64,000 nt of DNA from Sulfurivirga caldicuralii (lineage in GTDB: Bacteria; Pseudomonadota; Gammaproteobacteria; Thiomicrospirales; Thiomicrospiraceae): NCBI RefSeq assembly GCF_900141795.1, contig NZ_FSRE01000001.1, positions 248,001 to 312,000 on the forward strand, read 5' to 3'. The notes beneath the pieces are model-generated. The model was not told the DNA's origin. It did no database searches and saw only the letters and a program-made list of their open reading frames with translations. Each line of letters opens with the position of its first letter. Position 1 is the first letter of the stretch. Below are positions 1-64,000 of this stretch, piece after piece. The position numbers and the translations under genes are program-made.

Positions 1-312
1 CGTTTTGCGCGCATCTCTCCGCAGAAAGCACGTCTGGTTGCTGACCTGATTCGCGGAAAGAGCGCAGAAGAAGCTGTCAATATTCTGGCATTTAGTAACC
101 AGAAGGCGGCCAAGCTGTTTTACAAGGTGCTGCAGAGTGCCATCTCGAACGCCGAAAACAATGAGGGCGCTGATATCGATGAGCTGAAAGTGACGTCTGT
201 CTATGTCAACGAAGGCCCTCGCCTGAAGCGTCTGCGTGCACGTGCCAAGGGTCGTGCAAACCGTATCCTCAAGCGCACCAGTCATCTGACTGTTGTCGTT
301 GGCGACAAGTAA
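1..312 (+). CDS. rplV: 50S ribosomal protein L22, 5' end outside the window
   Basis: Large-subunit protein lining the exit tunnel. The frame is open from base 1 ([20 protein letters not shown]) and ends at TAA 310-312, so the first few residues lie outside the window. The C-terminal part keeps the family pattern: the [20 protein letters not shown] stretch is the conserved tunnel beta-hairpin, followed by a basic tail. It is followed 11 bases later by rpsC, the normal order in the S10 operon. The function is certain from family identity; the true start cannot be seen. Confidence 0.97.
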
Positions 313-323
313 GGAGTTTAGAG

Positions 324-1022
324 ATGGGACAGAAAGTACATCCGGTAGGCATTCGCCTCGGCATTACCAAGGACTGGAATGCGCGCTGGTTTGCCGACAG
401 CAAGAACTATGCGGACTTCCTCAACAGTGATGTCGAGGTGCGCAATTACGTAATGAAAAAACTGTCACACGCCAATGTGAGCAAGGTTCACATCGAGCGT
501 GTGGCCAATGGTGTGCGCCTGACGATCTTTACCGCCCGTCCAGGTGTGGTAATCGGCAAGAAAGGCGAAGACATCGAAAAGCTGAAGGCTGAACTGACCG
601 GCATGCTGGGCATGGCGGTCAATATCGATATCTACGAAATCAAGAAGCCCGAGCTGGATGCCAAGCTGGTGGCCGATAGCATCGCGCAACAGCTTGAGAA
701 GCGCATCATGTTCCGTCGTGCCATGAAGCGTGCTGTTGGCAATGCCATGCGCCTTGGTGCCGAAGGTGTCAAGGTAATGGTATCCGGCCGTCTGAATGGT
801 GCTGAAATTGCGCGTACCGAATGGTACCGCGAAGGTCGTGTGCCGCTGCACACTTTCCGTGCCGACATTGATTATGCGTTTAGCGAAGCTGACACCACCT
901 ACGGCAAGATCGGCGTAAAAGTCTGGATCTTCAAGGGTGAGCGCCTTGGCAAGTTGCCGCTTGATCTGCACAAGCAGGAAAGCGGTCGTCGTGATCAAAA
1001 AGGCAGAAAAGGCCGTAGATAA
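324..1022 (+). CDS. rpsC: 30S ribosomal protein S3
   Basis: Small-subunit head protein at the mRNA entry site. The protein has 232 residues, the usual length for proteobacteria. It opens [14 protein letters not shown] and contains the type II KH domain with its GxxG-type loop ([15 protein letters not shown], about residues 72-86), then the C-terminal domain with [18 protein letters not shown]. The ATG is preceded by GGAG. It lies between rplV and rplP in the S10 operon and is presumably under that operon's control. Confidence 0.98.
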
Positions 1023-1036
1023 GAAGGAATCGCACC

Positions 1037-1450
1037 ATGTTGATGCCAAAACGTACGAAATATAGAAAGGTCCAGAAAGGCCGCAACCGTGGCCTGGCGC
1101 AGGCGGGCAACAAGGTCAGCTTTGGTGAATACGGCCTGAAGGCGCTTGAGCGTGGCCGTATCACGTCTCGTCAGATCGAAGCTGCACGTCGTGCCATGAC
1201 ACGCCATGTTCGCCGCGGTGCCAAGATCTGGATCCGGATCTTTCCTGACAAGCCGATTACTCAGAAACCGCTTGAAGTGCGTATGGGTAAGGGTAAAGGT
1301 AGCGTGGAATATTGGGTTGCAGAAGTTCAGCCCGGCCGCGTAATGTTTGAGATGCAGGGTGTGGACGAAAGCGTTGCACGCCGTGCCTTCGAGCTGGCGG
1401 CAGCAAAACTGCCTATCAAGTCCCAGTTCGTAATCAGATCGGTGATGTGA
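1037..1450 (+). CDS. rplP: 50S ribosomal protein L16
   Basis: L16 helps organise the A-site region of the 50S subunit. The protein is 137 residues, the family length, starting [15 protein letters not shown] and carrying the conserved [14 protein letters not shown] segment. Its stop is followed after 1 base by the rpmC start, so the two are tightly coupled. The ATG at 1037 fits the conserved N-terminus; a second in-frame ATG two codons later would remove residues conserved in homologs. Confidence 0.98.
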
Positions 1451-1451
1451 T

Positions 1452-1643
1452 ATGGATACCAAGACACTGCGTGAAAAGTCCGTTGATGAGCTGAAGGGGG
1501 TTTTGAACGACCTGCTCAAGGAACAGTTCAATCTGCGCATGCAGCATGCCACCGGGCAGTTGCAGAATACGGCACAGTTGCGCAAGGTGCGCCGTGACGT
1601 CGCGCGGGTTAAAACCCTGATTCGTGAAAAAGTGAGTGCTTGA
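1452..1643 (+). CDS. rpmC: 50S ribosomal protein L29
   Basis: A small helical protein near the tunnel exit, 63 residues. It begins [20 protein letters not shown] and has the family motif [35 protein letters not shown], here mentioned in two parts: the LRMQ motif and the RRDIAR-like motif (RRDVARVKT). It ends just before the rpsQ start, as in other S10 operons. Confidence 0.97.
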
Positions 1644-1645
1644 TT

Positions 1646-1906
1646 ATGAGTGAAAACAAACAGGCTCGTACCGCCAAGGGTGTGGTGGTCTCCAACGGCA
1701 TGGACAAGTCCATTGTCGTGCGTGTGGACCGCTATGTTAAGCACCCCAAGTACAAGAAGTTCGTGCGCAAGTCGACTAAAATCATGGCGCACGACGAAAA
1801 CAACGAATGTAATGTGGGCGATACCGTAACTGTGGTAGAATCACGCCCAATTTCAAAACACAAGAGCTGGAAGCTGGTTCGTATCGACGAACGCGCTGCG
1901 CGCTAA
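1646..1906 (+). CDS. rpsQ: 30S ribosomal protein S17
   Basis: Primary 16S rRNA-binding protein with an OB fold, 86 residues from the ATG at 1646 ([17 protein letters not shown]). A TTG two codons upstream (1640) is also in frame but overlaps the end of rpmC, and the ATG matches the family N-terminus better. Conserved segments include [15 protein letters not shown] and the [15 protein letters not shown] strand. It is the last gene of the S10 operon; a 125-base gap with a promoter-like sequence follows. Confidence 0.97.
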
Positions 1907-1964
1907 TCGATAAAAAGCTGACTTTCGAGTGCCGCTTCTTTGGCTAAGCCTGATTCTCAGGAAC

Positions 1965-1993
1965 TGGCCAAATTAGCGGTATTGGTGTATACT
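1965..1993 (+). promoter_or_regulatory. Putative spc operon promoter
   Basis: Within the 125-base gap between rpsQ and rplN, TGGCCA (1965-1970, 4 of 6 to TTGACA) is separated by 17 bases from TATACT (1988-1993, 5 of 6 to TATAAT), with TG directly before the -10 box. In E. coli the spc operon also starts at rplN. The match is by eye and no transcript data are available. Confidence 0.5.
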
Positions 1994-2031
1994 TTTATTT
2001 TTTTTCCGCGGTTGGAAAGTGGAGTGCCGCT

Positions 2032-2397
2032 ATGATTCAAATGCAAACAGTTCTGGATGTCGCTGATAACAGTGGCGCCAAGAAAGTTCAGTGCATCAAG
2101 GTGCTGGGCGGCTCGAAGCGGCGTTACGCTTCGGTTGGCGATGTTATCAAGGTGTCCGTTAAAGAGGCTGCCCCTCGTGGGCGTGTCAAGAAGGGTGATG
2201 TATACAACGCTGTTGTAGTTCGTACTGCAAAGGGTGTTCGTCGCCCCGACGGCTCGCTGATCAAGTTTGACGGCAATGCGGCTGTCATCCTGAATCAGAA
2301 GCTTGAGCCCATTGGAACACGTATCTTTGGCCCTGTTACACGCGAGCTGCGCGACAAGTTCATGAAGATCGTCTCGCTTGCGCCAGAAGTTATTTAA
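2032..2397 (+). CDS. rplN: 50S ribosomal protein L14
   Basis: Intersubunit-bridge protein, 121 residues, starting [20 protein letters not shown], which is the family signature start. The conserved [19 protein letters not shown] and [14 protein letters not shown] segments are present. It is the first gene of the spc operon in this genome, behind a promoter-like sequence at 1965-1993, and is followed closely by rplX. Confidence 0.98.
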
Positions 2398-2408
2398 AGG
2401 TGAAAGAG

Positions 2409-2723
2409 ATGAACCGAATCAAGAAAGGCGATGAAGTAATCGTTATTGCCGGCAAGGATAAGGGCAAGCGCGGCACTGTGTCCAAGGTGTTGGCCAATGG
2501 CAAGGTGATTGTCGACGGCATTAACTTGGCGAAGAAGCACGTGAAGCCCAATCCTATGACGGGTGAGCAGGGCGGTATCGTTAACAAGGAGATGCCGATT
2601 CATGCATCCAATGTTGCACTGTACAACCCTGAAACCGGCAAGGGGGACCGAGTTGGCTTCCGCATGGAAGGTGACAAGAAGGTGCGTTTTTTCAAGTCAA
2701 CCGGCAAAGCCGTTGATGCTTAA
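2409..2723 (+). CDS. rplX: 50S ribosomal protein L24
   Basis: Assembly-initiator protein of the large subunit with a KOW motif ([21 protein letters not shown], residues 7-27, quoted here only for location). The ATG at 2409 ([10 protein letters not shown]) has an AAAGG ribosome binding site 8 bases upstream; an in-frame GTG at 2400 overlaps that site and is less likely. The protein has 104 residues, the usual length. It is followed by rplE. Confidence 0.96.
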
Positions 2724-2738
2724 GGTTTGGTGACAGAA

Positions 2739-3278
2739 ATGGCAAGACTGAAAGAGCAGTACAAGAAAGAGGTTTTGCCCAAACTGATGGAACAGTTTGG
2801 ATACAAGACCCCAATGCAGGCGCCACGTCTGACCAAGATCACCCTGAACATGGGTGTGGGCGAAGCCCTGGGCGACAAGAAGGTTCTCGACAACGCAATG
2901 GCAGATATGGCAGCAATCGCCGGCCAGAAGCCTATCAAGACACTTGCACGCAAGTCTGTTGCGGGCTTCAAGCTGCGTGCAGGCTGGCCCATCGGCTGCA
3001 AGGTTACCCTGCGTGGTGAACGCATGTATGAGTTTCTTGATCGTCTGATCAATATCGCCCTGCCGCGCGTGCGTGACTTCCGTGGTGTCAGTGCCAAGTC
3101 CTTTGATGGTCGTGGCAACTACAACATGGGGATCAAGGAACAGATCATTTTCCCTGAAATTGAATTTGAGAAGGTAGACGCCATTCGCGGGATGGATATC
3201 AACATCACCACGACTGCGGATACCGATGAAGAAGCAAAAGCGCTGCTCGAAGCGTTCAACTTCCCGTTTAAAAAGTAA
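2739..3278 (+). CDS. rplE: 50S ribosomal protein L5
   Basis: 5S rRNA-binding protein of the central protuberance. The ATG at 2739 gives [20 protein letters not shown], 179 residues, which matches the proteobacterial length exactly; a TTG at 2727 in the same frame would add four residues overlapping the Shine-Dalgarno region. Conserved parts include [35 protein letters not shown] and the EQIIFPEI segment. In E. coli the S8 repressor site lies at the start of this gene; I did not attempt to fold it here. Confidence 0.97.
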
Positions 3279-3290
3279 AGGTGTGCAGTA

Positions 3291-3596
3291 ATGGCTAAGA
3301 AATCCATGGTCGCGCGTGAACTGAAGCGCATCAAGACTGTACAGAAGTACGCTGAGAAACGCGCCAAGCTGAAAGCAATTGCTAATGACTTGAGCCGCCC
3401 GTTTGAAGAGCGAATGGAAGCGCTGGAGAAGCTGAACAAGCTGCCTCGCAATGCTTCACCTGTACGGGTACAGCGTCGCTGTCGTATCACTGGTCGACCG
3501 CACGCGGTCTATAGAAAATTTGGTCTTTCTCGGAACATGATTCGCCAGCTGGGTATGCAGGGCGATATTCCTGGCCTGAAGAAAGCAAGTTGGTAA
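3291..3596 (+). CDS. rpsN: 30S ribosomal protein S14 (zinc-free type)
   Basis: Head-domain protein of the 30S subunit, 101 residues beginning [17 protein letters not shown]. It has [20 protein letters not shown] and lacks the CxxC...CxxC zinc ribbon of the short S14 form, so this is the long zinc-independent type. It sits between rplE and rpsH in spc order. Confidence 0.97.
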
Positions 3597-3608
3597 GGAT
3601 AAATAACC

Positions 3609-4004
3609 ATGAGTATGTCTGATCCTATCGCAGATATGTTGACACGCATTCGCAATGCGCAGATGGCTAACCACGAAACCGTGGTCGTGCCCAGCTCCAA
3701 GCTGAAAAGGGCGCTGCTGGATGTGCTGTCCGCAGAAGGTTATATCAACGGCTACGAAGTCAAGGATAACGGCGGCAAGCCCGAGCTTGTCATCAATCTG
3801 AAGTACTATCAGGGCAAGCCCGTTATCGCTGAAGTAAAGCGCGTAAGCCGTCCCGGACTGCGTGTCTACAAGAAAAAGGACGAGCTTCCCAAGGTCATGG
3901 GGGGCCTGGGTATCGCGATTGTGTCAACGTCTAAGGGTGTGATGACCGATCACCAGGCGCGCAAGGCGGGCCTCGGTGGTGAAGTCGTCTGCACCGTTGC
4001 ATAA
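3609..4004 (+). CDS. rpsH: 30S ribosomal protein S8
   Basis: 16S rRNA central-domain binder, and the translational repressor of the spc operon in E. coli. The protein has 131 residues, starting [20 protein letters not shown]. The C-terminal [20 protein letters not shown] stretch is the conserved rRNA-binding signature. Start and length agree with the family. Confidence 0.98.
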
Positions 4005-4015
4005 GGAGCGTCACA

Positions 4016-4549
4016 ATGTCTCGTATTGCCAAGAATCCCGTGACGATCCCTTCTGGCGTCGAAATCAAGGTTGACGGCCAGCAAGTGACAGTTAAGGGTC
4101 CCAAGGGATCCATTAGTAAAACGTTTAATGATGCGGTTGAAATTAAGGTTGAAGACAGTCTGGTCGTATTCGCACCCCGTGAAGGCTACAGCAATGGTTG
4201 GGCGCAGGCTGGTACCGCACGCTCCATCGTCAACAACATGGTGACAGGTGTCACTCAGGGTTTCGAAAAGAAGCTGCAGCTCGTCGGTGTTGGTTATCGT
4301 GCACAGGCACAGGGCAACGTGCTGAACCTGACCCTCGGTTTCTCTCACCCGGTTGCGCACAAGTTGCCTGAAGGCATCACTGCAGAGACCCCGTCCCAGA
4401 CAGAAATCGTCATCAAGGGTGTGGACAAGCAGAAGGTGGGCCAGGTGGCTGCAGAGATTCGCGCCTACCGTCCGCCTGAGCCTTACAAGGGCAAGGGTGT
4501 TCGCTATGCAGACGAATACATTCTGCGTAAAGAAGCTAAGAAGAAATAA
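4016..4549 (+). CDS. rplF: 50S ribosomal protein L6
   Basis: Protein near the factor-binding site, 177 residues made of two similar halves. It starts [21 protein letters not shown]; the C-terminal half carries the conserved [17 protein letters not shown] signature. It follows rpsH by 11 bases and precedes rplR, normal spc order. Confidence 0.98.
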
Positions 4550-4560
4550 GGTATAGGGCA

Positions 4561-4914
4561 ATGGATAAGAAAAAAGCGCGTTTGCGTCGAGCTCGCAAAA
4601 CCCGTGGCAAGATTGCGCGCCTGCGCATGCCTCGCCTGTCCGTTCACCGTACGCCGCGTCATATCTACGCACAGGTGATCGATGCTGATGGCAGCACGGT
4701 GATTGCAGCGTGTTCGACCGTTCAGTCAGACATCAAGAGCCAGCTGGAAAAAACCGGCAACAAGACTGCAGCCGAGCTGGTAGGCAAAACAATTGCAGAG
4801 AAGGCCAAGGCGGCCGGCGTAACCAAGGTTGCGTTCGATCGTTCCGGTTTTCAATATCACGGTCGCGTTCAGGCGCTGGCAGATGCCGCGCGTGAAAACG
4901 GTCTGGAATTCTAA
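4561..4914 (+). CDS. rplR: 50S ribosomal protein L18
   Basis: 5S rRNA-binding protein of the central protuberance, 117 residues. The basic N-terminus ([18 protein letters not shown]) and the conserved [17 protein letters not shown] and C-terminal [20 protein letters not shown] segments are clear. ATG at 4561 follows a weak AAGG site. Confidence 0.97.
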
Positions 4915-4926
4915 GAAGGGTGAGCT

Positions 4927-5436
4927 ATGTCTTCACGTGAAATGAAGGAAAACCAGGAAGAGCTGATTGAAAAGCTCGTCTCCGTGCGCCGCGTTGCCAA
5001 GGTGGTGAAGGGTGGTCGCGTATTTGGCTTCTCGGCCCTGTGTGTCGTCGGTGACGGCAAGGGTCGCGTAGGGTACGCCAATGCCAAGGCTGCGGAAGTG
5101 CCTGTAGCCATCAAGAAGGCAATGGAAAAGGCGCGTCGCAACATGCGCAAGGTGCGCCTGAACAATAACACTATTCAGTATCCCATCAACTTCAAACAGG
5201 GTGCGGCGCATATCATCATGCTGCCAGCTTCTGAAGGTACGGGAACCATCGCCGGCGGTGCGATGCGTGCAGTGCTGGAAGCTGCGGGCGTAAAGGACGT
5301 ACTGGCGAAATGTGTTGGTACGACACGTCCCGTTAACGTTGTCCGTGCAACGGCCGATGCGCTGGCTTCCATGAGCAGTCCTGAAGAAGTGGCAGCGAAG
5401 CGTGGCAAGCGCGTCGAAGAAATCGTAGGTGAATAA
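4927..5436 (+). CDS. rpsE: 30S ribosomal protein S5
   Basis: Decoding-fidelity protein, 169 residues. It contains the double-stranded RNA-binding-like N-terminal domain ([19 protein letters not shown]) and the C-terminal domain with [13 protein letters not shown]-type loop ([20 protein letters not shown]). Followed 2 bases later by rpmD. Confidence 0.98.
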
Positions 5437-5438
5437 TC

Positions 5439-5624
5439 ATGGCTGACAAGAAGATCAAAGTAACTCTGGTTAAGAGCCTGATTGGTCGTCTGCCCAAACA
5501 CAAGGCGTGCGTGCACGGTCTGGGTCTGCGCAAGATCAATCAGACGCGCGAAGTACTCGACACGCCTGAAAACCGCGGCATGATCAATAAAGTGGCATAT
5601 CTGCTGAAGGTAGAGGAAGCTTAA
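5439..5624 (+). CDS. rpmD: 50S ribosomal protein L30
   Basis: A 61-residue large-subunit protein starting [19 protein letters not shown] with the family [16 protein letters not shown] segment. It is packed between rpsE and rplO with 1-2 base gaps, indicating translational coupling. Confidence 0.97.
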
Positions 5625-5625
5625 G

Positions 5626-6060
5626 ATGCGTTTGAATACACTCAAGCCTGCAGAAGGCGCAAAGAAGGCCAAGAAGCGTGTCGGCCGTGGTCCAGGTTCC
5701 GGCCTGGGCAAAATGGGCGGACGTGGACACAAGGGCCAGAAATCCCGTTCAGGCGGATTCCACAAGGTTGGATTTGAAGGCGGCCAGATGCCGATCCAGC
5801 GTCGTTTGCCCAAGTTCGGCTTCACCTCACGCAAGTCCCTGCGCCATCAGGAAGTGCGTCTGCACGAGCTGAACAAGGTGGATGCCGATGTGATCGATCT
5901 GGCAGCCCTCAAGGCTGCTGACGTGGTCAATGAAAACGTTCTGACCGTCAAGATCGTTCTGTCTGGTGAAATCACCAAACCGGTCAAGGTTGTTGGTATT
6001 CCCTGCACCAAGGGTGCCAAGGCCGCGATTGAAGCAGCCGGTGGCAGCGTAGAAGCCTGA
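5626..6060 (+). CDS. rplO: 50S ribosomal protein L15
   Basis: Late-assembly protein, 144 residues, with the glycine- and arginine-rich N-terminal extension ([19 protein letters not shown]) that threads into 23S rRNA, then the globular C-terminal domain. It begins [18 protein letters not shown]. The stop is 1 base before the secY start. Confidence 0.98.
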
Positions 6061-6061
6061 T

Positions 6062-7378
6062 ATGAATCCAGCGATCAACTCTGGCCAGGCACGAGCCATC
6101 AATGAGCTGATGAAGCGCATCTGGTTTGTGCTGGGTGCCATTATCGTTTTTCGTCTGGGTGCGCATATTCCGGTGCCGGGTATTGATCCCGATGCGCTGA
6201 AGGCCATGTTCGACCAGCAAAAAGGCACCATCCTGGACATGTTCAATATGTTCTCAGGGGGTGCCTTGAGTCGTTTTTCAGTCTTCGCGCTGGGGATCAT
6301 GCCCTATATTTCTGCGTCCATCATCGTACAGTTGATGAGTCATGTTTCGCCGACCATGTCCCAGTGGCGCAAGGAAGGCGAGGTAGGCAAACGCAAGCTG
6401 ACCAAGTACACCCGCATCGGTACGGTAGTGCTGGCCACCTTCCAGGCCCTCGGTATCGCCATTGCGCTGGAGTCCCAGAGCATCGGCGGCCATAGCGTGG
6501 TGATCGATCCTGGCTTTACATTCAAACTGATCGCCGTGACCACGTTGGTGGCAGGAACGGTCTTTTTGATGTGGCTGGGTGAGCAGATCACGGAACGTGG
6601 GTTGGGTAACGGCATTTCCATCATCATCTTCGCCGGTATTGTTGCCGGGTTGCCTGCTGCATTGGGTGGTACCTTTGAGCAGGTCCGCACAGGCAGCATG
6701 CATACGATTACGGTGTTCGTGCTGCTGGGTCTGATCATTGCTGTGACAGCCTTTGTGGTGTTCATGGAGCGTGCGCAGCGCCGTATCCCGATTCAGTATT
6801 CCCAGCAGATGCGCGGTCGCAAGATGTATGGTGGTCAGGAAGGCTTCCTGCCATTGAAGATCAACATGGCCGGGGTGATTCCGCCCATCTTTGCTTCGAG
6901 CATTATTCTGTTCCCCGCGACCATTGCAGGTTGGTTTGGTAGTGCAGAGGGCATGAGCTGGCTCAAGGATTTGGCGACCACGCTGTCGCCGGGTCAGCCG
7001 CTGTATGTCCTGCTCTATGCACTGGCTATTATTTTCTTCTGCTTTTTCTATACGGCGATCGTGTTTGATCCCCGTGAAACGGCAGATAATTTACGCAAGT
7101 CTGGCGCCTTTATTCCGGGTATTCGCCCAGGTGAGGCGACAGCGCGTTACATCAATAAGATCATGGAGCGGCTGACTCTGGCTGGCGCCCTCTACATCAC
7201 CGCAGTGTGCCTGCTGCCGGAGTTCCTGATCTTGTATTGGAATGTTCCGTTCTATTTTGGCGGAACCTCGTTGCTCATCATAGTTGTGGTGGTCATGGAC
7301 TTCATGACTCAGGTCCAGGCGCAGCTGATGAGCAGTCAATATGAGAGCATGATGAAAAAGGCAAAGCTTAAGCGATAG
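6062..7378 (+). CDS. secY: Protein translocase channel subunit SecY
   Basis: Central pore of the Sec translocon in the inner membrane, working with SecE, SecG and SecA. The protein has 438 residues and about ten hydrophobic segments; GMGSGKFL-type family landmarks include [29 protein letters not shown] and the C-terminal cytoplasmic loop [17 protein letters not shown], which contacts the ribosome and SecA. It closes the spc operon. The usual rpmJ gene does not follow: only 83 bases separate secY from rpsM and they hold a promoter-like sequence. Confidence 0.98.
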
Positions 7379-7393
7379 CCTCAATCGCTAAGC

Positions 7394-7422
7394 TGGTGAT
7401 AGGCAAGGTACTTGTGTATAAT
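7394..7422 (+). promoter_or_regulatory. Putative alpha operon promoter
   Basis: TGGTGA (7394-7399) and a perfect TATAAT (7417-7422) are spaced by 17 bases, with TG directly before the -10 box, 40 bases before the rpsM start. The -35 match is weak (3 of 6). E. coli also has a promoter before rpsM. Not tested. Confidence 0.5.
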
Positions 7423-7461
7423 TGCCTGTTTTTCCGAATATATTTTTAGGAGAGCGTCAAG

Positions 7462-7818
7462 ATGGCCCGTATTGCCGGCGTTAACTTGCCCCTGAACAAG
7501 CATGTCGTGATCGGTCTGCAAGCCATTTATGGCATCGGTCCGACCACATCCAAGAAAATCTGCGAAGCGGTTAACCTCGATCCGACCAAGAAAGTGCGCG
7601 AGCTGAGCGAGTCCGAACTGGCAGCACTGCGAGAAGAAATCAGCAAGTACAAGATCGAAGGTGACCTGCGTCGCGAAATTTCCATGAATATCAAGCGCCT
7701 GATGGACATGGGCTGCTACCGTGGCATCCGCCATCGCCGCAGTCTGCCTGTCCGTGGCCAGCGCACCAAGACCAATGCGCGTACCCGCAAAGGTCCACGC
7801 AAGCCCATCAAGAAATAA
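7462..7818 (+). CDS. rpsM: 30S ribosomal protein S13
   Basis: Head protein forming bridges to the 50S subunit, 118 residues, starting [20 protein letters not shown]. The helix-two-turn-helix part and the basic tail [20 protein letters not shown] are conserved. A GGAG site precedes the ATG. First gene of the alpha operon. Confidence 0.98.
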
Positions 7819-7837
7819 GCGAGTGTGAGATTTAGAT

Positions 7838-8230
7838 ATGGCTAAAGGTAAGAAAAATTCACCCAAGAAGAAGATCAAGCAGGTCGTGACCGACGGGGTT
7901 GCGCACGTGCATGCTTCCTTCAACAACACCATCGTGACCATTACCGATCGCTCTGGCAACACACTGTGCTGGGCCACTGCGGGTGGCAGCGGTTTCCGTG
8001 GTTCCCGCAAAAGCACGCCGTTTGCAGCACAGGTTGCAGCAGAGCGTGCTGGCGAGATGGCCAAGGAATACGGCCTGAAGAACCTTGAAGTGAAGGTCAA
8101 GGGGCCAGGCCCGGGTCGAGAATCTGCGGTGCGTGGACTGCATGCTGCCGGCTTCAAGATTACCGCAATCGCTGATGTGACGCCCATTCCTCACAATGGC
8201 TGTCGTCCGCCCAAGAAACGTCGTGTATAA
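7838..8230 (+). CDS. rpsK: 30S ribosomal protein S11
   Basis: Platform protein contacting mRNA and tRNA at the E site, 130 residues. The conserved [20 protein letters not shown] segment and the C-terminal [16 protein letters not shown] tail are typical. Lies between rpsM and rpsD. Confidence 0.98.
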
Positions 8231-8243
8231 GGGATAGATCACC

Positions 8244-8864
8244 ATGGCAAGATATATTGGACCCAAGTGTAAATTGATGCGTCGCGAAGGGACGGATCTG
8301 TTCCTGAAGAGCGGCGTGCGTAGCCTCGAATCCAAGTGCAAGATCGATCAGCCACCAGGCGTACACGGTGCGCGTCGTGCACGTGTGACCGAATATGGTC
8401 TGCAGCTGCGCGAGAAGCAGAAGGTGCGTCGCATGTACGGCGTGCTGGAAAAGCAATTCCGCCGCTATTACAAGGAAGCGGATCGCCGCAAGGGTTCTAC
8501 TGGTGTAAACCTGCTGCAACTGCTGGAAACCCGTCTGGATAACGTTGTTTATCGCATGGGCTTTGCCTCTACCCGTGCAGAAGCCCGTCAGCTGGTATCC
8601 CACAAGGCCATCAGCGTGAATGGCAAGACGGTAAATATCCCCTCCTATCAGGTACAGCCCGGTGATGTAGTGGCCGTACGCGAGAAGGCGAAAAACCAGG
8701 CTCGTATCGCCATGGCGATGGATATCGCCCAGCAGCGCGGTCTGCCGAGCTGGGTTGAGGTTGATCCGAAGAAATTCGAAGGTGTCTTCAAGGCGGTACC
8801 TGATCGTTCTGATCTGTCTGCCGACATCCAGGAAAACCTCATCGTCGAGCTTTACTCCAAGTAA
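8244..8864 (+). CDS. rpsD: 30S ribosomal protein S4
   Basis: Primary assembly protein, and in E. coli the translational repressor of the alpha operon. The protein has 206 residues. It starts [20 protein letters not shown] and includes the S4 RNA-binding domain ([20 protein letters not shown], about residues 94-113). It is the zinc-free form as no CxxC cluster is present at the N-terminus. Confidence 0.98.
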
Positions 8865-8887
8865 TCCTGATACGGAGACCGTTACTC

Positions 8888-9877
8888 ATGCAACAGTTTT
8901 TAGAACAAATGCTGACACCGCAGCTGGTGGACGTGAAGCGCTACAGCCCCACGCGCAGCCGTGTGGTGCTGGAGCCGATGGAGCGTGGCTACGGTCACAC
9001 GCTTGGCAATGCGCTGCGTCGCATTCTGCTGTCCTCCATGCCGGGTGCAGCGATTACACAGGTGCAGATCGACGGCGTCCTGCACGAATACTCAGCACTC
9101 GAAGGTGTGCGTGAGGACGTGCTGGAAATCCTCCTGAACCTCAAGGATGTGGCAGTCAAGCTTGACAATCGCGACGAAGCCGAGCTGGTCCTCAGCAAGG
9201 AAGGTCCTGGCGTAGTGACTGCTGGTGACATTCAGCTGGATCATGACGTCGAGATCGCTAACCCTGAGCATGTGATTGCACACCTTTCCGACGGCGCAAA
9301 ACTGGAAATGCGTCTGAAGGTGGAGAAGGGTGTTGGCTATCGTCCTGCCGAGCTGTCCAGCGATAACCAGATCGGTGTACTGCGCCTGGATGCGGGTTTT
9401 TCTCCCGTTGTCACTGTCAGCTACGATGTCGAATCTGCCCGTGTAGAGCAGCGCACAGACCTTGACAAGCTGATCATCGATATCGAAACCAACGGCACCA
9501 TCGATCCTGAAGACGCCATCAAGCTGGCTGCTTCCATCCTGAGCCACCAGCTGAGCGCCTTCGTTGATATGAAGCTGCAGAAGAAGCCTGAAGAGCAACC
9601 GGTTGAGGAGCTGAACATCGATCCGATCTATCTGCAGCCTGTAGATGATCTGGAGCTGACCGTTCGTTCCGCCAACTGCCTCAAGGCCGAGCAGATCTAC
9701 TACATCGGTGATCTGGTACAGCGTACTGAACAACAACTGCTCAAGACCCCCAACCTGGGCAAGAAGTCCCTGCAGGAAATCAAGGACGTGCTTGCACAGC
9801 GGGGTTTGAGCCTGGGAACCAAACTGGACAACTGGCCGCCGGCACAGCTGGCAAACGCCAAGAACGAGTCCGTGTAA
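8888..9877 (+). CDS. rpoA: RNA polymerase alpha subunit
   Basis: Assembly scaffold and activator target of RNA polymerase. The protein has 329 residues: an N-terminal dimerisation domain ([20 protein letters not shown], about 28-47) and a C-terminal domain with helix-hairpin-helix fold ([37 protein letters not shown]) that binds UP elements and activators. It lies between rpsD and rplQ as in other proteobacteria. Confidence 0.98.
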
Positions 9878-9894
9878 ACGAAAGGAATTGAACC

Positions 9895-10305
9895 ATGCGT
9901 CATCGTAAGAGTGGTCGTAAATTCAATCGCAACAGTGCGCATCGCAAGGCCATGTTCCGCAACATGTCTGCGTCACTGTTCGAGCATGAAATTATCAAGA
10001 CAACCCTGCCCAAGGCCAAGGAACTGCGTCGCCATGCCGAGCCGCTGATTACCCTGGCTAAGGAAGACACCGTTGCCAACCGTCGTCTGGCCTATGCGCG
10101 ACTGGGCAACAACCACCGTGCACGCGCCATCGTGACCAAGCTGTTTGAAGAGCTGGGTCCCCGCTACAAGGAACGCAACGGTGGCTATCTGCGCATTCTG
10201 AAATGCGGCTTCCGCCCCGGCGACAATGCGCCCATGGCGTACGTTGAGCTGGTGGATCGCCCCGTAGGTGGTGAAGAGGAAGCAGTGGAAGAAGCGGCTG
10301 AATAA
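9895..10305 (+). CDS. rplQ: 50S ribosomal protein L17
   Basis: Large-subunit protein near the tunnel exit, 136 residues. It begins [20 protein letters not shown] and contains the family segments [18 protein letters not shown] and [20 protein letters not shown]. An acidic tail ([12 protein letters not shown]) extends past the folded core. Last gene of the alpha operon, 21 bases before a terminator. Confidence 0.98.
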
Positions 10306-10326
10306 TCGGTTGCTTTTGCCATCTCG

Positions 10327-10353
10327 AAAGGCCGGCTTTATGCCGGCCTTTTT
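10327..10353 (+). terminator. Rho-independent terminator of the alpha operon
   Basis: GGCCGGC and GCCGGCC form a GC-rich stem, extended by A-T pairs, around a TTTAT loop, and the stem is followed by a T run (10349-10353). It lies directly after rplQ. Confidence 0.9.
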
Positions 10354-10395
10354 CGTATCGGTCATGTATGTCCGTTCCACGCTACAATTTGTATC

Positions 10396-11154
10396 ATGAC
10401 GTCTGAAATTGCCTGGTTTGACAGCCATATTCATCTGCACGCCATTCCGCCTGACGCCCGTGAGGCCTGTATCGGTGCGGGTGCCTGTGCGTTTGCCACG
10501 GCGCCGGATGACTGGGATGCGGTGTTACAGTTGAAATACCCGCGTGTGGTACGGGGGCTGGGCCTGCATCCCTGGCGCGTCCATCTCTTTGAGGACAACT
10601 GGCAGTCCGTCATGGATCGATTGGAACAGCATCTGCGTGACGATCCAACTTTGATCGTTGGCGAGATTGGCCTGGATTTTGACCCGCGCACACCGGCAGA
10701 CCCTGCCTTGCAGCGCGAAGTTTTTCAGGCGCAGCTGGAGCTGGCACTGACCTATGATCGGCCCTGCTCCATTCATATTCGTAAAGCATTCGATGTGCTC
10801 TACCAGCATCTCAAACCCTTCACCAGCCTGCGCGGCAGCCTGCATGGATTCGGTGGCGGGCTGGGCGAGGCCCGCCGTTTCGTCAAGCTGGGGTGGAAAA
10901 TCGGGGCTAATGGCATTGTGTGCCGAGACAATGCGCGCCGCTATCACGACCTGATTCGTGGACTGGGATTGGATCATCTGCTGCTGGAAACCGATGGTCC
11001 CTATGTCGCCCTGCCTGGTGCTGATCAGTTTCATTGTGGTGACATTGCCCAGATCGGCGCCCGTGTGTCACAACTGCTCGATCTTCCCCTCGAATCCGTT
11101 GCGCAGGAAACCACCCGGGCAGCGCAGGACCTTTTTCTGTTGCGAGCATCCTGA
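10396..11154 (+). CDS. TatD-family metal-dependent hydrolase
   Basis: Predicted TIM-barrel metallohydrolase of the TatD family (3'-5' exonuclease or D-aminoacyl-tRNA deacylase activities are known in the family). The protein has 252 residues. Metal-site motifs are visible in order: HxH in FDSHIHLH (H11, H13), GEIGLDF (E near 92), a histidine in CSIHI, a histidine in GSLHGF, and the aspartate of LLLETDGP. It is followed by tcdA on the same strand after 38 bases. Which TatD subgroup it belongs to is not clear from sequence, so no symbol is given. Confidence 0.88.
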   Translation: MTSEIAWFDSHIHLHAIPPDAREACIGAGACAFATAPDDWDAVLQLKYPRVVRGLGLHPWRVHLFEDNWQSVMDRLEQHLRDDPTLIVGEIGLDFDPRTPADPALQREVFQAQLELALTYDRPCSIHIRKAFDVLYQHLKPFTSLRGSLHGFGGGLGEARRFVKLGWKIGANGIVCRDNARRYHDLIRGLGLDHLLLETDGPYVALPGADQFHCGDIAQIGARVSQLLDLPLESVAQETTRAAQDLFLLRAS

Positions 11155-11192
11155 ATCTCGCCTTATCACCTTGATCCTGCATGGAGGACACC

Positions 11193-11927
11193 GTGAACGA
11201 ACACCTCAATGACCCGCTATTTGAACGCAGCCGCCTCGTGTTTGAGGATGCCGCCATCTTGCGCCTGCTGGATGCCCGTGTGCTGGTTGCCGGCTGTGGT
11301 GGTGTAGGGGGCTTTGTGGTGGAGGCGCTGGCGCGCGCCGGCGTGGGGGAGCTGGTGCTGGTGGATCACGATGTGGTCAGCCCCAGCAACCTCAATCGCC
11401 AGATCGTAGCGCTGCACAGCACGCTGGATCAGCCGAAGGTGGACGTGCTCAAGCAGCGCGTTGAGGATATCAATCCGCTGTGTCGGGTGGATGCTCGCCA
11501 GACCTTTCTGGCACCGGATGACATGCCCGCGCTGGTGGGCGAAAAGTTTGATTTTGTCGTGGATGCCATCGACAGCCTCAACTGCAAGGTGAGGCTGGTG
11601 TATGAAGCATGGCACCAGCAGGTGCCGGTGGTGTCTAGCATGGGGGCGGGGCGGCGCGTGGATCCGCGCTTTATTCGCGTAGCAGACCTGATGGATACCC
11701 ACGGCTGCGGGCTGGCACGGCAGATGCGCCAGCGCCTGCGCAAGCTGGGTGTGGGCCGCGGCATCGAGGTGGTCTTTTCCGAAGAGCTGCCCAAGGCGCC
11801 CGGCCCCATGGAGGCGATTGAAGGTGCGCGGGGGCGTGTGGTAAATGGCACGGCCAGCTATATGCCGGGACTGTTCGGGCTGACGTTGGCCGGTCGCGTG
11901 ATCCAGCGGCTTACTGCTTCGGAATAG
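11193..11927 (+). CDS. tcdA: tRNA threonylcarbamoyladenosine dehydratase (TcdA/CsdL)
   Basis: E1-like ATP-dependent enzyme that cyclises t6A37 of ANN-decoding tRNAs to ct6A. The ThiF-type nucleotide site GCGGVGGFVVEALARAGVG, the LVDHDVVSPSNLNRQ loop, and a TcdA-like C-terminal half (SSMGAGRRVDP, NGTASYMPGLFG) are present. I prefer GTG at 11193 as the start because GGAGG lies 5 bases before it; an in-frame ATG at 11181 overlaps that site. The TAG stop runs straight into a copy of the GGGGGTCCCCGAC repeat. Confidence 0.88.
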   Translation: MNEHLNDPLFERSRLVFEDAAILRLLDARVLVAGCGGVGGFVVEALARAGVGELVLVDHDVVSPSNLNRQIVALHSTLDQPKVDVLKQRVEDINPLCRVDARQTFLAPDDMPALVGEKFDFVVDAIDSLNCKVRLVYEAWHQQVPVVSSMGAGRRVDPRFIRVADLMDTHGCGLARQMRQRLRKLGVGRGIEVVFSEELPKAPGPMEAIEGARGRVVNGTASYMPGLFGLTLAGRVIQRLTASE

Positions 11928-11946
11928 GGGGGTCCCCGACTTTTTT
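11927..11946 (+). repeat. GGGGGTCCCCGACTTTTT element, copy A
   Basis: Perfect core of the interspersed repeat (GGGGGG-TCCCCGAC-TTTTTT), whose first G is the last base of the tcdA stop codon. The right flank CAGGGCGCAATTTTCGG resembles the flanks of the other copies (short GC block, then an A/T run). Confidence 0.75.
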
Positions 11947-12011
11947 CAGGGCGCAATTTTCGGCCGGTGTTCTGTGCCGCTAAAACGCGGCCATATCCGG
12001 GGGGGGCGGGC

Positions 12012-12803
12012 TCAGAGCTGCCCTTCGGCACTGAGTTTATTGAGGCCAGCCTGCTTGACCAGCCAAGGCGCCATTTTAAGGATGCCTAGGTGCTCGAAGC
12101 GGTTGAGCAGGCGGCGGATGACAGGACGTGCCTGCTCGACGGTCATGCCGGGCTTGAGTTCGGGCTGATAGAGCAGGCGCAGCATCACATAGTCCAGCGG
12201 CGAGAGTAGATCCCGACGGCTGCTGTCGTTGGCGATGGAGGGATTTACCCAGTCGGCATCGTTGGGCAGGCCCATCACCTGGGTAAGCTCTTCCACCACA
12301 CAGGCGGGATAGATGCCGCGTTTGAAGGCGTGGTCCACAGGGATGATGACGGTGGCGCTGATGATTTCACCATGGCGGTTGGTGCTGTAATTGCCCATGC
12401 AGTTTACGCCACGCACAAAATGCCGCGCCTTGTCAGGCGGCATCAGGTAGTGGCGCGCAATGGCGGCGGCAAAGTCGCGATCGCGGGTTAGCACGATGTG
12501 CAGGCTGGGCTGCCGCGTCACCGGCACCATAACGATGCCGGTAACGGATTCCAGCTGATCCAGATGACGCAGAATGGGTGTTTCCAGCAGGGGTGAGGCC
12601 TTCACGCCGCCTTCGTATTCAATCTTCCAGTGAACCGGTCGGGTCCATTTGTTGAGGCGCTTGATGCCGGCGGCATATTCGCGCTTGAAGGCGATCTCGA
12701 TAAACGCTTTTTCGATATAAGCCTTGTCTTGCCACGGTGGGCGCTGCCCCGCCTGCAGCGGCAGCGCAAGCAGCAACAGCAGCAGCCCTGCCGCACGCAT
12801 CAT
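12012..12803 (-). CDS. DUF2927-domain exported protein
   Basis: A 263-residue protein with an N-terminal signal peptide ([19 protein letters not shown]), so probably periplasmic. The C-terminal half carries the pattern of DUF2927 proteins: a [18 protein letters not shown] motif followed by [20 protein letters not shown]. The E-E-x-x-Q-x-x-G-L pattern recalls a metalloprotease helix but lacks the zinc histidines, so activity is unknown. Its ATG overlaps the uvrA stop codon (ATGA), so it is probably translated from the uvrA transcript. Confidence 0.75.
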
Positions 12804-15616
12804 GCCCGCTTCTCCAGCAGGGGTTTGAGATAGCGCCCCGTGTGGGATGCGGGGTTGTCGGCGACCGCTTCCGGCGTGCCAGTGGCAATGATTTCCCCGC
12901 CTTTCGCACCGCCTTCCGGGCCCAGATCCACAATCCAGTCGGCGGTCTTGATCACGTCCAGATTGTGCTCGATGACCACGATGGTGTTGCCGTGGTTGCG
13001 CAGGGTGAACAGCACCTTGAGCAGCTGCTCAATGTCGTAGAAATGCAGGCCGGTGGTCGGCTCATCAAGAATGTAGAGGGTGGCGCCGGTATCCCGCTTG
13101 GACAGCTCCCGCGCCAGCTTAACCCGCTGTGCCTCCCCACCGGACAGCGTAGTGGCACTCTGCCCGAGGCGGATATAGCCCAGGCCTACATCCATCAGCG
13201 TCTGCAGTTTGCGGGCGATGTTGGGAATGCTGTCGAAAAAGGCGCGTGCGTCCTCAACGGTCATTTCCAGCACGTCGGCGATGGTCTTGCCCTTGTAGCG
13301 GATCTGCAGGGTTTCGCGGTTGTAGCGTGCCCCGTGGCACACGTCGCAGGGCACATACACATCAGGCAAAAAGTGCATTTCCACCTTGATCAGCCCTTCG
13401 CCCTGACACGCCTCGCAGCGCCCGCCCTTGACGTTGAAGCTGAAACGCCCCGCCGTATAGCCGCGCGCGCGGGCTTCGGGCACGGCAGCAAACAGCTCGC
13501 GGATCGGCGTGAACAGGCCTGTGTAGGTGGCCGGGTTGGAGCGGGGTGTTCGGCCGATGGGTGACTGGTCGATATTGACCACCTTGTCAAAGTGTTCCAG
13601 TCCTTCCACAGATTCATACGGTGCCGGGGTGAGCAGCGCGCCATTCAGCTTGCTGGCGGCCAGCTTGTAAAGCGTTTCGTTAACCAGGGTGGACTTGCCG
13701 GAACCGGACACGCCGGTAACGCAGGTGAACAGCCCCACGGGCAATTCCAGATCCACGTGCTTGAGGTTGTTGCCGCGGGCGCCCTTGAGGTGCAGCCAGC
13801 GTTCGCCCGGGGGCTGGCGTTTATCCGGCACGGGAATGCGGCGTGTGCCGGCCAGATACTGGCCGGTGAGGGAGTGGGGATCGGCAGCAATGTCTTCCGG
13901 GGTGCCCTGCGCCATGACACGCCCGCCGTGCACGCCGGCGCCGGGACCGATATCCACCACGTGGTCGGCGGCGCGAATGGCATCTTCGTCGTGCTCCACC
14001 ACGATCACGGTATTGCCCAGATCGCGCAGGTGGGTAAGAGTGCGCAGCAGGCGGTCGTTGTCGCGCTGATGCAGGCCGATGGAGGGCTCGTCCAGCACGT
14101 ACATGACCCCCACGAGACCGGCACCGATCTGACTGGCGAGGCGGATGCGCTGCGCTTCGCCACCGGAGAGGGTGTCGGCGGAGCGGTCCAGGGTGAGGTA
14201 ATCCAGCCCTACATCCACCAGAAATTTCAACCGAGCACGGATCTCCTTGATGATCTTGTCGGCAATCTGCCCCTTGGCACCGGGCAATTCCAGCTGTTCG
14301 AAAAAGGCCAGCAGGTCGCCCACCGGCTGGGCGGTGAGCTCGGGCAGGCTGCGCTCCGCCACAAACACATTGCGGGCGGTGACGTTCAGGCGGGCACCGC
14401 CACAGTCGGGGCAGGGAATGACCACGCGGTACTTGCTCAGCTCCTCGCGCACGGTACTGGAGCTGGCGTCCTGATAGCGCCGCTCCATATTGGGAATGAC
14501 CCCCTCAAAGCGGCGCACATCGGTGTAGCGACCATGGGGCAGCGGTAGTTTCTCATCACCGGAGCCCCACAGGATGATATCCCGCGCCCGCTGGGGCAGT
14601 TCGTTCCACGGCGTTTCCATGTCGAAGCCGTAGTGGTCCGCCACGGCTTTGAGGATGTCGTAGTAATACTTGTGGCGACGGTCCCAGCCGCGAATGGCAC
14701 CGCCGGCCAGGCTCAGTTCCGGGTGTACGACCACCTTGTCGGGGTCGAAGCGTTCGCTGTGGCCGAGGCCGTCGCAGGTGGGGCAGGCGCCCTGCGGGTT
14801 GTTGAAGGAAAAGATGCGCGGCTCCAGTTCCTGCACCGCATAGCCGCAGTGCGGGCAGGCGTACTTGTCGGAAAAGAGCATCGGCGCAAAGGTGCCTTCG
14901 TCCATGGGCACGACCAGCGCGGCGCCATCGCCCAGACGCAGGGCGGTTTCAAAGGATTCGGCCAGCCGTTGCGCCAGATCGGGACGCACTTTGAAGCGGT
15001 CGATGACCACCTCAATGGTGTGCTTCCTGTTCTTGTCCAGCTGCGGTGTGGGCGTCAGGTCCACCACCTCGCCGTCGATGCGGGCGCGCAGATAGCCCTG
15101 CGCCGCCAGTTCCTGCAACAGCTGCACATGCTCGCCCTTGCGGCCGCGCACCACCGGTGCCAGCAGCATCGCCTTGGTGCCTTCCGGCAGTGCCAGCACG
15201 GCATCCACCATCTGGCTGATGGTCTGCGCCTCCAGATCGCAGCCGTGGGTGGGGCAGCGCGGCGTGCCGGCGCGGGCAAACAGCAGGCGCAGGTAGTCGT
15301 AGATTTCCGTGACCGTGCCGACCGTGGAGCGGGGGTTGTGGCTGGTGGACTTCTGTTCGATGGAGATCGCCGGCGACAGTCCCTCAATGTGGTCCACATC
15401 GGGCTTGTCCATGACGGACAGAAACTGGCGCGCATAGGCAGACAGGCTTTCTACATAACGGCGCTGACCCTCGGCATAGATGGTGTCGAATGCCAGCGAC
15501 GACTTGCCGGAACCGGACAGGCCGGTGATGACGATCAGCTTGTCGCGCGGCAGCTCCAGATCGATGTTTTTCAGATTGTGGGTGCGTGCGCCACGGATGA
15601 CGATCTTGTCCAGCAT
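12800..15616 (-). CDS. uvrA: Excinuclease ABC subunit A
   Basis: DNA damage sensor of nucleotide excision repair, loading UvrB at lesions. The protein has 938 residues with two ABC ATPase halves: Walker [10 protein letters not shown] near residue 32 and GVSGSGKST near 635, each with an LSGGEAQR signature. Zinc modules [13 protein letters not shown]...CPTCDGLG and CEACQGEG...CDVCHGARY are both present. A TATAAT-like -10 box lies at 15648-15653 on the minus strand, but I see no LexA-type CTG-N10-CAG palindrome close upstream, so SOS control is not evident. Confidence 0.98.
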
Positions 15617-15920
15617 GGTCGGTCATGGCCTGATTGCAAAAGAAAACATTATACGCGTTCGCGTGTGCGCGCCGTTGCGGCAGGGGGGGGCCGACTTTTT
15701 TGCGCCACGAAAAATTGGTCGCGGGGAAAGGCGCGTAAAAATGGGGTTTACGGGCCTGTTTGGGCTGTTTGAGTGCGCGTCTGAAGCCCAGTGGCTAACG
15801 ATTTAAGAGAAACCGCATGCGTAAGGCTGCATGGGATCAGGACGATTGGATGCTGTGAACTCAGCCGTCGGCTCGGTGCTGCCCGCCATCATGGCAGCGG
15901 GCAACACCTTTGGCAGGGTC
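15617..15920. other. Intergenic region between hemH and uvrA
   Basis: About 300 bases without a credible gene. It holds the uvrA leader (with TATAAT on the minus strand at 15648-15653), a diverged copy of the GGGGGTCCCCGAC repeat at 15683-15701 and otherwise nothing I recognise. Short open frames here lack ribosome binding sites and are extensions of shadows. Confidence 0.6.
15683..15701 (+). repeat. GGGGGTCCCCGACTTTTT element, diverged copy B
   Basis: GGGGGGGG-CCGAC-TTTTTT: the core with the TCC lost, followed by GCGCCACGAAAAATTGG, which resembles the right flank of copies A and F. It lies upstream of uvrA. Confidence 0.5.
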
Positions 15921-17033
15921 TTAGTTGCGGGCACCCAGTGTTTTTGCGCGTTGCTGACGGGCGGCCAGTTCTTCTTCACTGGGGACGGCGCCCTCCGCTT
16001 CGGGCCAGCCGCGGGCATGCTGCTGTACCAGATCAGCCAAGGCGGCGATATGGTCGTCGCGGTCGTTGAGCGCGGGGATGTAGCCAAAGCGTTCGCCGCC
16101 GGCTTCCATGAAGTATTCTCGGTTTTCTTCGTCGATCTCCTCGATGGTTTCGAGGCAGTCGGCCGAGAAGCCGGGGCAGATGACCTGCACATGCTTGATA
16201 CCTTGGGCGGGCAGGGCCTTGAGGGTTTCGTCGGTGTAGGGCTTGACCCACTCTTCCTTGCCGAAGCGGGACTGGAAGGTGGTCATCACCTGGTCGGGTG
16301 CCAGCCCCAGCTTTTCCGCCACCATGCGCGTGGTGGCGTGGCAGGTGCAGGGGTAGGGGTCGCCGTTGTCCCAGTAGCGTTTCGGAATGCCGTGGTAGGA
16401 GAAGATCAGCTTGTCCGGTGTGCCGTGCTCGGCCTGATAGTCGCGGATGCTGTTGGCAAGCGCATCAATATAGCCGGGATGATCATGGTAGTGATTGACG
16501 AAGCGCAGCTCCGGGACCCAGCGCCAGCGCTGCAACTCGGCGCTAACGGCATCAAACGTGGAGCCAGTGGTGGCGGCAGCGTACTGCGGGTAGAGGGGCA
16601 GAACCAGCAGGCGCTGCACATTCCTGGCCTTGAGTTCGCGCAGGGCACTGGCGATGGAGGGGTTGCCATAGCGCATGCCGAGTGCGAATTCGACGCGGCC
16701 CTGCAGCTGGCTGCTCAGTTGGGCCTTGAGCTTGTCCAGCTGGCGCTGGCTGATATTGAGCAGCGGTGCGCCGGGGCCTTCGCTGTCCCATACGCTGGCG
16801 TAGGCTTCAGCGGAGGAGTGTTTGCGTTTGGGGATGATGAGCAGGTTGAGGATCAGCTTCCACAGCCAGCGCGCCGGCGGCGGTTCGACCACGCGCGGAT
16901 CTTCGAGAAATTCCTTCAGATAGGGCTTGAGCGCCTCGGGCGTGGGTGCATCCGGCGTGCCGAGATTGGTGATCAGGATACCCAGCGCGGGCGGCTCGGC
17001 GTGGTTGTAGTCGGTCTGTCCCAGATATTGCAT
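15921..17033 (-). CDS. hemH: Ferrochelatase
   Basis: Inserts ferrous iron into protoporphyrin IX, the last step of protoheme synthesis. From ATG 17033 the protein is MQYLGQTDYNHAEPPA..., 370 residues, the usual bacterial length. Catalytic landmarks are ILITNLGTPDAPTP at the N-terminus, the active-site FSYHGIPKRYWDNGDPYPC block, and CPGFSADCLETIEEI with the conserved glutamate. An alternative ATG at 17063 begins immediately after the stop of the upstream metallo-hydrolase; neither start has a strong Shine-Dalgarno site. Confidence 0.95.
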   Translation of the reverse strand: MQYLGQTDYNHAEPPALGILITNLGTPDAPTPEALKPYLKEFLEDPRVVEPPPARWLWKLILNLLIIPKRKHSSAEAYASVWDSEGPGAPLLNISQRQLDKLKAQLSSQLQGRVEFALGMRYGNPSIASALRELKARNVQRLLVLPLYPQYAAATTGSTFDAVSAELQRWRWVPELRFVNHYHDHPGYIDALANSIRDYQAEHGTPDKLIFSYHGIPKRYWDNGDPYPCTCHATTRMVAEKLGLAPDQVMTTFQSRFGKEEWVKPYTDETLKALPAQGIKHVQVICPGFSADCLETIEEIDEENREYFMEAGGERFGYIPALNDRDDHIAALADLVQQHARGWPEAEGAVPSEEELAARQQRAKTLGARN

Positions 17034-17064
17034 GTGATTCGCTCGGATTTGAGTTTGCGCCATT

Positions 17065-18504
17065 TTAGCGCTTGTGGCCATGTTTGGGGTGCCCGGAAAT
17101 GTCCACTTCACCAAGCCAGATGCTTTCGCCCCGCTTTACGATATGGGCGCGCTTGCCCAGCGCCTTGAGGATGGCGGCGCGGAAAATGTGCATCTTGTCG
17201 ATTTCGCCGTGGATCAGGAAGATCTGCTCAAGGCGGTGAAAATGCTTCATCCAGTCCAGCAGTTCGCGTTGGTCGGCGTGGGCCGAAAAGCCGTTGATGC
17301 TGACGATCTCGGCCTTGACGCGGATGTCTTCGTTATAAATGCGCACCCACTGCGCGCCCTCCACCAGCTTGCGACCCAGCGTGCCCTGCGCCTGATAGCC
17401 CACGAAAATGACGCTATTGTCCCTGTTCCACAGGCGGTGCTTGAGGTGGTGCAGGATGCGGCCGCCGTTGCACATGCCGCTGCCGGCGATGATGATGGCG
17501 CCGCGCTCGATGGCGTTGATGGCGCGCGAGGCGCTCACGTCTTCAGTGAACATGAGGTTGGGCAGGTCGAAGGCAACGCCGTTGCGCATGTGCTCGGTGC
17601 AGTGGCGGCTGAGCAGGTCTGGATAGCGGTCATACACACGAGTCGCACGCGTGGCCATGGGGGAGTCCACAAAAATGGCGCAGGGCGGTAGGCGGTGCTG
17701 ACGCTCCAGATCGCGAAGGATGCACAGCACCTCCTGCGTGCGTTCGATGGCGAAGGAAGGAATGATGACATTGCCGCCGCGTTTCAGCGTGCGTGTGATG
17801 GTATCGCGGAACTCCTCGATGGAGTCCTTGATGGGACGGTGGTTGCGGTCGCCATAGGTGGACTCGATAAACAGCGCATCGGCTTCATGCACATGGTCGG
17901 GCGGCGGCAGGACGGGGTCGTTGCGGTTGCCCAGATCCCCGGAGAAGACGAGGGTTTTTGCGTCGGGGCCGTTTCCCACATGCAGCGAGATGGTCGCGGA
18001 ACCAAGGATATGGCTGGCATTGCGGAAGGTGGCGGTGAGGAATTCGGTAAGTCTGACTGGCTTGTTGTAGTCTGCAAACTGCACGCTGACGGTTTCAAAC
18101 AGATGGCGTACGTCCCGCTGCGTGTAGAGGGGGTTGGGGACCAAATCTGCCTCGCCGCGGCGCTGCGCCTTGCGCAGCTGGGTGCGGTAGTCTTCCTCCA
18201 TCAGTTTGGCGCTGTCCAGCAGCACGATTTCCATCAGCTCCCACGTGGCGCGGGTGGTGATGATGCGTCCGTCAAAGCCCTGTTTTACCAGCAGGGGGAT
18301 CCGGCCGACGTGATCCAGATGGGCATGGGTGACCAGCAGCAGCTTGATCTGCGCGGGATCAAAGCCGAAAGGCTGGTAGTTCAGTTCCTCGTTGAGGCCC
18401 TGAAACATGCCGCAGTCCACCAGCAGCTTGAAGTGAGAGGTTATTTCAAGCAAATGGCAGGAGCCGGTGACCGTTTCAGCCGCCCCGTGGGATATGAGTC
18501 GCAT
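17065..18504 (-). CDS. Beta-CASP metallo-beta-lactamase-fold RNA-processing hydrolase
   Basis: Predicted zinc-dependent nuclease of the Ysh1/CPSF-like beta-CASP group. The protein has 479 residues. The HxHxDH motif is VTHAHLDHVGRIP near residue 60, with further metal ligands in NASHILGS and FSGDLGNR; the beta-CASP part contains IPSFAIERTQEVL and the motif-C histidine region INGFSAHADQRELLDW. ATG 18504 follows GGAGGAAAATTG; a TTG one codon earlier is in frame. It is directly upstream of hemH, probably in the same transcript. The substrate is unknown. Confidence 0.85.
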   Translation of the reverse strand: MRLISHGAAETVTGSCHLLEITSHFKLLVDCGMFQGLNEELNYQPFGFDPAQIKLLLVTHAHLDHVGRIPLLVKQGFDGRIITTRATWELMEIVLLDSAKLMEEDYRTQLRKAQRRGEADLVPNPLYTQRDVRHLFETVSVQFADYNKPVRLTEFLTATFRNASHILGSATISLHVGNGPDAKTLVFSGDLGNRNDPVLPPPDHVHEADALFIESTYGDRNHRPIKDSIEEFRDTITRTLKRGGNVIIPSFAIERTQEVLCILRDLERQHRLPPCAIFVDSPMATRATRVYDRYPDLLSRHCTEHMRNGVAFDLPNLMFTEDVSASRAINAIERGAIIIAGSGMCNGGRILHHLKHRLWNRDNSVIFVGYQAQGTLGRKLVEGAQWVRIYNEDIRVKAEIVSINGFSAHADQRELLDWMKHFHRLEQIFLIHGEIDKMHIFRAAILKALGKRAHIVKRGESIWLGEVDISGHPKHGHKR

Positions 18505-18584
18505 CAATTTTCCTCCGCTTTTTTCTCATTTTAGAGCAGAGGCGGAATGAGTGAGGGGGGGGGGAGAAAATAGAGTCACAAAAA

Positions 18585-18661
18585 TGGCGCGCCCTAGAGG
18601 ATTCGAACCTCTGACCTTTGCCTCCGGAGGGCAACGCTCTATCCAGCTGAGCTAAGGGCGC
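18585..18661 (-). tRNA. tRNA-Arg (anticodon CCG)
   Basis: The minus strand reads GCGCCCTTAGCTCAGC at the 5' end, with a 7-bp acceptor stem (GCGCCCT/AGGGCGC), an anticodon stem-loop TTGCC-CTCCGGA-GGCAA giving anticodon CCG, the TTCGAAT T-loop and an encoded 3' CCA (18585-18587). Length 77. A TAAAAT -10-like box lies about 25 bases upstream. Confidence 0.95.
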
Positions 18662-18716
18662 GTTAGGGGATGTGAAGCGGCGCTATTTTAGCGGATCGCG
18701 CCGCGTTTTTCAGATT

Positions 18717-19232
18717 TCAGGCGGACTTGCGACGCGCGAGCCAGTCGAGCAGGGGGCCGAGTAGCGGCAGGCGGCGGAAGTAGTATTCACCGCTGTCCCA
18801 GTAGTCCATCTGCGCACGCACCTTGCCGTTTTCGTCGAATAGCAGCTTGCTGATGACATTGCGGTGCTGCGGCTGCCCGCTGGTATCGGTATAGAACAGG
18901 CGCCATTCCACATAGCCGGTGTCGCCGCGGCCTGCGTGGGTGTGTACGCGCAGAGCAGCATTGGGGTGGTCGGCGAAGAGCTTGGCAAACACGTCTTCCA
19001 CGTCCGCCAGGCCGCGCACTTCGTTGAACGGGTCCTTGAAATAGACGTTGCGCGCCATCACGTCATGCAATCCCTTGCGGAACTGTTGCGCATTGAGGTT
19101 ATTGAGGGTGTCCACGTAGCGTTCCAGCGCGGTATGCAGCTGATCCGGGGTGAGTTTGGGCTGTGCCACATCCTGCTTGATCTGGTTCTTGAGCGCTTCG
19201 ATATCCAGTTCCAGGTCGTTGTCGTGTTCCAT
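18717..19232 (-). CDS. NTF2/SnoaL-like protein of the selD-mnmH cluster
   Basis: A 171-residue cytosolic protein resembling the SnoaL/NTF2-like fold: ALERYVDTLNNLNAQQF, ARNVYFKDPFNEVRGLADVE and VISKLLFDENGKVRAQMDYWD are typical of this group, in which VxFxDPFxxVxG marks the family. ATG 19232 has a GAAGGA site; a longer frame exists upstream but runs through the preceding lipoprotein gene. It starts 3 bases after the lipoprotein stop, so it is the last gene of the selD-mnmH operon. The ligand or reaction is unknown. Confidence 0.78.
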   Translation of the reverse strand: MEHDNDLELDIEALKNQIKQDVAQPKLTPDQLHTALERYVDTLNNLNAQQFRKGLHDVMARNVYFKDPFNEVRGLADVEDVFAKLFADHPNAALRVHTHAGRGDTGYVEWRLFYTDTSGQPQHRNVISKLLFDENGKVRAQMDYWDSGEYYFRRLPLLGPLLDWLARRKSA

Positions 19233-19234
19233 GG

Positions 19235-19696
19235 TTATTCCTTCACGGGTGTCGGATAGGTGGGGTTGCGGTGGGTTTCCAGATAGAAGGGCACCTGTAT
19301 CTGCTGCCCATCGGGCGTGTCGATGAGCACGGTCAGCTGCCACTGCATGGTGTCGTTGGTGCAGAAGGCCAGCATGCTTGAGCCGGTCCACACGTCATTG
19401 TTCTCCTGTTTCAGGGTGACGCGGTTATACCCCATGTACATGTTGAGTCCGCTGATATCCAGCGCCACCTGTTTGGCGGGGATGTTCCTGAGGCGGACTT
19501 CCACCTGCAACGGCTTGGCCACGGGAATTGGGCGGGGCGTAATGGCAAGAGTCACCGCCTGATCGCCGTGGGTGGCGGTGCAGGCCTGCTGGTGCAGGTT
19601 GCACGACTTGTCCAGCGGCCAGACAGTGGCGTTGTCGTTGTGGCTGCAGCCGGCGAGCAGCACCAGCAGACTCAGCAGAAAAATTACGCGTTTCAT
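19235..19696 (-). CDS. Predicted lipoprotein of unknown function
   Basis: A 153-residue protein with a lipoprotein signal peptide and lipobox (MKRVIFLLSLLVLLAGC), so probably anchored in the envelope. The rest is beta-rich and hydrophilic; I recognise no domain. ATG 19696 starts the signal peptide; a longer frame from 19753 would overlap the mnmH stop but would bury the signal peptide. It lies between mnmH and the NTF2-like gene on one likely transcript. Confidence 0.75.
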   Translation of the reverse strand: MKRVIFLLSLLVLLAGCSHNDNATVWPLDKSCNLHQQACTATHGDQAVTLAITPRPIPVAKPLQVEVRLRNIPAKQVALDISGLNMYMGYNRVTLKQENNDVWTGSSMLAFCTNDTMQWQLTVLIDTPDGQQIQVPFYLETHRNPTYPTPVKE

Positions 19697-19749
19697 GGCA
19701 GACAGCGTAGCGCTGTTTAGTCCATGAAACAAGCAGGGAAAATCGATTG

Positions 19750-20865
19750 TCATGCTTTCTCAAGCAACCATTGGCGCACGGCTTCGGCATCCCCCTGAAA
19801 GGCTACGGGTTGCGGCTTGTTGGCCAGCTGGTAGTCGTACATGGGGTCGTAATAGTCGGTGAGAAGAAATGACACCCAGCTGCGGTGGGTCTGCACATCG
19901 TTGTGCTGCAGCTGCGCCTGCCAGGCGGACTCAAACATCGCCAGCAACTGTTTATGGCGCACGCCGCCAAGACGGCGCTGAATGCGTTGCATGCTGTCGA
20001 GAATATCCACACGCCACTTTTCCAGCCCCTGCTGCGGATCAGCCTGTAGATAGCGGGCCTGCGCCTGAGTGACGTATTCGTCCAGCGTGATATCGACTCG
20101 CTTTTCCAGCGGCGTTTCCAGAATGATCAGCTCTGCGCCTTCATACAGGCCGGCGTGAGTCTGTTCCGGCAGATAGAGCCGCCCGATATTGCGGCCTTCG
20201 TCTTCAAAGACAATCCACGGCGGCGCAGTCTCCAGCAAATTGATCAGATCGTAGCCTAGTGCATTTTCAAAGCTGATCTGCGTGGGCTGTGGCTCGATAT
20301 GGCGGCCAAAGGCGGAACCGCGGTGATGGGCCAGTTTTTCCAGATCCAGCGCATGGGGTAGCTGGCGCAGCAGCAGCGTCTTGCCGCTGCCGGTGCGGCC
20401 GGCGAGCACATGGCGCGGCATTTGCTGCAATTGTGCGGGCAGCTGTTCGGTCAGCAGCTCCAGCAGATAGCGGCGAAAGGCCTTGTAGCCGCCCTTCAGG
20501 CGGGGAATGACGAGGCCTTCGTATTCATACAGCCAGCGCTGGGCGATTTCGGAGCGCTGCCCGCCGCGAAAGCAGTAGAGCAGCGCATCCGGATGAGCGC
20601 GGTAAAAGTCAGCCCAGGCTCGGATGCGCGGTCGGCGGACTTCTTCGTTGACCAGCTTGTGGCCCAGTTTCACCGCGGCTGCGTTGCCGTGCAGCTTGTA
20701 GCAGGTGCCCACGGCGGCACGCTCTTTGTCGGTCATCAGCGGCAGATTGACGGCGCCAGGAAAGGCGCCCGCCTTGAATTCCACTGGTGCACGCGTGTCG
20801 ATCAGCGGGCGCCGTTCGCGCACGATGGTGGCAAAATCGTCCCACAGGGGCAGGGATGTGCTCAT
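19750..20865 (-). CDS. mnmH: tRNA 2-selenouridine synthase
   Basis: Converts 2-thiouridine at the wobble position of Lys, Glu and Gln tRNAs to geranylated and then 2-selenouridine forms using selenophosphate. The protein has 371 residues. It has a rhodanese domain with active-site C98 in [11 protein letters not shown], and a P-loop GRTGSGKT near 158-165, the YbbB/SelU two-domain layout. Its ATG overlaps the selD stop (ATGA), so the selenophosphate donor and user are translationally coupled. Confidence 0.95.
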
Positions 20866-21902
20866 TTCACCACCACACGGGGCTCGCGGGCCTTAAGGGT
20901 GCGTCCAATGGGCTGCAGATCGAGTCCCTGTTCGCGGGCGACTTTCAAAAAGTCGGGGACCCCCTGTTCGCGCACCGCCACCAGCAGGCCGCCGGACGTC
21001 TGGGGATCGCAGAGGATGTATTTCTGCTCATCAGTCAGCTCGCCCACCTTGTGGCCATAGCTGGCGAAATTGCGCTGGGTGCCGCCGGGGGTGCAGCCCT
21101 GTGCCAAGTAATCCTTCACATGGGGCAGAATGGGCACGGCGTCGTAATCGATCTCGGCGGCCACATCGCTGCCCTCACACAGCTCCAGCAGATGACCGAG
21201 CAGGCCGAAGCCGGTGACATCGGTCATGGCGGTGACGTCGGGCAGTTGCGCAAAGGCGGCGCCGGCGCAGTTGAGGGTGCACATCTGCTCAATGGCCATT
21301 TCCAGATGCTCGGGCGCGATCTTTTTCTGCTTCTGTGCGGTAGTGAGGATGCCGATACCCAGCGGCTTGGTAAGGAACAGCTGACAGCCGGGCTCCGCAG
21401 TGTCGTTGCGGCGCAGCTTGTCGGTTTCCACCAAGCCGGTGACCGCAAGGCCGAAAATGGGCTCCGGTGCGTCGATGGAGTGGCCGCCCGCCAGCGGAAT
21501 GCCCGCATTGGCGCAGGCCTGCCGGCCGCCTTCGATGACCTTCTGGCCCACTTCGGCGGGCAGCTTGTCGATGGGCCAGCCGAAAATGGCGATGGCCATC
21601 AGCGGCGTGCCGCCCATGGCGTAGATGTCTGAAATGGCGTTGGTGGCGGCAATCTGCCCGAACTTGAATGGGTCATCCACGATGGGCATGAAAAAATCGG
21701 TGGTGGAAAGCACCGCGGTGCCGTTGCCCAGGTCGAAGGCGGCGGCGTCGTCCTTGGTGTGGTTGCCCACCAGCAAGGCGTCGGGCACGCTGTGGGCCAC
21801 TTCGGTCTTGAGCATGTCTTCCAGCAGGGCGGGGGAAATCTTGCAGCCGCAGCCGGCACCGTGGGAGTATTCGGTCAGTTTGATGGCATCCAGAGCGTTC
21901 AT
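20862..21902 (-). CDS. selD: Selenide, water dikinase (selenophosphate synthase)
   Basis: Makes selenophosphate from selenide and ATP. The protein has 346 residues. The N-terminal catalytic motif GAGCGCK gives C18, C20 and K21; the catalytic residue is cysteine, not selenocysteine. PurM/AIR-synthase-type features follow ([36 protein letters not shown]). The minus-strand codons for EQGVPDFL near the C-terminus coincide exactly with a copy of the genome's GGGGGTCCCCGACTTTTT repeat. No selA, selB or selC was seen in this window. Confidence 0.96.
20947..20964 (-). repeat. GGGGGTCCCCGACTTTTT element, copy C inside selD
   Basis: The exact 18-base core lies in the selD sense strand, encoding GVPDFL in frame. 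The gene stays open. Flanking similarity to the other copies is weak, so this could be only the core. Confidence 0.6.
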
Positions 21903-22001
21903 GGCGGTTCCTTGTTTTTTTGTCTATGGCGTATGCATAAAGATGGCGAACGGCTTATGCGCGAGCATTCAAGCCGCCCCATCATGCTGTTTTCCTTCAA
22001 A

Positions 22002-22823
22002 TTATACGGGCTGGCAGCGTGGGCAGAAGAAGCTGCTGCGCTGTCCCAGCGTCAGGATTTGAATGGGCGTGCCGCAGCGGGGGCAGGGCTTGCCCGCGTG
22101 GCCATACACATTAAGTTGCTGGGCGAAGTAGCCGGGCTTGCCGTCGGGCTGGGTAAAGTCCTGCAGCGTGGTGCCACCCTGTTCAATGGCGCGAGCGAGC
22201 ACCTGCTTGATGGTGGCTGCCAGCGTGTCCGTTTGCGCGGGTGTCAGGGTATTGGCAGGTGTGGCCGGGTGAATGCCGGCCAGAAAGAGCGCTTCATTGG
22301 CGTAGATATTGCCCACGCCCACCACGACTTTGCTGTCCATGATCAGCACCTTGATGGCGCGGCGGCTTTTCTGGCAGGCGGCGTAAAGGTGATCCCCGTT
22401 GAAGGCTTCGCTTAGTGGCTCCGGCCCCAGTTGGGATAGAAGGGGATGGGTCAATGGGTCGGTATCGAAGTGCACCAGCCAGGCGCCAAAGCGGCGCGGA
22501 TCGGTGTAGCGCAGCAGGTGGCTATTATCCAGCAGCAGATCGATGTGATCGTGCTTCTGCGCGGGTGTGTCCTGTGGCAGCACGCGCAGGCTGCCGGACA
22601 TGCCCAGGTGAATGAGCAGGTGACCCTTGTCGTTGCTGAGGATCAGATACTTGCTGCGGCGCTGGATGGTGTTGATGGGCGCGCCGCACCAGCGTTGCAG
22701 GGCGTCTGAATCCACCGGCCAGCGCAGTCTGGGCTGACGCACCACCGCCTTTTGCGGGGTGGCATGGCCAAGGGCAGGGGCAATGCCGCGGCGGGTGGTT
22801 TCGACTTCGGGCAGTTCTGGCAT
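22002..22823 (-). CDS. mutM: Formamidopyrimidine-DNA glycosylase
   Basis: Base-excision enzyme removing 8-oxoguanine and formamidopyrimidines, with AP-lyase activity. The protein has 273 residues. The N-terminal [12 protein letters not shown] gives the catalytic Pro2/Glu3; helix-two-turn-helix residues [14 protein letters not shown] follow, and the C-terminal zinc finger is CPRCGTP...FFCPRC. It faces away from the small gene at 22948, leaving 124 bases for divergent promoters. Confidence 0.97.
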
Positions 22824-22947
22824 GGTTTTTTCTTTGCAATTGTTGCAGTTACGGGGTTGAATGACAAAAAATGATTCATATTAGTGTAAACTGAATTGTT
22901 TTAGGATTTCCCCGTTCGGCCGTTGCCTTGAATGGAGGGGGAAGGAA

Positions 22948-23154
22948 ATGAGAAGTCAGCCACGTTTTACCATCGAACGCAGTGAAAATGGATTCAGTAT
23001 CTATCGCGACGGGCAGGCGATTGCCACCTATGCCCGCGCCGATCAGGCCATCGAGGCGGTGCGTCAGTTCCGCGAGCGGCCTGCGCAGGCTCAGCAGGCC
23101 AATGTGCCACCGATGATTGCACAGATGAAGGCCCGTCTGGCGCAGCGCGCCTGA
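22948..23154 (+). CDS. Small hydrophilic protein of unknown function
   Basis: A 68-residue frame starting MRSQPRFTIERSENGFSIYR with a GAAGGA site before the ATG. The first 45 residues look like a small beta-rich domain (FSIYRDGQAIATYARADQA); the C-terminal part is rich in Q and A. I recognise no family. It lies alone between mutM and the rpmB-rpmG pair. Ribosome binding site and codon use support it as a real gene. Confidence 0.6.
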   Translation: MRSQPRFTIERSENGFSIYRDGQAIATYARADQAIEAVRQFRERPAQAQQANVPPMIAQMKARLAQRA

Positions 23155-23229
23155 TCCGTCCGAGGCGTCGGATCCCGGGCGCCGCTTCTTTCCTGTATCC
23201 CACCTTTTCCTTACCTTTTCTCCCGATAC

Positions 23230-23260
23230 AAAAAAGCCCGACGGGTTGGTCGGGCTTTAA
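23230..23260 (-). terminator. Terminator of the rpmB-rpmG pair
   Basis: AAAGCCCGAC (23233-23242) pairs with GTCGGGCTTT (23249-23258); read on the minus strand the stem is followed by a T run. It sits 25 bases after the rpmG stop. It may also end the converging small gene. Confidence 0.88.
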
Positions 23261-23285
23261 GGGGGAAATCAAGTATCGGGTTGGA

Positions 23286-23441
23286 TTACTTGATTTTCGC
23301 TTCCTTGAAGATCACATGCTTGCGCACGACGGGATCGTATTTCTTGATCTCGAACTTGCCAGGCATGTTCTTCTTGTTCTTGGTAGTGGTGTAGAAGTAG
23401 CCGGTGCCGGCGCTTGATACCAGTTTAATTTTGTCACGCAT
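23286..23441 (-). CDS. rpmG: 50S ribosomal protein L33
   Basis: A 51-residue large-subunit protein: [20 protein letters not shown] at the start and [18 protein letters not shown] at the end. It has no CxxC pairs, so it is the zinc-free form. It follows rpmB by 11 bases on the minus strand, the standard rpmBG pair, with a good terminator after it. Confidence 0.96.
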
Positions 23442-23452
23442 GATAGGGCTCC

Positions 23453-23689
23453 TTAGATCTTCTCACCACGGGCACGCATTTCGGCCAGCACCGCATCGAT
23501 GCCTTTCTTGTCGATAATGCGCATGCCGGCGCTGGACACACGCAGCTTCACGAAACGGTTTTCGCTCTCTACCCAGAAACGGTGCGTATGCAGGTTGGGC
23601 AGGAAACGGCGACGCGTCTTGCGGTGAGAGTGAGACACATTGTTACCTGTGACAGGGCGTTTTCCTGTAACTTGGCACACTCTTGACAT
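23453..23689 (-). CDS. rpmB: 50S ribosomal protein L28
   Basis: A 78-residue large-subunit protein beginning [20 protein letters not shown] and continuing with [20 protein letters not shown]; the C-terminus is [20 protein letters not shown]. First gene of the rpmB-rpmG pair. Confidence 0.97.
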
Positions 23690-23768
23690 GGTCGTAATCC
23701 TCTAAAAATTTCTCATCGCGCGCCGCACAGACGGGGCAATCCGGGCACGCCAAAAACGGAAAAAGGAA

Positions 23769-24245
23769 TTATGCACAGGAATCGGGCGTGTTGCAAGGCT
23801 TTGTATTAAAAAGAAAGCGAGATGCCTGCGTATTGGTTGCTTGAGACGACTCAGACGGTGTGCAGCGGTTGTGATCGGGCTGCCACTGCATGAGCGTATC
23901 TGCGTCCATGGGGCGGGCGAAATAATAGCCCTGAAAGCAGTGCACACCCAGTTGGCGCGCCAGCACCAGCTGGTCGGCGGTTTCGACGCCTTCGATCAGC
24001 AGATAGGTGCCCATGCTGGTGGCCAGGTGGGCGATAGCACCGATTATGGCGGTGCTGAAATTGTCCGGCGCCAGCGCATCGGTTGAGTGACTTGTCGATC
24101 TTGATAATATCCGGGCGCAATCTGTTGAGTTTGGAGAATTCGTTGTGACTGTTGCCAAAGTCGTCAATGGCCAGCTTGAAGCCGAGCTGGCGCAGGCGTT
24201 CGAGGTTGCGGACCTGCACCGGCGTGTTTTCAAAGGCGGATTCAA
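23769..24245 (-). pseudogene. Truncated and frameshifted EAL-domain phosphodiesterase gene
   Basis: C-terminal half of a cyclic-di-GMP phosphodiesterase EAL domain. One frame carries SAFENTPVQVRNLERLRQLG, KLAIDDFGNSHNEFSKL and IIKIDKS; after a frameshift near 24084 a second frame carries TAIIGAIAHLATSMG, LIEGVET and CFQGYYFARPMD to the C-terminus. The part that would hold the EAL residues is missing: the gene is cut at its 5' side by the end of an IS30-family relic at about 24238. Not functional as read. Confidence 0.8.
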
Positions 24246-24666
24246 CAAGCCAGCGCAGCAGGTGGATCAATCCCGAAGAACACCTGATTAGGCGTCTTCA
24301 TCCTCAAACATTTCCGAGGTCGGTTGTTCAACCGGGCGCCATAACTGGTTGTTGCAGTGTTTGGGGCCGTGTCGGCTCTTGCGTTGTTGTGCCAGTCTGT
24401 GGGCCTGTTTGGGGCGGGAGCCTTTCAGTCCTGTGTTGCGTCTTAATTCCCGACTGATGGTGGATGGATGTTGAGTTCACAGGCGATCGTTCTGATCCCT
24501 TTTCCTGTTATCTTCAGCGCCCAGAACTGGTATCTTTCCTCTTGGATCAGTCGTTGGTAGTCGGCCATTGCGCACCTCTTTCGTGGTGGTTAGAAGGCGC
24601 ACAGTCCATGCTATCCCGGCTGGCCCTTCTTGTCACCTCAAGGTGTTGCACTGGCTAGTTGAATCC
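24238..24666 (-). mobile_element. IS30-family insertion sequence relic
   Basis: The two ends form an imperfect inverted repeat: GGATTCAAC-AGCCAG-GCA-CA reading inwards from 24238 and, on the other strand, from 24666. Between them lie only the first and last parts of an IS30-type transposase, so the element is internally deleted. It interrupts the EAL gene on its left. I could not recognise a target-site duplication. Confidence 0.75.
24242..24568 (-). pseudogene. Internally deleted IS30-family transposase
   Basis: From ATG 24568 the minus strand encodes MADYQRLIQEERYQFWALKI and GKGIRTIACELNIHP, the helix-turn-helix start of IS30 transposases; after a frameshift TISRELRRNTGLKGSRPKQA follows. 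It then jumps to the C-terminal signature LNNRPRKC...KTPNQVFFGIDPPAALA ending at TGA 24242. The DDE catalytic core is missing, so it is inactive. Confidence 0.8.
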
Positions 24667-24697
24667 GTGTTTACAAAAACAATGACAGGAGTTAAAA

Positions 24698-24991
24698 ATG
24701 AAAAGGATAGCGATAGCGATAGCCTTCCTACTGCTGGCGGAACTATTATATGCGGGCCCATATGAGAATGGTCTCAAGGCTTACGAGAATGGAAATTTCA
24801 AAGAAGCGGTAAAGTGGTTTAAAGAAGCCGCTGAACAGGGGCATGCCGAGGCGCAATACAAGCTGGGGCTTATGTACGATAATGGCCAGGGAGTGAGGCA
24901 GGACAAGTCGAAAGCGAAAATGCTTTTTGGGCAGGCCTGCGACAATGGCTTCCAACGCGGATGCGACGGTTACAGAATCCTGAACAAATAA
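24698..24991 (+). CDS. Exported Sel1-repeat protein
   Basis: A 97-residue protein with a signal peptide ([20 protein letters not shown]) and about one and a half Sel1/TPR-like repeats: [20 protein letters not shown] then [20 protein letters not shown], the latter a textbook Sel1 unit. GGAG lies 9 bases before the ATG. Its base composition is more AT-rich than the neighbours and it adjoins the IS30 relic, suggesting acquisition by transfer. Short Sel1 proteins are often periplasmic adaptors; the partner here is unknown. Confidence 0.75.
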
Positions 24992-25182
24992 GGCGTGCAA
25001 TAAGGCTTTGCATTCTTTGCCAGGCTGAAAGACTAAAAAATCAAAAAAATTGTATAGCATTTATTTCAAAAACAGCCTAACGCACTATCGTTTATTGGCG
25101 GAGCGGAGATGTTGCCAACCATTCAAGCGATAGCAACCACTCTCCAAGCTCCGCCCCGTTCTCTCATGCCCCTAACAGGAAA

Positions 25183-25332
25183 TCACAAAAACTCTTCCAA
25201 GGTGCATTTGGACAATATCTGTTCAGTATGCGCAATTATCACTCTGCACTCATCTTTTTCAAGATAGTACGTTTTACCGCTATCGATTGCAGTTATTGGT
25301 TGAATTCGCTTGTCCTCGACAAGCATGACGAA
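25183..25332 (-). CDS. Possible small protein of unknown function
   Basis: A 49-residue frame ([20 protein letters not shown]...) with AGGA five bases before the ATG at 25332; the frame is open further upstream to 25416. The amino-acid composition is balanced and protein-like ([20 protein letters not shown]), unlike the opposite strand. No family recognised. It may equally be a remnant of a larger gene in this damaged region. Confidence 0.35.
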
Positions 25333-25510
25333 CATGTCCTGCGGGCGTTGGAGGAAATGACGCTGTACTGCGTGTTCAATCCTGCCTTGACCGGCAAAGA
25401 GGTGCACAATGCGCAAGGCGCTTATGAACCGCCGCCGGTCCGCTGAACCGCGCTGTCAATAAGCAGTGAGTTGTCGCCGCCCTTGGTCCTGGATGGGGGG
25501 CGGCGTGTTT

Positions 25511-25534
25511 GCATTCCGGCTGCGGCCGGAATGC
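25511..25534. repeat. Perfect 10-bp inverted repeat with tetraloop
   Basis: GCATTCCGGC and GCCGGAATGC enclose TGCG. No T run follows on either strand, so it is not a typical terminator. It lies 8 bases from a diverged copy of the GGGGGG element and about 70 bases after the end of srmB, and resembles REP-type palindromes. Confidence 0.6.
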
Positions 25535-25542
25535 CACCAGCA

Positions 25543-25562
25543 GGGGGGACTCCTGAATTTTT
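25543..25562 (+). repeat. GGGGGTCCCCGACTTTTT element, diverged copy F
   Basis: CAGGGGGGACTCCTGAATTTTT: same layout (G6, pyrimidine-rich middle, GA, T5) and a right flank TCGCGCCGGATTTTTG that resembles copies A and B, but the middle differs at several bases. Placed in the family with reserve. Confidence 0.4.
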
Positions 25563-25602
25563 CGCGCCGGATTTTTGAACATGCCCCGGTCGGGGGGAGG
25601 TT

Positions 25603-26904
25603 CTAGCTGGGCTGTCGGGGCTTTTGAGGCGTTCTCTTGCCCTTGTTTTTCAGGTCGCGGTGGCGGGTCTTGCGTTTCTGTTTTCCTTTTCCTGTGTCGC
25701 TCTTTTTCTGCGCCTTTTTTTTCTGCTTGAGGCGGCGCTTGTGCTCGCGCAGGCGCTCCTCAAAACTGGCGCCCTTGAGTTCCAAGCGGGGCACGCTGCT
25801 CACTGGCAGGGACTGGCCGGTGCGGTATTCGATGCGGTGTAAGTGGGGCAGCTCTTCGAATCGGCACAGGCTGAGCGCCACGCCCACATTCTGGCCCCGG
25901 CCAGTGCGACCAATGCGATGGATATACTGATCGGCACGGCGGGGCATGTCGAAGTTGATCACATGGGTGATGTCGGGTACATCGATGCCGCGCCCGGCCA
26001 GATCGGTGGCCACCAGTACCTTGAGCTTGCCCTGGCGGAAGGCGCTGATGCGCTCCAATCGCTTGGGCGCGGGCAGTTCGCCGTGGAGCACGCCGACGCG
26101 CTCGCCCTGCTCACGTAGCCATTTTGTAAGCGCTTCGGCGCCTTCGCGGGTGTTGGTGAAAATCAATGCCCGTTGGCAGGCCGGGTCGCGCAGCAGGGCG
26201 AGCGTCAGCGCCTGCTTGTGGGCAGTGTCGTTGGCGTGGATGACGCTCTGCTGCACCTGCTCGCTGGTGTCGTCGGGGCGGTTGAGGTCGATGCGCACCG
26301 GTTCGTCCAGCACCGCCTCGGCAAAGGTTTCGATGCCTTCACCGGCCAGGGTGGCGGAAAAGAGCGCGGCCTGAAACGCCTGCGGCATGGTTTCCACTAT
26401 GGTCATGACGTCGGGGCCCAGCCCCATGTCCAGCATGCGGTCGGCCTCGTCGATGACCAGATACTCTACCCCGGAGAGGTCGAGGGCATCCTGTTCCAGC
26501 AGGGTGAGCAGGCGTCCCGGCGTGCTGACCAGCATGGGGGCATGGCGCGGGTCGTAATCCTGCAGGGCGACACCGCCGATGAGCAGCTGCGCCTTGAAGG
26601 GGATGAAGCGGCCCAGCTGGTGCAGGGTCTGCTGAATCTGCAGCGCCAGCTCGCGGGTGGGAGCGAGAAAGAGCATGCGCGTATGATTGCGTGGCTTAGG
26701 GTCGTCCAGCAGCTTCTGCAGCGCCGGCAGGGCGAAGGCGGCGGTTTTGCCGGTGCCGGTGGCGGCGCCGGCGAGCACATCGCGCCCTTCCAGCAGCGGC
26801 GGAATGGCCGCAGCTTGAATCGGCGTGGGACGGTGGAAGTGCAGCGTCTCCAGCGCTTCTAGCAGCGGTTCGTCGAGGCCGAGGTCTGCAAAGGTCATGG
26901 TCAT
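25603..26904 (-). CDS. srmB: DEAD-box RNA helicase, SrmB-like
   Basis: ATP-dependent RNA helicase, probably in 50S assembly. The protein has 433 residues. It has the Q motif (FHRPTPIQAAAIPPLLEGRD), Walker A ATGTGKT, DEAD (VIDEADRMLDMG), SAT (FSATLAG), and HRIGRTGRG. The N-terminus and the basic tail (KRKTRHRDLKNKGKRTPQKP) match the SrmB type rather than RhlE or DeaD. Its ATG overlaps the ppnN stop, so the two are co-transcribed. Confidence 0.88.
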   Translation of the reverse strand: MTMTFADLGLDEPLLEALETLHFHRPTPIQAAAIPPLLEGRDVLAGAATGTGKTAAFALPALQKLLDDPKPRNHTRMLFLAPTRELALQIQQTLHQLGRFIPFKAQLLIGGVALQDYDPRHAPMLVSTPGRLLTLLEQDALDLSGVEYLVIDEADRMLDMGLGPDVMTIVETMPQAFQAALFSATLAGEGIETFAEAVLDEPVRIDLNRPDDTSEQVQQSVIHANDTAHKQALTLALLRDPACQRALIFTNTREGAEALTKWLREQGERVGVLHGELPAPKRLERISAFRQGKLKVLVATDLAGRGIDVPDITHVINFDMPRRADQYIHRIGRTGRGQNVGVALSLCRFEELPHLHRIEYRTGQSLPVSSVPRLELKGASFEERLREHKRRLKQKKKAQKKSDTGKGKQKRKTRHRDLKNKGKRTPQKPRQPS

Positions 26905-28271
26905 TCGCTCACAATCTCGTAGCAGGGGGTGTATTCGCCGCCGATTTTCATGCGGCCGGATTTGATGATGTGACGCAGCAGGCGGTCCAATGCCTTGAGA
27001 ATGGCTGGGTCGCCCTTGATCTGATAGGGGCCCTTTTTACGGATTTCCTGCATCCACGGCGCCTTGACATTGCCTGCGACGATGCCGGAGAAAGCCTTGC
27101 GCAGCTCGGCGGCCAGCAGGTGGGTGGGCAGGTCGCGGCTGAGCTTGAGGGCGGCCATGTTTTCATGTGTGGGCTCGAAGGGGCGCTGCAGCTCCGGCTC
27201 GATGTGCAGGCGCCAGTTGAAATAGTAGGCATCGGAGCTGTTGCGCCGGTCCTGCCGCACCGTTTCCATGGCCAGGCGCATTTCCCGTGCCACCTCGATG
27301 GGGTTGTCGGGGATGTAGTTGAGGTGCGCGCGGCCGTGCAGGCCGAGGGTGGTGTCGAGGAAGCGGAACACTTCTTCGAACCAGTCTTCCGCGCTGGCCG
27401 GGCCGGTAAGGATGACCGGCAGGGCAATATGTCGGTTGTCCGGATGCTGCAGAATGCTGATGAGGTAGAGGATCTCTTCCAGCGTGCCCACACCGCCGGG
27501 GAAGATGATGATGCCGTGTCCCAGACGCAGGAAGGCCTCCAGCCGCTTTTCAATGTCAGGCAGGATGCACAGCTCGGTGACCACGGGATTGGGGGGCTCG
27601 GCGGCGATAATGCCCGGTTCTGTGAGGCCGATAAAACGCCCATCGCTGATGCGCTGCTTGTGGTGCCCCACGCCGGCGCCCTTCATGGGGCCCTTCATCA
27701 CACCAGGGCCGCAGCCGGTGCATACATCCAGCCCGCGCAGCCCCAGTTCGTAACCGGTGTATTTGCTGTATTCATACTCCTCGCGGCTGATGGAGTGGCC
27801 CCCCCAGCATACGGTGATATTGGGCAGGCGGTTGGGGATGAGCATTCTTGCGTTGCGCAGAATGTGGAACACGGCGTTTGTGATGCCCTCTGAACTGGAG
27901 AGATCAAAGCGTTTGCTTAGCAGAATGTCGTTGCGGGTGTAGACCAGGTCCCGCAGCACGGCAAACAGGTGGTGCTTGATGCCGGCCATCAGGTCGCCGT
28001 CCACCAGCGCCGTCTGCGGCGGGTTGGTGAGGATGATCTGCACGCCGCGACCACGCACGGTGACTTCTATGTCAAAATCCCTGTGGGCGTCGAGCAGCTC
28101 GAGGGTTTCGTCGGTTTCAGCGCCGGTGGAGAGCACCGCCAGCGCGCACTGGCGCACCAGTTCGTGCAGGCCGTTGTCGCTGGTGGTGGAGAGCTGCTCG
28201 GCCTCCTGCAGAGAGAGAATCTCCAGGGTACCTTCGGGGCGAATAATCAGTTTATCGATGGAGTGGGTCAT
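26901..28271 (-). CDS. ppnN: Nucleotide 5'-monophosphate nucleosidase, PpnN/YgdH
   Basis: Hydrolyses the glycosidic bond of purine and pyrimidine monophosphates; in E. coli it is stimulated by ppGpp. The protein has 456 residues: an N-terminal domain, a central LOG/lysine-decarboxylase-like fold with GCGPGVMKGPMKGA and the PGGVGTLEEI catalytic motif, and a C-terminal domain. The start codon overlaps the start of the divergent permease gene: the four bases CATG at 28269-28272 contain both ATGs. Confidence 0.93.
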   Translation of the reverse strand: MTHSIDKLIIRPEGTLEILSLQEAEQLSTTSDNGLHELVRQCALAVLSTGAETDETLELLDAHRDFDIEVTVRGRGVQIILTNPPQTALVDGDLMAGIKHHLFAVLRDLVYTRNDILLSKRFDLSSSEGITNAVFHILRNARMLIPNRLPNITVCWGGHSISREEYEYSKYTGYELGLRGLDVCTGCGPGVMKGPMKGAGVGHHKQRISDGRFIGLTEPGIIAAEPPNPVVTELCILPDIEKRLEAFLRLGHGIIIFPGGVGTLEEILYLISILQHPDNRHIALPVILTGPASAEDWFEEVFRFLDTTLGLHGRAHLNYIPDNPIEVAREMRLAMETVRQDRRNSSDAYYFNWRLHIEPELQRPFEPTHENMAALKLSRDLPTHLLAAELRKAFSGIVAGNVKAPWMQEIRKKGPYQIKGDPAILKALDRLLRHIIKSGRMKIGGEYTPCYEIVSE

Positions 28272-29370
28272 GGGTTCTACGGAGCGTCCTCAGGGGCCTT
28301 ATGAAGAAGGGTTTTTGCTGAGCCTCATTATATTGGCGCTGCTGGCGCTGGTGTGGCTGTTTGCGCCTTTCTGGGAGGCGCTGTTTCTGGCGGCGATTCT
28401 GGCCACGGCCACCTATCGGGGTTATGAACGCCTGCTTGCGCGGCTGCAGCGGGCAGAAGTCGCCGCGCTGGTGATGACGTTGTTGATGCTGTTTGCGGTG
28501 GTGCTGCCGCTGGCTTATCTGTTGGTGAAAGTGAGCGTGCAGGCCGGTTCCTTCTATGGGCAGGCGCAGAGCTGGCTGGCAGGGGGGGAGCCGCGCACCC
28601 TGCTGTCGCAGTTGATGCAGTGGTTGCCGCTGGATGAAGAAACCCAGCAGATGCTGCTGGCGCAGCTGCGCGACAAGGCGGGCATGCTGCTGGGGTGGGT
28701 GCAGACGGCTGTCGTCGGCACGATCAAGGTGCTGCTGGGCAGTACGGCGCACTTTTTCACCTTTATTGCGCTGGCCATGTTTGCGCTGTTTTTCTTCTAC
28801 CGTGACGGGCAGGCGATTGCACGGCACGTGATGGTTCTCTCGCCGCTGGAAAACAGCCTCGATCGGCTGATGATCGACCGCTTTACCTCGCTTTCCACTG
28901 TGCTGGCGCTGTCGGTGGTGGGCGTGGCGCTGCTGCAGGGGCTATCGTTTGCACTGCTGGCGTGGTTGCTGGGCCTGCCGGGGCTGTTTATCGGCGTGGG
29001 TGTGGCGGTGGCATCCTTTATTCCCGTGGTGGGTGCCGCGCTGGTGTGGCTGCCGCTTGCGGTATGGCTGGCCACGCAGGGGCAGCTGCTTTCGGCGGCG
29101 GTTATCGCCGTATGGGGTGCGGCGGGGGCCGGTTTCCTGATCGATAACATCGCGCGGCCGTGGCTGATTGTGCAGATCAGCCGCCACCTGCCGCAGACGC
29201 AGGCGCTGGCAGTTTCAAGCCATACCTTTCTGACCGTGCTGTCCACCCTGGCGGGACTGATTCACTTTGGTGTGCTGGGGCTGTTTTTCGGGCCGGTGAT
29301 CGCTGCCATGGCGATCACGGTGTTCGAGGTGTATGAAGCCAAGCACGGCGAGCGGCTGGATCGGCATTAG
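28270..29370 (+). CDS. AI-2E family (PerM/YdiK-type) membrane permease
   Basis: A 366-residue polytopic inner-membrane protein with about eight hydrophobic segments. The central soluble stretch (QSWLAGGEPRTLLSQLMQWL) and C-terminal GLFFGPVIAAMAITVFEVY are typical of the AI-2E transporter family. ATG 28270 has GGAG 7 bases upstream (28259-28262), lying inside the divergent ppnN gene. The stop codon overlaps that of the converging sensor gene. Substrate unknown; family members have been linked to export of small molecules or Na+/H+ exchange. Confidence 0.85.
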   Translation: MGSTERPQGPYEEGFLLSLIILALLALVWLFAPFWEALFLAAILATATYRGYERLLARLQRAEVAALVMTLLMLFAVVLPLAYLLVKVSVQAGSFYGQAQSWLAGGEPRTLLSQLMQWLPLDEETQQMLLAQLRDKAGMLLGWVQTAVVGTIKVLLGSTAHFFTFIALAMFALFFFYRDGQAIARHVMVLSPLENSLDRLMIDRFTSLSTVLALSVVGVALLQGLSFALLAWLLGLPGLFIGVGVAVASFIPVVGAALVWLPLAVWLATQGQLLSAAVIAVWGAAGAGFLIDNIARPWLIVQISRHLPQTQALAVSSHTFLTVLSTLAGLIHFGVLGLFFGPVIAAMAITVFEVYEAKHGERLDRH

Positions 29371-31619
29371 TCCAGGTTGGATTCCACGCGGTTGCGACCG
29401 TTGCGCTTGGCCTGATAGAGCAGTTTGTCCAGCCGCTGGGTAAAGTCGCGCAGACTTTCGCCAGGCTTGTGCTGGGCGACACCGATACTGATGGTTACAT
29501 CGGGCAGATCCGAGGCGCGCATCAGATTCTGCACGCGTTGGCGCAGCGTATCTGCAAATTTGTGCGCTTCATTCAGGTGCATGCCTGGACACAGGATCAT
29601 AAATTCCTCGCCGCCCCAGCGCACAAAGACATCCGTATTGCGGATGGTGTCCATGACGATATCCGCGATTTTGCGCAGCACGGCATCCCCCACGGTATGG
29701 CCGTAGGTGTCGTTGATCGCCTTGAAGTGATCCAGGTCGAACAGCATGGCGCACAGGGGTGCATCGTCAGACGCCAGCGCGGCCAGATGGCCAAAACGCC
29801 GTTCCAGACCGCGGCGGTTGAAGGCGCCGGTCAGCATGTCGCGCTCGGCGATCTCTTCCACATCTTCAGCATGCTTTTTCAGTCGCCAGCTGCGATAGCC
29901 AAACCAGAGCAGCAGCAGCGATGCGAGCCCAACGCCAATGGCTATCCATTGCCGGCAAATCCATGTGCGTTCGGTCAGCACGGTGTAGCGGGCCTGGATA
30001 TTGGCCAGCTCATGAGGCGGGAAGCGCACGATGGCTTCGTTCAGTTGGGTGAGCAGCAAAGGCTCGCTTTTGGCAACGGCTATGCGAATGGGGTAGTCCA
30101 GGTTGGTGACGCCATTGATGACCAGCGTGTTCAGACCGGCGGTGGCAATCATGTTTTTCGCGACCGGACCGATGGCCAGCGCCGCGTCGGCCTGCTCGGT
30201 GGCCACGGCGAGAAAGGCCTGCTGGGTATTGTCCGTTTCTAGAATGTTGATGTCGGGGTAGCGCTTGCGCAGCAGCTCGATCAGCGCAGAGCCCTTCTGG
30301 CGCGCGATGGTTTTGCCACGCAGGGATGCCAGCCCGTTTACATACGGCTTACCAGCGCGGGTGACGATCAGAAATGGATAGCGCAAGTAAGGGCGCGTGA
30401 ACAGCATGGTCTTGGTCCGCTCGGGGGTCTTGACCGCTTCCACCAGCAGCTTGCATTCGCCTTCCGAAAAGCGTTGCAGAGATTCTTGCCATGTGGCGGT
30501 GGGTACGTGCACCAGCTTGTATTGTGGCAGGAACTGTGCAAAGAGTCTGCGTGCAAATTCCGGGGCAATGCCGTCGGGCTGACCGAGCGGGGTGGTGTAG
30601 TCGATGGGCGGCCAGTTGGGGTCGTTGCAGAATGGCAGGGTGAGTTCCCCCTTGTGCGTGGTCTTCCAGTTTTCATGCCAGATCGCCTTGTGCAGTGGTA
30701 ACACCGAGTCGGCCATGCCAGCGGCCACAAAAGACTCTGCCACCTGTTCAAGCAATTTTTGGTTTAGGCTGCCGATGGGGTAGAGATCCGGGAGAATGTG
30801 GGCCTGGGTGAGCAGAGATTCATACTCCAGCGCGCGCCGGCTCTTGTGCTGCGTATTCCAGCGCAGCATGATCTGATCAATGACGTCGGCCGGGTTCTGC
30901 AGTGCATACTGCCACCCCCTGTTGGTGGCGTCGATGAACTTGCGCACGATATCCGGGTGACGCAGGGCAAATTCCCGTGAGGTGGCCACGTTGACGTCCA
31001 GGCCGTCGATGCCGAACAGCTCGGGGCGGAGCAGGTGGTACTGCGCATTCTTTTCGGCAAGCAACTGCGGCTCGTTGGTGGTAAAGGCGGTAATGGCGTC
31101 TGCCTTGCCTGCCAGTAAAGCCTGCGGCTGATCTTCCGGCTGCATATAACGGATGTCTGCATGGATATTGAACAGCCGCAGCAGGGCTTCGAGCGTGGTG
31201 TGATCCAGGGCGCCGTTTTTTGTCCCGGCGATGACGCGACCGTTCAGGTCCAGTGGCGAGCGGATGTCTGCTCGGGTGAGAAAGACCAGTGCCGGTCGCT
31301 TGAAGTAGTTGGCCACCAGTACGATGGATTCGTCGTGCAGGGCGTCGTAAATCAGGTCGGAGTTGCTGACGACGAACTGAACCTTGCCGTCAGCCAGCTC
31401 GGGCAAAAAGCTGTGATCGGGGTGATGGCATTCGCGCAGGTGAACCTTGAGACCGGCCTGTTGGTAATAGCCCTGAGTAATGGCGGCATAAAAGCCGGCA
31501 TATTGGAACTGATGCTTCCAGTTGAGCTGAACGGTCAGTTCGACGGTTGGCTGTGCCCATGCGCTTCGAACCAGAATCAGCAGCAGTAGTGTCAGGAGCA
31601 GGCGAATCGGCAGCATCAC
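29367..31619 (-). CDS. Periplasmic-binding (NMT1 + SBP3) sensor diguanylate cyclase
   Basis: Predicted membrane sensor that makes cyclic di-GMP. The protein has 750 residues: a signal peptide, an NMT1/THI5-like domain (about 24-250; LTVQLNWKHQFQYAGFYAAI, VVSNSDLIYD), a second SBP-family-3-like domain (about 310-530; PIDYTTPLGQPDGIAPEFA), one membrane helix (about 547-567), a short coiled linker and a GGDEF domain with the active motif RWGGEEFMIL and substrate-site FDLDHFKAIND. The NMT1 family binds pyrimidine-type thiamine precursors, so a pyrimidine-like ligand is a reasonable guess only. It converges on the AI-2E permease with overlapping stop codons. Confidence 0.9.
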   Translation of the reverse strand: MMLPIRLLLTLLLLILVRSAWAQPTVELTVQLNWKHQFQYAGFYAAITQGYYQQAGLKVHLRECHHPDHSFLPELADGKVQFVVSNSDLIYDALHDESIVLVANYFKRPALVFLTRADIRSPLDLNGRVIAGTKNGALDHTTLEALLRLFNIHADIRYMQPEDQPQALLAGKADAITAFTTNEPQLLAEKNAQYHLLRPELFGIDGLDVNVATSREFALRHPDIVRKFIDATNRGWQYALQNPADVIDQIMLRWNTQHKSRRALEYESLLTQAHILPDLYPIGSLNQKLLEQVAESFVAAGMADSVLPLHKAIWHENWKTTHKGELTLPFCNDPNWPPIDYTTPLGQPDGIAPEFARRLFAQFLPQYKLVHVPTATWQESLQRFSEGECKLLVEAVKTPERTKTMLFTRPYLRYPFLIVTRAGKPYVNGLASLRGKTIARQKGSALIELLRKRYPDINILETDNTQQAFLAVATEQADAALAIGPVAKNMIATAGLNTLVINGVTNLDYPIRIAVAKSEPLLLTQLNEAIVRFPPHELANIQARYTVLTERTWICRQWIAIGVGLASLLLLWFGYRSWRLKKHAEDVEEIAERDMLTGAFNRRGLERRFGHLAALASDDAPLCAMLFDLDHFKAINDTYGHTVGDAVLRKIADIVMDTIRNTDVFVRWGGEEFMILCPGMHLNEAHKFADTLRQRVQNLMRASDLPDVTISIGVAQHKPGESLRDFTQRLDKLLYQAKRNGRNRVESNLD

Positions 31620-31704
31620 GCTACCTCGTGTCAGGGCGTAAATCCATTATACAAGTATGGAAAGATGATTGAAAACTCTAAAAAGGCGGGCAAGCTGTTC
31701 AGTT

Positions 31705-32388
31705 TTATTGAAAAAGGAATGGGTCATTGCGCTGCAGGCTGAACCAGTCTCGGTCTGTCACGATCAGATGGTCGAGCAGACGGATGCCCAGCAGCTCCAG
31801 TGCCTTGGAGAGGCGCTGGGTGAGTTGGCGGTCGGCCTCGCTGGGCGCTATCATCCCAGAAGGGTGATTATGCGCGACGATGACCGCAGCAGCATTGTGG
31901 CGCAGAGCGTTGCGCGCCACTTCCCGCGGATGCACGGCGGTTTCGGTGAGGGTGCCCCGAAAGAGGATCTCGTCTTCGATGAGGCGGTGCTGGGCATCCA
32001 GATAGAGGGCGGCAAAGGCTTCGTGATCACGCCCGCCCAGCAGGTGCTGGCAGTAGGCGCCGGCAGTTTCGGCCGAGTCGAAGGCCTGACCGGTCTGCAA
32101 GCGGTTGCGCAGGGTGCGCCGTGCCATTTCCAGCGTGGCCTGCAGCTGCACATATTTGGCCTGCCCCAGCCCCTTTGCCTCACAGAAGGTGTCGAGATCG
32201 GCTTGCATCAGTGCCGCCAGACTGCCGAAGTGATCGAGCAGCTGTTGCGCCAGTTCCACCGCACTGATACCGGTGACGCCGGTGCGCAGAAAAATGGCCA
32301 GCAGTTCGGCATCGGTGAGCGCTTCGGCGCCGTATCGCAGCAGCTTTTCTCGTGGCCGTTCCGAGGCCGGCCAGTCCTTGATTGCCAT
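31705..32388 (-). CDS. radC: RadC/JAB-domain DNA-repair-associated protein
   Basis: A 227-residue protein of the RadC family. Two helix-hairpin-helix-like regions (LTDAELLAIFLRTGVTG, GLGQAKYVQLQA) precede a JAMM/MPN metalloprotease-like domain with HNHPSGMIAPSEAD. ATG 32388 gives the canonical MAIKDWPASERPREKLL; a longer frame to 32505 is unlikely. Family function remains disputed. It is the usual divergent neighbour of coaBC in gammaproteobacteria; here other genes separate them. Confidence 0.92.
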   Translation of the reverse strand: MAIKDWPASERPREKLLRYGAEALTDAELLAIFLRTGVTGISAVELAQQLLDHFGSLAALMQADLDTFCEAKGLGQAKYVQLQATLEMARRTLRNRLQTGQAFDSAETAGAYCQHLLGGRDHEAFAALYLDAQHRLIEDEILFRGTLTETAVHPREVARNALRHNAAAVIVAHNHPSGMIAPSEADRQLTQRLSKALELLGIRLLDHLIVTDRDWFSLQRNDPFLFQ

Positions 32389-32651
32389 AGAGAGGTCCCA
32401 TGGATAATAGTTTTGTTTGTGTTGTCTGATAGCCTTGGGTGTTTTTCTGTTCAGTCTATGCTGCTCGCTCATGGTTTCGGCGTCAAGTTGCTGTAGGGCT
32501 TGCATCGGGCGCGGCAGAACTCGCTACGTTCAAACAGCTGCCGCGCTGTTCCGCTGCATGCGCCAACAGCACCTAAGACGCCTCAACAAATCGCTGCGCG
32601 CATAGACTGAGCGCTATTAACTGAGGCTATTATCCGTGAGCGAAGGGGTTA

Positions 32652-33050
32652 ATGATGTTTTCATTGCAAATGAAAGTGCGCGACTACGAGTGTGACGTGC
32701 AGGGTGTGGTCAACAATGCGCGCTATCTGCACTATTTTGAACATGCCCGCCACGAGTGGCTGCATGAAATGGGGATTGATTTTGCCAGCCTGGCAAAGGA
32801 CGGCCTGCATCTGATGCTGCGGCGCGTGGAGGTGGACTATCGCCAGCCGCTGCGCCCGGGTGAGGTGTTTACCGTGCACAGCCGCCTGCTGAGCGGCGGG
32901 CGCGCCAAGGTGATTTTCGAGCAGTGGATCGAGCGGGATGGGAGCTTGTGTGTCAGCAGTCGCAGTGAAGCGGTGGTGGTGCGCAACGGCCGCCCACAGG
33001 CGTTTGGAAAACATCCGGAACTGGCGCTGCTGGTTGGTGTTGCTGAATAA
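32652..33050 (+). CDS. 4HBT-family acyl-CoA thioesterase
   Basis: A 132-residue hotdog-fold protein with the catalytic DVQGVVNNARYLHYFEHARH segment (Asp at the D-x-x-G-V-V-N-N motif) and a strand PLRPGEVFTVHSRLLSGGR. It resembles the FcbC/YbgC-type thioesterases. The ATG at 32652 is followed at once by another ATG; AAGGGG lies 3 and 6 bases before them, so 32655 is equally possible. A bidirectional terminator follows. Confidence 0.85.
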   Translation: MMFSLQMKVRDYECDVQGVVNNARYLHYFEHARHEWLHEMGIDFASLAKDGLHLMLRRVEVDYRQPLRPGEVFTVHSRLLSGGRAKVIFEQWIERDGSLCVSSRSEAVVVRNGRPQAFGKHPELALLVGVAE

Positions 33051-33075
33051 AAAAAGAGGCCTGAGCCTCTTTTTT
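33048..33075. terminator. Bidirectional terminator between thioesterase and deaD
   Basis: AAAAAGAGGC pairs with GCCTCTTTTT around a CTGA loop; A and T runs on the two sides allow termination in both directions. It lies between two converging genes. Confidence 0.9.
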
Positions 33076-33098
33076 AATGGTGCCGCTGGGCGTGGTGT

Positions 33099-34748
33099 TC
33101 AGGCTACTTCGGCGTTCAGCGGGCGTCCACATACGCGGATGCGCTGCAGGGTGCCGATGATGTCCTGCGGCAGATCCGCCGGCAGGTCCACCGTGCTGTA
33201 GCTGGGCTCGATAGCGAGGTTGCGGATCAGCTTGCCGGGCAGGCCGGTTTCGTTGGCGATGGCGCCGATGATGTTGCCGGGCTTGGCCCCGTCGCGACGG
33301 CCCACCTTCAGGCGGTAGCGCTGCATGCCGGCGCTGGGCGCGCCCAGTTCACGGCGCGGTGCACGTTCGCGGCGATTCCCACGATCAAAATCCCGGTCGC
33401 GACTGCGTGACTCGCGGCTTTCGCGCATGGGTTTCTCTTCCATGAAGAAGGGTGTGTCGCCCTGCAGCAGCATGGCCAGACCCGCCGCCAGCTCGGTGGC
33501 CGGAATGTTGTGTTCGGCCTCGATGGACTCGATGATCTGCTGATAGAAGGCAATATCCTTCTGCTGTGCCGCTTCGATCACCTTGTCCTTGAAGCGGTCG
33601 ATGCGCCCGGCGTTGATGTCGTCCACACTGGGCAGCGTCATCTGGGCCACTTTTTGTTTGGTGGTGCGCTCAATCATGCTCAGCAGGCGCTTTTCCCGCG
33701 GGGCGACAAACAGAATCGCCTTGCCGCTGCGTCCCGCACGGCCGGTGCGGCCGATACGGTGGGTATAGGATTCCGGATCGGTGGGGATGTCATAGTTGAT
33801 GACATGGGTAATGCGTTTCACGTCCAGGCCGCGGGCGACCACATCGGTGGCCACCAGAATGTCGAACTTGCCCTTGCGGAACTGATCCACGATGCGCTCG
33901 CGGTTGTTCTGGGGAATGTCGCCATTGAGTGGAGCAGCGGAAAAGCCGCGCGCTTCCAGCTTTTCAGCCAGTTCCACCGTCGCCACTTTGGTGCGCACGA
34001 ACACGATCATGCCGTCGAAGTCTTCCGCTTCGAGGATGCGGGTGAGTGCGTCCAGCTTGTGCACACCGCTGACCGGCCAGTACACCTGCTCGATGTTGGT
34101 GTTGGTCGTGGTCTTCTGCTTGATGATCACCTCTTCGGGATTCTGCAGATAGGTTTTGGCGATTCGGTGCACTTCCTTGGGCATGGTGGCCGAGAACAGG
34201 GCAATCTGACGCTCGTCCGGTACACGGTCCAGAATCCATTTCACGTCGTCGATAAAGCCCATGCGCAGCATTTCGTCGGCTTCGTCCAGCACCACTTGGC
34301 GAATCTGGTCCAGCTTGAGCGTGCCGCGCTCGATGTGGTCCATGACGCGCCCCGGCGTGCCGATGACCACCTGCGCACCGCGCTTGAGGCCGCGCAGCTG
34401 GGTAGAAAAGCTGGCGCCGCCGTAAATGGGCAGCACGTGCAGACCGGGAATATGGCGGGCAAAGGTCTGCAGCGCTTCGCTCACCTGAATGGCCAGCTCG
34501 CGGGTCGGGGTCAGAATCAGCGCCTGGGGTGCCTTTAGATCCGTGTCGATGTTATTGAGGATGGGCAGGGCAAAGGCGGCGGTTTTGCCGGTACCGGTCT
34601 GTGCCATGCCCAGCATGTCGCGGCCTTCCAGCAGGGCAGGGATGGCCTGCGCCTGGATGGCTGACGGGGTTTCAAAGCCGATTTCTTCCAGCGTTTGATT
34701 GATTTTGGGCTTCAGGCCCAGGTCGGAAAATTTGATGTCCGTATTCAT
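33099..34748 (-). CDS. deaD: DEAD-box RNA helicase DeaD/CsdA
   Basis: ATP-dependent RNA helicase involved in cold adaptation, ribosome assembly and mRNA decay. The protein has 549 residues from ATG 34748 (MNTDIKFSDLGLKPKINQTL). Q motif, AQTGTGKT, DEADEMLRMG, SATMP and HRIGRTGRAG motifs are in order; an arginine-rich linker (RESRSRDRDFDRGNRRE) leads to a C-terminal DbpA-like RNA-binding domain (GAKPGNIIGAIANETGLPG). A 5' region of about 230 bases without genes lies upstream, compatible with a long regulated leader as known for E. coli deaD. Confidence 0.94.
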   Translation of the reverse strand: MNTDIKFSDLGLKPKINQTLEEIGFETPSAIQAQAIPALLEGRDMLGMAQTGTGKTAAFALPILNNIDTDLKAPQALILTPTRELAIQVSEALQTFARHIPGLHVLPIYGGASFSTQLRGLKRGAQVVIGTPGRVMDHIERGTLKLDQIRQVVLDEADEMLRMGFIDDVKWILDRVPDERQIALFSATMPKEVHRIAKTYLQNPEEVIIKQKTTTNTNIEQVYWPVSGVHKLDALTRILEAEDFDGMIVFVRTKVATVELAEKLEARGFSAAPLNGDIPQNNRERIVDQFRKGKFDILVATDVVARGLDVKRITHVINYDIPTDPESYTHRIGRTGRAGRSGKAILFVAPREKRLLSMIERTTKQKVAQMTLPSVDDINAGRIDRFKDKVIEAAQQKDIAFYQQIIESIEAEHNIPATELAAGLAMLLQGDTPFFMEEKPMRESRESRSRDRDFDRGNRRERAPRRELGAPSAGMQRYRLKVGRRDGAKPGNIIGAIANETGLPGKLIRNLAIEPSYSTVDLPADLPQDIIGTLQRIRVCGRPLNAEVA

Positions 34749-34980
34749 GGAATGGTTCCTTATTTCACGCAGGCAAGGACGATCAGTGCCAATGGGGCAC
34801 ATGGATGCGGTGATTGCGAGCGATTTAAAAAATGTGCTCGCCACGCTCAGGTCTTAACTGCAGGAAATAACGGATCTGATACGGAGTGTGTCAGGCGGGT
34901 ATTTCAGTGTGCGGCAGGCACGTCATGTTGTGGCAGATATTATAGGGATAAATCTTGCTTATTCAAGCGATTTATATGAT

Positions 34981-35595
34981 TTATCCTTTTGCGCGCGCCT
35001 GCTGCATGTCCTCTTCATCGTAGATGTCGTTGTTGGCGAGGATGATGCGGTCGGTTTCCTCTTCGCTCAGCGCGCTGTTTTCGCAGTCCGCTTCGCCGAG
35101 GATATCTTCACGGATGCGCAGGGTCAGCTTCGCCAGCTCGTCCATGATGTCTTCGGTTTCGCGGGCATCCAGTTGGTGGTTTTCCAGGTGATGACGGTAC
35201 CGGCTGAGAAACTGGTTGTACTGCTGCAGCACTTCCGGACTGGCAACGATGGCCAGTTTGTGGCTCAGCATGCGCATGCGCAGGGCTTCCTTGGGATCGG
35301 TGTGGCCGCGCGTGACCACGTCCTGGATGTGATCCAGCAGGGAAAAATAGATATTGGTTTTCAGGTCGAGCAGCTTGGTGCGCTCTTCCTTTTTCAGCTC
35401 GATTTCGGTCTGCTTGTTGAGCAGCAGGGCCGTCAGGGTGATGGTCACCAGCGTGCCCAGCACGATCAGCACCCACTCCTGACTGAAGGGGAACTGGTCC
35501 ACCACATGATAGGCGTAGCGCAGCACCAGATAGCCGATAACGAAAATCGCCAGCGTCAGCAGGGCCCAGAACAGGGTTTCGTTACGGCTTTTCAT
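34981..35595 (-). CDS. Predicted membrane protein with cytosolic helical domain
   Basis: A 204-residue protein with two membrane helices (ETLFWALLTLAIFVIGYLVL and WVLIVLGTLVTITLTALLLN) followed by a charged, mostly helical cytosolic part and an acidic tail (NNDIYDEEDMQQ). I recognise no family. It is divergent from coaBC with 52 bases between the starts, and has its own promoter region there. Function unknown. Confidence 0.72.
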   Translation of the reverse strand: MKSRNETLFWALLTLAIFVIGYLVLRYAYHVVDQFPFSQEWVLIVLGTLVTITLTALLLNKQTEIELKKEERTKLLDLKTNIYFSLLDHIQDVVTRGHTDPKEALRMRMLSHKLAIVASPEVLQQYNQFLSRYRHHLENHQLDARETEDIMDELAKLTLRIREDILGEADCENSALSEEETDRIILANNDIYDEEDMQQARAKG

Positions 35596-35647
35596 GGGGT
35601 TGGCGGATCCTGCGCGTTAAAATAGCTGCATTCTAACAAAAGGCGCG

Positions 35648-36889
35648 TTGACGGCTGTGAACATTATTCTTGGCGTCACCGGCGGCATTGCCGCCTATAA
35701 GAGCATTCTGCTGCTGCGGCAGCTGACCGATGCAGGCTATAGCGTGCAGGTGGTGATGACTGAGGCGGCGCAGCAGTTCGTGGCACCGCTCACATTCCAG
35801 GCCCTCAGCGGCCGCGCCGTGCGCAGCGAATTGTTTGATGCCGCGGCAGAAAACGCCATGGACCATATCGCGCTGGCGCGCTGGGCGGATGCCATTGTGG
35901 TGGTCCCCGCCAGTGCCGACTTCATCGCCCGTCTGCGCGCCGGCATGGCCAACGATTTGCTCACCACCCTGTGTCTGGCCACGGAGGCACCCATCCTGCT
36001 GGCGCCAGCCATGAATCGGGTCATGTGGGCCAATCCGGCCACGCAGGAGAATGTGCAGGTGCTGCAGCAGCGCGGCGTGCACATTATTGCGCCGGAAAGC
36101 GGCCCGCAGGCGTGCGGCGAGGTGGGCGAGGGGCGTATGTCCGAGCCTGCAGCCATTTTCAGCGCTTTGGAAGGCATTTTGCAGGTGCCAAAAAAAACGG
36201 CCGCTGAAAAAGTCGGGGACCCCCCTTTCTGGGTGGGCAAAAGGGTGTTGATGACGGCCGGCCCTACCTTCGAGGCGGTGGACCCGGTGCGATTTATCGG
36301 CAATCGCAGCTCTGGAAAAATGGGCTTTGCGCTGGCGGAGGCTCTGGCGCAGGCCGGTGCGCAGGTGACGCTGATTGCCGGCCCCGTCTCCCTGCCCACA
36401 CCGCCCGGCGTCGAGCGCATTGATGCGGAAAGCGCCGAGCAGATGCTGGAGGCGGTGCTTGCTCGACTGTCTGATACCGACATGTTCATTTCCACCGCCG
36501 CCGTGGCCGACTGGCGCGTGGCCAAGCCAGCGGAGCAGAAACTGAAAAAGCAATCCGGTCAAGACAGCATGACCCTGGAGCTGGTGCGCAACCCCGATAT
36601 TGTCGCCACCGTGGCGCAGCACCCCGAGCGGCCCCGCTGGGTGGTGGGCTTTGCCGCCGAAACGGATAATCTGCTTGAGCACGCGCGCGAAAAATTGCAG
36701 CAAAAGGGGCTGGATATGATCGTCGCCAATCAGGTGGGTGACGGTCGCGCGTTTGGGCAGGCAGACAATGAGGCATGGCTGCTGCATCGCGATGGCCGCG
36801 AAACGCACTTCCCGTTGCGGCGCAAGGAGGCGCTGGCTGAGGCCCTGATTCAAACCATGGAGAACTGGCTGAATGATTCCAAAGATTGA
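35648..36889 (+). CDS. coaBC: Bifunctional phosphopantothenoylcysteine decarboxylase / synthetase
   Basis: Two steps of coenzyme A synthesis. The protein has 413 residues. CoaC part: FMN-binding GGIAAYK, catalytic His in [21 protein letters not shown] and the [10 protein letters not shown] flap. CoaB part: [28 protein letters not shown] and AVADWRV. The linker between them ([16 protein letters not shown]) contains a copy of the AAAAAGTCGGGGACCCCC repeat, read in frame. The start is TTG 35648 (AAAGG 4 bases before); GTG 35657 is the alternative. It overlaps dut by 17 bases. Confidence 0.94.
36207..36225 (-). repeat. GGGGGTCCCCGACTTTTT element, copy D inside coaBC
   Basis: AAAAAGTCGGGGACCCCCC on the plus strand, i.e. 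the perfect core on the minus strand, encoding EKVGDPP in the linker between the two enzyme domains. Flank on its minus-strand right side (CAGCGGCCGTTTTTTTTGG) matches the GC block plus T run of copies A and E. Confidence 0.75.
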
Positions 36890-37334
36890 ATACAAGATTC
36901 TTGATCCTCGCATTGGCGACACCATTCCCCTGCCCAGCTATGCCACGCCCGGTTCTGCAGGGCTGGACCTGCGTGCGTGCATCAAGCAGCCGCTGGTATT
37001 GCATCCGGGGCAGACCGAGCTGGTGGGCACCGGGCTTGCGATCCATCTGGCCGATCCCGGGCTGGTAGGCATTGTGGTGCCGCGCTCCGGTTTGGGCTAC
37101 AAGCACGGCATTGTGCTGGGCAATCTGGTGGGCGTGATCGATTCCGATTATCAGGGCGAGATCAAGATTCCCCTGTGGAACCGCTCCGACAAGCCCTACA
37201 CCATCGAGGTGGGCGAGCGCATTGCCCAGTACATGATCATGCCGGTGCTGCAGGCCGTGCTGGAGGAAGTGGACGACTTCTCCAGCGACAGCGCCCGCGG
37301 TGCAGGCGGTTTCGGTTCCACTGGTAGTCATTGA
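36873..37334 (+). CDS. dut: Deoxyuridine 5'-triphosphate nucleotidohydrolase
   Basis: Hydrolyses dUTP to dUMP and diphosphate, keeping uracil out of DNA and feeding dTTP synthesis. The protein has 153 residues with all five trimeric dUTPase motifs: [45 protein letters not shown] and [10 protein letters not shown]. The N-terminus overlaps the coaBC C-terminus, as in other gammaproteobacteria. Confidence 0.97.
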
Positions 37335-37344
37335 GGAAACGGAC

Positions 37345-38724
37345 ATGCAGATTGATCCGCATATTTTTCGCGCTTACGACATTCGTGGCGTGGTGGGCGA
37401 GGGGCTGACACCCGCAAGTGTTGAACTGATTGGGCGGGCACTGGCCAGCGCCGTGCGCGATGCCGGGGAGGACACGTTGATTGTGGGGCGCGACGGGCGC
37501 CTTTCTGGGCCGGAATTGACAGCCGCGCTCGTGAAGGGCGCGCGTAGCGCGGGTGTGAATGTGATCGACCTGGGTGCCGTGACCACCCCCATGGTTTATT
37601 GGGCAGCGGCCAATACGCCGGGCGTCTCCAGCTGTGCGGCCATTACCGGCTCCCACAACCCGCCCAATTACAACGGCATCAAGATGATGGTGGCGGGCGA
37701 GACCCTGTCCGGCGAGCAGATTCAGGCGTTGCGACAACGCATTGAGCAGGGCGCTTTCCATGAGGGCGCTGGCAATTATGTCCGGCAGGATATTGCGCAG
37801 ACCTATATCGACGACATCGCCGCCAAAATAGACCTGGCGCGACCGCTCAAGGTGGTGGTGGATGCCGGTAACGGCATCGCCGGCGCCTATGCACCGCGCG
37901 CCCTGCGTGCCATTGGCTGCGAGGTGGATGAACTCTTCTGTGAGGTGGACGGCACCTTCCCCAATCACCACCCCGACCCCGCCAAGCCGAAAAACCTTCA
38001 GGACCTGATTGCGCGCGTGAAAGAAACGGGTGCAGATTTGGGGCTGGCATTCGATGGCGATGGCGACCGCTGCGGCGTGGTGGACGAGCAGGGCAATCTG
38101 CTCTATGCCGATCGGCAGATGATGCTCTATGCCTGCGATGTGCTCAGCCGACAGCCCGGTGCGACCATCATTTATGACGTCAAGTGCACCAGCCTGCTGG
38201 GCAAGGAGATCGAGCGCTGTGGCGGCAAGCCGCTGATGTGGCGCACCGGCCACTCCTTTATCAAGAAAAAGATGAAGGAAACGGGAGCGGCGCTGGCGGG
38301 CGAAATGTCCGGGCATATCTTTTTCAATGAGCGCTGGTATGGCTTTGACGACGGCATCTACACCGCCGCGCGCATGTGTGAAATTGTCGCCAAATACGAC
38401 GGGCCAGCCAGCGAACTGTTTGCCCGCCTGCCCAATGCCTATAACACCCCGGAGCTGGAAATTCGCTTCAACGAGGGCGGCGAGCACTTCGCCTTTATGG
38501 ACACGCTGAAGGCTATGGCGGACTTCCCGGACGGCAAGGTGTTTGACCTGGACGGCATCCGCGTGGACTTTGCCGACGGCTGGGGGCTGGTGCGCCCATC
38601 CAATACCACACCGGTGCTGGTGCTGCGCTTCGAGGGGGAGACGCCCGAGGCGCTGGAGCGCATCAAGACGCGCTTCCGCGACTGGATTCACAGGGTTGAT
38701 CCGGACCTTGGGCTGCCGTTTTGA
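37345..38724 (+). CDS. algC: Phosphomannomutase / phosphoglucomutase
   Basis: Interconverts mannose-6-P/mannose-1-P and glucose-6-P/glucose-1-P for exopolysaccharide and LPS precursors. The protein has 459 residues from ATG 37345 (MQIDPHIFRAYDIRGVVGEG) with GAGGAAA upstream. Landmarks: phosphoserine loop TGSHNPPNYNGIK, metal loop FDGDGDRCG, sugar loop GEMSGHIFFNERW and phosphate loop RPSNTTPVLVLRFE. Position between dut and argB is the same as in Pseudomonas. Confidence 0.95.
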   Translation: MQIDPHIFRAYDIRGVVGEGLTPASVELIGRALASAVRDAGEDTLIVGRDGRLSGPELTAALVKGARSAGVNVIDLGAVTTPMVYWAAANTPGVSSCAAITGSHNPPNYNGIKMMVAGETLSGEQIQALRQRIEQGAFHEGAGNYVRQDIAQTYIDDIAAKIDLARPLKVVVDAGNGIAGAYAPRALRAIGCEVDELFCEVDGTFPNHHPDPAKPKNLQDLIARVKETGADLGLAFDGDGDRCGVVDEQGNLLYADRQMMLYACDVLSRQPGATIIYDVKCTSLLGKEIERCGGKPLMWRTGHSFIKKKMKETGAALAGEMSGHIFFNERWYGFDDGIYTAARMCEIVAKYDGPASELFARLPNAYNTPELEIRFNEGGEHFAFMDTLKAMADFPDGKVFDLDGIRVDFADGWGLVRPSNTTPVLVLRFEGETPEALERIKTRFRDWIHRVDPDLGLPF

Positions 38725-38726
38725 GC

Positions 38727-40297
<1,571 letters not shown>

Positions 40298-40307
40298 GGA
40301 AAACGCC

Positions 40308-41168
40308 ATGAGCTTGCCTACAACGATTCATCTGTTTCTGGTGGATGGTGACCCGGAAGGGATCAAGGTGATCAGCAAGGACAACTGGACGGGGCAGGCT
40401 GTGATGACACCGCGGGCAGCGCTTAAGCGTGCGTTGACTAGGCCGGAGTTGGACAAGGCCGGGGTTTATGTGTTGTTCAGCAAGGACGAGATTACTGGCC
40501 AGTTTGAACTTTATGTCGGTCAGGCCGATCAGATGAACAAGCGTTTGAAGCAGCATCTCGCCAAAGGGTTCTGGACGCAGCTTATCGCCTTTTCCAGCAT
40601 GGACGACCGCCTCAACCGTGCAATCATCAGTCATCTGGAGGCACGTCTGATCGAGTTGGCTACACAGGCAAACCGCTGGAAACTGCATAACTTTCAGTTG
40701 CCGCAAACGCCAAATTTGTCCGAAATGGATCGGGCGGCCGCCGATGCGTTTCTTTCCGAAATGCTGATGATCTACCCTGTTCTTGGTGTGGACGCGTTTG
40801 AAAGCGGAGGCGCGAGTCATGATTCTGAATCAGTGTCATCATCTGACAAGGGATTACTGCTTTATCTAAGGGAGCGGGGTGCCAAGGCCAGGGCACGGTA
40901 TGACGAACAGGGTGTTATGGTGCTAAAAGGCTCGCAATTACGTAAAGATATGACGGCGAGTGCACCGGAAGCTGTAAAGCGCATCCGCGAGGAGTTGATG
41001 GCGCGAGGCGTTATTGGCCAGCAGGATGGTAAGTTGCTGTTTCTTCAGGATTATCTGTTCAGTTCGCCATCCGGTGCCGCCAGTGTTCTGACGGGGGCAA
41101 GTATCAATGGCCGCACCGCATGGAAAGATGCGCATGGCGTGCCGCTAAAAGATTTAGAAAAACAGTGA
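40308..41168 (+). CDS. GIY-YIG nuclease family protein with DUF4357 domain
   Basis: A 286-residue protein: an N-terminal GIY-YIG-like region (AGVYVLFSKDEITGQFELYVGQADQMNKRL, given here as two motifs GVYVLF and LYVGQAD), then a helical middle (NRAIISHLEARLIELATQAN) and a C-terminal DUF4357-like domain (SVLTGASINGRTAWKDAHG). Such proteins are common next to restriction and defence genes; their substrate is not established. It is in an accessory stretch inside the argB-pyrE neighbourhood and its stop overlaps the GTG start of the TSUP gene (GTGA). Confidence 0.78.
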   Translation: MSLPTTIHLFLVDGDPEGIKVISKDNWTGQAVMTPRAALKRALTRPELDKAGVYVLFSKDEITGQFELYVGQADQMNKRLKQHLAKGFWTQLIAFSSMDDRLNRAIISHLEARLIELATQANRWKLHNFQLPQTPNLSEMDRAAADAFLSEMLMIYPVLGVDAFESGGASHDSESVSSSDKGLLLYLRERGAKARARYDEQGVMVLKGSQLRKDMTASAPEAVKRIREELMARGVIGQQDGKLLFLQDYLFSSPSGAASVLTGASINGRTAWKDAHGVPLKDLEKQ

Positions 41169-41944
41169 GCGAGTACCTTCTCGAGCAGCTGCTGCTGTTT
41201 GCCATCTCGCTGGTGGCGAATTTCTTTTCCGCGCTGGCAGGTGGGGGCGCGGGCTTGTTGCAGTTGCCCGCGTTGCTGTTCCTCGGCCTGCCGTTCGCCG
41301 TCGCCTTGGCCACCCACAAGGTGGCCAGCGTGTTTCTGGGGCTGGGGGCAACGGCGCGACATCTGCAGTCTTCCCGTTACGACTGGCGCTTTGCCGCGTT
41401 TATTCTTGCCACCGGCGTGCCGGGCGTGCTCACCGGTGCGGCCATTATCCTCACCATTCCGGACCGCTGGTCGCAGCTGGCGCTGGGTATACTGACCACA
41501 GCCCTCGGCATTTATTCCATGGTGCAGCCCAATCTGGGCATGGAGGCACGTTCCGCCCATCGCGATCTGAAGGGCATGGTCATTGGCGGTGCCGCGCTGT
41601 GGCTGATCGGCGCGCTCAATGGGTCGCTGACCTCCGGCACGGGGTTGTTTGTCACCCTGTGGCTGGTGCGCTGGTTCGGGCTGGATTACAAGACGGCGGT
41701 GAGCTACACGCTGATTCTGGTGGGCATCGTCTGGAACGGCTCAGGTGCGCTGATGTTGGGCTGGCTGGGGCAGATCCGCTGGGACTGGCTGCCGGCACTG
41801 ATTGCCGGCTCGCTGCTGGGGGGCTATCTGGGCGCGCACCTGTCGATTGTGAAGGGTAATCGGCTGGTCAAGCGCAGTTTTGAGGCCATGACATTGCTGG
41901 TGGGGCTGGCCCTGATTGGTCGGGCAATGGGGATGAGTGTATGA
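41165..41944 (+). CDS. TSUP (TauE/SafE) family permease
   Basis: A 259-residue polytopic membrane protein with about eight hydrophobic segments. The family hallmarks are the N-terminal AGGGAGLLQLPALLFLGLP, which repeats in the second half as GSLTSGTGLFVTLWLVRWFG. TSUP permeases move sulfite, sulfonates or other sulfur anions. GTG 41165 overlaps the stop of the GIY-YIG gene and its TGA overlaps the merR ATG (ATGA), so it is translationally coupled with the mercury regulator. Substrate here is not known. Confidence 0.85.
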   Translation: MSEYLLEQLLLFAISLVANFFSALAGGGAGLLQLPALLFLGLPFAVALATHKVASVFLGLGATARHLQSSRYDWRFAAFILATGVPGVLTGAAIILTIPDRWSQLALGILTTALGIYSMVQPNLGMEARSAHRDLKGMVIGGAALWLIGALNGSLTSGTGLFVTLWLVRWFGLDYKTAVSYTLILVGIVWNGSGALMLGWLGQIRWDWLPALIAGSLLGGYLGAHLSIVKGNRLVKRSFEAMTLLVGLALIGRAMGMSV

Positions 41945-42342
41945 GGATCCGAGAACTCGCCAAGGCCGCTGGGGTCAATGTGGAAACAGTACGCTACTAC
42001 CAGCGCCGTGGCCTGATTGATACGCCACCGAAGCCGTTGCACGGCTACCGGTGCTATGCCCCCGAAACGTTGCAGCGATTGCGCTTTATCCGTCAGGCGC
42101 AGCAGTTCGGCTTTACCCTGAAAGAGATCGAAGCACTGCTTGCCATCAGTGATGCCCCGTGCGGGGAAGTGCGTGCACAGATTGAGGCCAAGCTGGAAAA
42201 AGTGCGCGCTCGCATGGCGGCGCTGCAGCGACTGGAAGCGGCGCTGGTGCAGCAGCTGGATCACTGCCGTCAGCAGTCCAATCAGGCGCGCTGCCCGCTG
42301 ATCGAGGCGCTTCTCCATACCGATGAATTTTCAGCAAATTAA
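41941..42342 (+). CDS. merR: Mercury-responsive regulator MerR
   Basis: Transcription activator/repressor binding Hg(II). The protein has 133 residues with an N-terminal winged helix (MRIRELAKAAGVNVETVRYY). The three mercury ligands correspond to C74, C109 and C118; their spacing (35 and 9) is identical to C82, C117 and C126 of Tn501 MerR, and the C-terminal CPLIEAL is the family signature. Unlike many mer loci it is not divergent but upstream of, and in line with, the operator it should bind. Confidence 0.9.
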   Translation: MRIRELAKAAGVNVETVRYYQRRGLIDTPPKPLHGYRCYAPETLQRLRFIRQAQQFGFTLKEIEALLAISDAPCGEVRAQIEAKLEKVRARMAALQRLEAALVQQLDHCRQQSNQARCPLIEALLHTDEFSAN

Positions 42343-42345
42343 TGC

Positions 42346-42377
42346 TTGACTCCGTACCTTGGTACGGCCTCTAAACT
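42346..42377 (+). promoter_or_regulatory. mer promoter-operator
   Basis: TTGACT (-35, 42346-42351), the dyad CCGTACC-TT-GGTACGG (42352-42367), and TAAACT (-10, 42372-42377). The long spacer (20 bases to TAAACT, or 19 if CTAAAC is used) with the palindrome filling it is the distorted arrangement that MerR-type regulators act on; the dyad is close to the Tn21/Tn501 mer operator (CCGTAC-n4-GTACGG). Confidence 0.85.
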
Positions 42378-42409
42378 GTGGGTGAACCTGATAGGAGGCC
42401 GAACCACAA

Positions 42410-42817
42410 ATCCTGTCCCGTTGGGGCGACAAGGCGGGTGCTTTGGGTGTTCTAACCGCTGCCATGGGATGCAGCATGTGTTTCCCTGCCATCGCCAGTC
42501 TGGGTGCAGCGCTTGGGTTGGGCTTTCTCGGTCAGTGGGAAGGGCTGCTGATAAATACCCTGTTGCCAGCCTTTGCCTGGCTGGCCTTGATTGCCAATGC
42601 GCTGGGCTGGCTGGCACACCGTCAGTGAGGGCGTACCTTGTTGGGGATTTCCGGTCCGATTCTGCTGCAGCTCTCCCTCTATCCCTGGTTTTAGTATGGC
42701 TGGAGCACCTACGTGACGTAGGGGGCGCTCGTGTGGATGGTGCTGGTGGTCGTCTGGGATCTGCTCTGGCCGGCCAACCACCGTTGCGATGAACAGTGCG
42801 AAATCAAGGAGGGTTGA
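42410..42817 (+). pseudogene. merC: merC-like mercury transport gene with three in-frame stops
   Basis: One continuous frame encodes a MerC-type membrane protein: GDKAGALGVLTAAMGCSMCF (Cys pair), SLGAALGLGFLGQWEG, LINTLLPAFAWLALIANALG; then HRQ, TGA 42626-42628, GRTLLGISGPILLQLSLYPW, TAG 42692-42694... (stops at 42692 and 42719), YGWSTYV, and VWDLLWPANHRCDEQCE to TGA 42815. The stops fall where homologs have sense codons, without frameshifts. No good start codon is seen: ATC 42410 stands where the ATG should be, after AGGAGG at 42393. Membrane import of mercury is therefore probably lost here. Confidence 0.82.
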
Positions 42818-42819
42818 TC

Positions 42820-44250
42820 ATGTCCTGTTGTAAAGAAAATGCCTGCACTCAATCCAGCCAGCATGTGCTGATTATCGGTACGGGATCAGCTGCCTTCGCG
42901 GCGGCCATTGAGATTGTGGAAAACGGCGGGCGTGCTACGCTGATTGAGGCCGCCGAGCAGATTGGCGGCACCTGTGTGAATGTAGGCTGTGTGCCGTCCA
43001 AGATTCTGATTCGTCAGGCGCAGTTGAATCACTGGCGTCGGCACACGCCGTTTGACGGTCTGCCTGCGTGTGAAGCTGAAGGGGATCGCAGGGTGTTGAT
43101 TGCTCAGCTCAAGGCACGCGTGGACGAACTGCGTCATGCCAAATACGAAAAAATGCTGGACACCTATCCCGGCATCAAGGTGGTGCATGGCCATGCCCGT
43201 TTTTTGACGGCCGATACATTGGTGGTGGAAAAGCCGGATGGTTCACGCCAGCAGTTGCGGGGCGATGGGGTGCTGATCGCTACGGGGTCACGTCCGCATA
43301 TCCCGGAGGTCGAAGGGCTTGCGGCGACGCCTTACTGGACTTCGACCGAAGCACTGTTCAGCGAAGAAACGCCGCCGCGAATGATCGTGCTGGGGGCCGG
43401 CGTGGTGGCGTTGGAACTGGCGCAGGCCTATCAGCGTCTGGGTACGCAGGTGACGCTGCTGGCCCGTCGCGGACTGCTCACCAACCAGCCGGCCGAAGTG
43501 GGTGATACGTTGCGGCAGGCGCTGAAAGCGGAAGGCATGAACATCCTGACACGGACACAACCGCAACGGGTCGAGCATGCGGGTGGCATCTTTCAAGTGC
43601 AAACACCGGCAGGCGTGCTGCAGGCAGAACGGTTGCTGGTCGCCACGGGGCGGCAGCCCAATACGGATGTGCTGGCGCTGGAGCAGGTGGGCGTCCGGAT
43701 CGATAGCCGCGGCCAGATTGTGGTGGACGAACAGTTGCGTACCAGCGTGCCGGGTGTCTGGGCGGCAGGCGACTGCACCCAGTTGCCCAAGTTTGTTTAT
43801 GTGGCGGCGGCTTCCGGTCGCATTGCTGCCAGCGCCATGCGGGGCGGGTGTGAAACGCTCGACTTGAGCGTGCTGCCGCAGGTGGTGTTTACCGATCCGC
43901 AGGTGGCGACAGTGGGGCTGAGCGAAGACGAAGCGCAGGCGCAGGGGATCAAGGCCATATCACGGCGTTTGCCATTGGATCAGGTGCCGCGCGCATTGGC
44001 CAACTTTGAAACAACCGGTTTTGTACAGCTGGTGGCCGAAGCCGGGTCCATGAAACTGCTGGGGGCGCAGATTGTCGCGCCGGAGGCGGGCGAGATGATC
44101 GAAGCAGTGGCGATTGCGTTGCGCAAGGGGCTGCGCGTGCAGGATCTGGCCGGCGAGTTGATGGCTTATCTTACCTGGAACGAAGCGCTCAAGCTGTGCG
44201 CACAGACGTTCTTCAAGGATGTCAATAAGCTTTCGTGCTGCGCAGGGTGA
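42820..44250 (+). CDS. merA: Mercuric reductase (without N-terminal MerA domain)
   Basis: FAD/NADPH enzyme reducing Hg(II) to Hg(0). The protein has 476 residues. FAD motif VLIIGTGSAAFAAAI; redox-active GGTCVNVGCVPSK with C52 and C57; NADPH motif IVLGAGVVALELAQAYQRLG; dimerisation domain with VFTDPQVATVGLSEDEA; and the C-terminal vicinal cysteine pair C473-C474 that loads mercury. This pair distinguishes MerA from lipoamide dehydrogenase. The HMA-like NmerA domain is absent. GGAGGG before ATG 42820 lies in the end of the merC relic. Confidence 0.94.
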   Translation: MSCCKENACTQSSQHVLIIGTGSAAFAAAIEIVENGGRATLIEAAEQIGGTCVNVGCVPSKILIRQAQLNHWRRHTPFDGLPACEAEGDRRVLIAQLKARVDELRHAKYEKMLDTYPGIKVVHGHARFLTADTLVVEKPDGSRQQLRGDGVLIATGSRPHIPEVEGLAATPYWTSTEALFSEETPPRMIVLGAGVVALELAQAYQRLGTQVTLLARRGLLTNQPAEVGDTLRQALKAEGMNILTRTQPQRVEHAGGIFQVQTPAGVLQAERLLVATGRQPNTDVLALEQVGVRIDSRGQIVVDEQLRTSVPGVWAAGDCTQLPKFVYVAAASGRIAASAMRGGCETLDLSVLPQVVFTDPQVATVGLSEDEAQAQGIKAISRRLPLDQVPRALANFETTGFVQLVAEAGSMKLLGAQIVAPEAGEMIEAVAIALRKGLRVQDLAGELMAYLTWNEALKLCAQTFFKDVNKLSCCAG

Positions 44251-44271
44251 GAGCGTTTTCGATAGGCAATA

Positions 44272-44299
44272 AAAAAGCCCCGCAAATGCGGGGCTTTTG
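44272..44299. terminator. Bidirectional terminator between merA and the OmpA-family gene
   Basis: AAAAGCCCCGC and GCGGGGCTTTT enclose AAAT. The run of A on the left makes it strong for the minus-strand gene and a TTTT serves the plus strand. Confidence 0.9.
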
Positions 44300-44320
44300 C
44301 TATCGCGTTAAATAGGTCGC

Positions 44321-45136
44321 TTATTTGACGAATTCAATTTCCACGCGACGGTTCATCTGCAGGCACTCAGGTGTCATGTCGGTACACACCAGTTGCGTTT
44401 CACCAAACGCCTGCACTTCGATGCGGCTGGCATCGATGCCATTCTTGACCAGATAGTCTTTTACGGCCTCTGCACGGCGCTCAGACAGCTTCAGGTTGTA
44501 CTGCGCAGAACCGCGCGGATCGGTATAGCCCTTGATGATGATCTTCTTGGCCGGATACTTCTTCATGTAGTTCACGATCAGATCCAGCTTGCCGAACGCA
44601 TCATCGCTCAGCTCGGCGCTGTTGGTCTTGAACAGGCCACGGAAGACCGGAGGCGGCTCTTCCACGGCAGGGGCCGGCTTGGCAACAACCGAAGCAGGCT
44701 CGGGTTTCTTGACGATGACCGGCGCGGGCTTGGGTTCAGGCTTCTTCCAGCCTTCACATTCTGCGATGGCGGTTTCCTTGGTCCAGTGGATGGTGCGTAC
44801 GCAGCCACCAAAGTTGTCACGCACGACGCGCTGCTTGTAGTCAACCCAGTAGGCACTGGTGCCGGAGCCGTCAATGTCGCCCTTGTATGGCGCTGCAGCG
44901 GCAGGCTTTTCAGTCGGTGCAGCAGCAGCCGGTGCTGCCGCTTCAGCCTTGGCGGCTGGTGCAGCTTTTTCAACGGCGGGGCATGCACCCGCATCCGGTG
45001 TCCAGTCGATGGAACGTACACATTCCCCCCAGCTGTCGCGCACATAGTTGCCATCGCTGTCTTTTACATAGGGCTCGCCGGCTGTGGCGAGGGTGGAAGC
45101 ACTCAGCAGGGCTGCAGCGATCAGTGTTTTCTTCAT
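44321..45136 (-). CDS. OmpA-family outer-membrane protein with duplicated Cys/Trp module
   Basis: A 271-residue envelope protein: a signal peptide (MKKTLIAAALLSASTLATAG), two similar modules, NYVRDSWGECVRSIDW...C and QRVVRDNFGGCVRTIHW...C, separated by an Ala/Pro/Lys-rich linker, another Pro-rich linker, then an OmpA C-terminal peptidoglycan-binding domain with IIIKGYTDPRGSAQYNLKLS and the conserved NRRVEIEF end. There is no eight-stranded barrel sequence, so anchoring in the membrane is unclear. The two Cys/Trp modules probably each form a disulfide. Confidence 0.88.
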   Translation of the reverse strand: MKKTLIAAALLSASTLATAGEPYVKDSDGNYVRDSWGECVRSIDWTPDAGACPAVEKAAPAAKAEAAAPAAAAPTEKPAAAAPYKGDIDGSGTSAYWVDYKQRVVRDNFGGCVRTIHWTKETAIAECEGWKKPEPKPAPVIVKKPEPASVVAKPAPAVEEPPPVFRGLFKTNSAELSDDAFGKLDLIVNYMKKYPAKKIIIKGYTDPRGSAQYNLKLSERRAEAVKDYLVKNGIDASRIEVQAFGETQLVCTDMTPECLQMNRRVEIEFVK

Positions 45137-45216
45137 GGGAATCTCCTTCTTGCGAAAACGGTTGGAATAGGATTGTATATTACCTTGGCAAAAATTGTTG
45201 AATAATCAATCAATTT

Positions 45217-46032
45217 TTATGACTGTTGTTGCTCATTTTTCAAGTGCACATCCATTTGCGGATAAGGAATGGAGATGCCATTTTCGTCAAAGGCCAGTTT
45301 CACCTTTTCGTTCATGTCCCAGTAAACCCCCCAGTAATCGCTGCTGTTGACCCATGCGCGAACTGTAAAGTTGATGCTGGAATCCCCCAGTTCGGCCAGG
45401 GCAACGACGGGTGCGGGCTCCTTGAGGACACGCTCGTCACTCTGCACCAGTTCTTCCAGCAGGCTTTTGGCCTTGCGCAGATCGTCTTCATAGCCAATGC
45501 CAAAGGTCATGTCCACACGGCGGGTGGGGCGGGCGGAGTAGTTGGTAATGGTGTTGCCGTATATTTTACCATTGGGCACGATGATTTCGCGGTTGTCGCC
45601 GGTGTGCATCTGGGTGCTGAACAGGCCTACCTGATCCACCACACCGGTGATGCCGGCGATCTCGACGAAATCGCCCTTGGTAAAGGGACGCAGCAGGATC
45701 AGCATGACGCCAGAGGCGAAGTTCTGCAGCGAGTCCTTGACGGCCAGGCCAACTGCCAGGCCGGCAGCACCCAGCAGTGCGATCAGGGAGGTGGTGTCCA
45801 CGCCGAGCTGGTCAAGGGCTGCAATGACGACGACCAGCAGGAGTACGGCCTTGAGAACGGTGCCGCTAAAGTCAATCAGGATGGCATCGATCTGGGTCTT
45901 TCCCAGCGCGCGCTTGGTCAGCGAGACGATCTTGCCTGTCAGCCAGTAACCGATTACAAGAATCGCCGTGGCGATGGCCAGCTTGATCCCCCAGGGGATC
46001 AGGTAGGCATTGAGCAAGGTGTTAAACTCCAT
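45217..46032 (-). CDS. mscS: Small-conductance mechanosensitive channel (MscS)
   Basis: Inner-membrane channel releasing solutes under osmotic downshift. The protein has 271 residues with three N-terminal membrane helices; the pore helix TM3 is GAAGLAVGLAVKDSLQNFAS, with its Gly/Ala pattern, followed by the beta domain (FTKGDFVEIAGITGVV, VPNGKIYGNTITNYS). Length and order fit the small E. coli-type MscS. ATG 46032 matches the family start; an ORF extension of ten residues is unlikely. Confidence 0.93.
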   Translation of the reverse strand: MEFNTLLNAYLIPWGIKLAIATAILVIGYWLTGKIVSLTKRALGKTQIDAILIDFSGTVLKAVLLLVVVIAALDQLGVDTTSLIALLGAAGLAVGLAVKDSLQNFASGVMLILLRPFTKGDFVEIAGITGVVDQVGLFSTQMHTGDNREIIVPNGKIYGNTITNYSARPTRRVDMTFGIGYEDDLRKAKSLLEELVQSDERVLKEPAPVVALAELGDSSINFTVRAWVNSSDYWGVYWDMNEKVKLAFDENGISIPYPQMDVHLKNEQQQS

Positions 46033-46316
46033 GAGCGGGCCTTCAGGTAAAAATAAAAACAAAACATTTACATGATGATCAGTATTTTATTCTTAAAAAG
46101 TTCTACACAACATGAAGGAATCGTGAAGGAAGTTTTCGAACTGATTGTATTCGGCGTATTTATACCGCTATGGCCTGGGGGCACTCTATACCCGTGCCAA
46201 GCAGGCTTTAACTGCGAGAGAGTGGCCGCTTGTCGCTTGAAGCTGAAAACGAATTGTGCAAGGCATAGCCACACGTGGCCAGATTGTTTTCACCTTCTAA
46301 CAGGCCATGAAATGTT

Positions 46317-48239
46317 TCAGGAAGCTGCGTTGGCAATCAGTGCCTGAGCGGGACGCGGGTTGCTTACTGCGTAACCCTGCGCATAATCAAAGCCGAGCGC
46401 GCGAACCTGCTCCAGGGTCTGTTCGTCGCGGACAAATTCGGCGATGGTTTTCAGATTGAGCTGCTGGGCAATGAAGAGAATTGCCTTGACAATGGTTTTT
46501 TTGGTGGGATTTTCCAAGGCGGTAATGAGCGAGCCATCCACCTTGATAATATCCAGTGGCATTTCAAACAGGTAATTGAAATTCGAGTAGCCGCTGCCGA
46601 AATCATCCAAAGCAATTCGTACATTCAGCAATTTCAGCCGGTTAATAAAAAGGAGTGTGCGGCTGTAGTCGTTGATGGCTTCAGATTCGAGCAGCTCAAT
46701 GGTGAGCCGCTGGCACAGATCAGGCCGATTCTGCAGATAGGCTAGAATCTGGTCGGCCGTTTTCGTATTCTCGATATCCCGTGTGGAGAGGTTGATAGAA
46801 AAGTGCCCCGGCACCTGCTCCATCAGCTGAAAGGTCTTGTGGATGATGCTGAGGGTCGCTTCGTGATAGATATCCAGTGATTTGAGCACAGGCAAAAACT
46901 CACTTGGCGAATGGATGATAGTGCCGTTTTCATCCACCACGCGCATCAAGGCCTCGTAGTGTTCCAGCTGACTGGTATGCAGATTAAGAATGGGCTGGAA
47001 CCACGGCACGATGCGGTCTTCGGCCAGTGCCTGATAGAGCGCATCTTCCAGTTCCAGGTTCCGGGACGTTTTCTCCAGTGCTTCGGAGGGGAGCGTGTCT
47101 GCATTAATGAGAGTGGTAAGTTGTTGCTTGTTGAATTGCATGCCCAAGATCAATGCCCCCAGTGAGGACTTGACGAGCGTGCCATAACTACCCAGCAGAA
47201 CAATGTTCTTTTGGCTGGTGGCCCTGATGTCCTGTTGAAGGTTCTTTAGCAAGGCAGCTGGGTCTTCATCTTGCCGTAAAGGGATAATGAATTCGTCTGA
47301 ATACAGGCGGTAAAGGTGCTCACGCTTGAGGGTCTTGCGAAGGACGTGTGCCAGTTGCTGCAGCAGTTTGTCACCTGTATCAACGCCATACAGGGCGTTG
47401 ATCTCTTTCATGTGACGCACATTGATAAGCAGCAGGGTGTGATACTGCGCCGTGAAAGTTTCCGTTTTCAGATCATCCAGCAGGCGGAGGCGGTTGTACA
47501 GGCCTGTGAGAGGGTCGATGAAGAAGCTGATGCGGCGTTCATTATTGAGCAATTGCCTGATCAGCCCCTGCAAAAAATAGCTGCGGCTGAACAGTTCCAT
47601 GATCATAAGCAGGGCCCCGTAGTAATCCGCCTTTTGATAGGAGCGCATGAGCGAAAGGCCCAGTTGGTGGATCGCAATATCTTCCCGATAAATGTGTGCT
47701 GCCAGCTGTTCGCTGTCAGGATGCGTAAATGGGCGGTTTTCCTTGAGCCACTGCAGGACGGGACAGCGGTCAATGTGCTCGTTCATCCATTGCACCGGAT
47801 CATCTGTGTCCAGTTCGGCAAACAGGGTTTGCCGCCAGTCCTCGTGGGCACTTAAAAGCCGCTGTTCATCCAGGTTGTAGAAGTTGTCGGCAGGGTGGTG
47901 AGCAAGATGGGTGGGGGTGAAGGAGATGCGTATAACAATTTTGATGAATCCCTTGGAGAATTTTTGTAAACGATCCTGCAGCGCGGTCTTTTGTTGCTCG
48001 TCAAGCAGAGGGGTAAGCTTGTGGAGGACCGCCAGCAGCTGGTAGATCGTCAGGTGGTGTTTGGCCGTTTCTTCCCCAAGGGGTTCAAGTTCTTCGGGGG
48101 TTGCCGTTTTGCTGCAGCACAGGGTGTAGAGCAGATTAGTGTAGAAGGCACGGTTGCTCTCATCAAGCCACTCCAGAAAATATTGACTTTCGATCAGCTT
48201 TCCCAGCAGGCTGTCGATTTGCGATAAGGTGGCCGTCAT
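46317..48239 (-). CDS. Degenerate-GGDEF plus EAL-domain protein
   Basis: Predicted cyclic-di-GMP phosphodiesterase. The protein has 640 residues: a helical N-terminal region (about 1-230) of no family I recognise; a GGDEF-like domain in which the signature is YSDEF (RLYSDEFIIPL), so cyclase activity is not expected; and a C-terminal EAL domain with YEALMRV, INLSTRDIE, LELLESE, ALDDFGSGYSNFNYL and IIKVDGSLI, the metal and substrate residues being conserved. The GGDEF part may serve as a GTP-binding regulator. It is monocistronic with more than 100 bases on each side. Confidence 0.88.
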   Translation of the reverse strand: MTATLSQIDSLLGKLIESQYFLEWLDESNRAFYTNLLYTLCCSKTATPEELEPLGEETAKHHLTIYQLLAVLHKLTPLLDEQQKTALQDRLQKFSKGFIKIVIRISFTPTHLAHHPADNFYNLDEQRLLSAHEDWRQTLFAELDTDDPVQWMNEHIDRCPVLQWLKENRPFTHPDSEQLAAHIYREDIAIHQLGLSLMRSYQKADYYGALLMIMELFSRSYFLQGLIRQLLNNERRISFFIDPLTGLYNRLRLLDDLKTETFTAQYHTLLLINVRHMKEINALYGVDTGDKLLQQLAHVLRKTLKREHLYRLYSDEFIIPLRQDEDPAALLKNLQQDIRATSQKNIVLLGSYGTLVKSSLGALILGMQFNKQQLTTLINADTLPSEALEKTSRNLELEDALYQALAEDRIVPWFQPILNLHTSQLEHYEALMRVVDENGTIIHSPSEFLPVLKSLDIYHEATLSIIHKTFQLMEQVPGHFSINLSTRDIENTKTADQILAYLQNRPDLCQRLTIELLESEAINDYSRTLLFINRLKLLNVRIALDDFGSGYSNFNYLFEMPLDIIKVDGSLITALENPTKKTIVKAILFIAQQLNLKTIAEFVRDEQTLEQVRALGFDYAQGYAVSNPRPAQALIANAAS

Positions 48240-48349
48240 GCCGCGTGTCCTAATCCAGAAAATAGAGAAGTCATCTTAAGTCAGAACAATGAATGCGGTA
48301 AGAACGATTATAAAATAATACCTTTTAAAATTAAGGAAATTGCGGCTGT

Positions 48350-48853
48350 TTAGACCGCGTCCTTGGGGGTGGCGCGTATCACCTCCCGTGCCTTGGCCTG
48401 CTCAAGGTGCTGCCAGTCGCTGGGGATCAACACTTCGGCAATGGCGCAGGTGGCCAGATGGGCATTGTCTTCGTCGCCAGTGAGCCAGGCGAGCAGTTTT
48501 TCCAGGCCGGGGTTGTGCCCCAGCACGGCGACACGCTGTACGCTGTCTGGCACCTGCTTGATAGTGTGGATGAGGGTGTCCAGATCGGCGTTGTAGAGGG
48601 CATCGACGGTCTGGACTTCGGGTTGTTTGTCCCAGTGGCGGGTAAGACGGGAGAGGGTCTGCTGCGCCCGCTTGGCAGGCGAGACGAGAATCAGGTCGGG
48701 GATCAGGTCGCGCTCGGCGAGCCAGTGGCTCATCTTGCAGGCCTGTTTTTTGCCTTTCTCTGCAAGGGGGCGGTCGATGTCTTCGAGGGTATCGTCGGAC
48801 CAGTCTGATTTGGCGTGGCGGATGATCAAGAGTTCACGTAAGCCGTCACTCAT
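48350..48853 (-). CDS. sixA: Histidine phosphatase SixA-like protein
   Basis: A 167-residue phosphoglycerate-mutase-fold phosphatase. The RHG-type motif is LLIIRHAKSDWSDD near the N-terminus, a second conserved histidine in VAVLGHNPGLEKLL, as in SixA, which dephosphorylates phosphohistidine in the E. coli ArcB HPt domain and NPr. It lies 6 bases after pyrE in the nfo-pyrE-sixA operon. The role in this genome is inferred only from the family. Confidence 0.85.
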   Translation of the reverse strand: MSDGLRELLIIRHAKSDWSDDTLEDIDRPLAEKGKKQACKMSHWLAERDLIPDLILVSPAKRAQQTLSRLTRHWDKQPEVQTVDALYNADLDTLIHTIKQVPDSVQRVAVLGHNPGLEKLLAWLTGDEDNAHLATCAIAEVLIPSDWQHLEQAKAREVIRATPKDAV

Positions 48854-48859
48854 GCGGTT

Positions 48860-49498
48860 TTATACTCCGTATTGCTGTCGATAAGTCTGCATGGCAGCAA
48901 GCACGTCCTCGTAGCGGTGAGCGTGCTCGCTGAGAAAATCGATGATATCTGCCAGCGTAATGATGCTGACCACGGGGATGCCGAATTCGGCTTCCACCTC
49001 CTGAATGGCGGAGCGCTCGCCCTGCCCCTTTTCCATGCGGTCGAGGGCGACGACAACGCCGGCCGGTTCAGCGCCGTGGGCGCGGATCAGGTCGATGGAT
49101 TCGCGGATAGCGGTGCCCGCAGTGATCACGTCATCGATGATGAGTACCTTGCCCTTGAGTTCGGTGCCTACGATCAGGCCGCCTTCGCCGTGATCCTTGG
49201 CTTCCTTGCGGTTATAGGCGAATGGCACGTCGATCTGGTGGAACTCGGACAGCGCCATGGCGGTGGTTGCCGCCAGCGGTATGCCCTTGTAGGCGGGGCC
49301 GAAAAGCACGTCGAAGCCGATCTGACTGTTGTGAATAGTGCTGGCGTAGGCGCGGGCCAGCTGGGCGATCTGCTCACCGGTATTGATCAGTCCGGCATTG
49401 AAGAAGTAGGGGCTCTTGCGTCCGGATTTGAGCGTAAATTCGCCCAGCTTGAGTACGCCGGCGTCGAGGAGAAACTGGATGAAATATTCGCGTGTCAT
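48860..49498 (-). CDS. pyrE: Orotate phosphoribosyltransferase
   Basis: Makes orotidine monophosphate from orotate and PRPP in pyrimidine synthesis. The protein has 212 residues from ATG 49498 ([20 protein letters not shown]). PRPP-binding motif [17 protein letters not shown], flexible loop [15 protein letters not shown] and [15 protein letters not shown] are all conserved. The ATG overlaps the nfo stop (ATGA); a longer in-frame extension lies inside nfo and is rejected. Confidence 0.96.
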
Positions 49499-50343
49499 GG
49501 GTTCCCATTTTGCATGAATTGCTTCAGTTGCGCAATTTCCTGCGGCCAGCGGTCCGGGTCGATGGTTTCCAGAATGAAGGGACGTTCGTCCCAGCGCGGA
49601 TCCTGCATCAGCCTCTTGAAAGGTTCCCATCCCATTTCGCCTTCGCCCAGGCTGTGGTGGCGGTCCACGCGACTGCCCAGAGCCCCCTTGCTGTCGTTGA
49701 CGTGAAAGGCGAGCACCTTGTCGGTGCCGATGGTATTGACGAGGGCGTCCATCACCCCATCATAGTCGTTTTTCAGGTCGTAGCCGGCGGCGTAGGCGTG
49801 GCAGGTGTCGATGCATACGCACACGCGATCCTTGTCGTCCACCTGATTGATGATCTCGGCCAGTTGCTCAAAGCGGTAGCCCACATTGGAGCCCTGCCCG
49901 GCGGTGTTTTCCAGCACGGCGATGACAAATTCGGTGGCCTCGTGGGCGCGGTTGATGGCGTGGGCGATGCGGGCGAGGCACGCGCTTTCGCTGATTTCGC
50001 GCAGGTGGCTGCCAGGGTGAAAATTGAGCATGTGGATGCCCAGCTGTTCGCAGCGTTGCAGCTCGTCGATAAAGGCGTCGAGGGATTTCTGCCACTTTTC
50101 ATCGTCGGGATGGCCCAGATTGATCAGGTAGCTGTCGTGGGGCAGGATCTGGCGCGGGCCATAGCCATAGGCGGCGCAGCGGCGCTTGAACAGTTCAACC
50201 TGCTGTGGATCGAGGGGCTTGGCCCGCCACTGGCGCTGGTTTTTGGTGAACAAAGCAAAAGCGGTTGCGCCGATGGCATGGGCGCGCGCCGGCGCTTCGG
50301 CTACCCCGCCGGCTGCGGATACATGGGCTCCGATGTATTTCAT
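49495..50343 (-). CDS. nfo: Endonuclease IV
   Basis: Zinc-dependent AP endonuclease of base-excision repair. The protein has 282 residues, a TIM-barrel with metal-binding motifs [55 protein letters not shown] and [12 protein letters not shown] in the family order. First gene of the nfo-pyrE-sixA operon. Confidence 0.97.
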
Positions 50344-50452
50344 GGCTGGCTCCTTTTGGCTGGATTTTAGCCCATTTCAAGACTCTGGCACGCCTTTTGC
50401 CCAAGGATGGATGTAATACGAAAACATGCCAAATTTTTGACAGGAGGGCGCT

Positions 50453-50947
50453 ATGCCAATCGATCTATCCAAAGTGGACCCGCTGACCCCGAAAAAGGAA
50501 CTGCTGGAGCAGGCCATGCGTCAGTCGCCCGGCGCGCTGTCCAAGCTGGGCAAGGGAAAAGGGGGCGAAGAAGCCCGTATTCCGGCGGACCTGAAGTGGC
50601 TGCAGGAAGACAAGACCGCGCTGCACGATCTGGTCAAGCAGCTGGACATGACCTTGGGCGAGGTGGCGCGGGAAATGCGTCAGGCACAGACGCTGATGGA
50701 CAATGGCCGCAAGCAGCTTGATCGGGAACAGAAATTGCTCTATCGCCAGATCAAGACGCTCAACGGCCTGCTCAAAAAGCAGATCGAGGCGTTCGAGCTG
50801 GTCAACCGGCAGGTCAAGCGCATCCAACTGGGGGAAACACGTGTGCTGCCGCAGATCGGCATCGGGCTGATCGGCGGGCTGATTTCCGCCATTACCGTGG
50901 TGGTGAGCCTGCCGTGGATCGAGCTGCTGATTGCACAGCTCAAGTAA
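50453..50947 (+). CDS. Coiled-coil protein with C-terminal membrane helix
   Basis: A 164-residue protein, unrecognised. The N-terminal third is polar; residues about 60-125 form a charged coiled coil (MRQAQTLMDNGRKQLDREQK, LLKKQIEAFELVNRQVKRI), and the C-terminus has one hydrophobic helix (GIGLIGGLISAITVVVSLPW). Presumably tail-anchored to the inner membrane. GGAGGGC lies before ATG 50453. It precedes a flavin reductase-like gene on the same strand, with 83 bases between. Confidence 0.72.
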   Translation: MPIDLSKVDPLTPKKELLEQAMRQSPGALSKLGKGKGGEEARIPADLKWLQEDKTALHDLVKQLDMTLGEVAREMRQAQTLMDNGRKQLDREQKLLYRQIKTLNGLLKKQIEAFELVNRQVKRIQLGETRVLPQIGIGLIGGLISAITVVVSLPWIELLIAQLK

Positions 50948-51030
50948 TTGGGGTTGCTTGGCGCCTGTGAAGCGTGGCAATTTGCATGTGCAACGGGCAG
51001 AATGAATGTTTCCCCACAGGGAGAAGCCTC

Positions 51031-52080
51031 ATGAGCCTGCATGCATTGAAAATTCTCGAACGCCGTCGCGAAACCGCGCCGGAAAGCGACAAGGCGGTCT
51101 TCTGCCTGCGTCTGGCGTGCACCGAACCCTATGAACCCGGCGACTGGCTGATGGTGCAGCCGGTCAATCCCCAGCGAACCGTGGGCGATGTGCTTGAGGC
51201 GCTGGGGCTGACCGGCGCCGAACGGGTCACGCTGCGCCGCCACGGCGAAGTGCCGGTGTTTGAGGCGTTGCGCGAGCATCTGGAAATCACCCAGCTGGAT
51301 CCGGCCATGCTCAACCGCCTGCAGCGCAAGGAAGGCATTGGCGACTGGCCTGACCGGCAGGCCATGGTGGACTATGCCTGGCACCGCGATCTGCTCGACT
51401 TCCTTTGCGACTACCCTGATGCCCGGGCGCTCAGTCTGAAGCTGATCGATTACCTTTCGCCGCTGGCGCCGCGTTATTACTCCATCGCTTCGGCCTGCTG
51501 TGCCCACCCCGGCGAAGTGCACATTCTGTTCAAGCACGTGGTGCACATGGTGTGCGGGCGCGAGCACCCTGGCGCGGCTACAACACTTTTGCGCGAGTCA
51601 CCGGTGGGCAGTTTTGTGCAGGGACGCATTCAGGCCAACAAGGGCTTCAAATTGCCGCAACAGGGCGAGGTGCCCATTGTGATGATCGGCGCGGGCGTGG
51701 GGCTGGCACCATTTATCGGTTTCATGCAGGCACGCCTGCGCGAAGGAGCAGTGGGAGAGAACTGGCTCTTTTTTGGTGAAACCCACGAAAAGAGCACCTT
51801 CCTTTGCCGCGAGCAGCTGACCGGCTGGGTAGCGCAGGGTGCACTGCAGCTGGCGACCGCCTTCTCACGCGATCAGGCGGAAAAGATCTACGTGCAGCAC
51901 CGTGTGCTTGAGCACGCCGACGACGTGCGTCGGCTGTTTGCCGAAGGGGCGTATTTCTATCTGTGCGGCGACAAGCGCGGCATGGCGCCGGCGGTGCTGG
52001 ATGCGCTGACCCAGTGCCTCGGAGAGGATAAAATGGCCCAGCTCAAGGCTGAAAACCGCCTGCAGACCGATATTTACTGA
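51031..52080 (+). CDS. CysJ-like flavoprotein reductase lacking the flavodoxin domain
   Basis: A 349-residue protein homologous to the FAD/NADPH half of sulfite reductase flavoprotein subunits. FAD-binding motif PRYYSIASACC, a connecting-domain-like middle (LRRHGEVPVFEALREHL), glycine-rich GAGVGLAPFIGFMQARL, FGETHEKSTFLCREQL, and the C-terminal FYLCGDKRGMAPAVL are clear. The flavodoxin domain of CysJ is absent. It could feed electrons to a separate partner. Start is ATG 51031 after GGGAGAAGCC; an upstream extension to 50974 is unlikely. A GGGGGTCCCC repeat follows before the next gene. Confidence 0.85.
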   Translation: MSLHALKILERRRETAPESDKAVFCLRLACTEPYEPGDWLMVQPVNPQRTVGDVLEALGLTGAERVTLRRHGEVPVFEALREHLEITQLDPAMLNRLQRKEGIGDWPDRQAMVDYAWHRDLLDFLCDYPDARALSLKLIDYLSPLAPRYYSIASACCAHPGEVHILFKHVVHMVCGREHPGAATTLLRESPVGSFVQGRIQANKGFKLPQQGEVPIVMIGAGVGLAPFIGFMQARLREGAVGENWLFFGETHEKSTFLCREQLTGWVAQGALQLATAFSRDQAEKIYVQHRVLEHADDVRRLFAEGAYFYLCGDKRGMAPAVLDALTQCLGEDKMAQLKAENRLQTDIY

Positions 52081-52119
52081 GTTTTCCCGTTTTTTTCAGC
52101 CCGCCAAAAACGGACTGTG

Positions 52120-52138
52120 AAAAAGTCGGGGACCCCCC
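52120..52138 (-). repeat. GGGGGTCCCCGACTTTTT element, copy E
   Basis: AAAAAGTCGGGGACCCCCC on the plus strand, so the core is on the minus strand. Next to it, at 52087-52113, CCGTTTTT and AAAAACGG form an inverted repeat. The element sits directly before the CAAGGAG ribosome binding site of the EI24 gene. Confidence 0.75.
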
Positions 52139-52157
52139 TGCAAGGAGCAAACGTATC

Positions 52158-52928
52158 ATGTGGCTGGATATTCTGTTTCGAACCCTGGGCGATCTGCGCG
52201 ACCCGCGCATTCTGATGCGTCTGTTCGTGCCCTTTGTTGCTGGGGTGATCGTCGTCTCACTGCTCGGCTATGGCGTTTTTGGCTTTCTGCTCACCAGCGA
52301 CTGGGTTCACCAGCTGCCCATCGTGCAGGATTTTGAGCAGTGGGTGGACAGCGCCGAGCAGAGCCTGCAGGCGATTCCGTTGATCGGGGCGCTGCTGGTG
52401 TGGCTGATCAGTGCACTGGCCGCGGTAACCGCCGGGCTGATGGGGCTTCTACTGGGCAGCTATCTGGTGCTGCTGTTCGCCATGATCATTACCGGTTTCA
52501 TGACCGATACGCTGGTGAAGGTGGTGCGCGAGAAGCACTATCCGGGGCTGGTCTTTCGTGGCGATGCGTCGCTGACGTGGATGCTGGGGCGGGTGCTGTG
52601 GTACGGCCTGCTGCTGTTACTGCTGCTGATCGTCACCCTGCCGATTCTGCTCGTGCCGGTGCTGAACGTGGTGTGGTTCTGGTGGATCGGCTTTCTGTTT
52701 TTCCGCTATTCCATGATGCTGGATGCCGGCAGCATCATTCTGCCGAAGCAGCTACTGATGGAGGAGATGCCGGTGACCAACTGGACGCCGACGCTGATCA
52801 TGATGGTCTTCTATCTGCTGGCGGCACTGCCGCTGCTGAGCCTGTTTGCCCCCATGCTGGCGGTGATTGCACTGGCGCACTACTTCTGTGAGCGGCTGAC
52901 GGTCCATGAGGCGTCCGGGCGCGTTTAA
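52158..52928 (+). CDS. EI24 (CysZ-like) family membrane protein
   Basis: A 256-residue protein with several long hydrophobic segments (LLLLLLIVTLPILLVPVLNV and others). The pattern of paired membrane helices around WWIGFLFFRYSMMLDAGSII resembles the EI24/CysZ domain, whose CysZ members move sulfate. There is no further evidence for a sulfate role. ATG 52158 follows AAGGAG. The tail end overlaps the stop of the converging HDOD gene by 4 bases. Confidence 0.78.
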   Translation: MWLDILFRTLGDLRDPRILMRLFVPFVAGVIVVSLLGYGVFGFLLTSDWVHQLPIVQDFEQWVDSAEQSLQAIPLIGALLVWLISALAAVTAGLMGLLLGSYLVLLFAMIITGFMTDTLVKVVREKHYPGLVFRGDASLTWMLGRVLWYGLLLLLLLIVTLPILLVPVLNVVWFWWIGFLFFRYSMMLDAGSIILPKQLLMEEMPVTNWTPTLIMMVFYLLAALPLLSLFAPMLAVIALAHYFCERLTVHEASGRV

Positions 52929-53767
52929 CCCTTCTTCTTGCTGTACTTGAGCACGGCCTGTGAGGCGCTCTTGAGCGCCGTATCGGGCAGCGAAAGTGCC
53001 ACATTGCCGAGCGTATAGAGTTTCTTGATTTCCTGCGTGACGAAGGTTTCGCCGAGGCTGGCGGTGACCAGATAGTTAGCAATCATGATCAGCGCAACCA
53101 GCTTGCGTTCCTTGGGATGATTGGCCGTCTTGCCAATAAAGTCGGTGTCATGGTGCAGCAGAATGGTGTGACCGATTTCGGGCGCCATGCCCCACTTCTT
53201 GGCGGCGATCAGCCCGGCATAGCAGTGGGTGGTGCCCATCAGCTCGGCTTCTTCCCGATAGGCAGAAAAGGGCTTGGAAAGCTGTTTGAAAAACACCTCC
53301 TCGTATCCTTCCCGCTCGAGGCGCAGCAGGAAAATGGCGCCCACATTCTGCGTCAGCGCAGCCAGGTAGGCTTCCGATCGAGCGATGCCACCGGCGTAGG
53401 GCGAAAGCTCTGCTGCGGCCACGCCCGCCTTGGCGCAGAAGTTGAGAATCTCGCGTTCGTTTTTGTCGCGGGTAATGTAGTGGGAAAAGGCGCTGGCGAG
53501 AAAGATATTGTAGATCTCTTCCAGCCCGAGGATATTGACTGCAGCGGTCGCATCCTTGATCAGCTCATCTGCTTCGGTGAGGTTGCTGTTCACCAGCTTG
53601 AGAAAGTGGTTGAACATTTCCGGGTTGCGGCTGATCAGCTTGGCGATGGTAACCGTGTTGGGGTATTTGGCGTTCAGCTCTTCCTTGAGGCGGATCACCT
53701 CTTCCGGCAGGGAAGGCAGGTGAACACGCCGCAGGGCTTCTACGGCTTCGTTCAGCATCAGCTGCAT
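52925..53767 (-). CDS. HDOD-domain signalling protein (paralog 2)
   Basis: A 280-residue soluble protein with an HDOD domain: LPSLPEEVIRLKEELN, ISRNPEMFNHFLKLVNSNLT, AAVNILGLEEIYNIFLASAF, TQNVGAIFLLRLEREG and THCYAGLIAAKKWGM, with the HD-like ILLHHD. HDOD proteins are non-catalytic HD relatives often linked to c-di-GMP or motility signalling. It is a tandem duplicate of the next gene. Both are on the minus strand with 15 bases between stop and start. Confidence 0.85.
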   Translation of the reverse strand: MQLMLNEAVEALRRVHLPSLPEEVIRLKEELNAKYPNTVTIAKLISRNPEMFNHFLKLVNSNLTEADELIKDATAAVNILGLEEIYNIFLASAFSHYITRDKNEREILNFCAKAGVAAAELSPYAGGIARSEAYLAALTQNVGAIFLLRLEREGYEEVFFKQLSKPFSAYREEAELMGTTHCYAGLIAAKKWGMAPEIGHTILLHHDTDFIGKTANHPKERKLVALIMIANYLVTASLGETFVTQEIKKLYTLGNVALSLPDTALKSASQAVLKYSKKKG

Positions 53768-53782
53768 GGTTTTACGTTCCTC

Positions 53783-54640
53783 CTAGTGTGATGCGCTTAC
53801 CAGCGTGGCGCTCTTGCCCCATTTGATGACAGCCGCCGTGGCAGCGGTAATGGCGATATCGGGTGGCGTGATAACCTCCATGCCCGTATCACGATAGGCC
53901 TTGAGTTCACTGGTGATGAAGTGTTCACCGAGGGTAACACCCACCACATAGTTAGCCACCAGTATGAGGGCAATCAGTTTGCGCGCCTTGTCGTGGCCGA
54001 CGGTTTTCGTGGTGAACTGGCGGTCATGGTGCAGCAGAATGGCCTTGTAGATGTCGGGATCGATATGCCATTTCTTTGCCACGAGCGTGCCTACAAAGGT
54101 GTGTGCAGTCCCATAGTGCTTCAGCTCCGCTTCATAGGCTGTCCAGGGCTTGCTGAGCTGGTCGTGGAAAAAGTGCATATAGGCCTGGTCCAGACGGGCC
54201 ATGTAGATGGCGCCCACGTTCTGGGTTAGCCCTGCCAGATAGGCCTCCGAGCGGGTAATGCCCTCCACCCAGTAGCTGAGTTCCGCCGCAGCAATGCCGG
54301 CCATGGCCCCGTGCTGCAGGATTTCGCGCTCTTCATCGTTCTGGGCAATGCGTTCGCAGAAGACACTGGCAAGAAAGATATTGTAAAGCTCGTCCAGACC
54401 GAGCAGATTGACGGCCGAACGTGCATCGTGAATGGGCTCGTCAATGTGGGTAATGGAGGAGTTGATCAGGTCCAGAAAACTGTTGAGCAGTTCCGGGTGA
54501 TGAGCAATGAGGTTGGCGATCGTGACAGTATTCGGGTAGCGCTTGTTGAGCTCTTCCTGAATCTGGATTACTTCCTGGGGCAGGGACGGTAACTTGACCT
54601 GTGTCAGCAGTTCATCCGCCTTTTTCAACGCTTGCTGCAT
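53783..54640 (-). CDS. HDOD-domain signalling protein (paralog 1)
   Basis: A 285-residue paralog of the gene at 52925, with the same layout (LPSLPQEVIQIQEELN, LGLDELYNIFLASVF, GLTQNVGAIYMARLDQAY, TAHTFVGTLVAKKWH, ILLHHDRQF). It looks roughly half identical to it by eye, so the duplication is not recent. It is the first gene of the pair. Its target is unknown; nearby YjfB-like and SprA-like genes suggest a motility or surface context, which is only an inference. Confidence 0.85.
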   Translation of the reverse strand: MQQALKKADELLTQVKLPSLPQEVIQIQEELNKRYPNTVTIANLIAHHPELLNSFLDLINSSITHIDEPIHDARSAVNLLGLDELYNIFLASVFCERIAQNDEEREILQHGAMAGIAAAELSYWVEGITRSEAYLAGLTQNVGAIYMARLDQAYMHFFHDQLSKPWTAYEAELKHYGTAHTFVGTLVAKKWHIDPDIYKAILLHHDRQFTTKTVGHDKARKLIALILVANYVVGVTLGEHFITSELKAYRDTGMEVITPPDIAITAATAAVIKWGKSATLVSASH

Positions 54641-54697
54641 GCCCGTACTGCTCTAAAAATTTTGATTGAGCAAGCATAGCTGCAAGCGCTGGTGCAA

Positions 54698-54904
54698 TCA
54701 AGCCTGGGTGTTGATTTGCGTGCCGATATGGTCGGGCAGACCGGCACGGGGGGTGGCGTTGGGCAGCGAGGCGATCAGCTGCAGTATGCCGTTTTTTTGA
54801 AGATCCAGCGCCTTTTTAAATACGCTGATCTGCACGCTTTGCAGGGATTGCGCCTGTTGCTGATTCAACACGGCATTGACGGCGGCGTTGGGGGAAATGT
54901 CCAT
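54698..54904 (-). CDS. YjfB-family putative motility protein
   Basis: A 68-residue protein, MDISPNAAVNAVLNQQQAQS...VFKKALDLQKNGILQLIASL, with the alternating Q-rich/helical pattern of the YjfB family, found near flagellar or chemotaxis genes. Start ATG 54904 with GGAGAATTT upstream (CAAGGAG). It stands alone between the HDOD pair and the SprA-related gene. Function is not known in detail. Confidence 0.65.
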   Translation of the reverse strand: MDISPNAAVNAVLNQQQAQSLQSVQISVFKKALDLQKNGILQLIASLPNATPRAGLPDHIGTQINTQA

Positions 54905-55026
54905 TGAAATTCTCCTTGGTATGCCGTGTGGATATCGGCCGGGGAGTCCGTAACTTGAGGGCATGGACTTCAAAAAAATGTGCTGTCGTGCTAACCTGTT
55001 GATAATCCAGTAAGGAATGTCGAGCG

Positions 55027-55734
55027 ATGATGCTTCTGCCTCTGGCCCATTCGTCCCATGCTGCGGTCCTGCCGAGCGAGCCGGCTCGTCCGGTGAAAAC
55101 GGTGGTGCGGCCGGATGACACGGCATCGCCCCGTTCAGGGGCACCGCAGTCGGCACATAAATCCTCCCTCTCGGTACGTCCCGCTGCAAATGCGTCTGCC
55201 GACAACACAGCGGCGCAGCAGGCGCAGGTCGAGGCGGTGGTGGCGCAGCTCAAGGCGCGGGATCGCGAAGTGCGCGCGCACGAAATGGCCCATTTGGCCG
55301 CCGCTGGCAGCTATGCCACCAGTGGCGCGCGCTATACCTATCAGACGGGGCCGGATGGACGCCGCTATGCCATTGGCGGTGAGGTGGGCATTGATGTGTC
55401 GCCAGAACCGGATCCGGAAAAGACCCTTGCCAAGATGCAGGTGGTGCAGCAGGCGGCGCTGGCGCCCGCCAACCCCTCCGCGCAGGATCTGCGTATTGCG
55501 GCAGCCGCTGCTCAGGCCATGGCGCAGGCTCAGATGGAGCTGGCGCGCATGCGTAGTGAGGGGTATGATGCTAATCCGGGACGTGAGGGGAGTGAGTCAG
55601 ACAAACGCAGCGCGTCACCGGCTCAAGCGGGAGCGAAAGAGAGGAATGATTCGAATCGCTCACCGCTCGTTGAAGCGGGAGTGACGGCGCAGAAAGCCTG
55701 GGCACAGCGCCTGGCTATTCAGAATGTCTCTTGA
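55027..55734 (+). CDS. SprA-related putative metalloprotease
   Basis: A 235-residue protein with a proline- and alanine-rich N-terminus and a central domain LKARDREVRAHEMAHLAAAG, which includes the HEMAH zinc-peptidase motif, followed by YTYQTGPDGRRYAIGGEVGI. This is the signature of the SprA-related (CJM1_0395-type) putative metalloprotease family. The C-terminal tail is low complexity. The start at 55027 has two ATGs in a row and a rather weak ribosome site. Export is unclear. Confidence 0.72.
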   Translation: MMLLPLAHSSHAAVLPSEPARPVKTVVRPDDTASPRSGAPQSAHKSSLSVRPAANASADNTAAQQAQVEAVVAQLKARDREVRAHEMAHLAAAGSYATSGARYTYQTGPDGRRYAIGGEVGIDVSPEPDPEKTLAKMQVVQQAALAPANPSAQDLRIAAAAAQAMAQAQMELARMRSEGYDANPGREGSESDKRSASPAQAGAKERNDSNRSPLVEAGVTAQKAWAQRLAIQNVS

Positions 55735-55749
55735 GTTGAACGGGTAGGT

Positions 55750-56067
55750 TCAGGCCGGGCAGAATGTCTTCTGCATGGCATCCATCAGGTCGAGGATCTG
55801 CGGGCTCGCCACGCTGCAGAGAATCTTGCTCCCATCCCGGCGGGAAACCACAATGCCCTTTTCCCGCAGGATATCCAGGTGTTGGGATACGTTGCTCTGT
55901 GTTGTGCCTACCTTCTCGACGATCTCCATGACGGGCATTTCCCCTTCGCCGATGACACAGAGAATTTTCAGCCGCAAGGGGTGCGCCATGGCCTTGAGCG
56001 CACGGGCGGCCTGTTCGATATTGTCCTCACGCATGTCAAAAAACTGATGGTCCACCTGCTGCAGCAT
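55750..56067 (-). CDS. ArsR-family regulator, probable persulfide sensor (SqrR/BigR/YgaV-like)
   Basis: A 105-residue winged-helix repressor: LKAMAHPLRLKILCVIGEGE, GTTQSNVSQHLDILREKGIV and RRDGSKILCSVAS. The cysteines are C37, C84 and C103. C37 and C103 are 66 residues apart, exactly the spacing of the reactive pair in SqrR (C41/C107) and BigR (C42/C108), which form a polysulfide bridge. An arsenic-type CxCxxC metal site is absent. A near-palindrome ATGTTCGAATAT (56108-56119) upstream could be an operator. The neighbours show no obvious sulfide gene. Confidence 0.8.
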   Translation of the reverse strand: MLQQVDHQFFDMREDNIEQAARALKAMAHPLRLKILCVIGEGEMPVMEIVEKVGTTQSNVSQHLDILREKGIVVSRRDGSKILCSVASPQILDLMDAMQKTFCPA

Positions 56068-56241
56068 GAGCCTTGACCTTCTGGTTGATGTTGTTTTTTA
56101 TAACATTATGTTCGAATATAGCGATATGCCAATTCTACCGGCGTGTCCCCGTTGTGTCATGCAAACTTATTTATAATGAACCAAGAAAAAACTTGTGCTC
56201 TTCCGCCAGGGGAGGGCAAATCACACGATAAAGGAGCTTTC

Positions 56242-57573
56242 ATGACAGGCCAGTGGATGAAGAAAATCGGATGGCTGGTTTCCGGCGCAATGCTGGGCGG
56301 GACACTGGTTGTCGCCGCCACCGTCACCGCGAGCGACAAGGGCAAGTCTGCCAGCGGGCTGCCGCTGCAGGAACTGCGCACGTTCGTTGAGGTATTCAAT
56401 GCCGTGGAACGCAGTTATGTGGAGCCGGTCAGCGACGACAAGCTGCTGGAATATGCCATCAAGGGCATGGTGTCCAATCTGGATCCCCATTCCGACTACC
56501 TGCCGCCGGAAAGCTTCAAGGAGATGCAGGAGCACACCACGGGCGAGTTTGGCGGCCTGGGCATGGAAGTCAGCATGGACAAGGACGGTTTCGTCAAGGT
56601 GGTGGCGCCCATCGACGACACGCCCGCTCAGAAGGCCGGTATTCGTGCTGGCGACCTGATCATCAAGATCGACGACAAGCCGGTGAAGGGCATGACCCTT
56701 ACCGAAGCGGTCAAGCTGATGCGCGGTAAGCCTGGCACCGAAGTGACGCTGACCATCGTGCGCAAGGGTGAGGACAAGCCGCTGGTGATCAAGCTGAAGC
56801 GCGCCATCATCCAGGTGAAATCCGTCAAGAAGAAACTGCTGGGAGAGGGCTTTGGTTATGTGCGCATCAGCCAGTTCCAGGTGCGAACCGGTTCCGAAAT
56901 GGTGGAAGCCATCGAGAAGCTGGAAGAGAAGAATGGTGCGCCGCTGAAAGGCCTGGTGCTGGATCTGCGCAATAACCCCGGTGGCGTGCTTACCGCAGCT
57001 GTGCAGGTGTCGGACGCCTTCCTGAACAAGGGATTGATCGTCTACACCAAGGGGCGTAACGAAGATGCGCAGATGAAATTCGAAGCGCGTCGCGGTGATG
57101 TGATGGATGGGCGCCCCGTCGTGGTGCTGGTGAACGAGGGCTCCGCCTCTGCGTCCGAAATCGTCTCCGGCGCGCTGCAGGATCACCACCGAGCTCTCGT
57201 GGCCGGTCGCAAGACCTTTGGCAAGGGCTCCGTGCAGACGCTGATGCCGCTGAGCAATGGTGCGGCCATCAAGCTGACTACCGCGCGTTACTACACGCCT
57301 TCCGGTCGTTCCATTCAGGCCGAAGGTATCGTCCCTGATGTGGTGATCCCGCGCTTGAAAGTGCAGAAGGTGGAAGAAAACGATCCACTTGAAATCCACG
57401 AAGCCGACCTTAAAGGGCATCTGGATCACAAGGACGACAAGCCCGTAAAGCAGAAGAAGGCTGATGCTGAACGCACGGAGGTCAAGAAGTTGCTCGACAA
57501 GGATTACGAGCTCTATGAAGCGCTCAATCTGCTCAAGGGCATGTCGCTGGTGCAGCTGCAGAAGGAGGAGTGA
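56242..57573 (+). CDS. ctpA: C-terminal processing peptidase (CtpA/Prc family, S41)
   Basis: Periplasmic serine protease, 443 residues from ATG 56242 (AAGGAG 5 bases upstream). An N-terminal membrane/signal segment (WLVSGAMLGGTLVVAATV), a PDZ domain (GEFGGLGMEVSMDKDGFVKV, AGIRAGDLIIKIDD) and the S41 domain with NEGSASASEIVSGAL (catalytic Ser) and KTFGKGSVQTLMPL (catalytic Lys) are in order. The longer frame from 56143 has no good ribosome site. It precedes the DJ-1 gene. Confidence 0.93.
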   Translation: MTGQWMKKIGWLVSGAMLGGTLVVAATVTASDKGKSASGLPLQELRTFVEVFNAVERSYVEPVSDDKLLEYAIKGMVSNLDPHSDYLPPESFKEMQEHTTGEFGGLGMEVSMDKDGFVKVVAPIDDTPAQKAGIRAGDLIIKIDDKPVKGMTLTEAVKLMRGKPGTEVTLTIVRKGEDKPLVIKLKRAIIQVKSVKKKLLGEGFGYVRISQFQVRTGSEMVEAIEKLEEKNGAPLKGLVLDLRNNPGGVLTAAVQVSDAFLNKGLIVYTKGRNEDAQMKFEARRGDVMDGRPVVVLVNEGSASASEIVSGALQDHHRALVAGRKTFGKGSVQTLMPLSNGAAIKLTTARYYTPSGRSIQAEGIVPDVVIPRLKVQKVEENDPLEIHEADLKGHLDHKDDKPVKQKKADAERTEVKKLLDKDYELYEALNLLKGMSLVQLQKEE

Positions 57574-57575
57574 TC

Positions 57576-58148
57576 ATGGCAGACAGCAAACGGGTTCTGG
57601 TGCCGCTGGCGCAGGGATGTGAGGAGCTGGAAGCCGTCACCATCATGGATATTCTCGTGCGCGGCGGCATCGAAGTGGTCAGCGCTAGTCTGGATAACAA
57701 TCGTGAGATTCACGCCAGCCGCGGTACGGTTCTGGTGGCCAAGACCACCCTGGATGCTGTCAAGGATGAAGACTTTGATCTGGTGGCCCTGCCGGGCGGT
57801 CTGCCAGGGGCGGACTATCTGATGCAGGATGCGCGCATTCTGGAGATTCTGCGCCGCATGCACGCGCAGGGCAAGTATGTGGCCGCCATCTGCGCCGCAC
57901 CACAGGTGCTGCGCGAGGCGGGACTACTGGATGGCCACAAGGCCACCAGTTATCCGGGCGTGCTCGATCAGCATCCGGCCAAGGACATGCAGTATGTGGA
58001 TGCTGCGGTGGTGGAGGATGATGGCATCGTGACCTCGAAAGGGCCGGGCACTGCCATGGATTTTGCACTTGCCCTAGTGGAAAAGCTGCGCGGCAAGGCC
58101 GTGCGCGATGACGTGGAAGCGGCCCTGCAGCGACCACCCTGCCACTGA
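57576..58148 (+). CDS. DJ-1/PfpI family protein (YajL-like)
   Basis: A 190-residue protein with the nucleophile elbow AAICAAP (cysteine near residue 106) and the acidic residue in the GCEELEAVTIMDILVRGG motif, as in DJ-1, YajL and ThiJ proteins associated with protection against oxidative or carbonyl stress. The AAGGAGGAG site lies 5 bases before ATG 57576; a GTG at 57570 is also in frame. It overlaps ctpA only in the ribosome site. Confidence 0.9.
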   Translation: MADSKRVLVPLAQGCEELEAVTIMDILVRGGIEVVSASLDNNREIHASRGTVLVAKTTLDAVKDEDFDLVALPGGLPGADYLMQDARILEILRRMHAQGKYVAAICAAPQVLREAGLLDGHKATSYPGVLDQHPAKDMQYVDAAVVEDDGIVTSKGPGTAMDFALALVEKLRGKAVRDDVEAALQRPPCH

Positions 58149-58171
58149 TGTGACAGGAACCTTTTCAACCG

Positions 58172-58192
58172 GCCCGCACATGCGGGCTTTTT
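58172..58192 (+). terminator. Terminator after the DJ-1 gene
   Basis: GCCCGCA-CA-TGCGGGC stem-loop with a TTTTT run. Ends the ctpA-DJ-1 transcript. Confidence 0.85.
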
Positions 58193-58378
58193 ATATCTGT
58201 TTCAAGGTGGTGACGCCCCCCTGCTGCGACCAATTTATTGCCCGTATGCATACGGCATGGCATTAGTTTGCGGGTTCGTTGAAGCCCCCCGGCCCGACAA
58301 GGGGCCTTGGTTGCTTGAGCAACGTGGGTGGGGATGGGCGTGAAAGACAGATTCCTCCGGGGAGGTCGGAAAGGATAT

Positions 58379-58402
58379 GAAAAAGCCCGCGGAAGCGGGC
58401 TG
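58379..58402 (-). terminator. Terminator of the LTXXQ-protein operon
   Basis: GCCCGC-GGAA-GCGGGC (58385-58400); on the minus strand the stem is followed by TTTTT at 58384-58380. It lies just beyond the small gene at 58405. Confidence 0.85.
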
Positions 58403-58404
58403 TA

Positions 58405-58572
58405 TCAGTGCTTGAGGCTTTTAACTTGGGGTTTGGAGGGCGGTGATTCAGACTGAAGCAACACACGCAGCAATGCAGCCAGTCGTTTTGCCTCATCCGC
58501 CTTGAGCGGGCGCTGAACCTTGCGTTCCCACTCGGCGACACGGGTATCCAGCGACGGCTTGCGTTGCCCCAT
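58405..58572 (-). CDS. Small basic protein of unknown function
   Basis: A 55-residue frame, MGQRKPSLDTRVAEWERKVQ...LAALLRVLLQ...KSLKH. It starts 3 bases after the stop of the LTXXQ gene and ends just before a good terminator, which supports real translation as the second gene of that operon. Highly charged, no signal peptide, no family recognised. Confidence 0.6.
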   Translation of the reverse strand: MGQRKPSLDTRVAEWERKVQRPLKADEAKRLAALLRVLLQSESPPSKPQVKSLKH

Positions 58573-58575
58573 GGC

Positions 58576-58899
58576 TTACTTGCCGTGCGGCGCGCCCTGC
58601 TGCTGTTGCTGCATGCGCTGGCGCATCTGCTCAATCATGGCCTGACGCTGCGCTTCGATCTGTGCCAGCTTCTTCTTCTGCTCCGGGGTCAGCACGGCAC
58701 GGATTTCCTTGTCGGCCTTTTCCACCAGTGCCTTGATCTTGGCCTGATAGGTGTCACGGATCTTGTTGATTTTGGCTTCCTGCTCAGGCGTCAGATCAAG
58801 CGCCTGCGCCATGGGGCTGCGCGCCTGTTGCGGAGCTGCCTGAGCGGTAACGGAGGCGGTCATCAGACCGGCGGCGATCAGAATGGTCAATTTCTTCAT
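58576..58899 (-). CDS. Periplasmic LTXXQ (Spy/CpxP-like) protein
   Basis: A 107-residue exported protein: signal peptide MKKLTILIAAGLMTASVTAQA then helical segments with two LTPEQ motifs (ALDLTPEQEAKINKI and VLTPEQKKKLAQIEA) and a Q-rich C-terminus. This is the Spy/CpxP pattern of envelope-stress chaperones. Start ATG 58899 begins the signal peptide. Function is by family only. Confidence 0.78.
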   Translation of the reverse strand: MKKLTILIAAGLMTASVTAQAAPQQARSPMAQALDLTPEQEAKINKIRDTYQAKIKALVEKADKEIRAVLTPEQKKKLAQIEAQRQAMIEQMRQRMQQQQQGAPHGK

Positions 58900-59075
58900 G
58901 GATCCTCTGTCCTTTTGTTTAATGGAAGAATGTCTCGGCACTATAACGGATTGGCCCCTGGTGTGGCAAATGCCTTGTATGACCATTTTCTTTTCTGTTT
59001 AAACGAAAACCATGATCATCAAAATCGCTTTGTCTCTTTTTCTGTTGCTGGGTGCATGGTTGATGCCGGGGTCAA

Positions 59076-59735
59076 GTCCCAAATCTGCTGTAAATTCCCT
59101 TGCGCAGGTTTGACATTGCTCCGGGCTCAGTGATCGATACCGACCACCTTATCCGTCTTTCGCTCGCAAGCCTGTTGCGCTTCCCACCATTCGTTAAACT
59201 CGCTCATGTCCAGGTATCGCCTGTCCTGCCAATCCTCATGTATCTCGGCCAGCAGTGCCCCAATGAGCCGTTCGGCCGATGCCTCGTTGGGAAAGATGCG
59301 GATGACCCGTTCCCGTCTGCGCACTTTCCGAGACGACGAAGGCCACACCCTCAAGACCCCGTTGCCTGAGCCCGTTGAACAGGTCACGCCAGAAGCTTTC
59401 CGATTCGCTGTCGCCCATGCGGATGCCGAGCACCTCGCGATAGCCTTCGGCATTAATGCCCGAGACCAGCAGGGCCGCCTTGGTCACAACCCGCTGCTTT
59501 TCGCACCCCTTGATTCTTCGGCCTGTGCTTCAAGCACTTGATTGAGTACGCTCTCCACCAGTTCTCCCAGTCCCTGTCTGTCACCTGTGAGCAGATTGGA
59601 CAACAGGGTGTCGTTTACCGTAATACTTGTACTCGGCCATCGTGTTTTCTCCTCTCGGTTGGTTAATGCTTTGCAACATCAATCCTACGGTGAGGAGGCC
59701 ACGGTGGCCAATTCAATTTACAGCACTATAGGGAC
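59076..59735 (-). mobile_element. IS256-family insertion sequence relic
   Basis: Imperfect terminal inverted repeats flank it: GTCCC...TGCTGTAAATT at 59076-59096 and AATTTACAGCA...GGGAC at 59715-59735 (17 of 21 positions match). Between them a minus-strand transposase is broken by deletions and frameshifts. I see no target duplication. The left end adjoins GGGGTCAAGTCCC. Confidence 0.78.
59127..59640 (-). pseudogene. Truncated, frameshifted IS256 (Mutator-like) transposase
   Basis: Starting near ATG 59640 the minus strand reads MAEYKY, then in a shifted frame TLLSNLLTGDRQGLGELVES (transposase start). A second piece holds GINAEGYREVLGIRMGDSES and FWRDLFNGLRQRGLEGVAFVVS, the region before the second catalytic Asp. 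A third frame holds VIRIFPNEASAERLIGALLA and WQDRRYLDMSEFNEWWE, the C-terminus. Roughly half of the normal 400 residues are lost, so it cannot transpose. Confidence 0.8.
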
Positions 59736-59756
59736 ATAACCGCCACGAAGCGTGTT

Positions 59757-60482
59757 CTATTGTGACCAGTCGATAGGCTCAAGGCCCTGCTGCGTCAAAT
59801 AGATATTGGTCTTGGAGAAGTGACGGCAGCCGAAAAAGCCGCGGTGGGCTGACAGGGGCGAGGGGTGCGGTGCCTTGAGAATGTGGTGGCGGCGCGGGTC
59901 GATAATGCGGCCCTTTTTCTGCGCATAGGCCCCCCAGAGCAGAAAGACCATGTTTTCCCGTTTCTGGCTGATGGCGTGTACCACGGCATCGGTGAAGGTC
60001 TCCCATCCCTTGCCCTGGTGGCTGTTGGGCTTGCCGGCTTCCACCGTCAGCACGGCATTGAGCAGCAGCACGCCCTGTTGCGCCCAACCCTGCAGGCAAC
60101 CGTTGGCAAAGTGATCGATGCCGGTGTCGTCCTTCAACTCCTTAAAAATGTTCTGCAAGGACTTGGGCAGCGGTTTCACCTGTGGCAGCACGGAAAAGCA
60201 CAGGCCGTGGGCGTGCCCGGGTGTGGGGTAGGGATCTTGTCCAAGAATCACCACTTTTACCTGATCAAAAGGCGTGGAGTTGAGGGCGTTGAACCAGAGC
60301 TTGGGCTCGGGCAGTATGACCTTGCCCGCCTGCATCTCACCTATCAGAAAGGTGCGCAGCTGCTGCATGTAAGGCTTGTGGAACTCGTCGCCCACCACCT
60401 TGAGCCAGCTGGGATGCAGCTTGATGGGGCGTTGTTGCGGGTGTTCGTTCACTTGCCACGCCAGGGGTACAAGTCTTGTCAT
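59757..60482 (-). CDS. ung: Uracil-DNA glycosylase (family 1)
   Basis: Removes uracil from DNA. The protein has 241 residues with the water-activating loop [18 protein letters not shown] (catalytic Asp), [20 protein letters not shown] and the Leu-intercalation loop [18 protein letters not shown]. Its ATG follows the pdxH stop directly with no gap. An IS256 relic ends 22 bases beyond its stop. Confidence 0.96.
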
Positions 60483-61124
60483 TTACGGTGCCAGCCGTTC
60501 GATCTGCCAGTGCCCGCCCTTGCGTTGGTATACAAAGCGGTCGTGCAGGCGGTTGGGGCGACCCTGCCAGAACTCGAACCGTTCCGGTATCACGCGATAG
60601 CTCTGCCAGTCTCTGGGGCAGGGCACGTCATCGGGATAGGCCGCATCGGCAGCGGCGAGGCGGTTTTCCAGCGCTTCACGGCTCGCCACCGGCTGACTCT
60701 GGTCGGAAATCAGCGCGGAGAGCTGACTGTCGCGGGGGCGCTGGTGGAAGTAGGCACACACCGTTTCGCGCGGCAGGGTTTCCACGCGTCCTTCGATGCG
60801 TACCTGCCGGTCGAGCCGGTCCCAGTAAAACAGCAACGCGGCATGCGGGTTGAGCGCCAGCTCGCGGCCTTTGTCGCTCAGGCCATGGGTATAGAACACA
60901 AAGCCTTCCGGTCCGAACTGCTTGAGCAGCACGATGCGGGCATGGGGACGGCCCAGGGTGTCCGCCGTGGCAAGGGTCATGGCGGTGGGGTCGAGGATGC
61001 CGCTCAGCTCGGCTTCTTCCATCCACTCGCTGAACTGATAGATGGGGTCGGCATGCAGGTCTTCCCGCAGCAAGGCGGGGCCTTCGTAGTCGCGGCGCTG
61101 ATCGTGCAGGTCTCGATTGGGCAT
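60483..61124 (-). CDS. pdxH: Pyridoxine/pyridoxamine 5'-phosphate oxidase
   Basis: FMN enzyme making pyridoxal 5'-phosphate. The protein has 213 residues. Features: RRDYEGPALLREDLHADPI at the start, FMN-binding RIVLLKQFGPEGFVFYTHG, CAYFHQRPRDSQLSA and the C-terminal signature FWQGRPNRLHDRFVYQR. First gene of the pdxH-ung pair. Confidence 0.96.
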   Translation of the reverse strand: MPNRDLHDQRRDYEGPALLREDLHADPIYQFSEWMEEAELSGILDPTAMTLATADTLGRPHARIVLLKQFGPEGFVFYTHGLSDKGRELALNPHAALLFYWDRLDRQVRIEGRVETLPRETVCAYFHQRPRDSQLSALISDQSQPVASREALENRLAAADAAYPDDVPCPRDWQSYRVIPERFEFWQGRPNRLHDRFVYQRKGGHWQIERLAP

Positions 61125-61202
61125 GGTTGAATTCCACGGGATTTACCGGCATTCTAAAGCTGTGGTTCAATGGACACAAGCGACAACAGAGGAGGGTCTG
61201 GC

Positions 61203-61700
61203 ATGCACAAGGTAACATTCAAGAGTGAACCGGTGGAGCTGTCCGGTTCCTTTCCGCGGGTGGGCGACCATGCGCCGGATTTCAGCCTGACGACACTGGA
61301 TCTGGGGGATGTGACCCTGGCGGACTTCGCCGGCAAGCGCAAGCTGCTCAATATCGTGCCCAGTCTGGATACCAGCGTGTGCGCCAAATCCATACAGGTA
61401 TTCGACGAGCGCGTGGGTAGTATCGACAATCTGGCCACGCTGGTCGTGTCGGCGGACCTGCCCTTTGCGCAGCAGCGCTTCGCCGAAACCCACGGCATTC
61501 GCAACATCACGTTCCTGTCGCTGATGCACGAGCGTCAGTTCGCGCGCGACTACGGCGTGTGCATCGCCAGCGGGCCGCTTCGCGGTCTGTGTACCCGGGC
61601 GGTGGTGGTGCTGGACGAAGACAATATTGTGCGCCATGCACAGCTGGTGCCCGAGATCGCGCAGGAGCCGGACTACGACGCCGCGCTTGCCGTGCTGTAG
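61203..61700 (+). CDS. tpx: Thiol peroxidase with non-canonical resolving cysteine
   Basis: Peroxiredoxin reducing hydroperoxides in the periplasm or cytosol using thioredoxin. The protein has 165 residues from ATG 61203 (GAGGAGGG 6 bases upstream). The peroxidatic C60 is in PSLDTSVCAKS. E. coli Tpx has its resolving cysteine C95 in the SADLPFAQxRFC segment; here that residue is Ala (SADLPFAQQRFAETHG). Two cysteines not found in E. coli Tpx, C120 (YGVC) and C130 (RGLC), lie downstream. They may take over resolution, which is an inference. Confidence 0.9.
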   Translation: MHKVTFKSEPVELSGSFPRVGDHAPDFSLTTLDLGDVTLADFAGKRKLLNIVPSLDTSVCAKSIQVFDERVGSIDNLATLVVSADLPFAQQRFAETHGIRNITFLSLMHERQFARDYGVCIASGPLRGLCTRAVVVLDEDNIVRHAQLVPEIAQEPDYDAALAVL

Positions 61701-61722
61701 CGCCTCGCCACCCCAGTGATGG

Positions 61723-61747
61723 AGCCCTTCGTCGTGAAGGGCTTTTT
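61723..61747 (+). terminator. Terminator of tpx
   Basis: AGCCCTTC-GTCGT-GAAGGGCT hairpin followed by TTTTT, between tpx and the antiporter gene. Confidence 0.88.
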
Positions 61748-61775
61748 ATTGGTTTGTATTCTCAAGGATGCTTGA

Positions 61776-63011
61776 ATGGAAGCCCATGCCTTTCTGCTGC
61801 AGCTGTTTCTGATTCTCGTCAGCGCGCGCATTTTCGCCGAGCTTTTCGCGCGTATGGGCATCCCGCCCGTGCTGGGCGAGGTGACTGCCGGACTCATGCT
61901 GGGCCCCAGTCTGCTGGGATGGGTCCATATGAACGACATGATTCGCCTGCTGGCCGAGATCGGCATCATTCTGCTGCTGTTTGAAATCGGCCTCGAGGTG
62001 GATGTGGAAAAGCTCAAGGCGCACACCTTCAACGCGGTGACCGTGGCGCTGACGGGTGTCGTGCTGCCGTTTGCGGGCGGTTTCGCGGTGAGCCGTTACG
62101 GGTTCGATCTGCCGCTACTGACATCGCTGTTTATCGGCGGCACCCTCACTGCCACCAGCATCGGCATCACGCTGCGGGTGCTGCGCGACCTGAAGCTGAC
62201 CCACACCACGGCTGCCCAGGTGGTGGTGGGCGCCGCTGTGCTGGATGATATCGTGGGCGTGGTGCTGCTGGTGCTGCTGGCTGATTTCGCCCTCACCGGT
62301 CAGGTGAGCTGGTCGCACACCCTGCGCACGCTGGGCATGCTGGCGCTGTTTCTGGCGGTGGCGCCGCTGCTGGCGTCGGTCATGTCCCATTTTCTGCGCA
62401 CCTATGAACTGCGCTACCGGGGGTTGCCCGGCTTCGTGCCCACCTTTATCATCGCGCTGGTACTGTTTTTCGCCTGGGTGGCGCATTTGTTCGGTGCACC
62501 GGAAATTCTGGGCGCCTTTGCCGCCGGCGTGGCGCTGTCGCGGCGCTTTATCGTGCCGTTTGCTGCGTTCATTCAGACCGACGAGCGCTTTACCGAAGCG
62601 GTCAATCAGCAGATGCAACCGTTGATCCACCTGTTCACCCCCATCTTTTTCGTCAGCGTGGGACTGGCGGTGGATCTGACCGTGGTGCACTGGAACAGCC
62701 CCGCTTTCTGGGCGCTGGGTGGCGTGCTGCTGCTGGTTGCGGTGGCCAGCAAGGTGGCAGCGGGCCTGATTCTGCCGCGCATGGAGGCGAGGGAACGCTG
62801 GCGCATTGGTGTCGCCATGGTGCCGCGCGGCGAAGTGGGGCTGATTTTCGCCGAACTGGGCCGCACGGCGAAGCTGTTCACCCAGGACATCTATGCGGTG
62901 ATGATCTTTGTGGTTATCCTGAGCACCCTGCTACCGCCCCTGTGGCTGAAGCGCATGACCGGTTCCGAACAGGAATCGTCCACACCATCCTTGAGAGAAC
63001 GCGATGAGTGA
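61776..63011 (+). CDS. CPA2-family cation:proton antiporter (KefB-like)
   Basis: A 411-residue membrane protein with about twelve hydrophobic helices: LGEVTAGLMLGPSLLGWV, GIILLLFEIGLEVDVEKL, GGTLTATSIGITLRVLRDL, VLDDIVGVVLLVLLADF (DD motif) and PRGEVGLIFAELGR are typical of NapA/KefB-type exchangers. No C-terminal RCK/TrkA_N domain is attached. It ends 8 bases inside the parE start. Which cation is exchanged is unknown. Confidence 0.88.
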   Translation: MEAHAFLLQLFLILVSARIFAELFARMGIPPVLGEVTAGLMLGPSLLGWVHMNDMIRLLAEIGIILLLFEIGLEVDVEKLKAHTFNAVTVALTGVVLPFAGGFAVSRYGFDLPLLTSLFIGGTLTATSIGITLRVLRDLKLTHTTAAQVVVGAAVLDDIVGVVLLVLLADFALTGQVSWSHTLRTLGMLALFLAVAPLLASVMSHFLRTYELRYRGLPGFVPTFIIALVLFFAWVAHLFGAPEILGAFAAGVALSRRFIVPFAAFIQTDERFTEAVNQQMQPLIHLFTPIFFVSVGLAVDLTVVHWNSPAFWALGGVLLLVAVASKVAAGLILPRMEARERWRIGVAMVPRGEVGLIFAELGRTAKLFTQDIYAVMIFVVILSTLLPPLWLKRMTGSEQESSTPSLRERDE

Positions 63012-64000
63012 ATATACCGCTGCAGAAATTGAAGTACTGACCGGTCTCGAGCCGGTGCGCAAGCGCCCCGGCATGTACACCGACACCACGCGCCCCAACC
63101 ATCTGGCGCAGGAGGTGATCGACAACAGCGTGGACGAGGCGCTGGCCGGCTTTGCCGACGAGATCGAGGTAATCCATCATGCCGACGGCAGCCTGAGCGT
63201 GCGCGACAACGGCCGCGGCATGCCGGTGGACATTCACCCCGAAGAGGGCGTGCCCGGTGTGGAGGTGATCCTCACCAAGCTGCATGCGGGTGGCAAGTTT
63301 TCCAACAAGGCCTACAGCTTCAGTGGCGGGCTGCATGGCGTGGGCGTGTCGGTGGTCAATGCACTGAGCAGGCGGCTGGAGGTGGAGATCAGGCGCGATG
63401 GCGCCATCTGGCGCATCGCCTTTGAAAACGGCGAAGTGGCGGAGCCGCTGCACGAGGTGGGCAAGACCCAGCGCAAGCGCTCCACGGGCACCTGGGTGCG
63501 CTTCTGGCCCGACCCGCAGTTCTTCGATACACCCAAGTTCAATATCCAGCGCCTGAAACACTTGCTGCGCGCCAAGGCGGTGCTGTGTCCGGGCCTGCGG
63601 GTGCGCTTTATCGATGAGGTGAGCGGTGAGCAGGTGGAATGGTATTACGAGGACGGCCTGCGCGACTATCTGCTGGCGGCGCTGGGCGAGCGTCCCCACC
63701 TGCCGGAAAACGCCTTTACCGGCGAGGCCAGCGGCGACTCCGAAGCGGTGAGCTGGGCGCTGGCGTGGGTCAGCGAAGGCGAACCGCCGCTGCAGGAAAG
63801 CTATGTCAACTTGATTCCCACGCCCCAGGGCGGCACCCATGTGAATGCCTTGCGTCAGGGCTTGCTGGAAGCGGTGCGGGAATTTTGCGATGTGCACGCT
63901 CTGCTGCCGCGTGGGGTCAAGCTGGTGGGCGATGATGTGTTCGCGCAGGTGAGCTATGTGCTCTCCGCCAAGATGCTGGATCCGCAGTTTGCCGGGCAGA
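63004..64000 (+). CDS. parE: Topoisomerase IV subunit B (GyrB-like ATPase), 3' end outside
   Basis: ATPase subunit of topoisomerase IV. The visible 332 residues are the N-terminal GHKL and transducer part: ATP-binding NSVDEALAGFADEIEVI, RDNGRGMPVDIHP, GGLHGVGVSVVNAL and QGGTHVNALRQGLLEAV. The opening EVLTGLEPVRKRPGMYTDTT with short N-terminus fits ParE better than GyrB. The start ATG 63004 overlaps the antiporter end. Confidence 0.93.
   Translation, partial: MSEYTAAEIEVLTGLEPVRKRPGMYTDTTRPNHLAQEVIDNSVDEALAGFADEIEVIHHADGSLSVRDNGRGMPVDIHPEEGVPGVEVILTKLHAGGKFSNKAYSFSGGLHGVGVSVVNALSRRLEVEIRRDGAIWRIAFENGEVAEPLHEVGKTQRKRSTGTWVRFWPDPQFFDTPKFNIQRLKHLLRAKAVLCPGLRVRFIDEVSGEQVEWYYEDGLRDYLLAALGERPHLPENAFTGEASGDSEAVSWALAWVSEGEPPLQESYVNLIPTPQGGTHVNALRQGLLEAVREFCDVHALLPRGVKLVGDDVFAQVSYVLSAKMLDPQFAGQ

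Follow-up and report, generated by a model that had tools for sequence, protein, structure and literature searches.

The mer locus of Sulfurivirga caldicuralii described here lies within a window of 64,000 nucleotides (the whole stretch of DNA that was analysed, from whose first letter all positions are counted), and it raises the question of how a mercuric reductase is maintained where the importer gene beside it is broken. The locus is probably a merR-merC-merA operon of the chromosome in which recent substitutions have disabled the MerC importer and a MerR-inducible MerA reduces the Hg(II) that enters the cell otherwise. MerR and its operator would still switch on merA once Hg(II) is in the cell, the Hg(II) entering by Mer-independent routes and being reduced by MerA. 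Such a scheme presumes an expressed and active merA, the absence of a working importer, and a low-level entry of mercury sufficient to keep the reductase; through polarity, the untranslated merC part of the message might reduce the expression of merA.

The merC pseudogene occupies positions 42410–42817 of the plus strand. Translation from 42410 placed a TGA at codon 73 (42626) and TAG at codons 95 (42692) and 104 (42719), and zero frameshifts were encountered through 42817; the first-pass annotation, which had described a continuous MerC frame of more than 400 bases with these three stops and had ascribed the decay to substitutions, is borne out on both counts. Against the Pfam MerC family (PF03203; cut-off 27.6 bits), the whole frame with its stops read through scored 55.8 bits, and the 72 codons ahead of the first stop alone scored 44.5 bits; the same 72-codon piece fell under both cut-offs of the longer NCBIfam MerC models (115.2 vs 140 and 111.5 vs 170). 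Inspection by eye found neither ATG, GTG nor TTG in frame from the TAG at 42392 up to the TTG at 42443, hence the start of merC has been lost, whatever its original place. The same annotation had noted an ATC where ATG was expected, which is right in substance, an ordinary start being absent, but imprecise as to place: the starts of 21 aligned relatives, as picked by script, lie 2 to 6 columns upstream of 42410. A ribosome-binding-like AGGAGG (42393–42398, plus strand; found by eye) precedes this frame, at the usual distance to a start at about 42404. An importer gene would have an open frame and a start codon; this one has three stops and no ordinary start.

Upstream of the remnant, the mer operator/promoter (42346–42377, plus strand) comprises TTGACT, the dyad CCGTAC-CTTG-GTACGG and a -10-like TAAACT after a 20-bp spacer, and it stands ahead of the structural genes, as in a mer operon. 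The pattern TTGACT-N2-GTAC-N4-GTAC, which begins at 42346, is matched strictly in several mer loci of relatives, including G264 and G269, and the 20-bp spacer is shared by some of the relatives' loci (e.g. L074 and L076); G008, G019, G021 and the stretch from G002 do not match the strict pattern. The operator looks intact; the first-pass annotation had judged it functional by appearance. The merR gene (41941–42342, plus strand, codirectional with merA) shares an ATGA overlap with the TSUP gene upstream and encodes a putative mercury-type regulator; its score against TIGR02051, the best among the 16 models listed, was 150.6 bits, just under the cut-off of 150.85. The Cys spacing of this MerR is presumably like that of Tn501 MerR. 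Hg(II)-bound MerR activates transcription from a long-spacer promoter.

Downstream, merA (42820–44250, plus strand) encodes a mercuric reductase that lacks the HMA (NmerA) domain. The frame is open and exceeds both NCBIfam mercuric reductase cut-offs (663.4 vs 600 bits, and 527.2 vs 454.45 bits for TIGR02053), and an alignment with the solved MerA 1zk7, which spans residues 15–476, located both the redox and the C-terminal Cys pair, so that the curated scores and the two Cys pairs expected of the reductase of a mer operon are all present. The gene is thus to all appearances intact, in line with the earlier reading that detoxification is kept, and the data support a locus that has retained regulator and reductase while substitutions inactivated the importer. 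In place of the HMA-like domain, the MerA proteins of the window and of G002, a second genome of the genus, begin with a short N-terminal tail that bears a Cys pair. In the window this tail (42820–42860) contains CC and a further Cys, and that of G002 is similar; it may serve as a minimal docking site for mercury. By eye, the HMA-like domain is absent from the MerAs of G008, G019 and G021 too, whereas a GMTCxxC-type N-terminal domain, which differs from the window's, was seen by eye in five of the eight class-level MerAs of the MerA tree described below.

The first-pass annotation had offered two explanations for the loss of merC, that transport is dispensable or that another importer has taken it over. 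The latter found no support. The genome (1.67 Mb in seven contigs, 99.99% complete) holds no second MerC, the broken frame being its only MerC match, and the search for merT and merF elsewhere in the genome, which that annotation had proposed, returned neither; the same searches were over the cut-off for MerT in three of 62 family genomes (G008, G019 and G021) and for MerF in 14 of 369 class genomes. MerE gave no match in 12 genomes, in a search that yielded no positive-control match either. Searches with MerC, MerT, MerF and mercury MerR thus gave no sign of a further mer locus in this genome. A non-Mer importer in this genome is possible. The gene for a TSUP (TauE/SafE) membrane protein that immediately precedes merR (41168–41944, plus strand; Pfam PF01925, 144.8 bits) was considered as a mer-specific replacement importer and ruled out, because a third genome of the genus, G001, has this gene at 80% identity to the window copy without a MerA over the cut-off; the gene is therefore not tied to mer.

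Mer operons without importer genes are already known. According to a survey of 272 mer operons, merT was counted in 147, merC in 56, merF in 25 and merE in 63; merR was present in 195 and arsR in 22, and merR was codirectional in 52, if this is what is meant there by "convergent" (PMC3466566). The same survey describes the importers as absent from archaeal mer operons, apart from one merP homologue, and it reports operons of a reductase and a regulator with no importer, as in the window locus; the locus differs from these in that a young pseudogene of the importer can still be recognised. In E. coli, Hg(II) reached MerA inside the cell and was reduced in strains both with and without Mer transport, and faster with it (PMC4570782). 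Since importer-less operons are known and Hg(II) can reach MerA without Mer transport, we read the locus as an inducible, importer-less reductase, and as a clean but fairly ordinary case of a known kind. Judged by title or the start of the abstract, no published merC pseudogene of this kind was among the literature matches listed, and literature joining Sulfurivirga with mercury was not found.

In the merRTPA operon of Hydrogenovibrio SP-41 (PMC6501319), and in two loci of this family with the order merR-merT-merA, those of G008 and G021, merR is codirectional with the structural genes, as it is in the window. The gene order in G008, together with the small genome sizes in the family, may point to sulfur oxidisers of the Thiomicrospira type, to which Hydrogenovibrio SP-41 belongs. 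The MerAs of G008 and G021 also lack the HMA domain; these two genomes differ from the window in having MerT between merR and merA, where the window has a broken merC in the importer slot, and in a -35 box unmatched by the strict operator pattern, which the window operator matches. Loci with an intact MerC (G264, G193, G269 and others) encode proteins 72–76% identical to the window frame over the first 72 residues, and G264 and G269 share its strict operator pattern, but their MerC frames are open whereas that of the window contains stops.

How recently merC was broken was judged against these relatives, a comparison that had been recommended from the outset. Among 25 loci queried (L006 and L043–L066), L006 gave no match and L062, L063 and L064 were dropped as short or distant, leaving 21 relatives in the alignment, with L058 cut at 150 residues; a MerC-family match in G033 was not used, since tblastn with the window frame gave no match there. 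Eight intact proteins (L043–L049 and L065) formed the close set from which invariant columns were taken. Their mean pairwise identity was 0.708 before the place of the first stop and 0.626 after it, and the window frame was identical to them at 0.712 and 0.599, respectively. Each intact protein against the other seven gave 0.645–0.738 before the stop place and 0.602–0.648 after it, so that the window frame falls inside the intact range in the first part and just below it in the second. In a tree of 17 rows built with 16 of the 21 relatives (L055, L056, L059, L060 and L066 were left out), the end branch of the window was third longest over the full length, seventh before the stop and fifth after it, and its after/before-stop ratio of 1.08 was the seventh highest of the 17 tips; the frame therefore shows no sign of having decayed faster past the first stop than ahead of it. 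Because the frame, stops apart, is about as near to the eight intact MerCs as those are to one another, these comparisons point to a recent decay that is spread roughly evenly over its length. At the 53 columns invariant in the close set the window differs at five, namely by the first stop, by the third stop and by three missense changes, where intact relatives, each left out in turn, differ at zero to four. Under a neutral model in which mutation continued until the frame held three stops, 10.8–19.7 missense changes on average would be expected at these columns, depending on mutation bias, and three or fewer occurred in 2–11% of runs (P 0.02–0.11). A plain pseudogene, as our preferred reading has it, would predict so few missense changes poorly; the shortfall argues weakly against purely neutral decay of merC and may reflect chance or remaining constraint.

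Within the family, MerA exceeded the TIGR02053 cut-off in five of the 62 genomes (the window's own, G000, together with G002, G008, G019 and G021). Four genomes of the genus were compared; merA was found in two of these (the window's own and G002), with an intact MerC or MerT in neither. The MerA of G002 is the nearest to that of the window, at 59% identity, and the two form a clade with support of 100/100 in a tree of 16 rows. This tree drew on 15 stretches, L078 (a partial MerA) and L085 and L086 (no MerA match) being left out, and was rooted on an outgroup of three of the four loci from named relatives (33–42% identity). The G002 merA is an open frame with both Cys pairs. Genome searches of G002 returned no MerC and no MerT, nor was there a mercury-type merR, only a generic match of 20.6 bits to the mercury MerR model. 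Its merA adjoins a divergent gene, which we take to be uppP, and the intergenic stretch has no operator pattern. A gene run ending in argB and the TSUP gene is common to G000, G001 and G002, and some 2.7 kb separate the G002 merA from a piece of TSUP with 77% identity to the window copy; the TSUP gene of G002 is split over two contig ends (77% and 86% identity), where the join is inferred. Given this shared gene run and the closeness of merA to TSUP, the window and G002 merA genes sit in the same neighbourhood, and a single common insertion of merA in both genomes is likely. The suggestion that transport may be dispensable gains support, from a sister MerA that has neither MerC, MerT nor a mercury-type MerR beside it.

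These data also bear on the reading that competes best with ours, which we regard as unlikely: that the whole mer locus is being lost, merC having been hit first by chance and merR and merA being intact for lack of time. The youth of the MerC decay favours this reading and tells against the preferred one, for there may so far have been too little time for a mutation to strike merA. So does the genus, where a MerA over the cut-off is missing from two of the four genomes (one of them, G003, only 84% complete) and where G002 has neither MerC nor a mercury MerR. Within the pair, moreover, G002 MerA carries the longer branch (0.69 vs 0.40 for the window), a point against the preferred reading. Against a loss in progress stands that G002 keeps a lone, open merA with both Cys pairs, of the same clade as the window's, and two open merA frames at 59% identity would suggest long selection on merA. 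Within one genus, a freshly broken merC in one genome and a sister merA without MerC or MerT in another document the loss of the importer ahead of that of the reductase. This suggests that mercury entry by other routes can suffice to keep merA, makes the need for active Hg import testable in close relatives, and cautions that merA alone does not imply a complete mer system.

It is improbable that the shortened MerC still works. An ORF at 42443–42628, from the TTG at 42443 (or an unusual start) to the TGA at 42626, would encode 61 residues with two hydrophobic stretches and a GCSMC motif, the first stop falling just past the second stretch, and identity to the eight intact MerCs ahead of that stop equals theirs to one another (0.712 vs 0.708). 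In the survey cited above MerF and MerE have two spans and MerC four (PMC3466566), and the product would be a two-span importer of the MerF/MerE type; were this so, a MerF-like importer would have arisen from a four-span one by point mutations. However, the part behind the stop, in its branch ratio and its identity only just under the intact range, shows no clear excess of decay over the part ahead, an ordinary start preceded by a clear ribosome site is lacking, and a Pfam scan of the 72-residue fragment listed MerC as its sole importer family, with neither MerF nor MerE.

A sequencing or assembly error is very unlikely, since it would have to account for several substitutions and no indel in 408 bases, with merR and merA open on both sides, in a genome as complete and as little fragmented as this one. 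Least credible of all is low-level read-through giving a trace of full-length MerC, to which the scarcity of missense changes for three stops and the near-normal family identity behind them would lend some colour, but which would have to pass three serial stops from no ordinary start codon, on a missense effect that is weak and hangs on the mutation bias assumed.

The merC remnant and merA stand in a region that varies within the genus. Behind the TSUP gene, G001 and G002 have three genes, presumably msrA, nnrDE and uppP, and the G002 copies had no match in the 64-kb window, hence the region behind TSUP (41168–44250 in the window) differs between genomes; in G003, the 84% complete genome, TSUP itself gave no match. 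The solo merA of G002 (L073, 4990–10148) is followed by ORFs that by eye resemble a copper-oxidase cluster. Between argB and the TSUP gene of the window lies an ORF of 286 residues (40308–41168) for which the other three genomes of the genus gave no match. It has matches of 34–38% in G041, G048 and G009, while those in G041 and G050 that complete the list are short and weak; it was possibly inserted, to judge by this distribution. A second damaged gene is found about 3 kb from merC, at 38721–39381, where a gene that we assume to be RhuM-like is split over two frames, with its N-terminal part in one and a conserved-looking C-terminal part in the other; its G002 counterpart is also short, at 138 residues.
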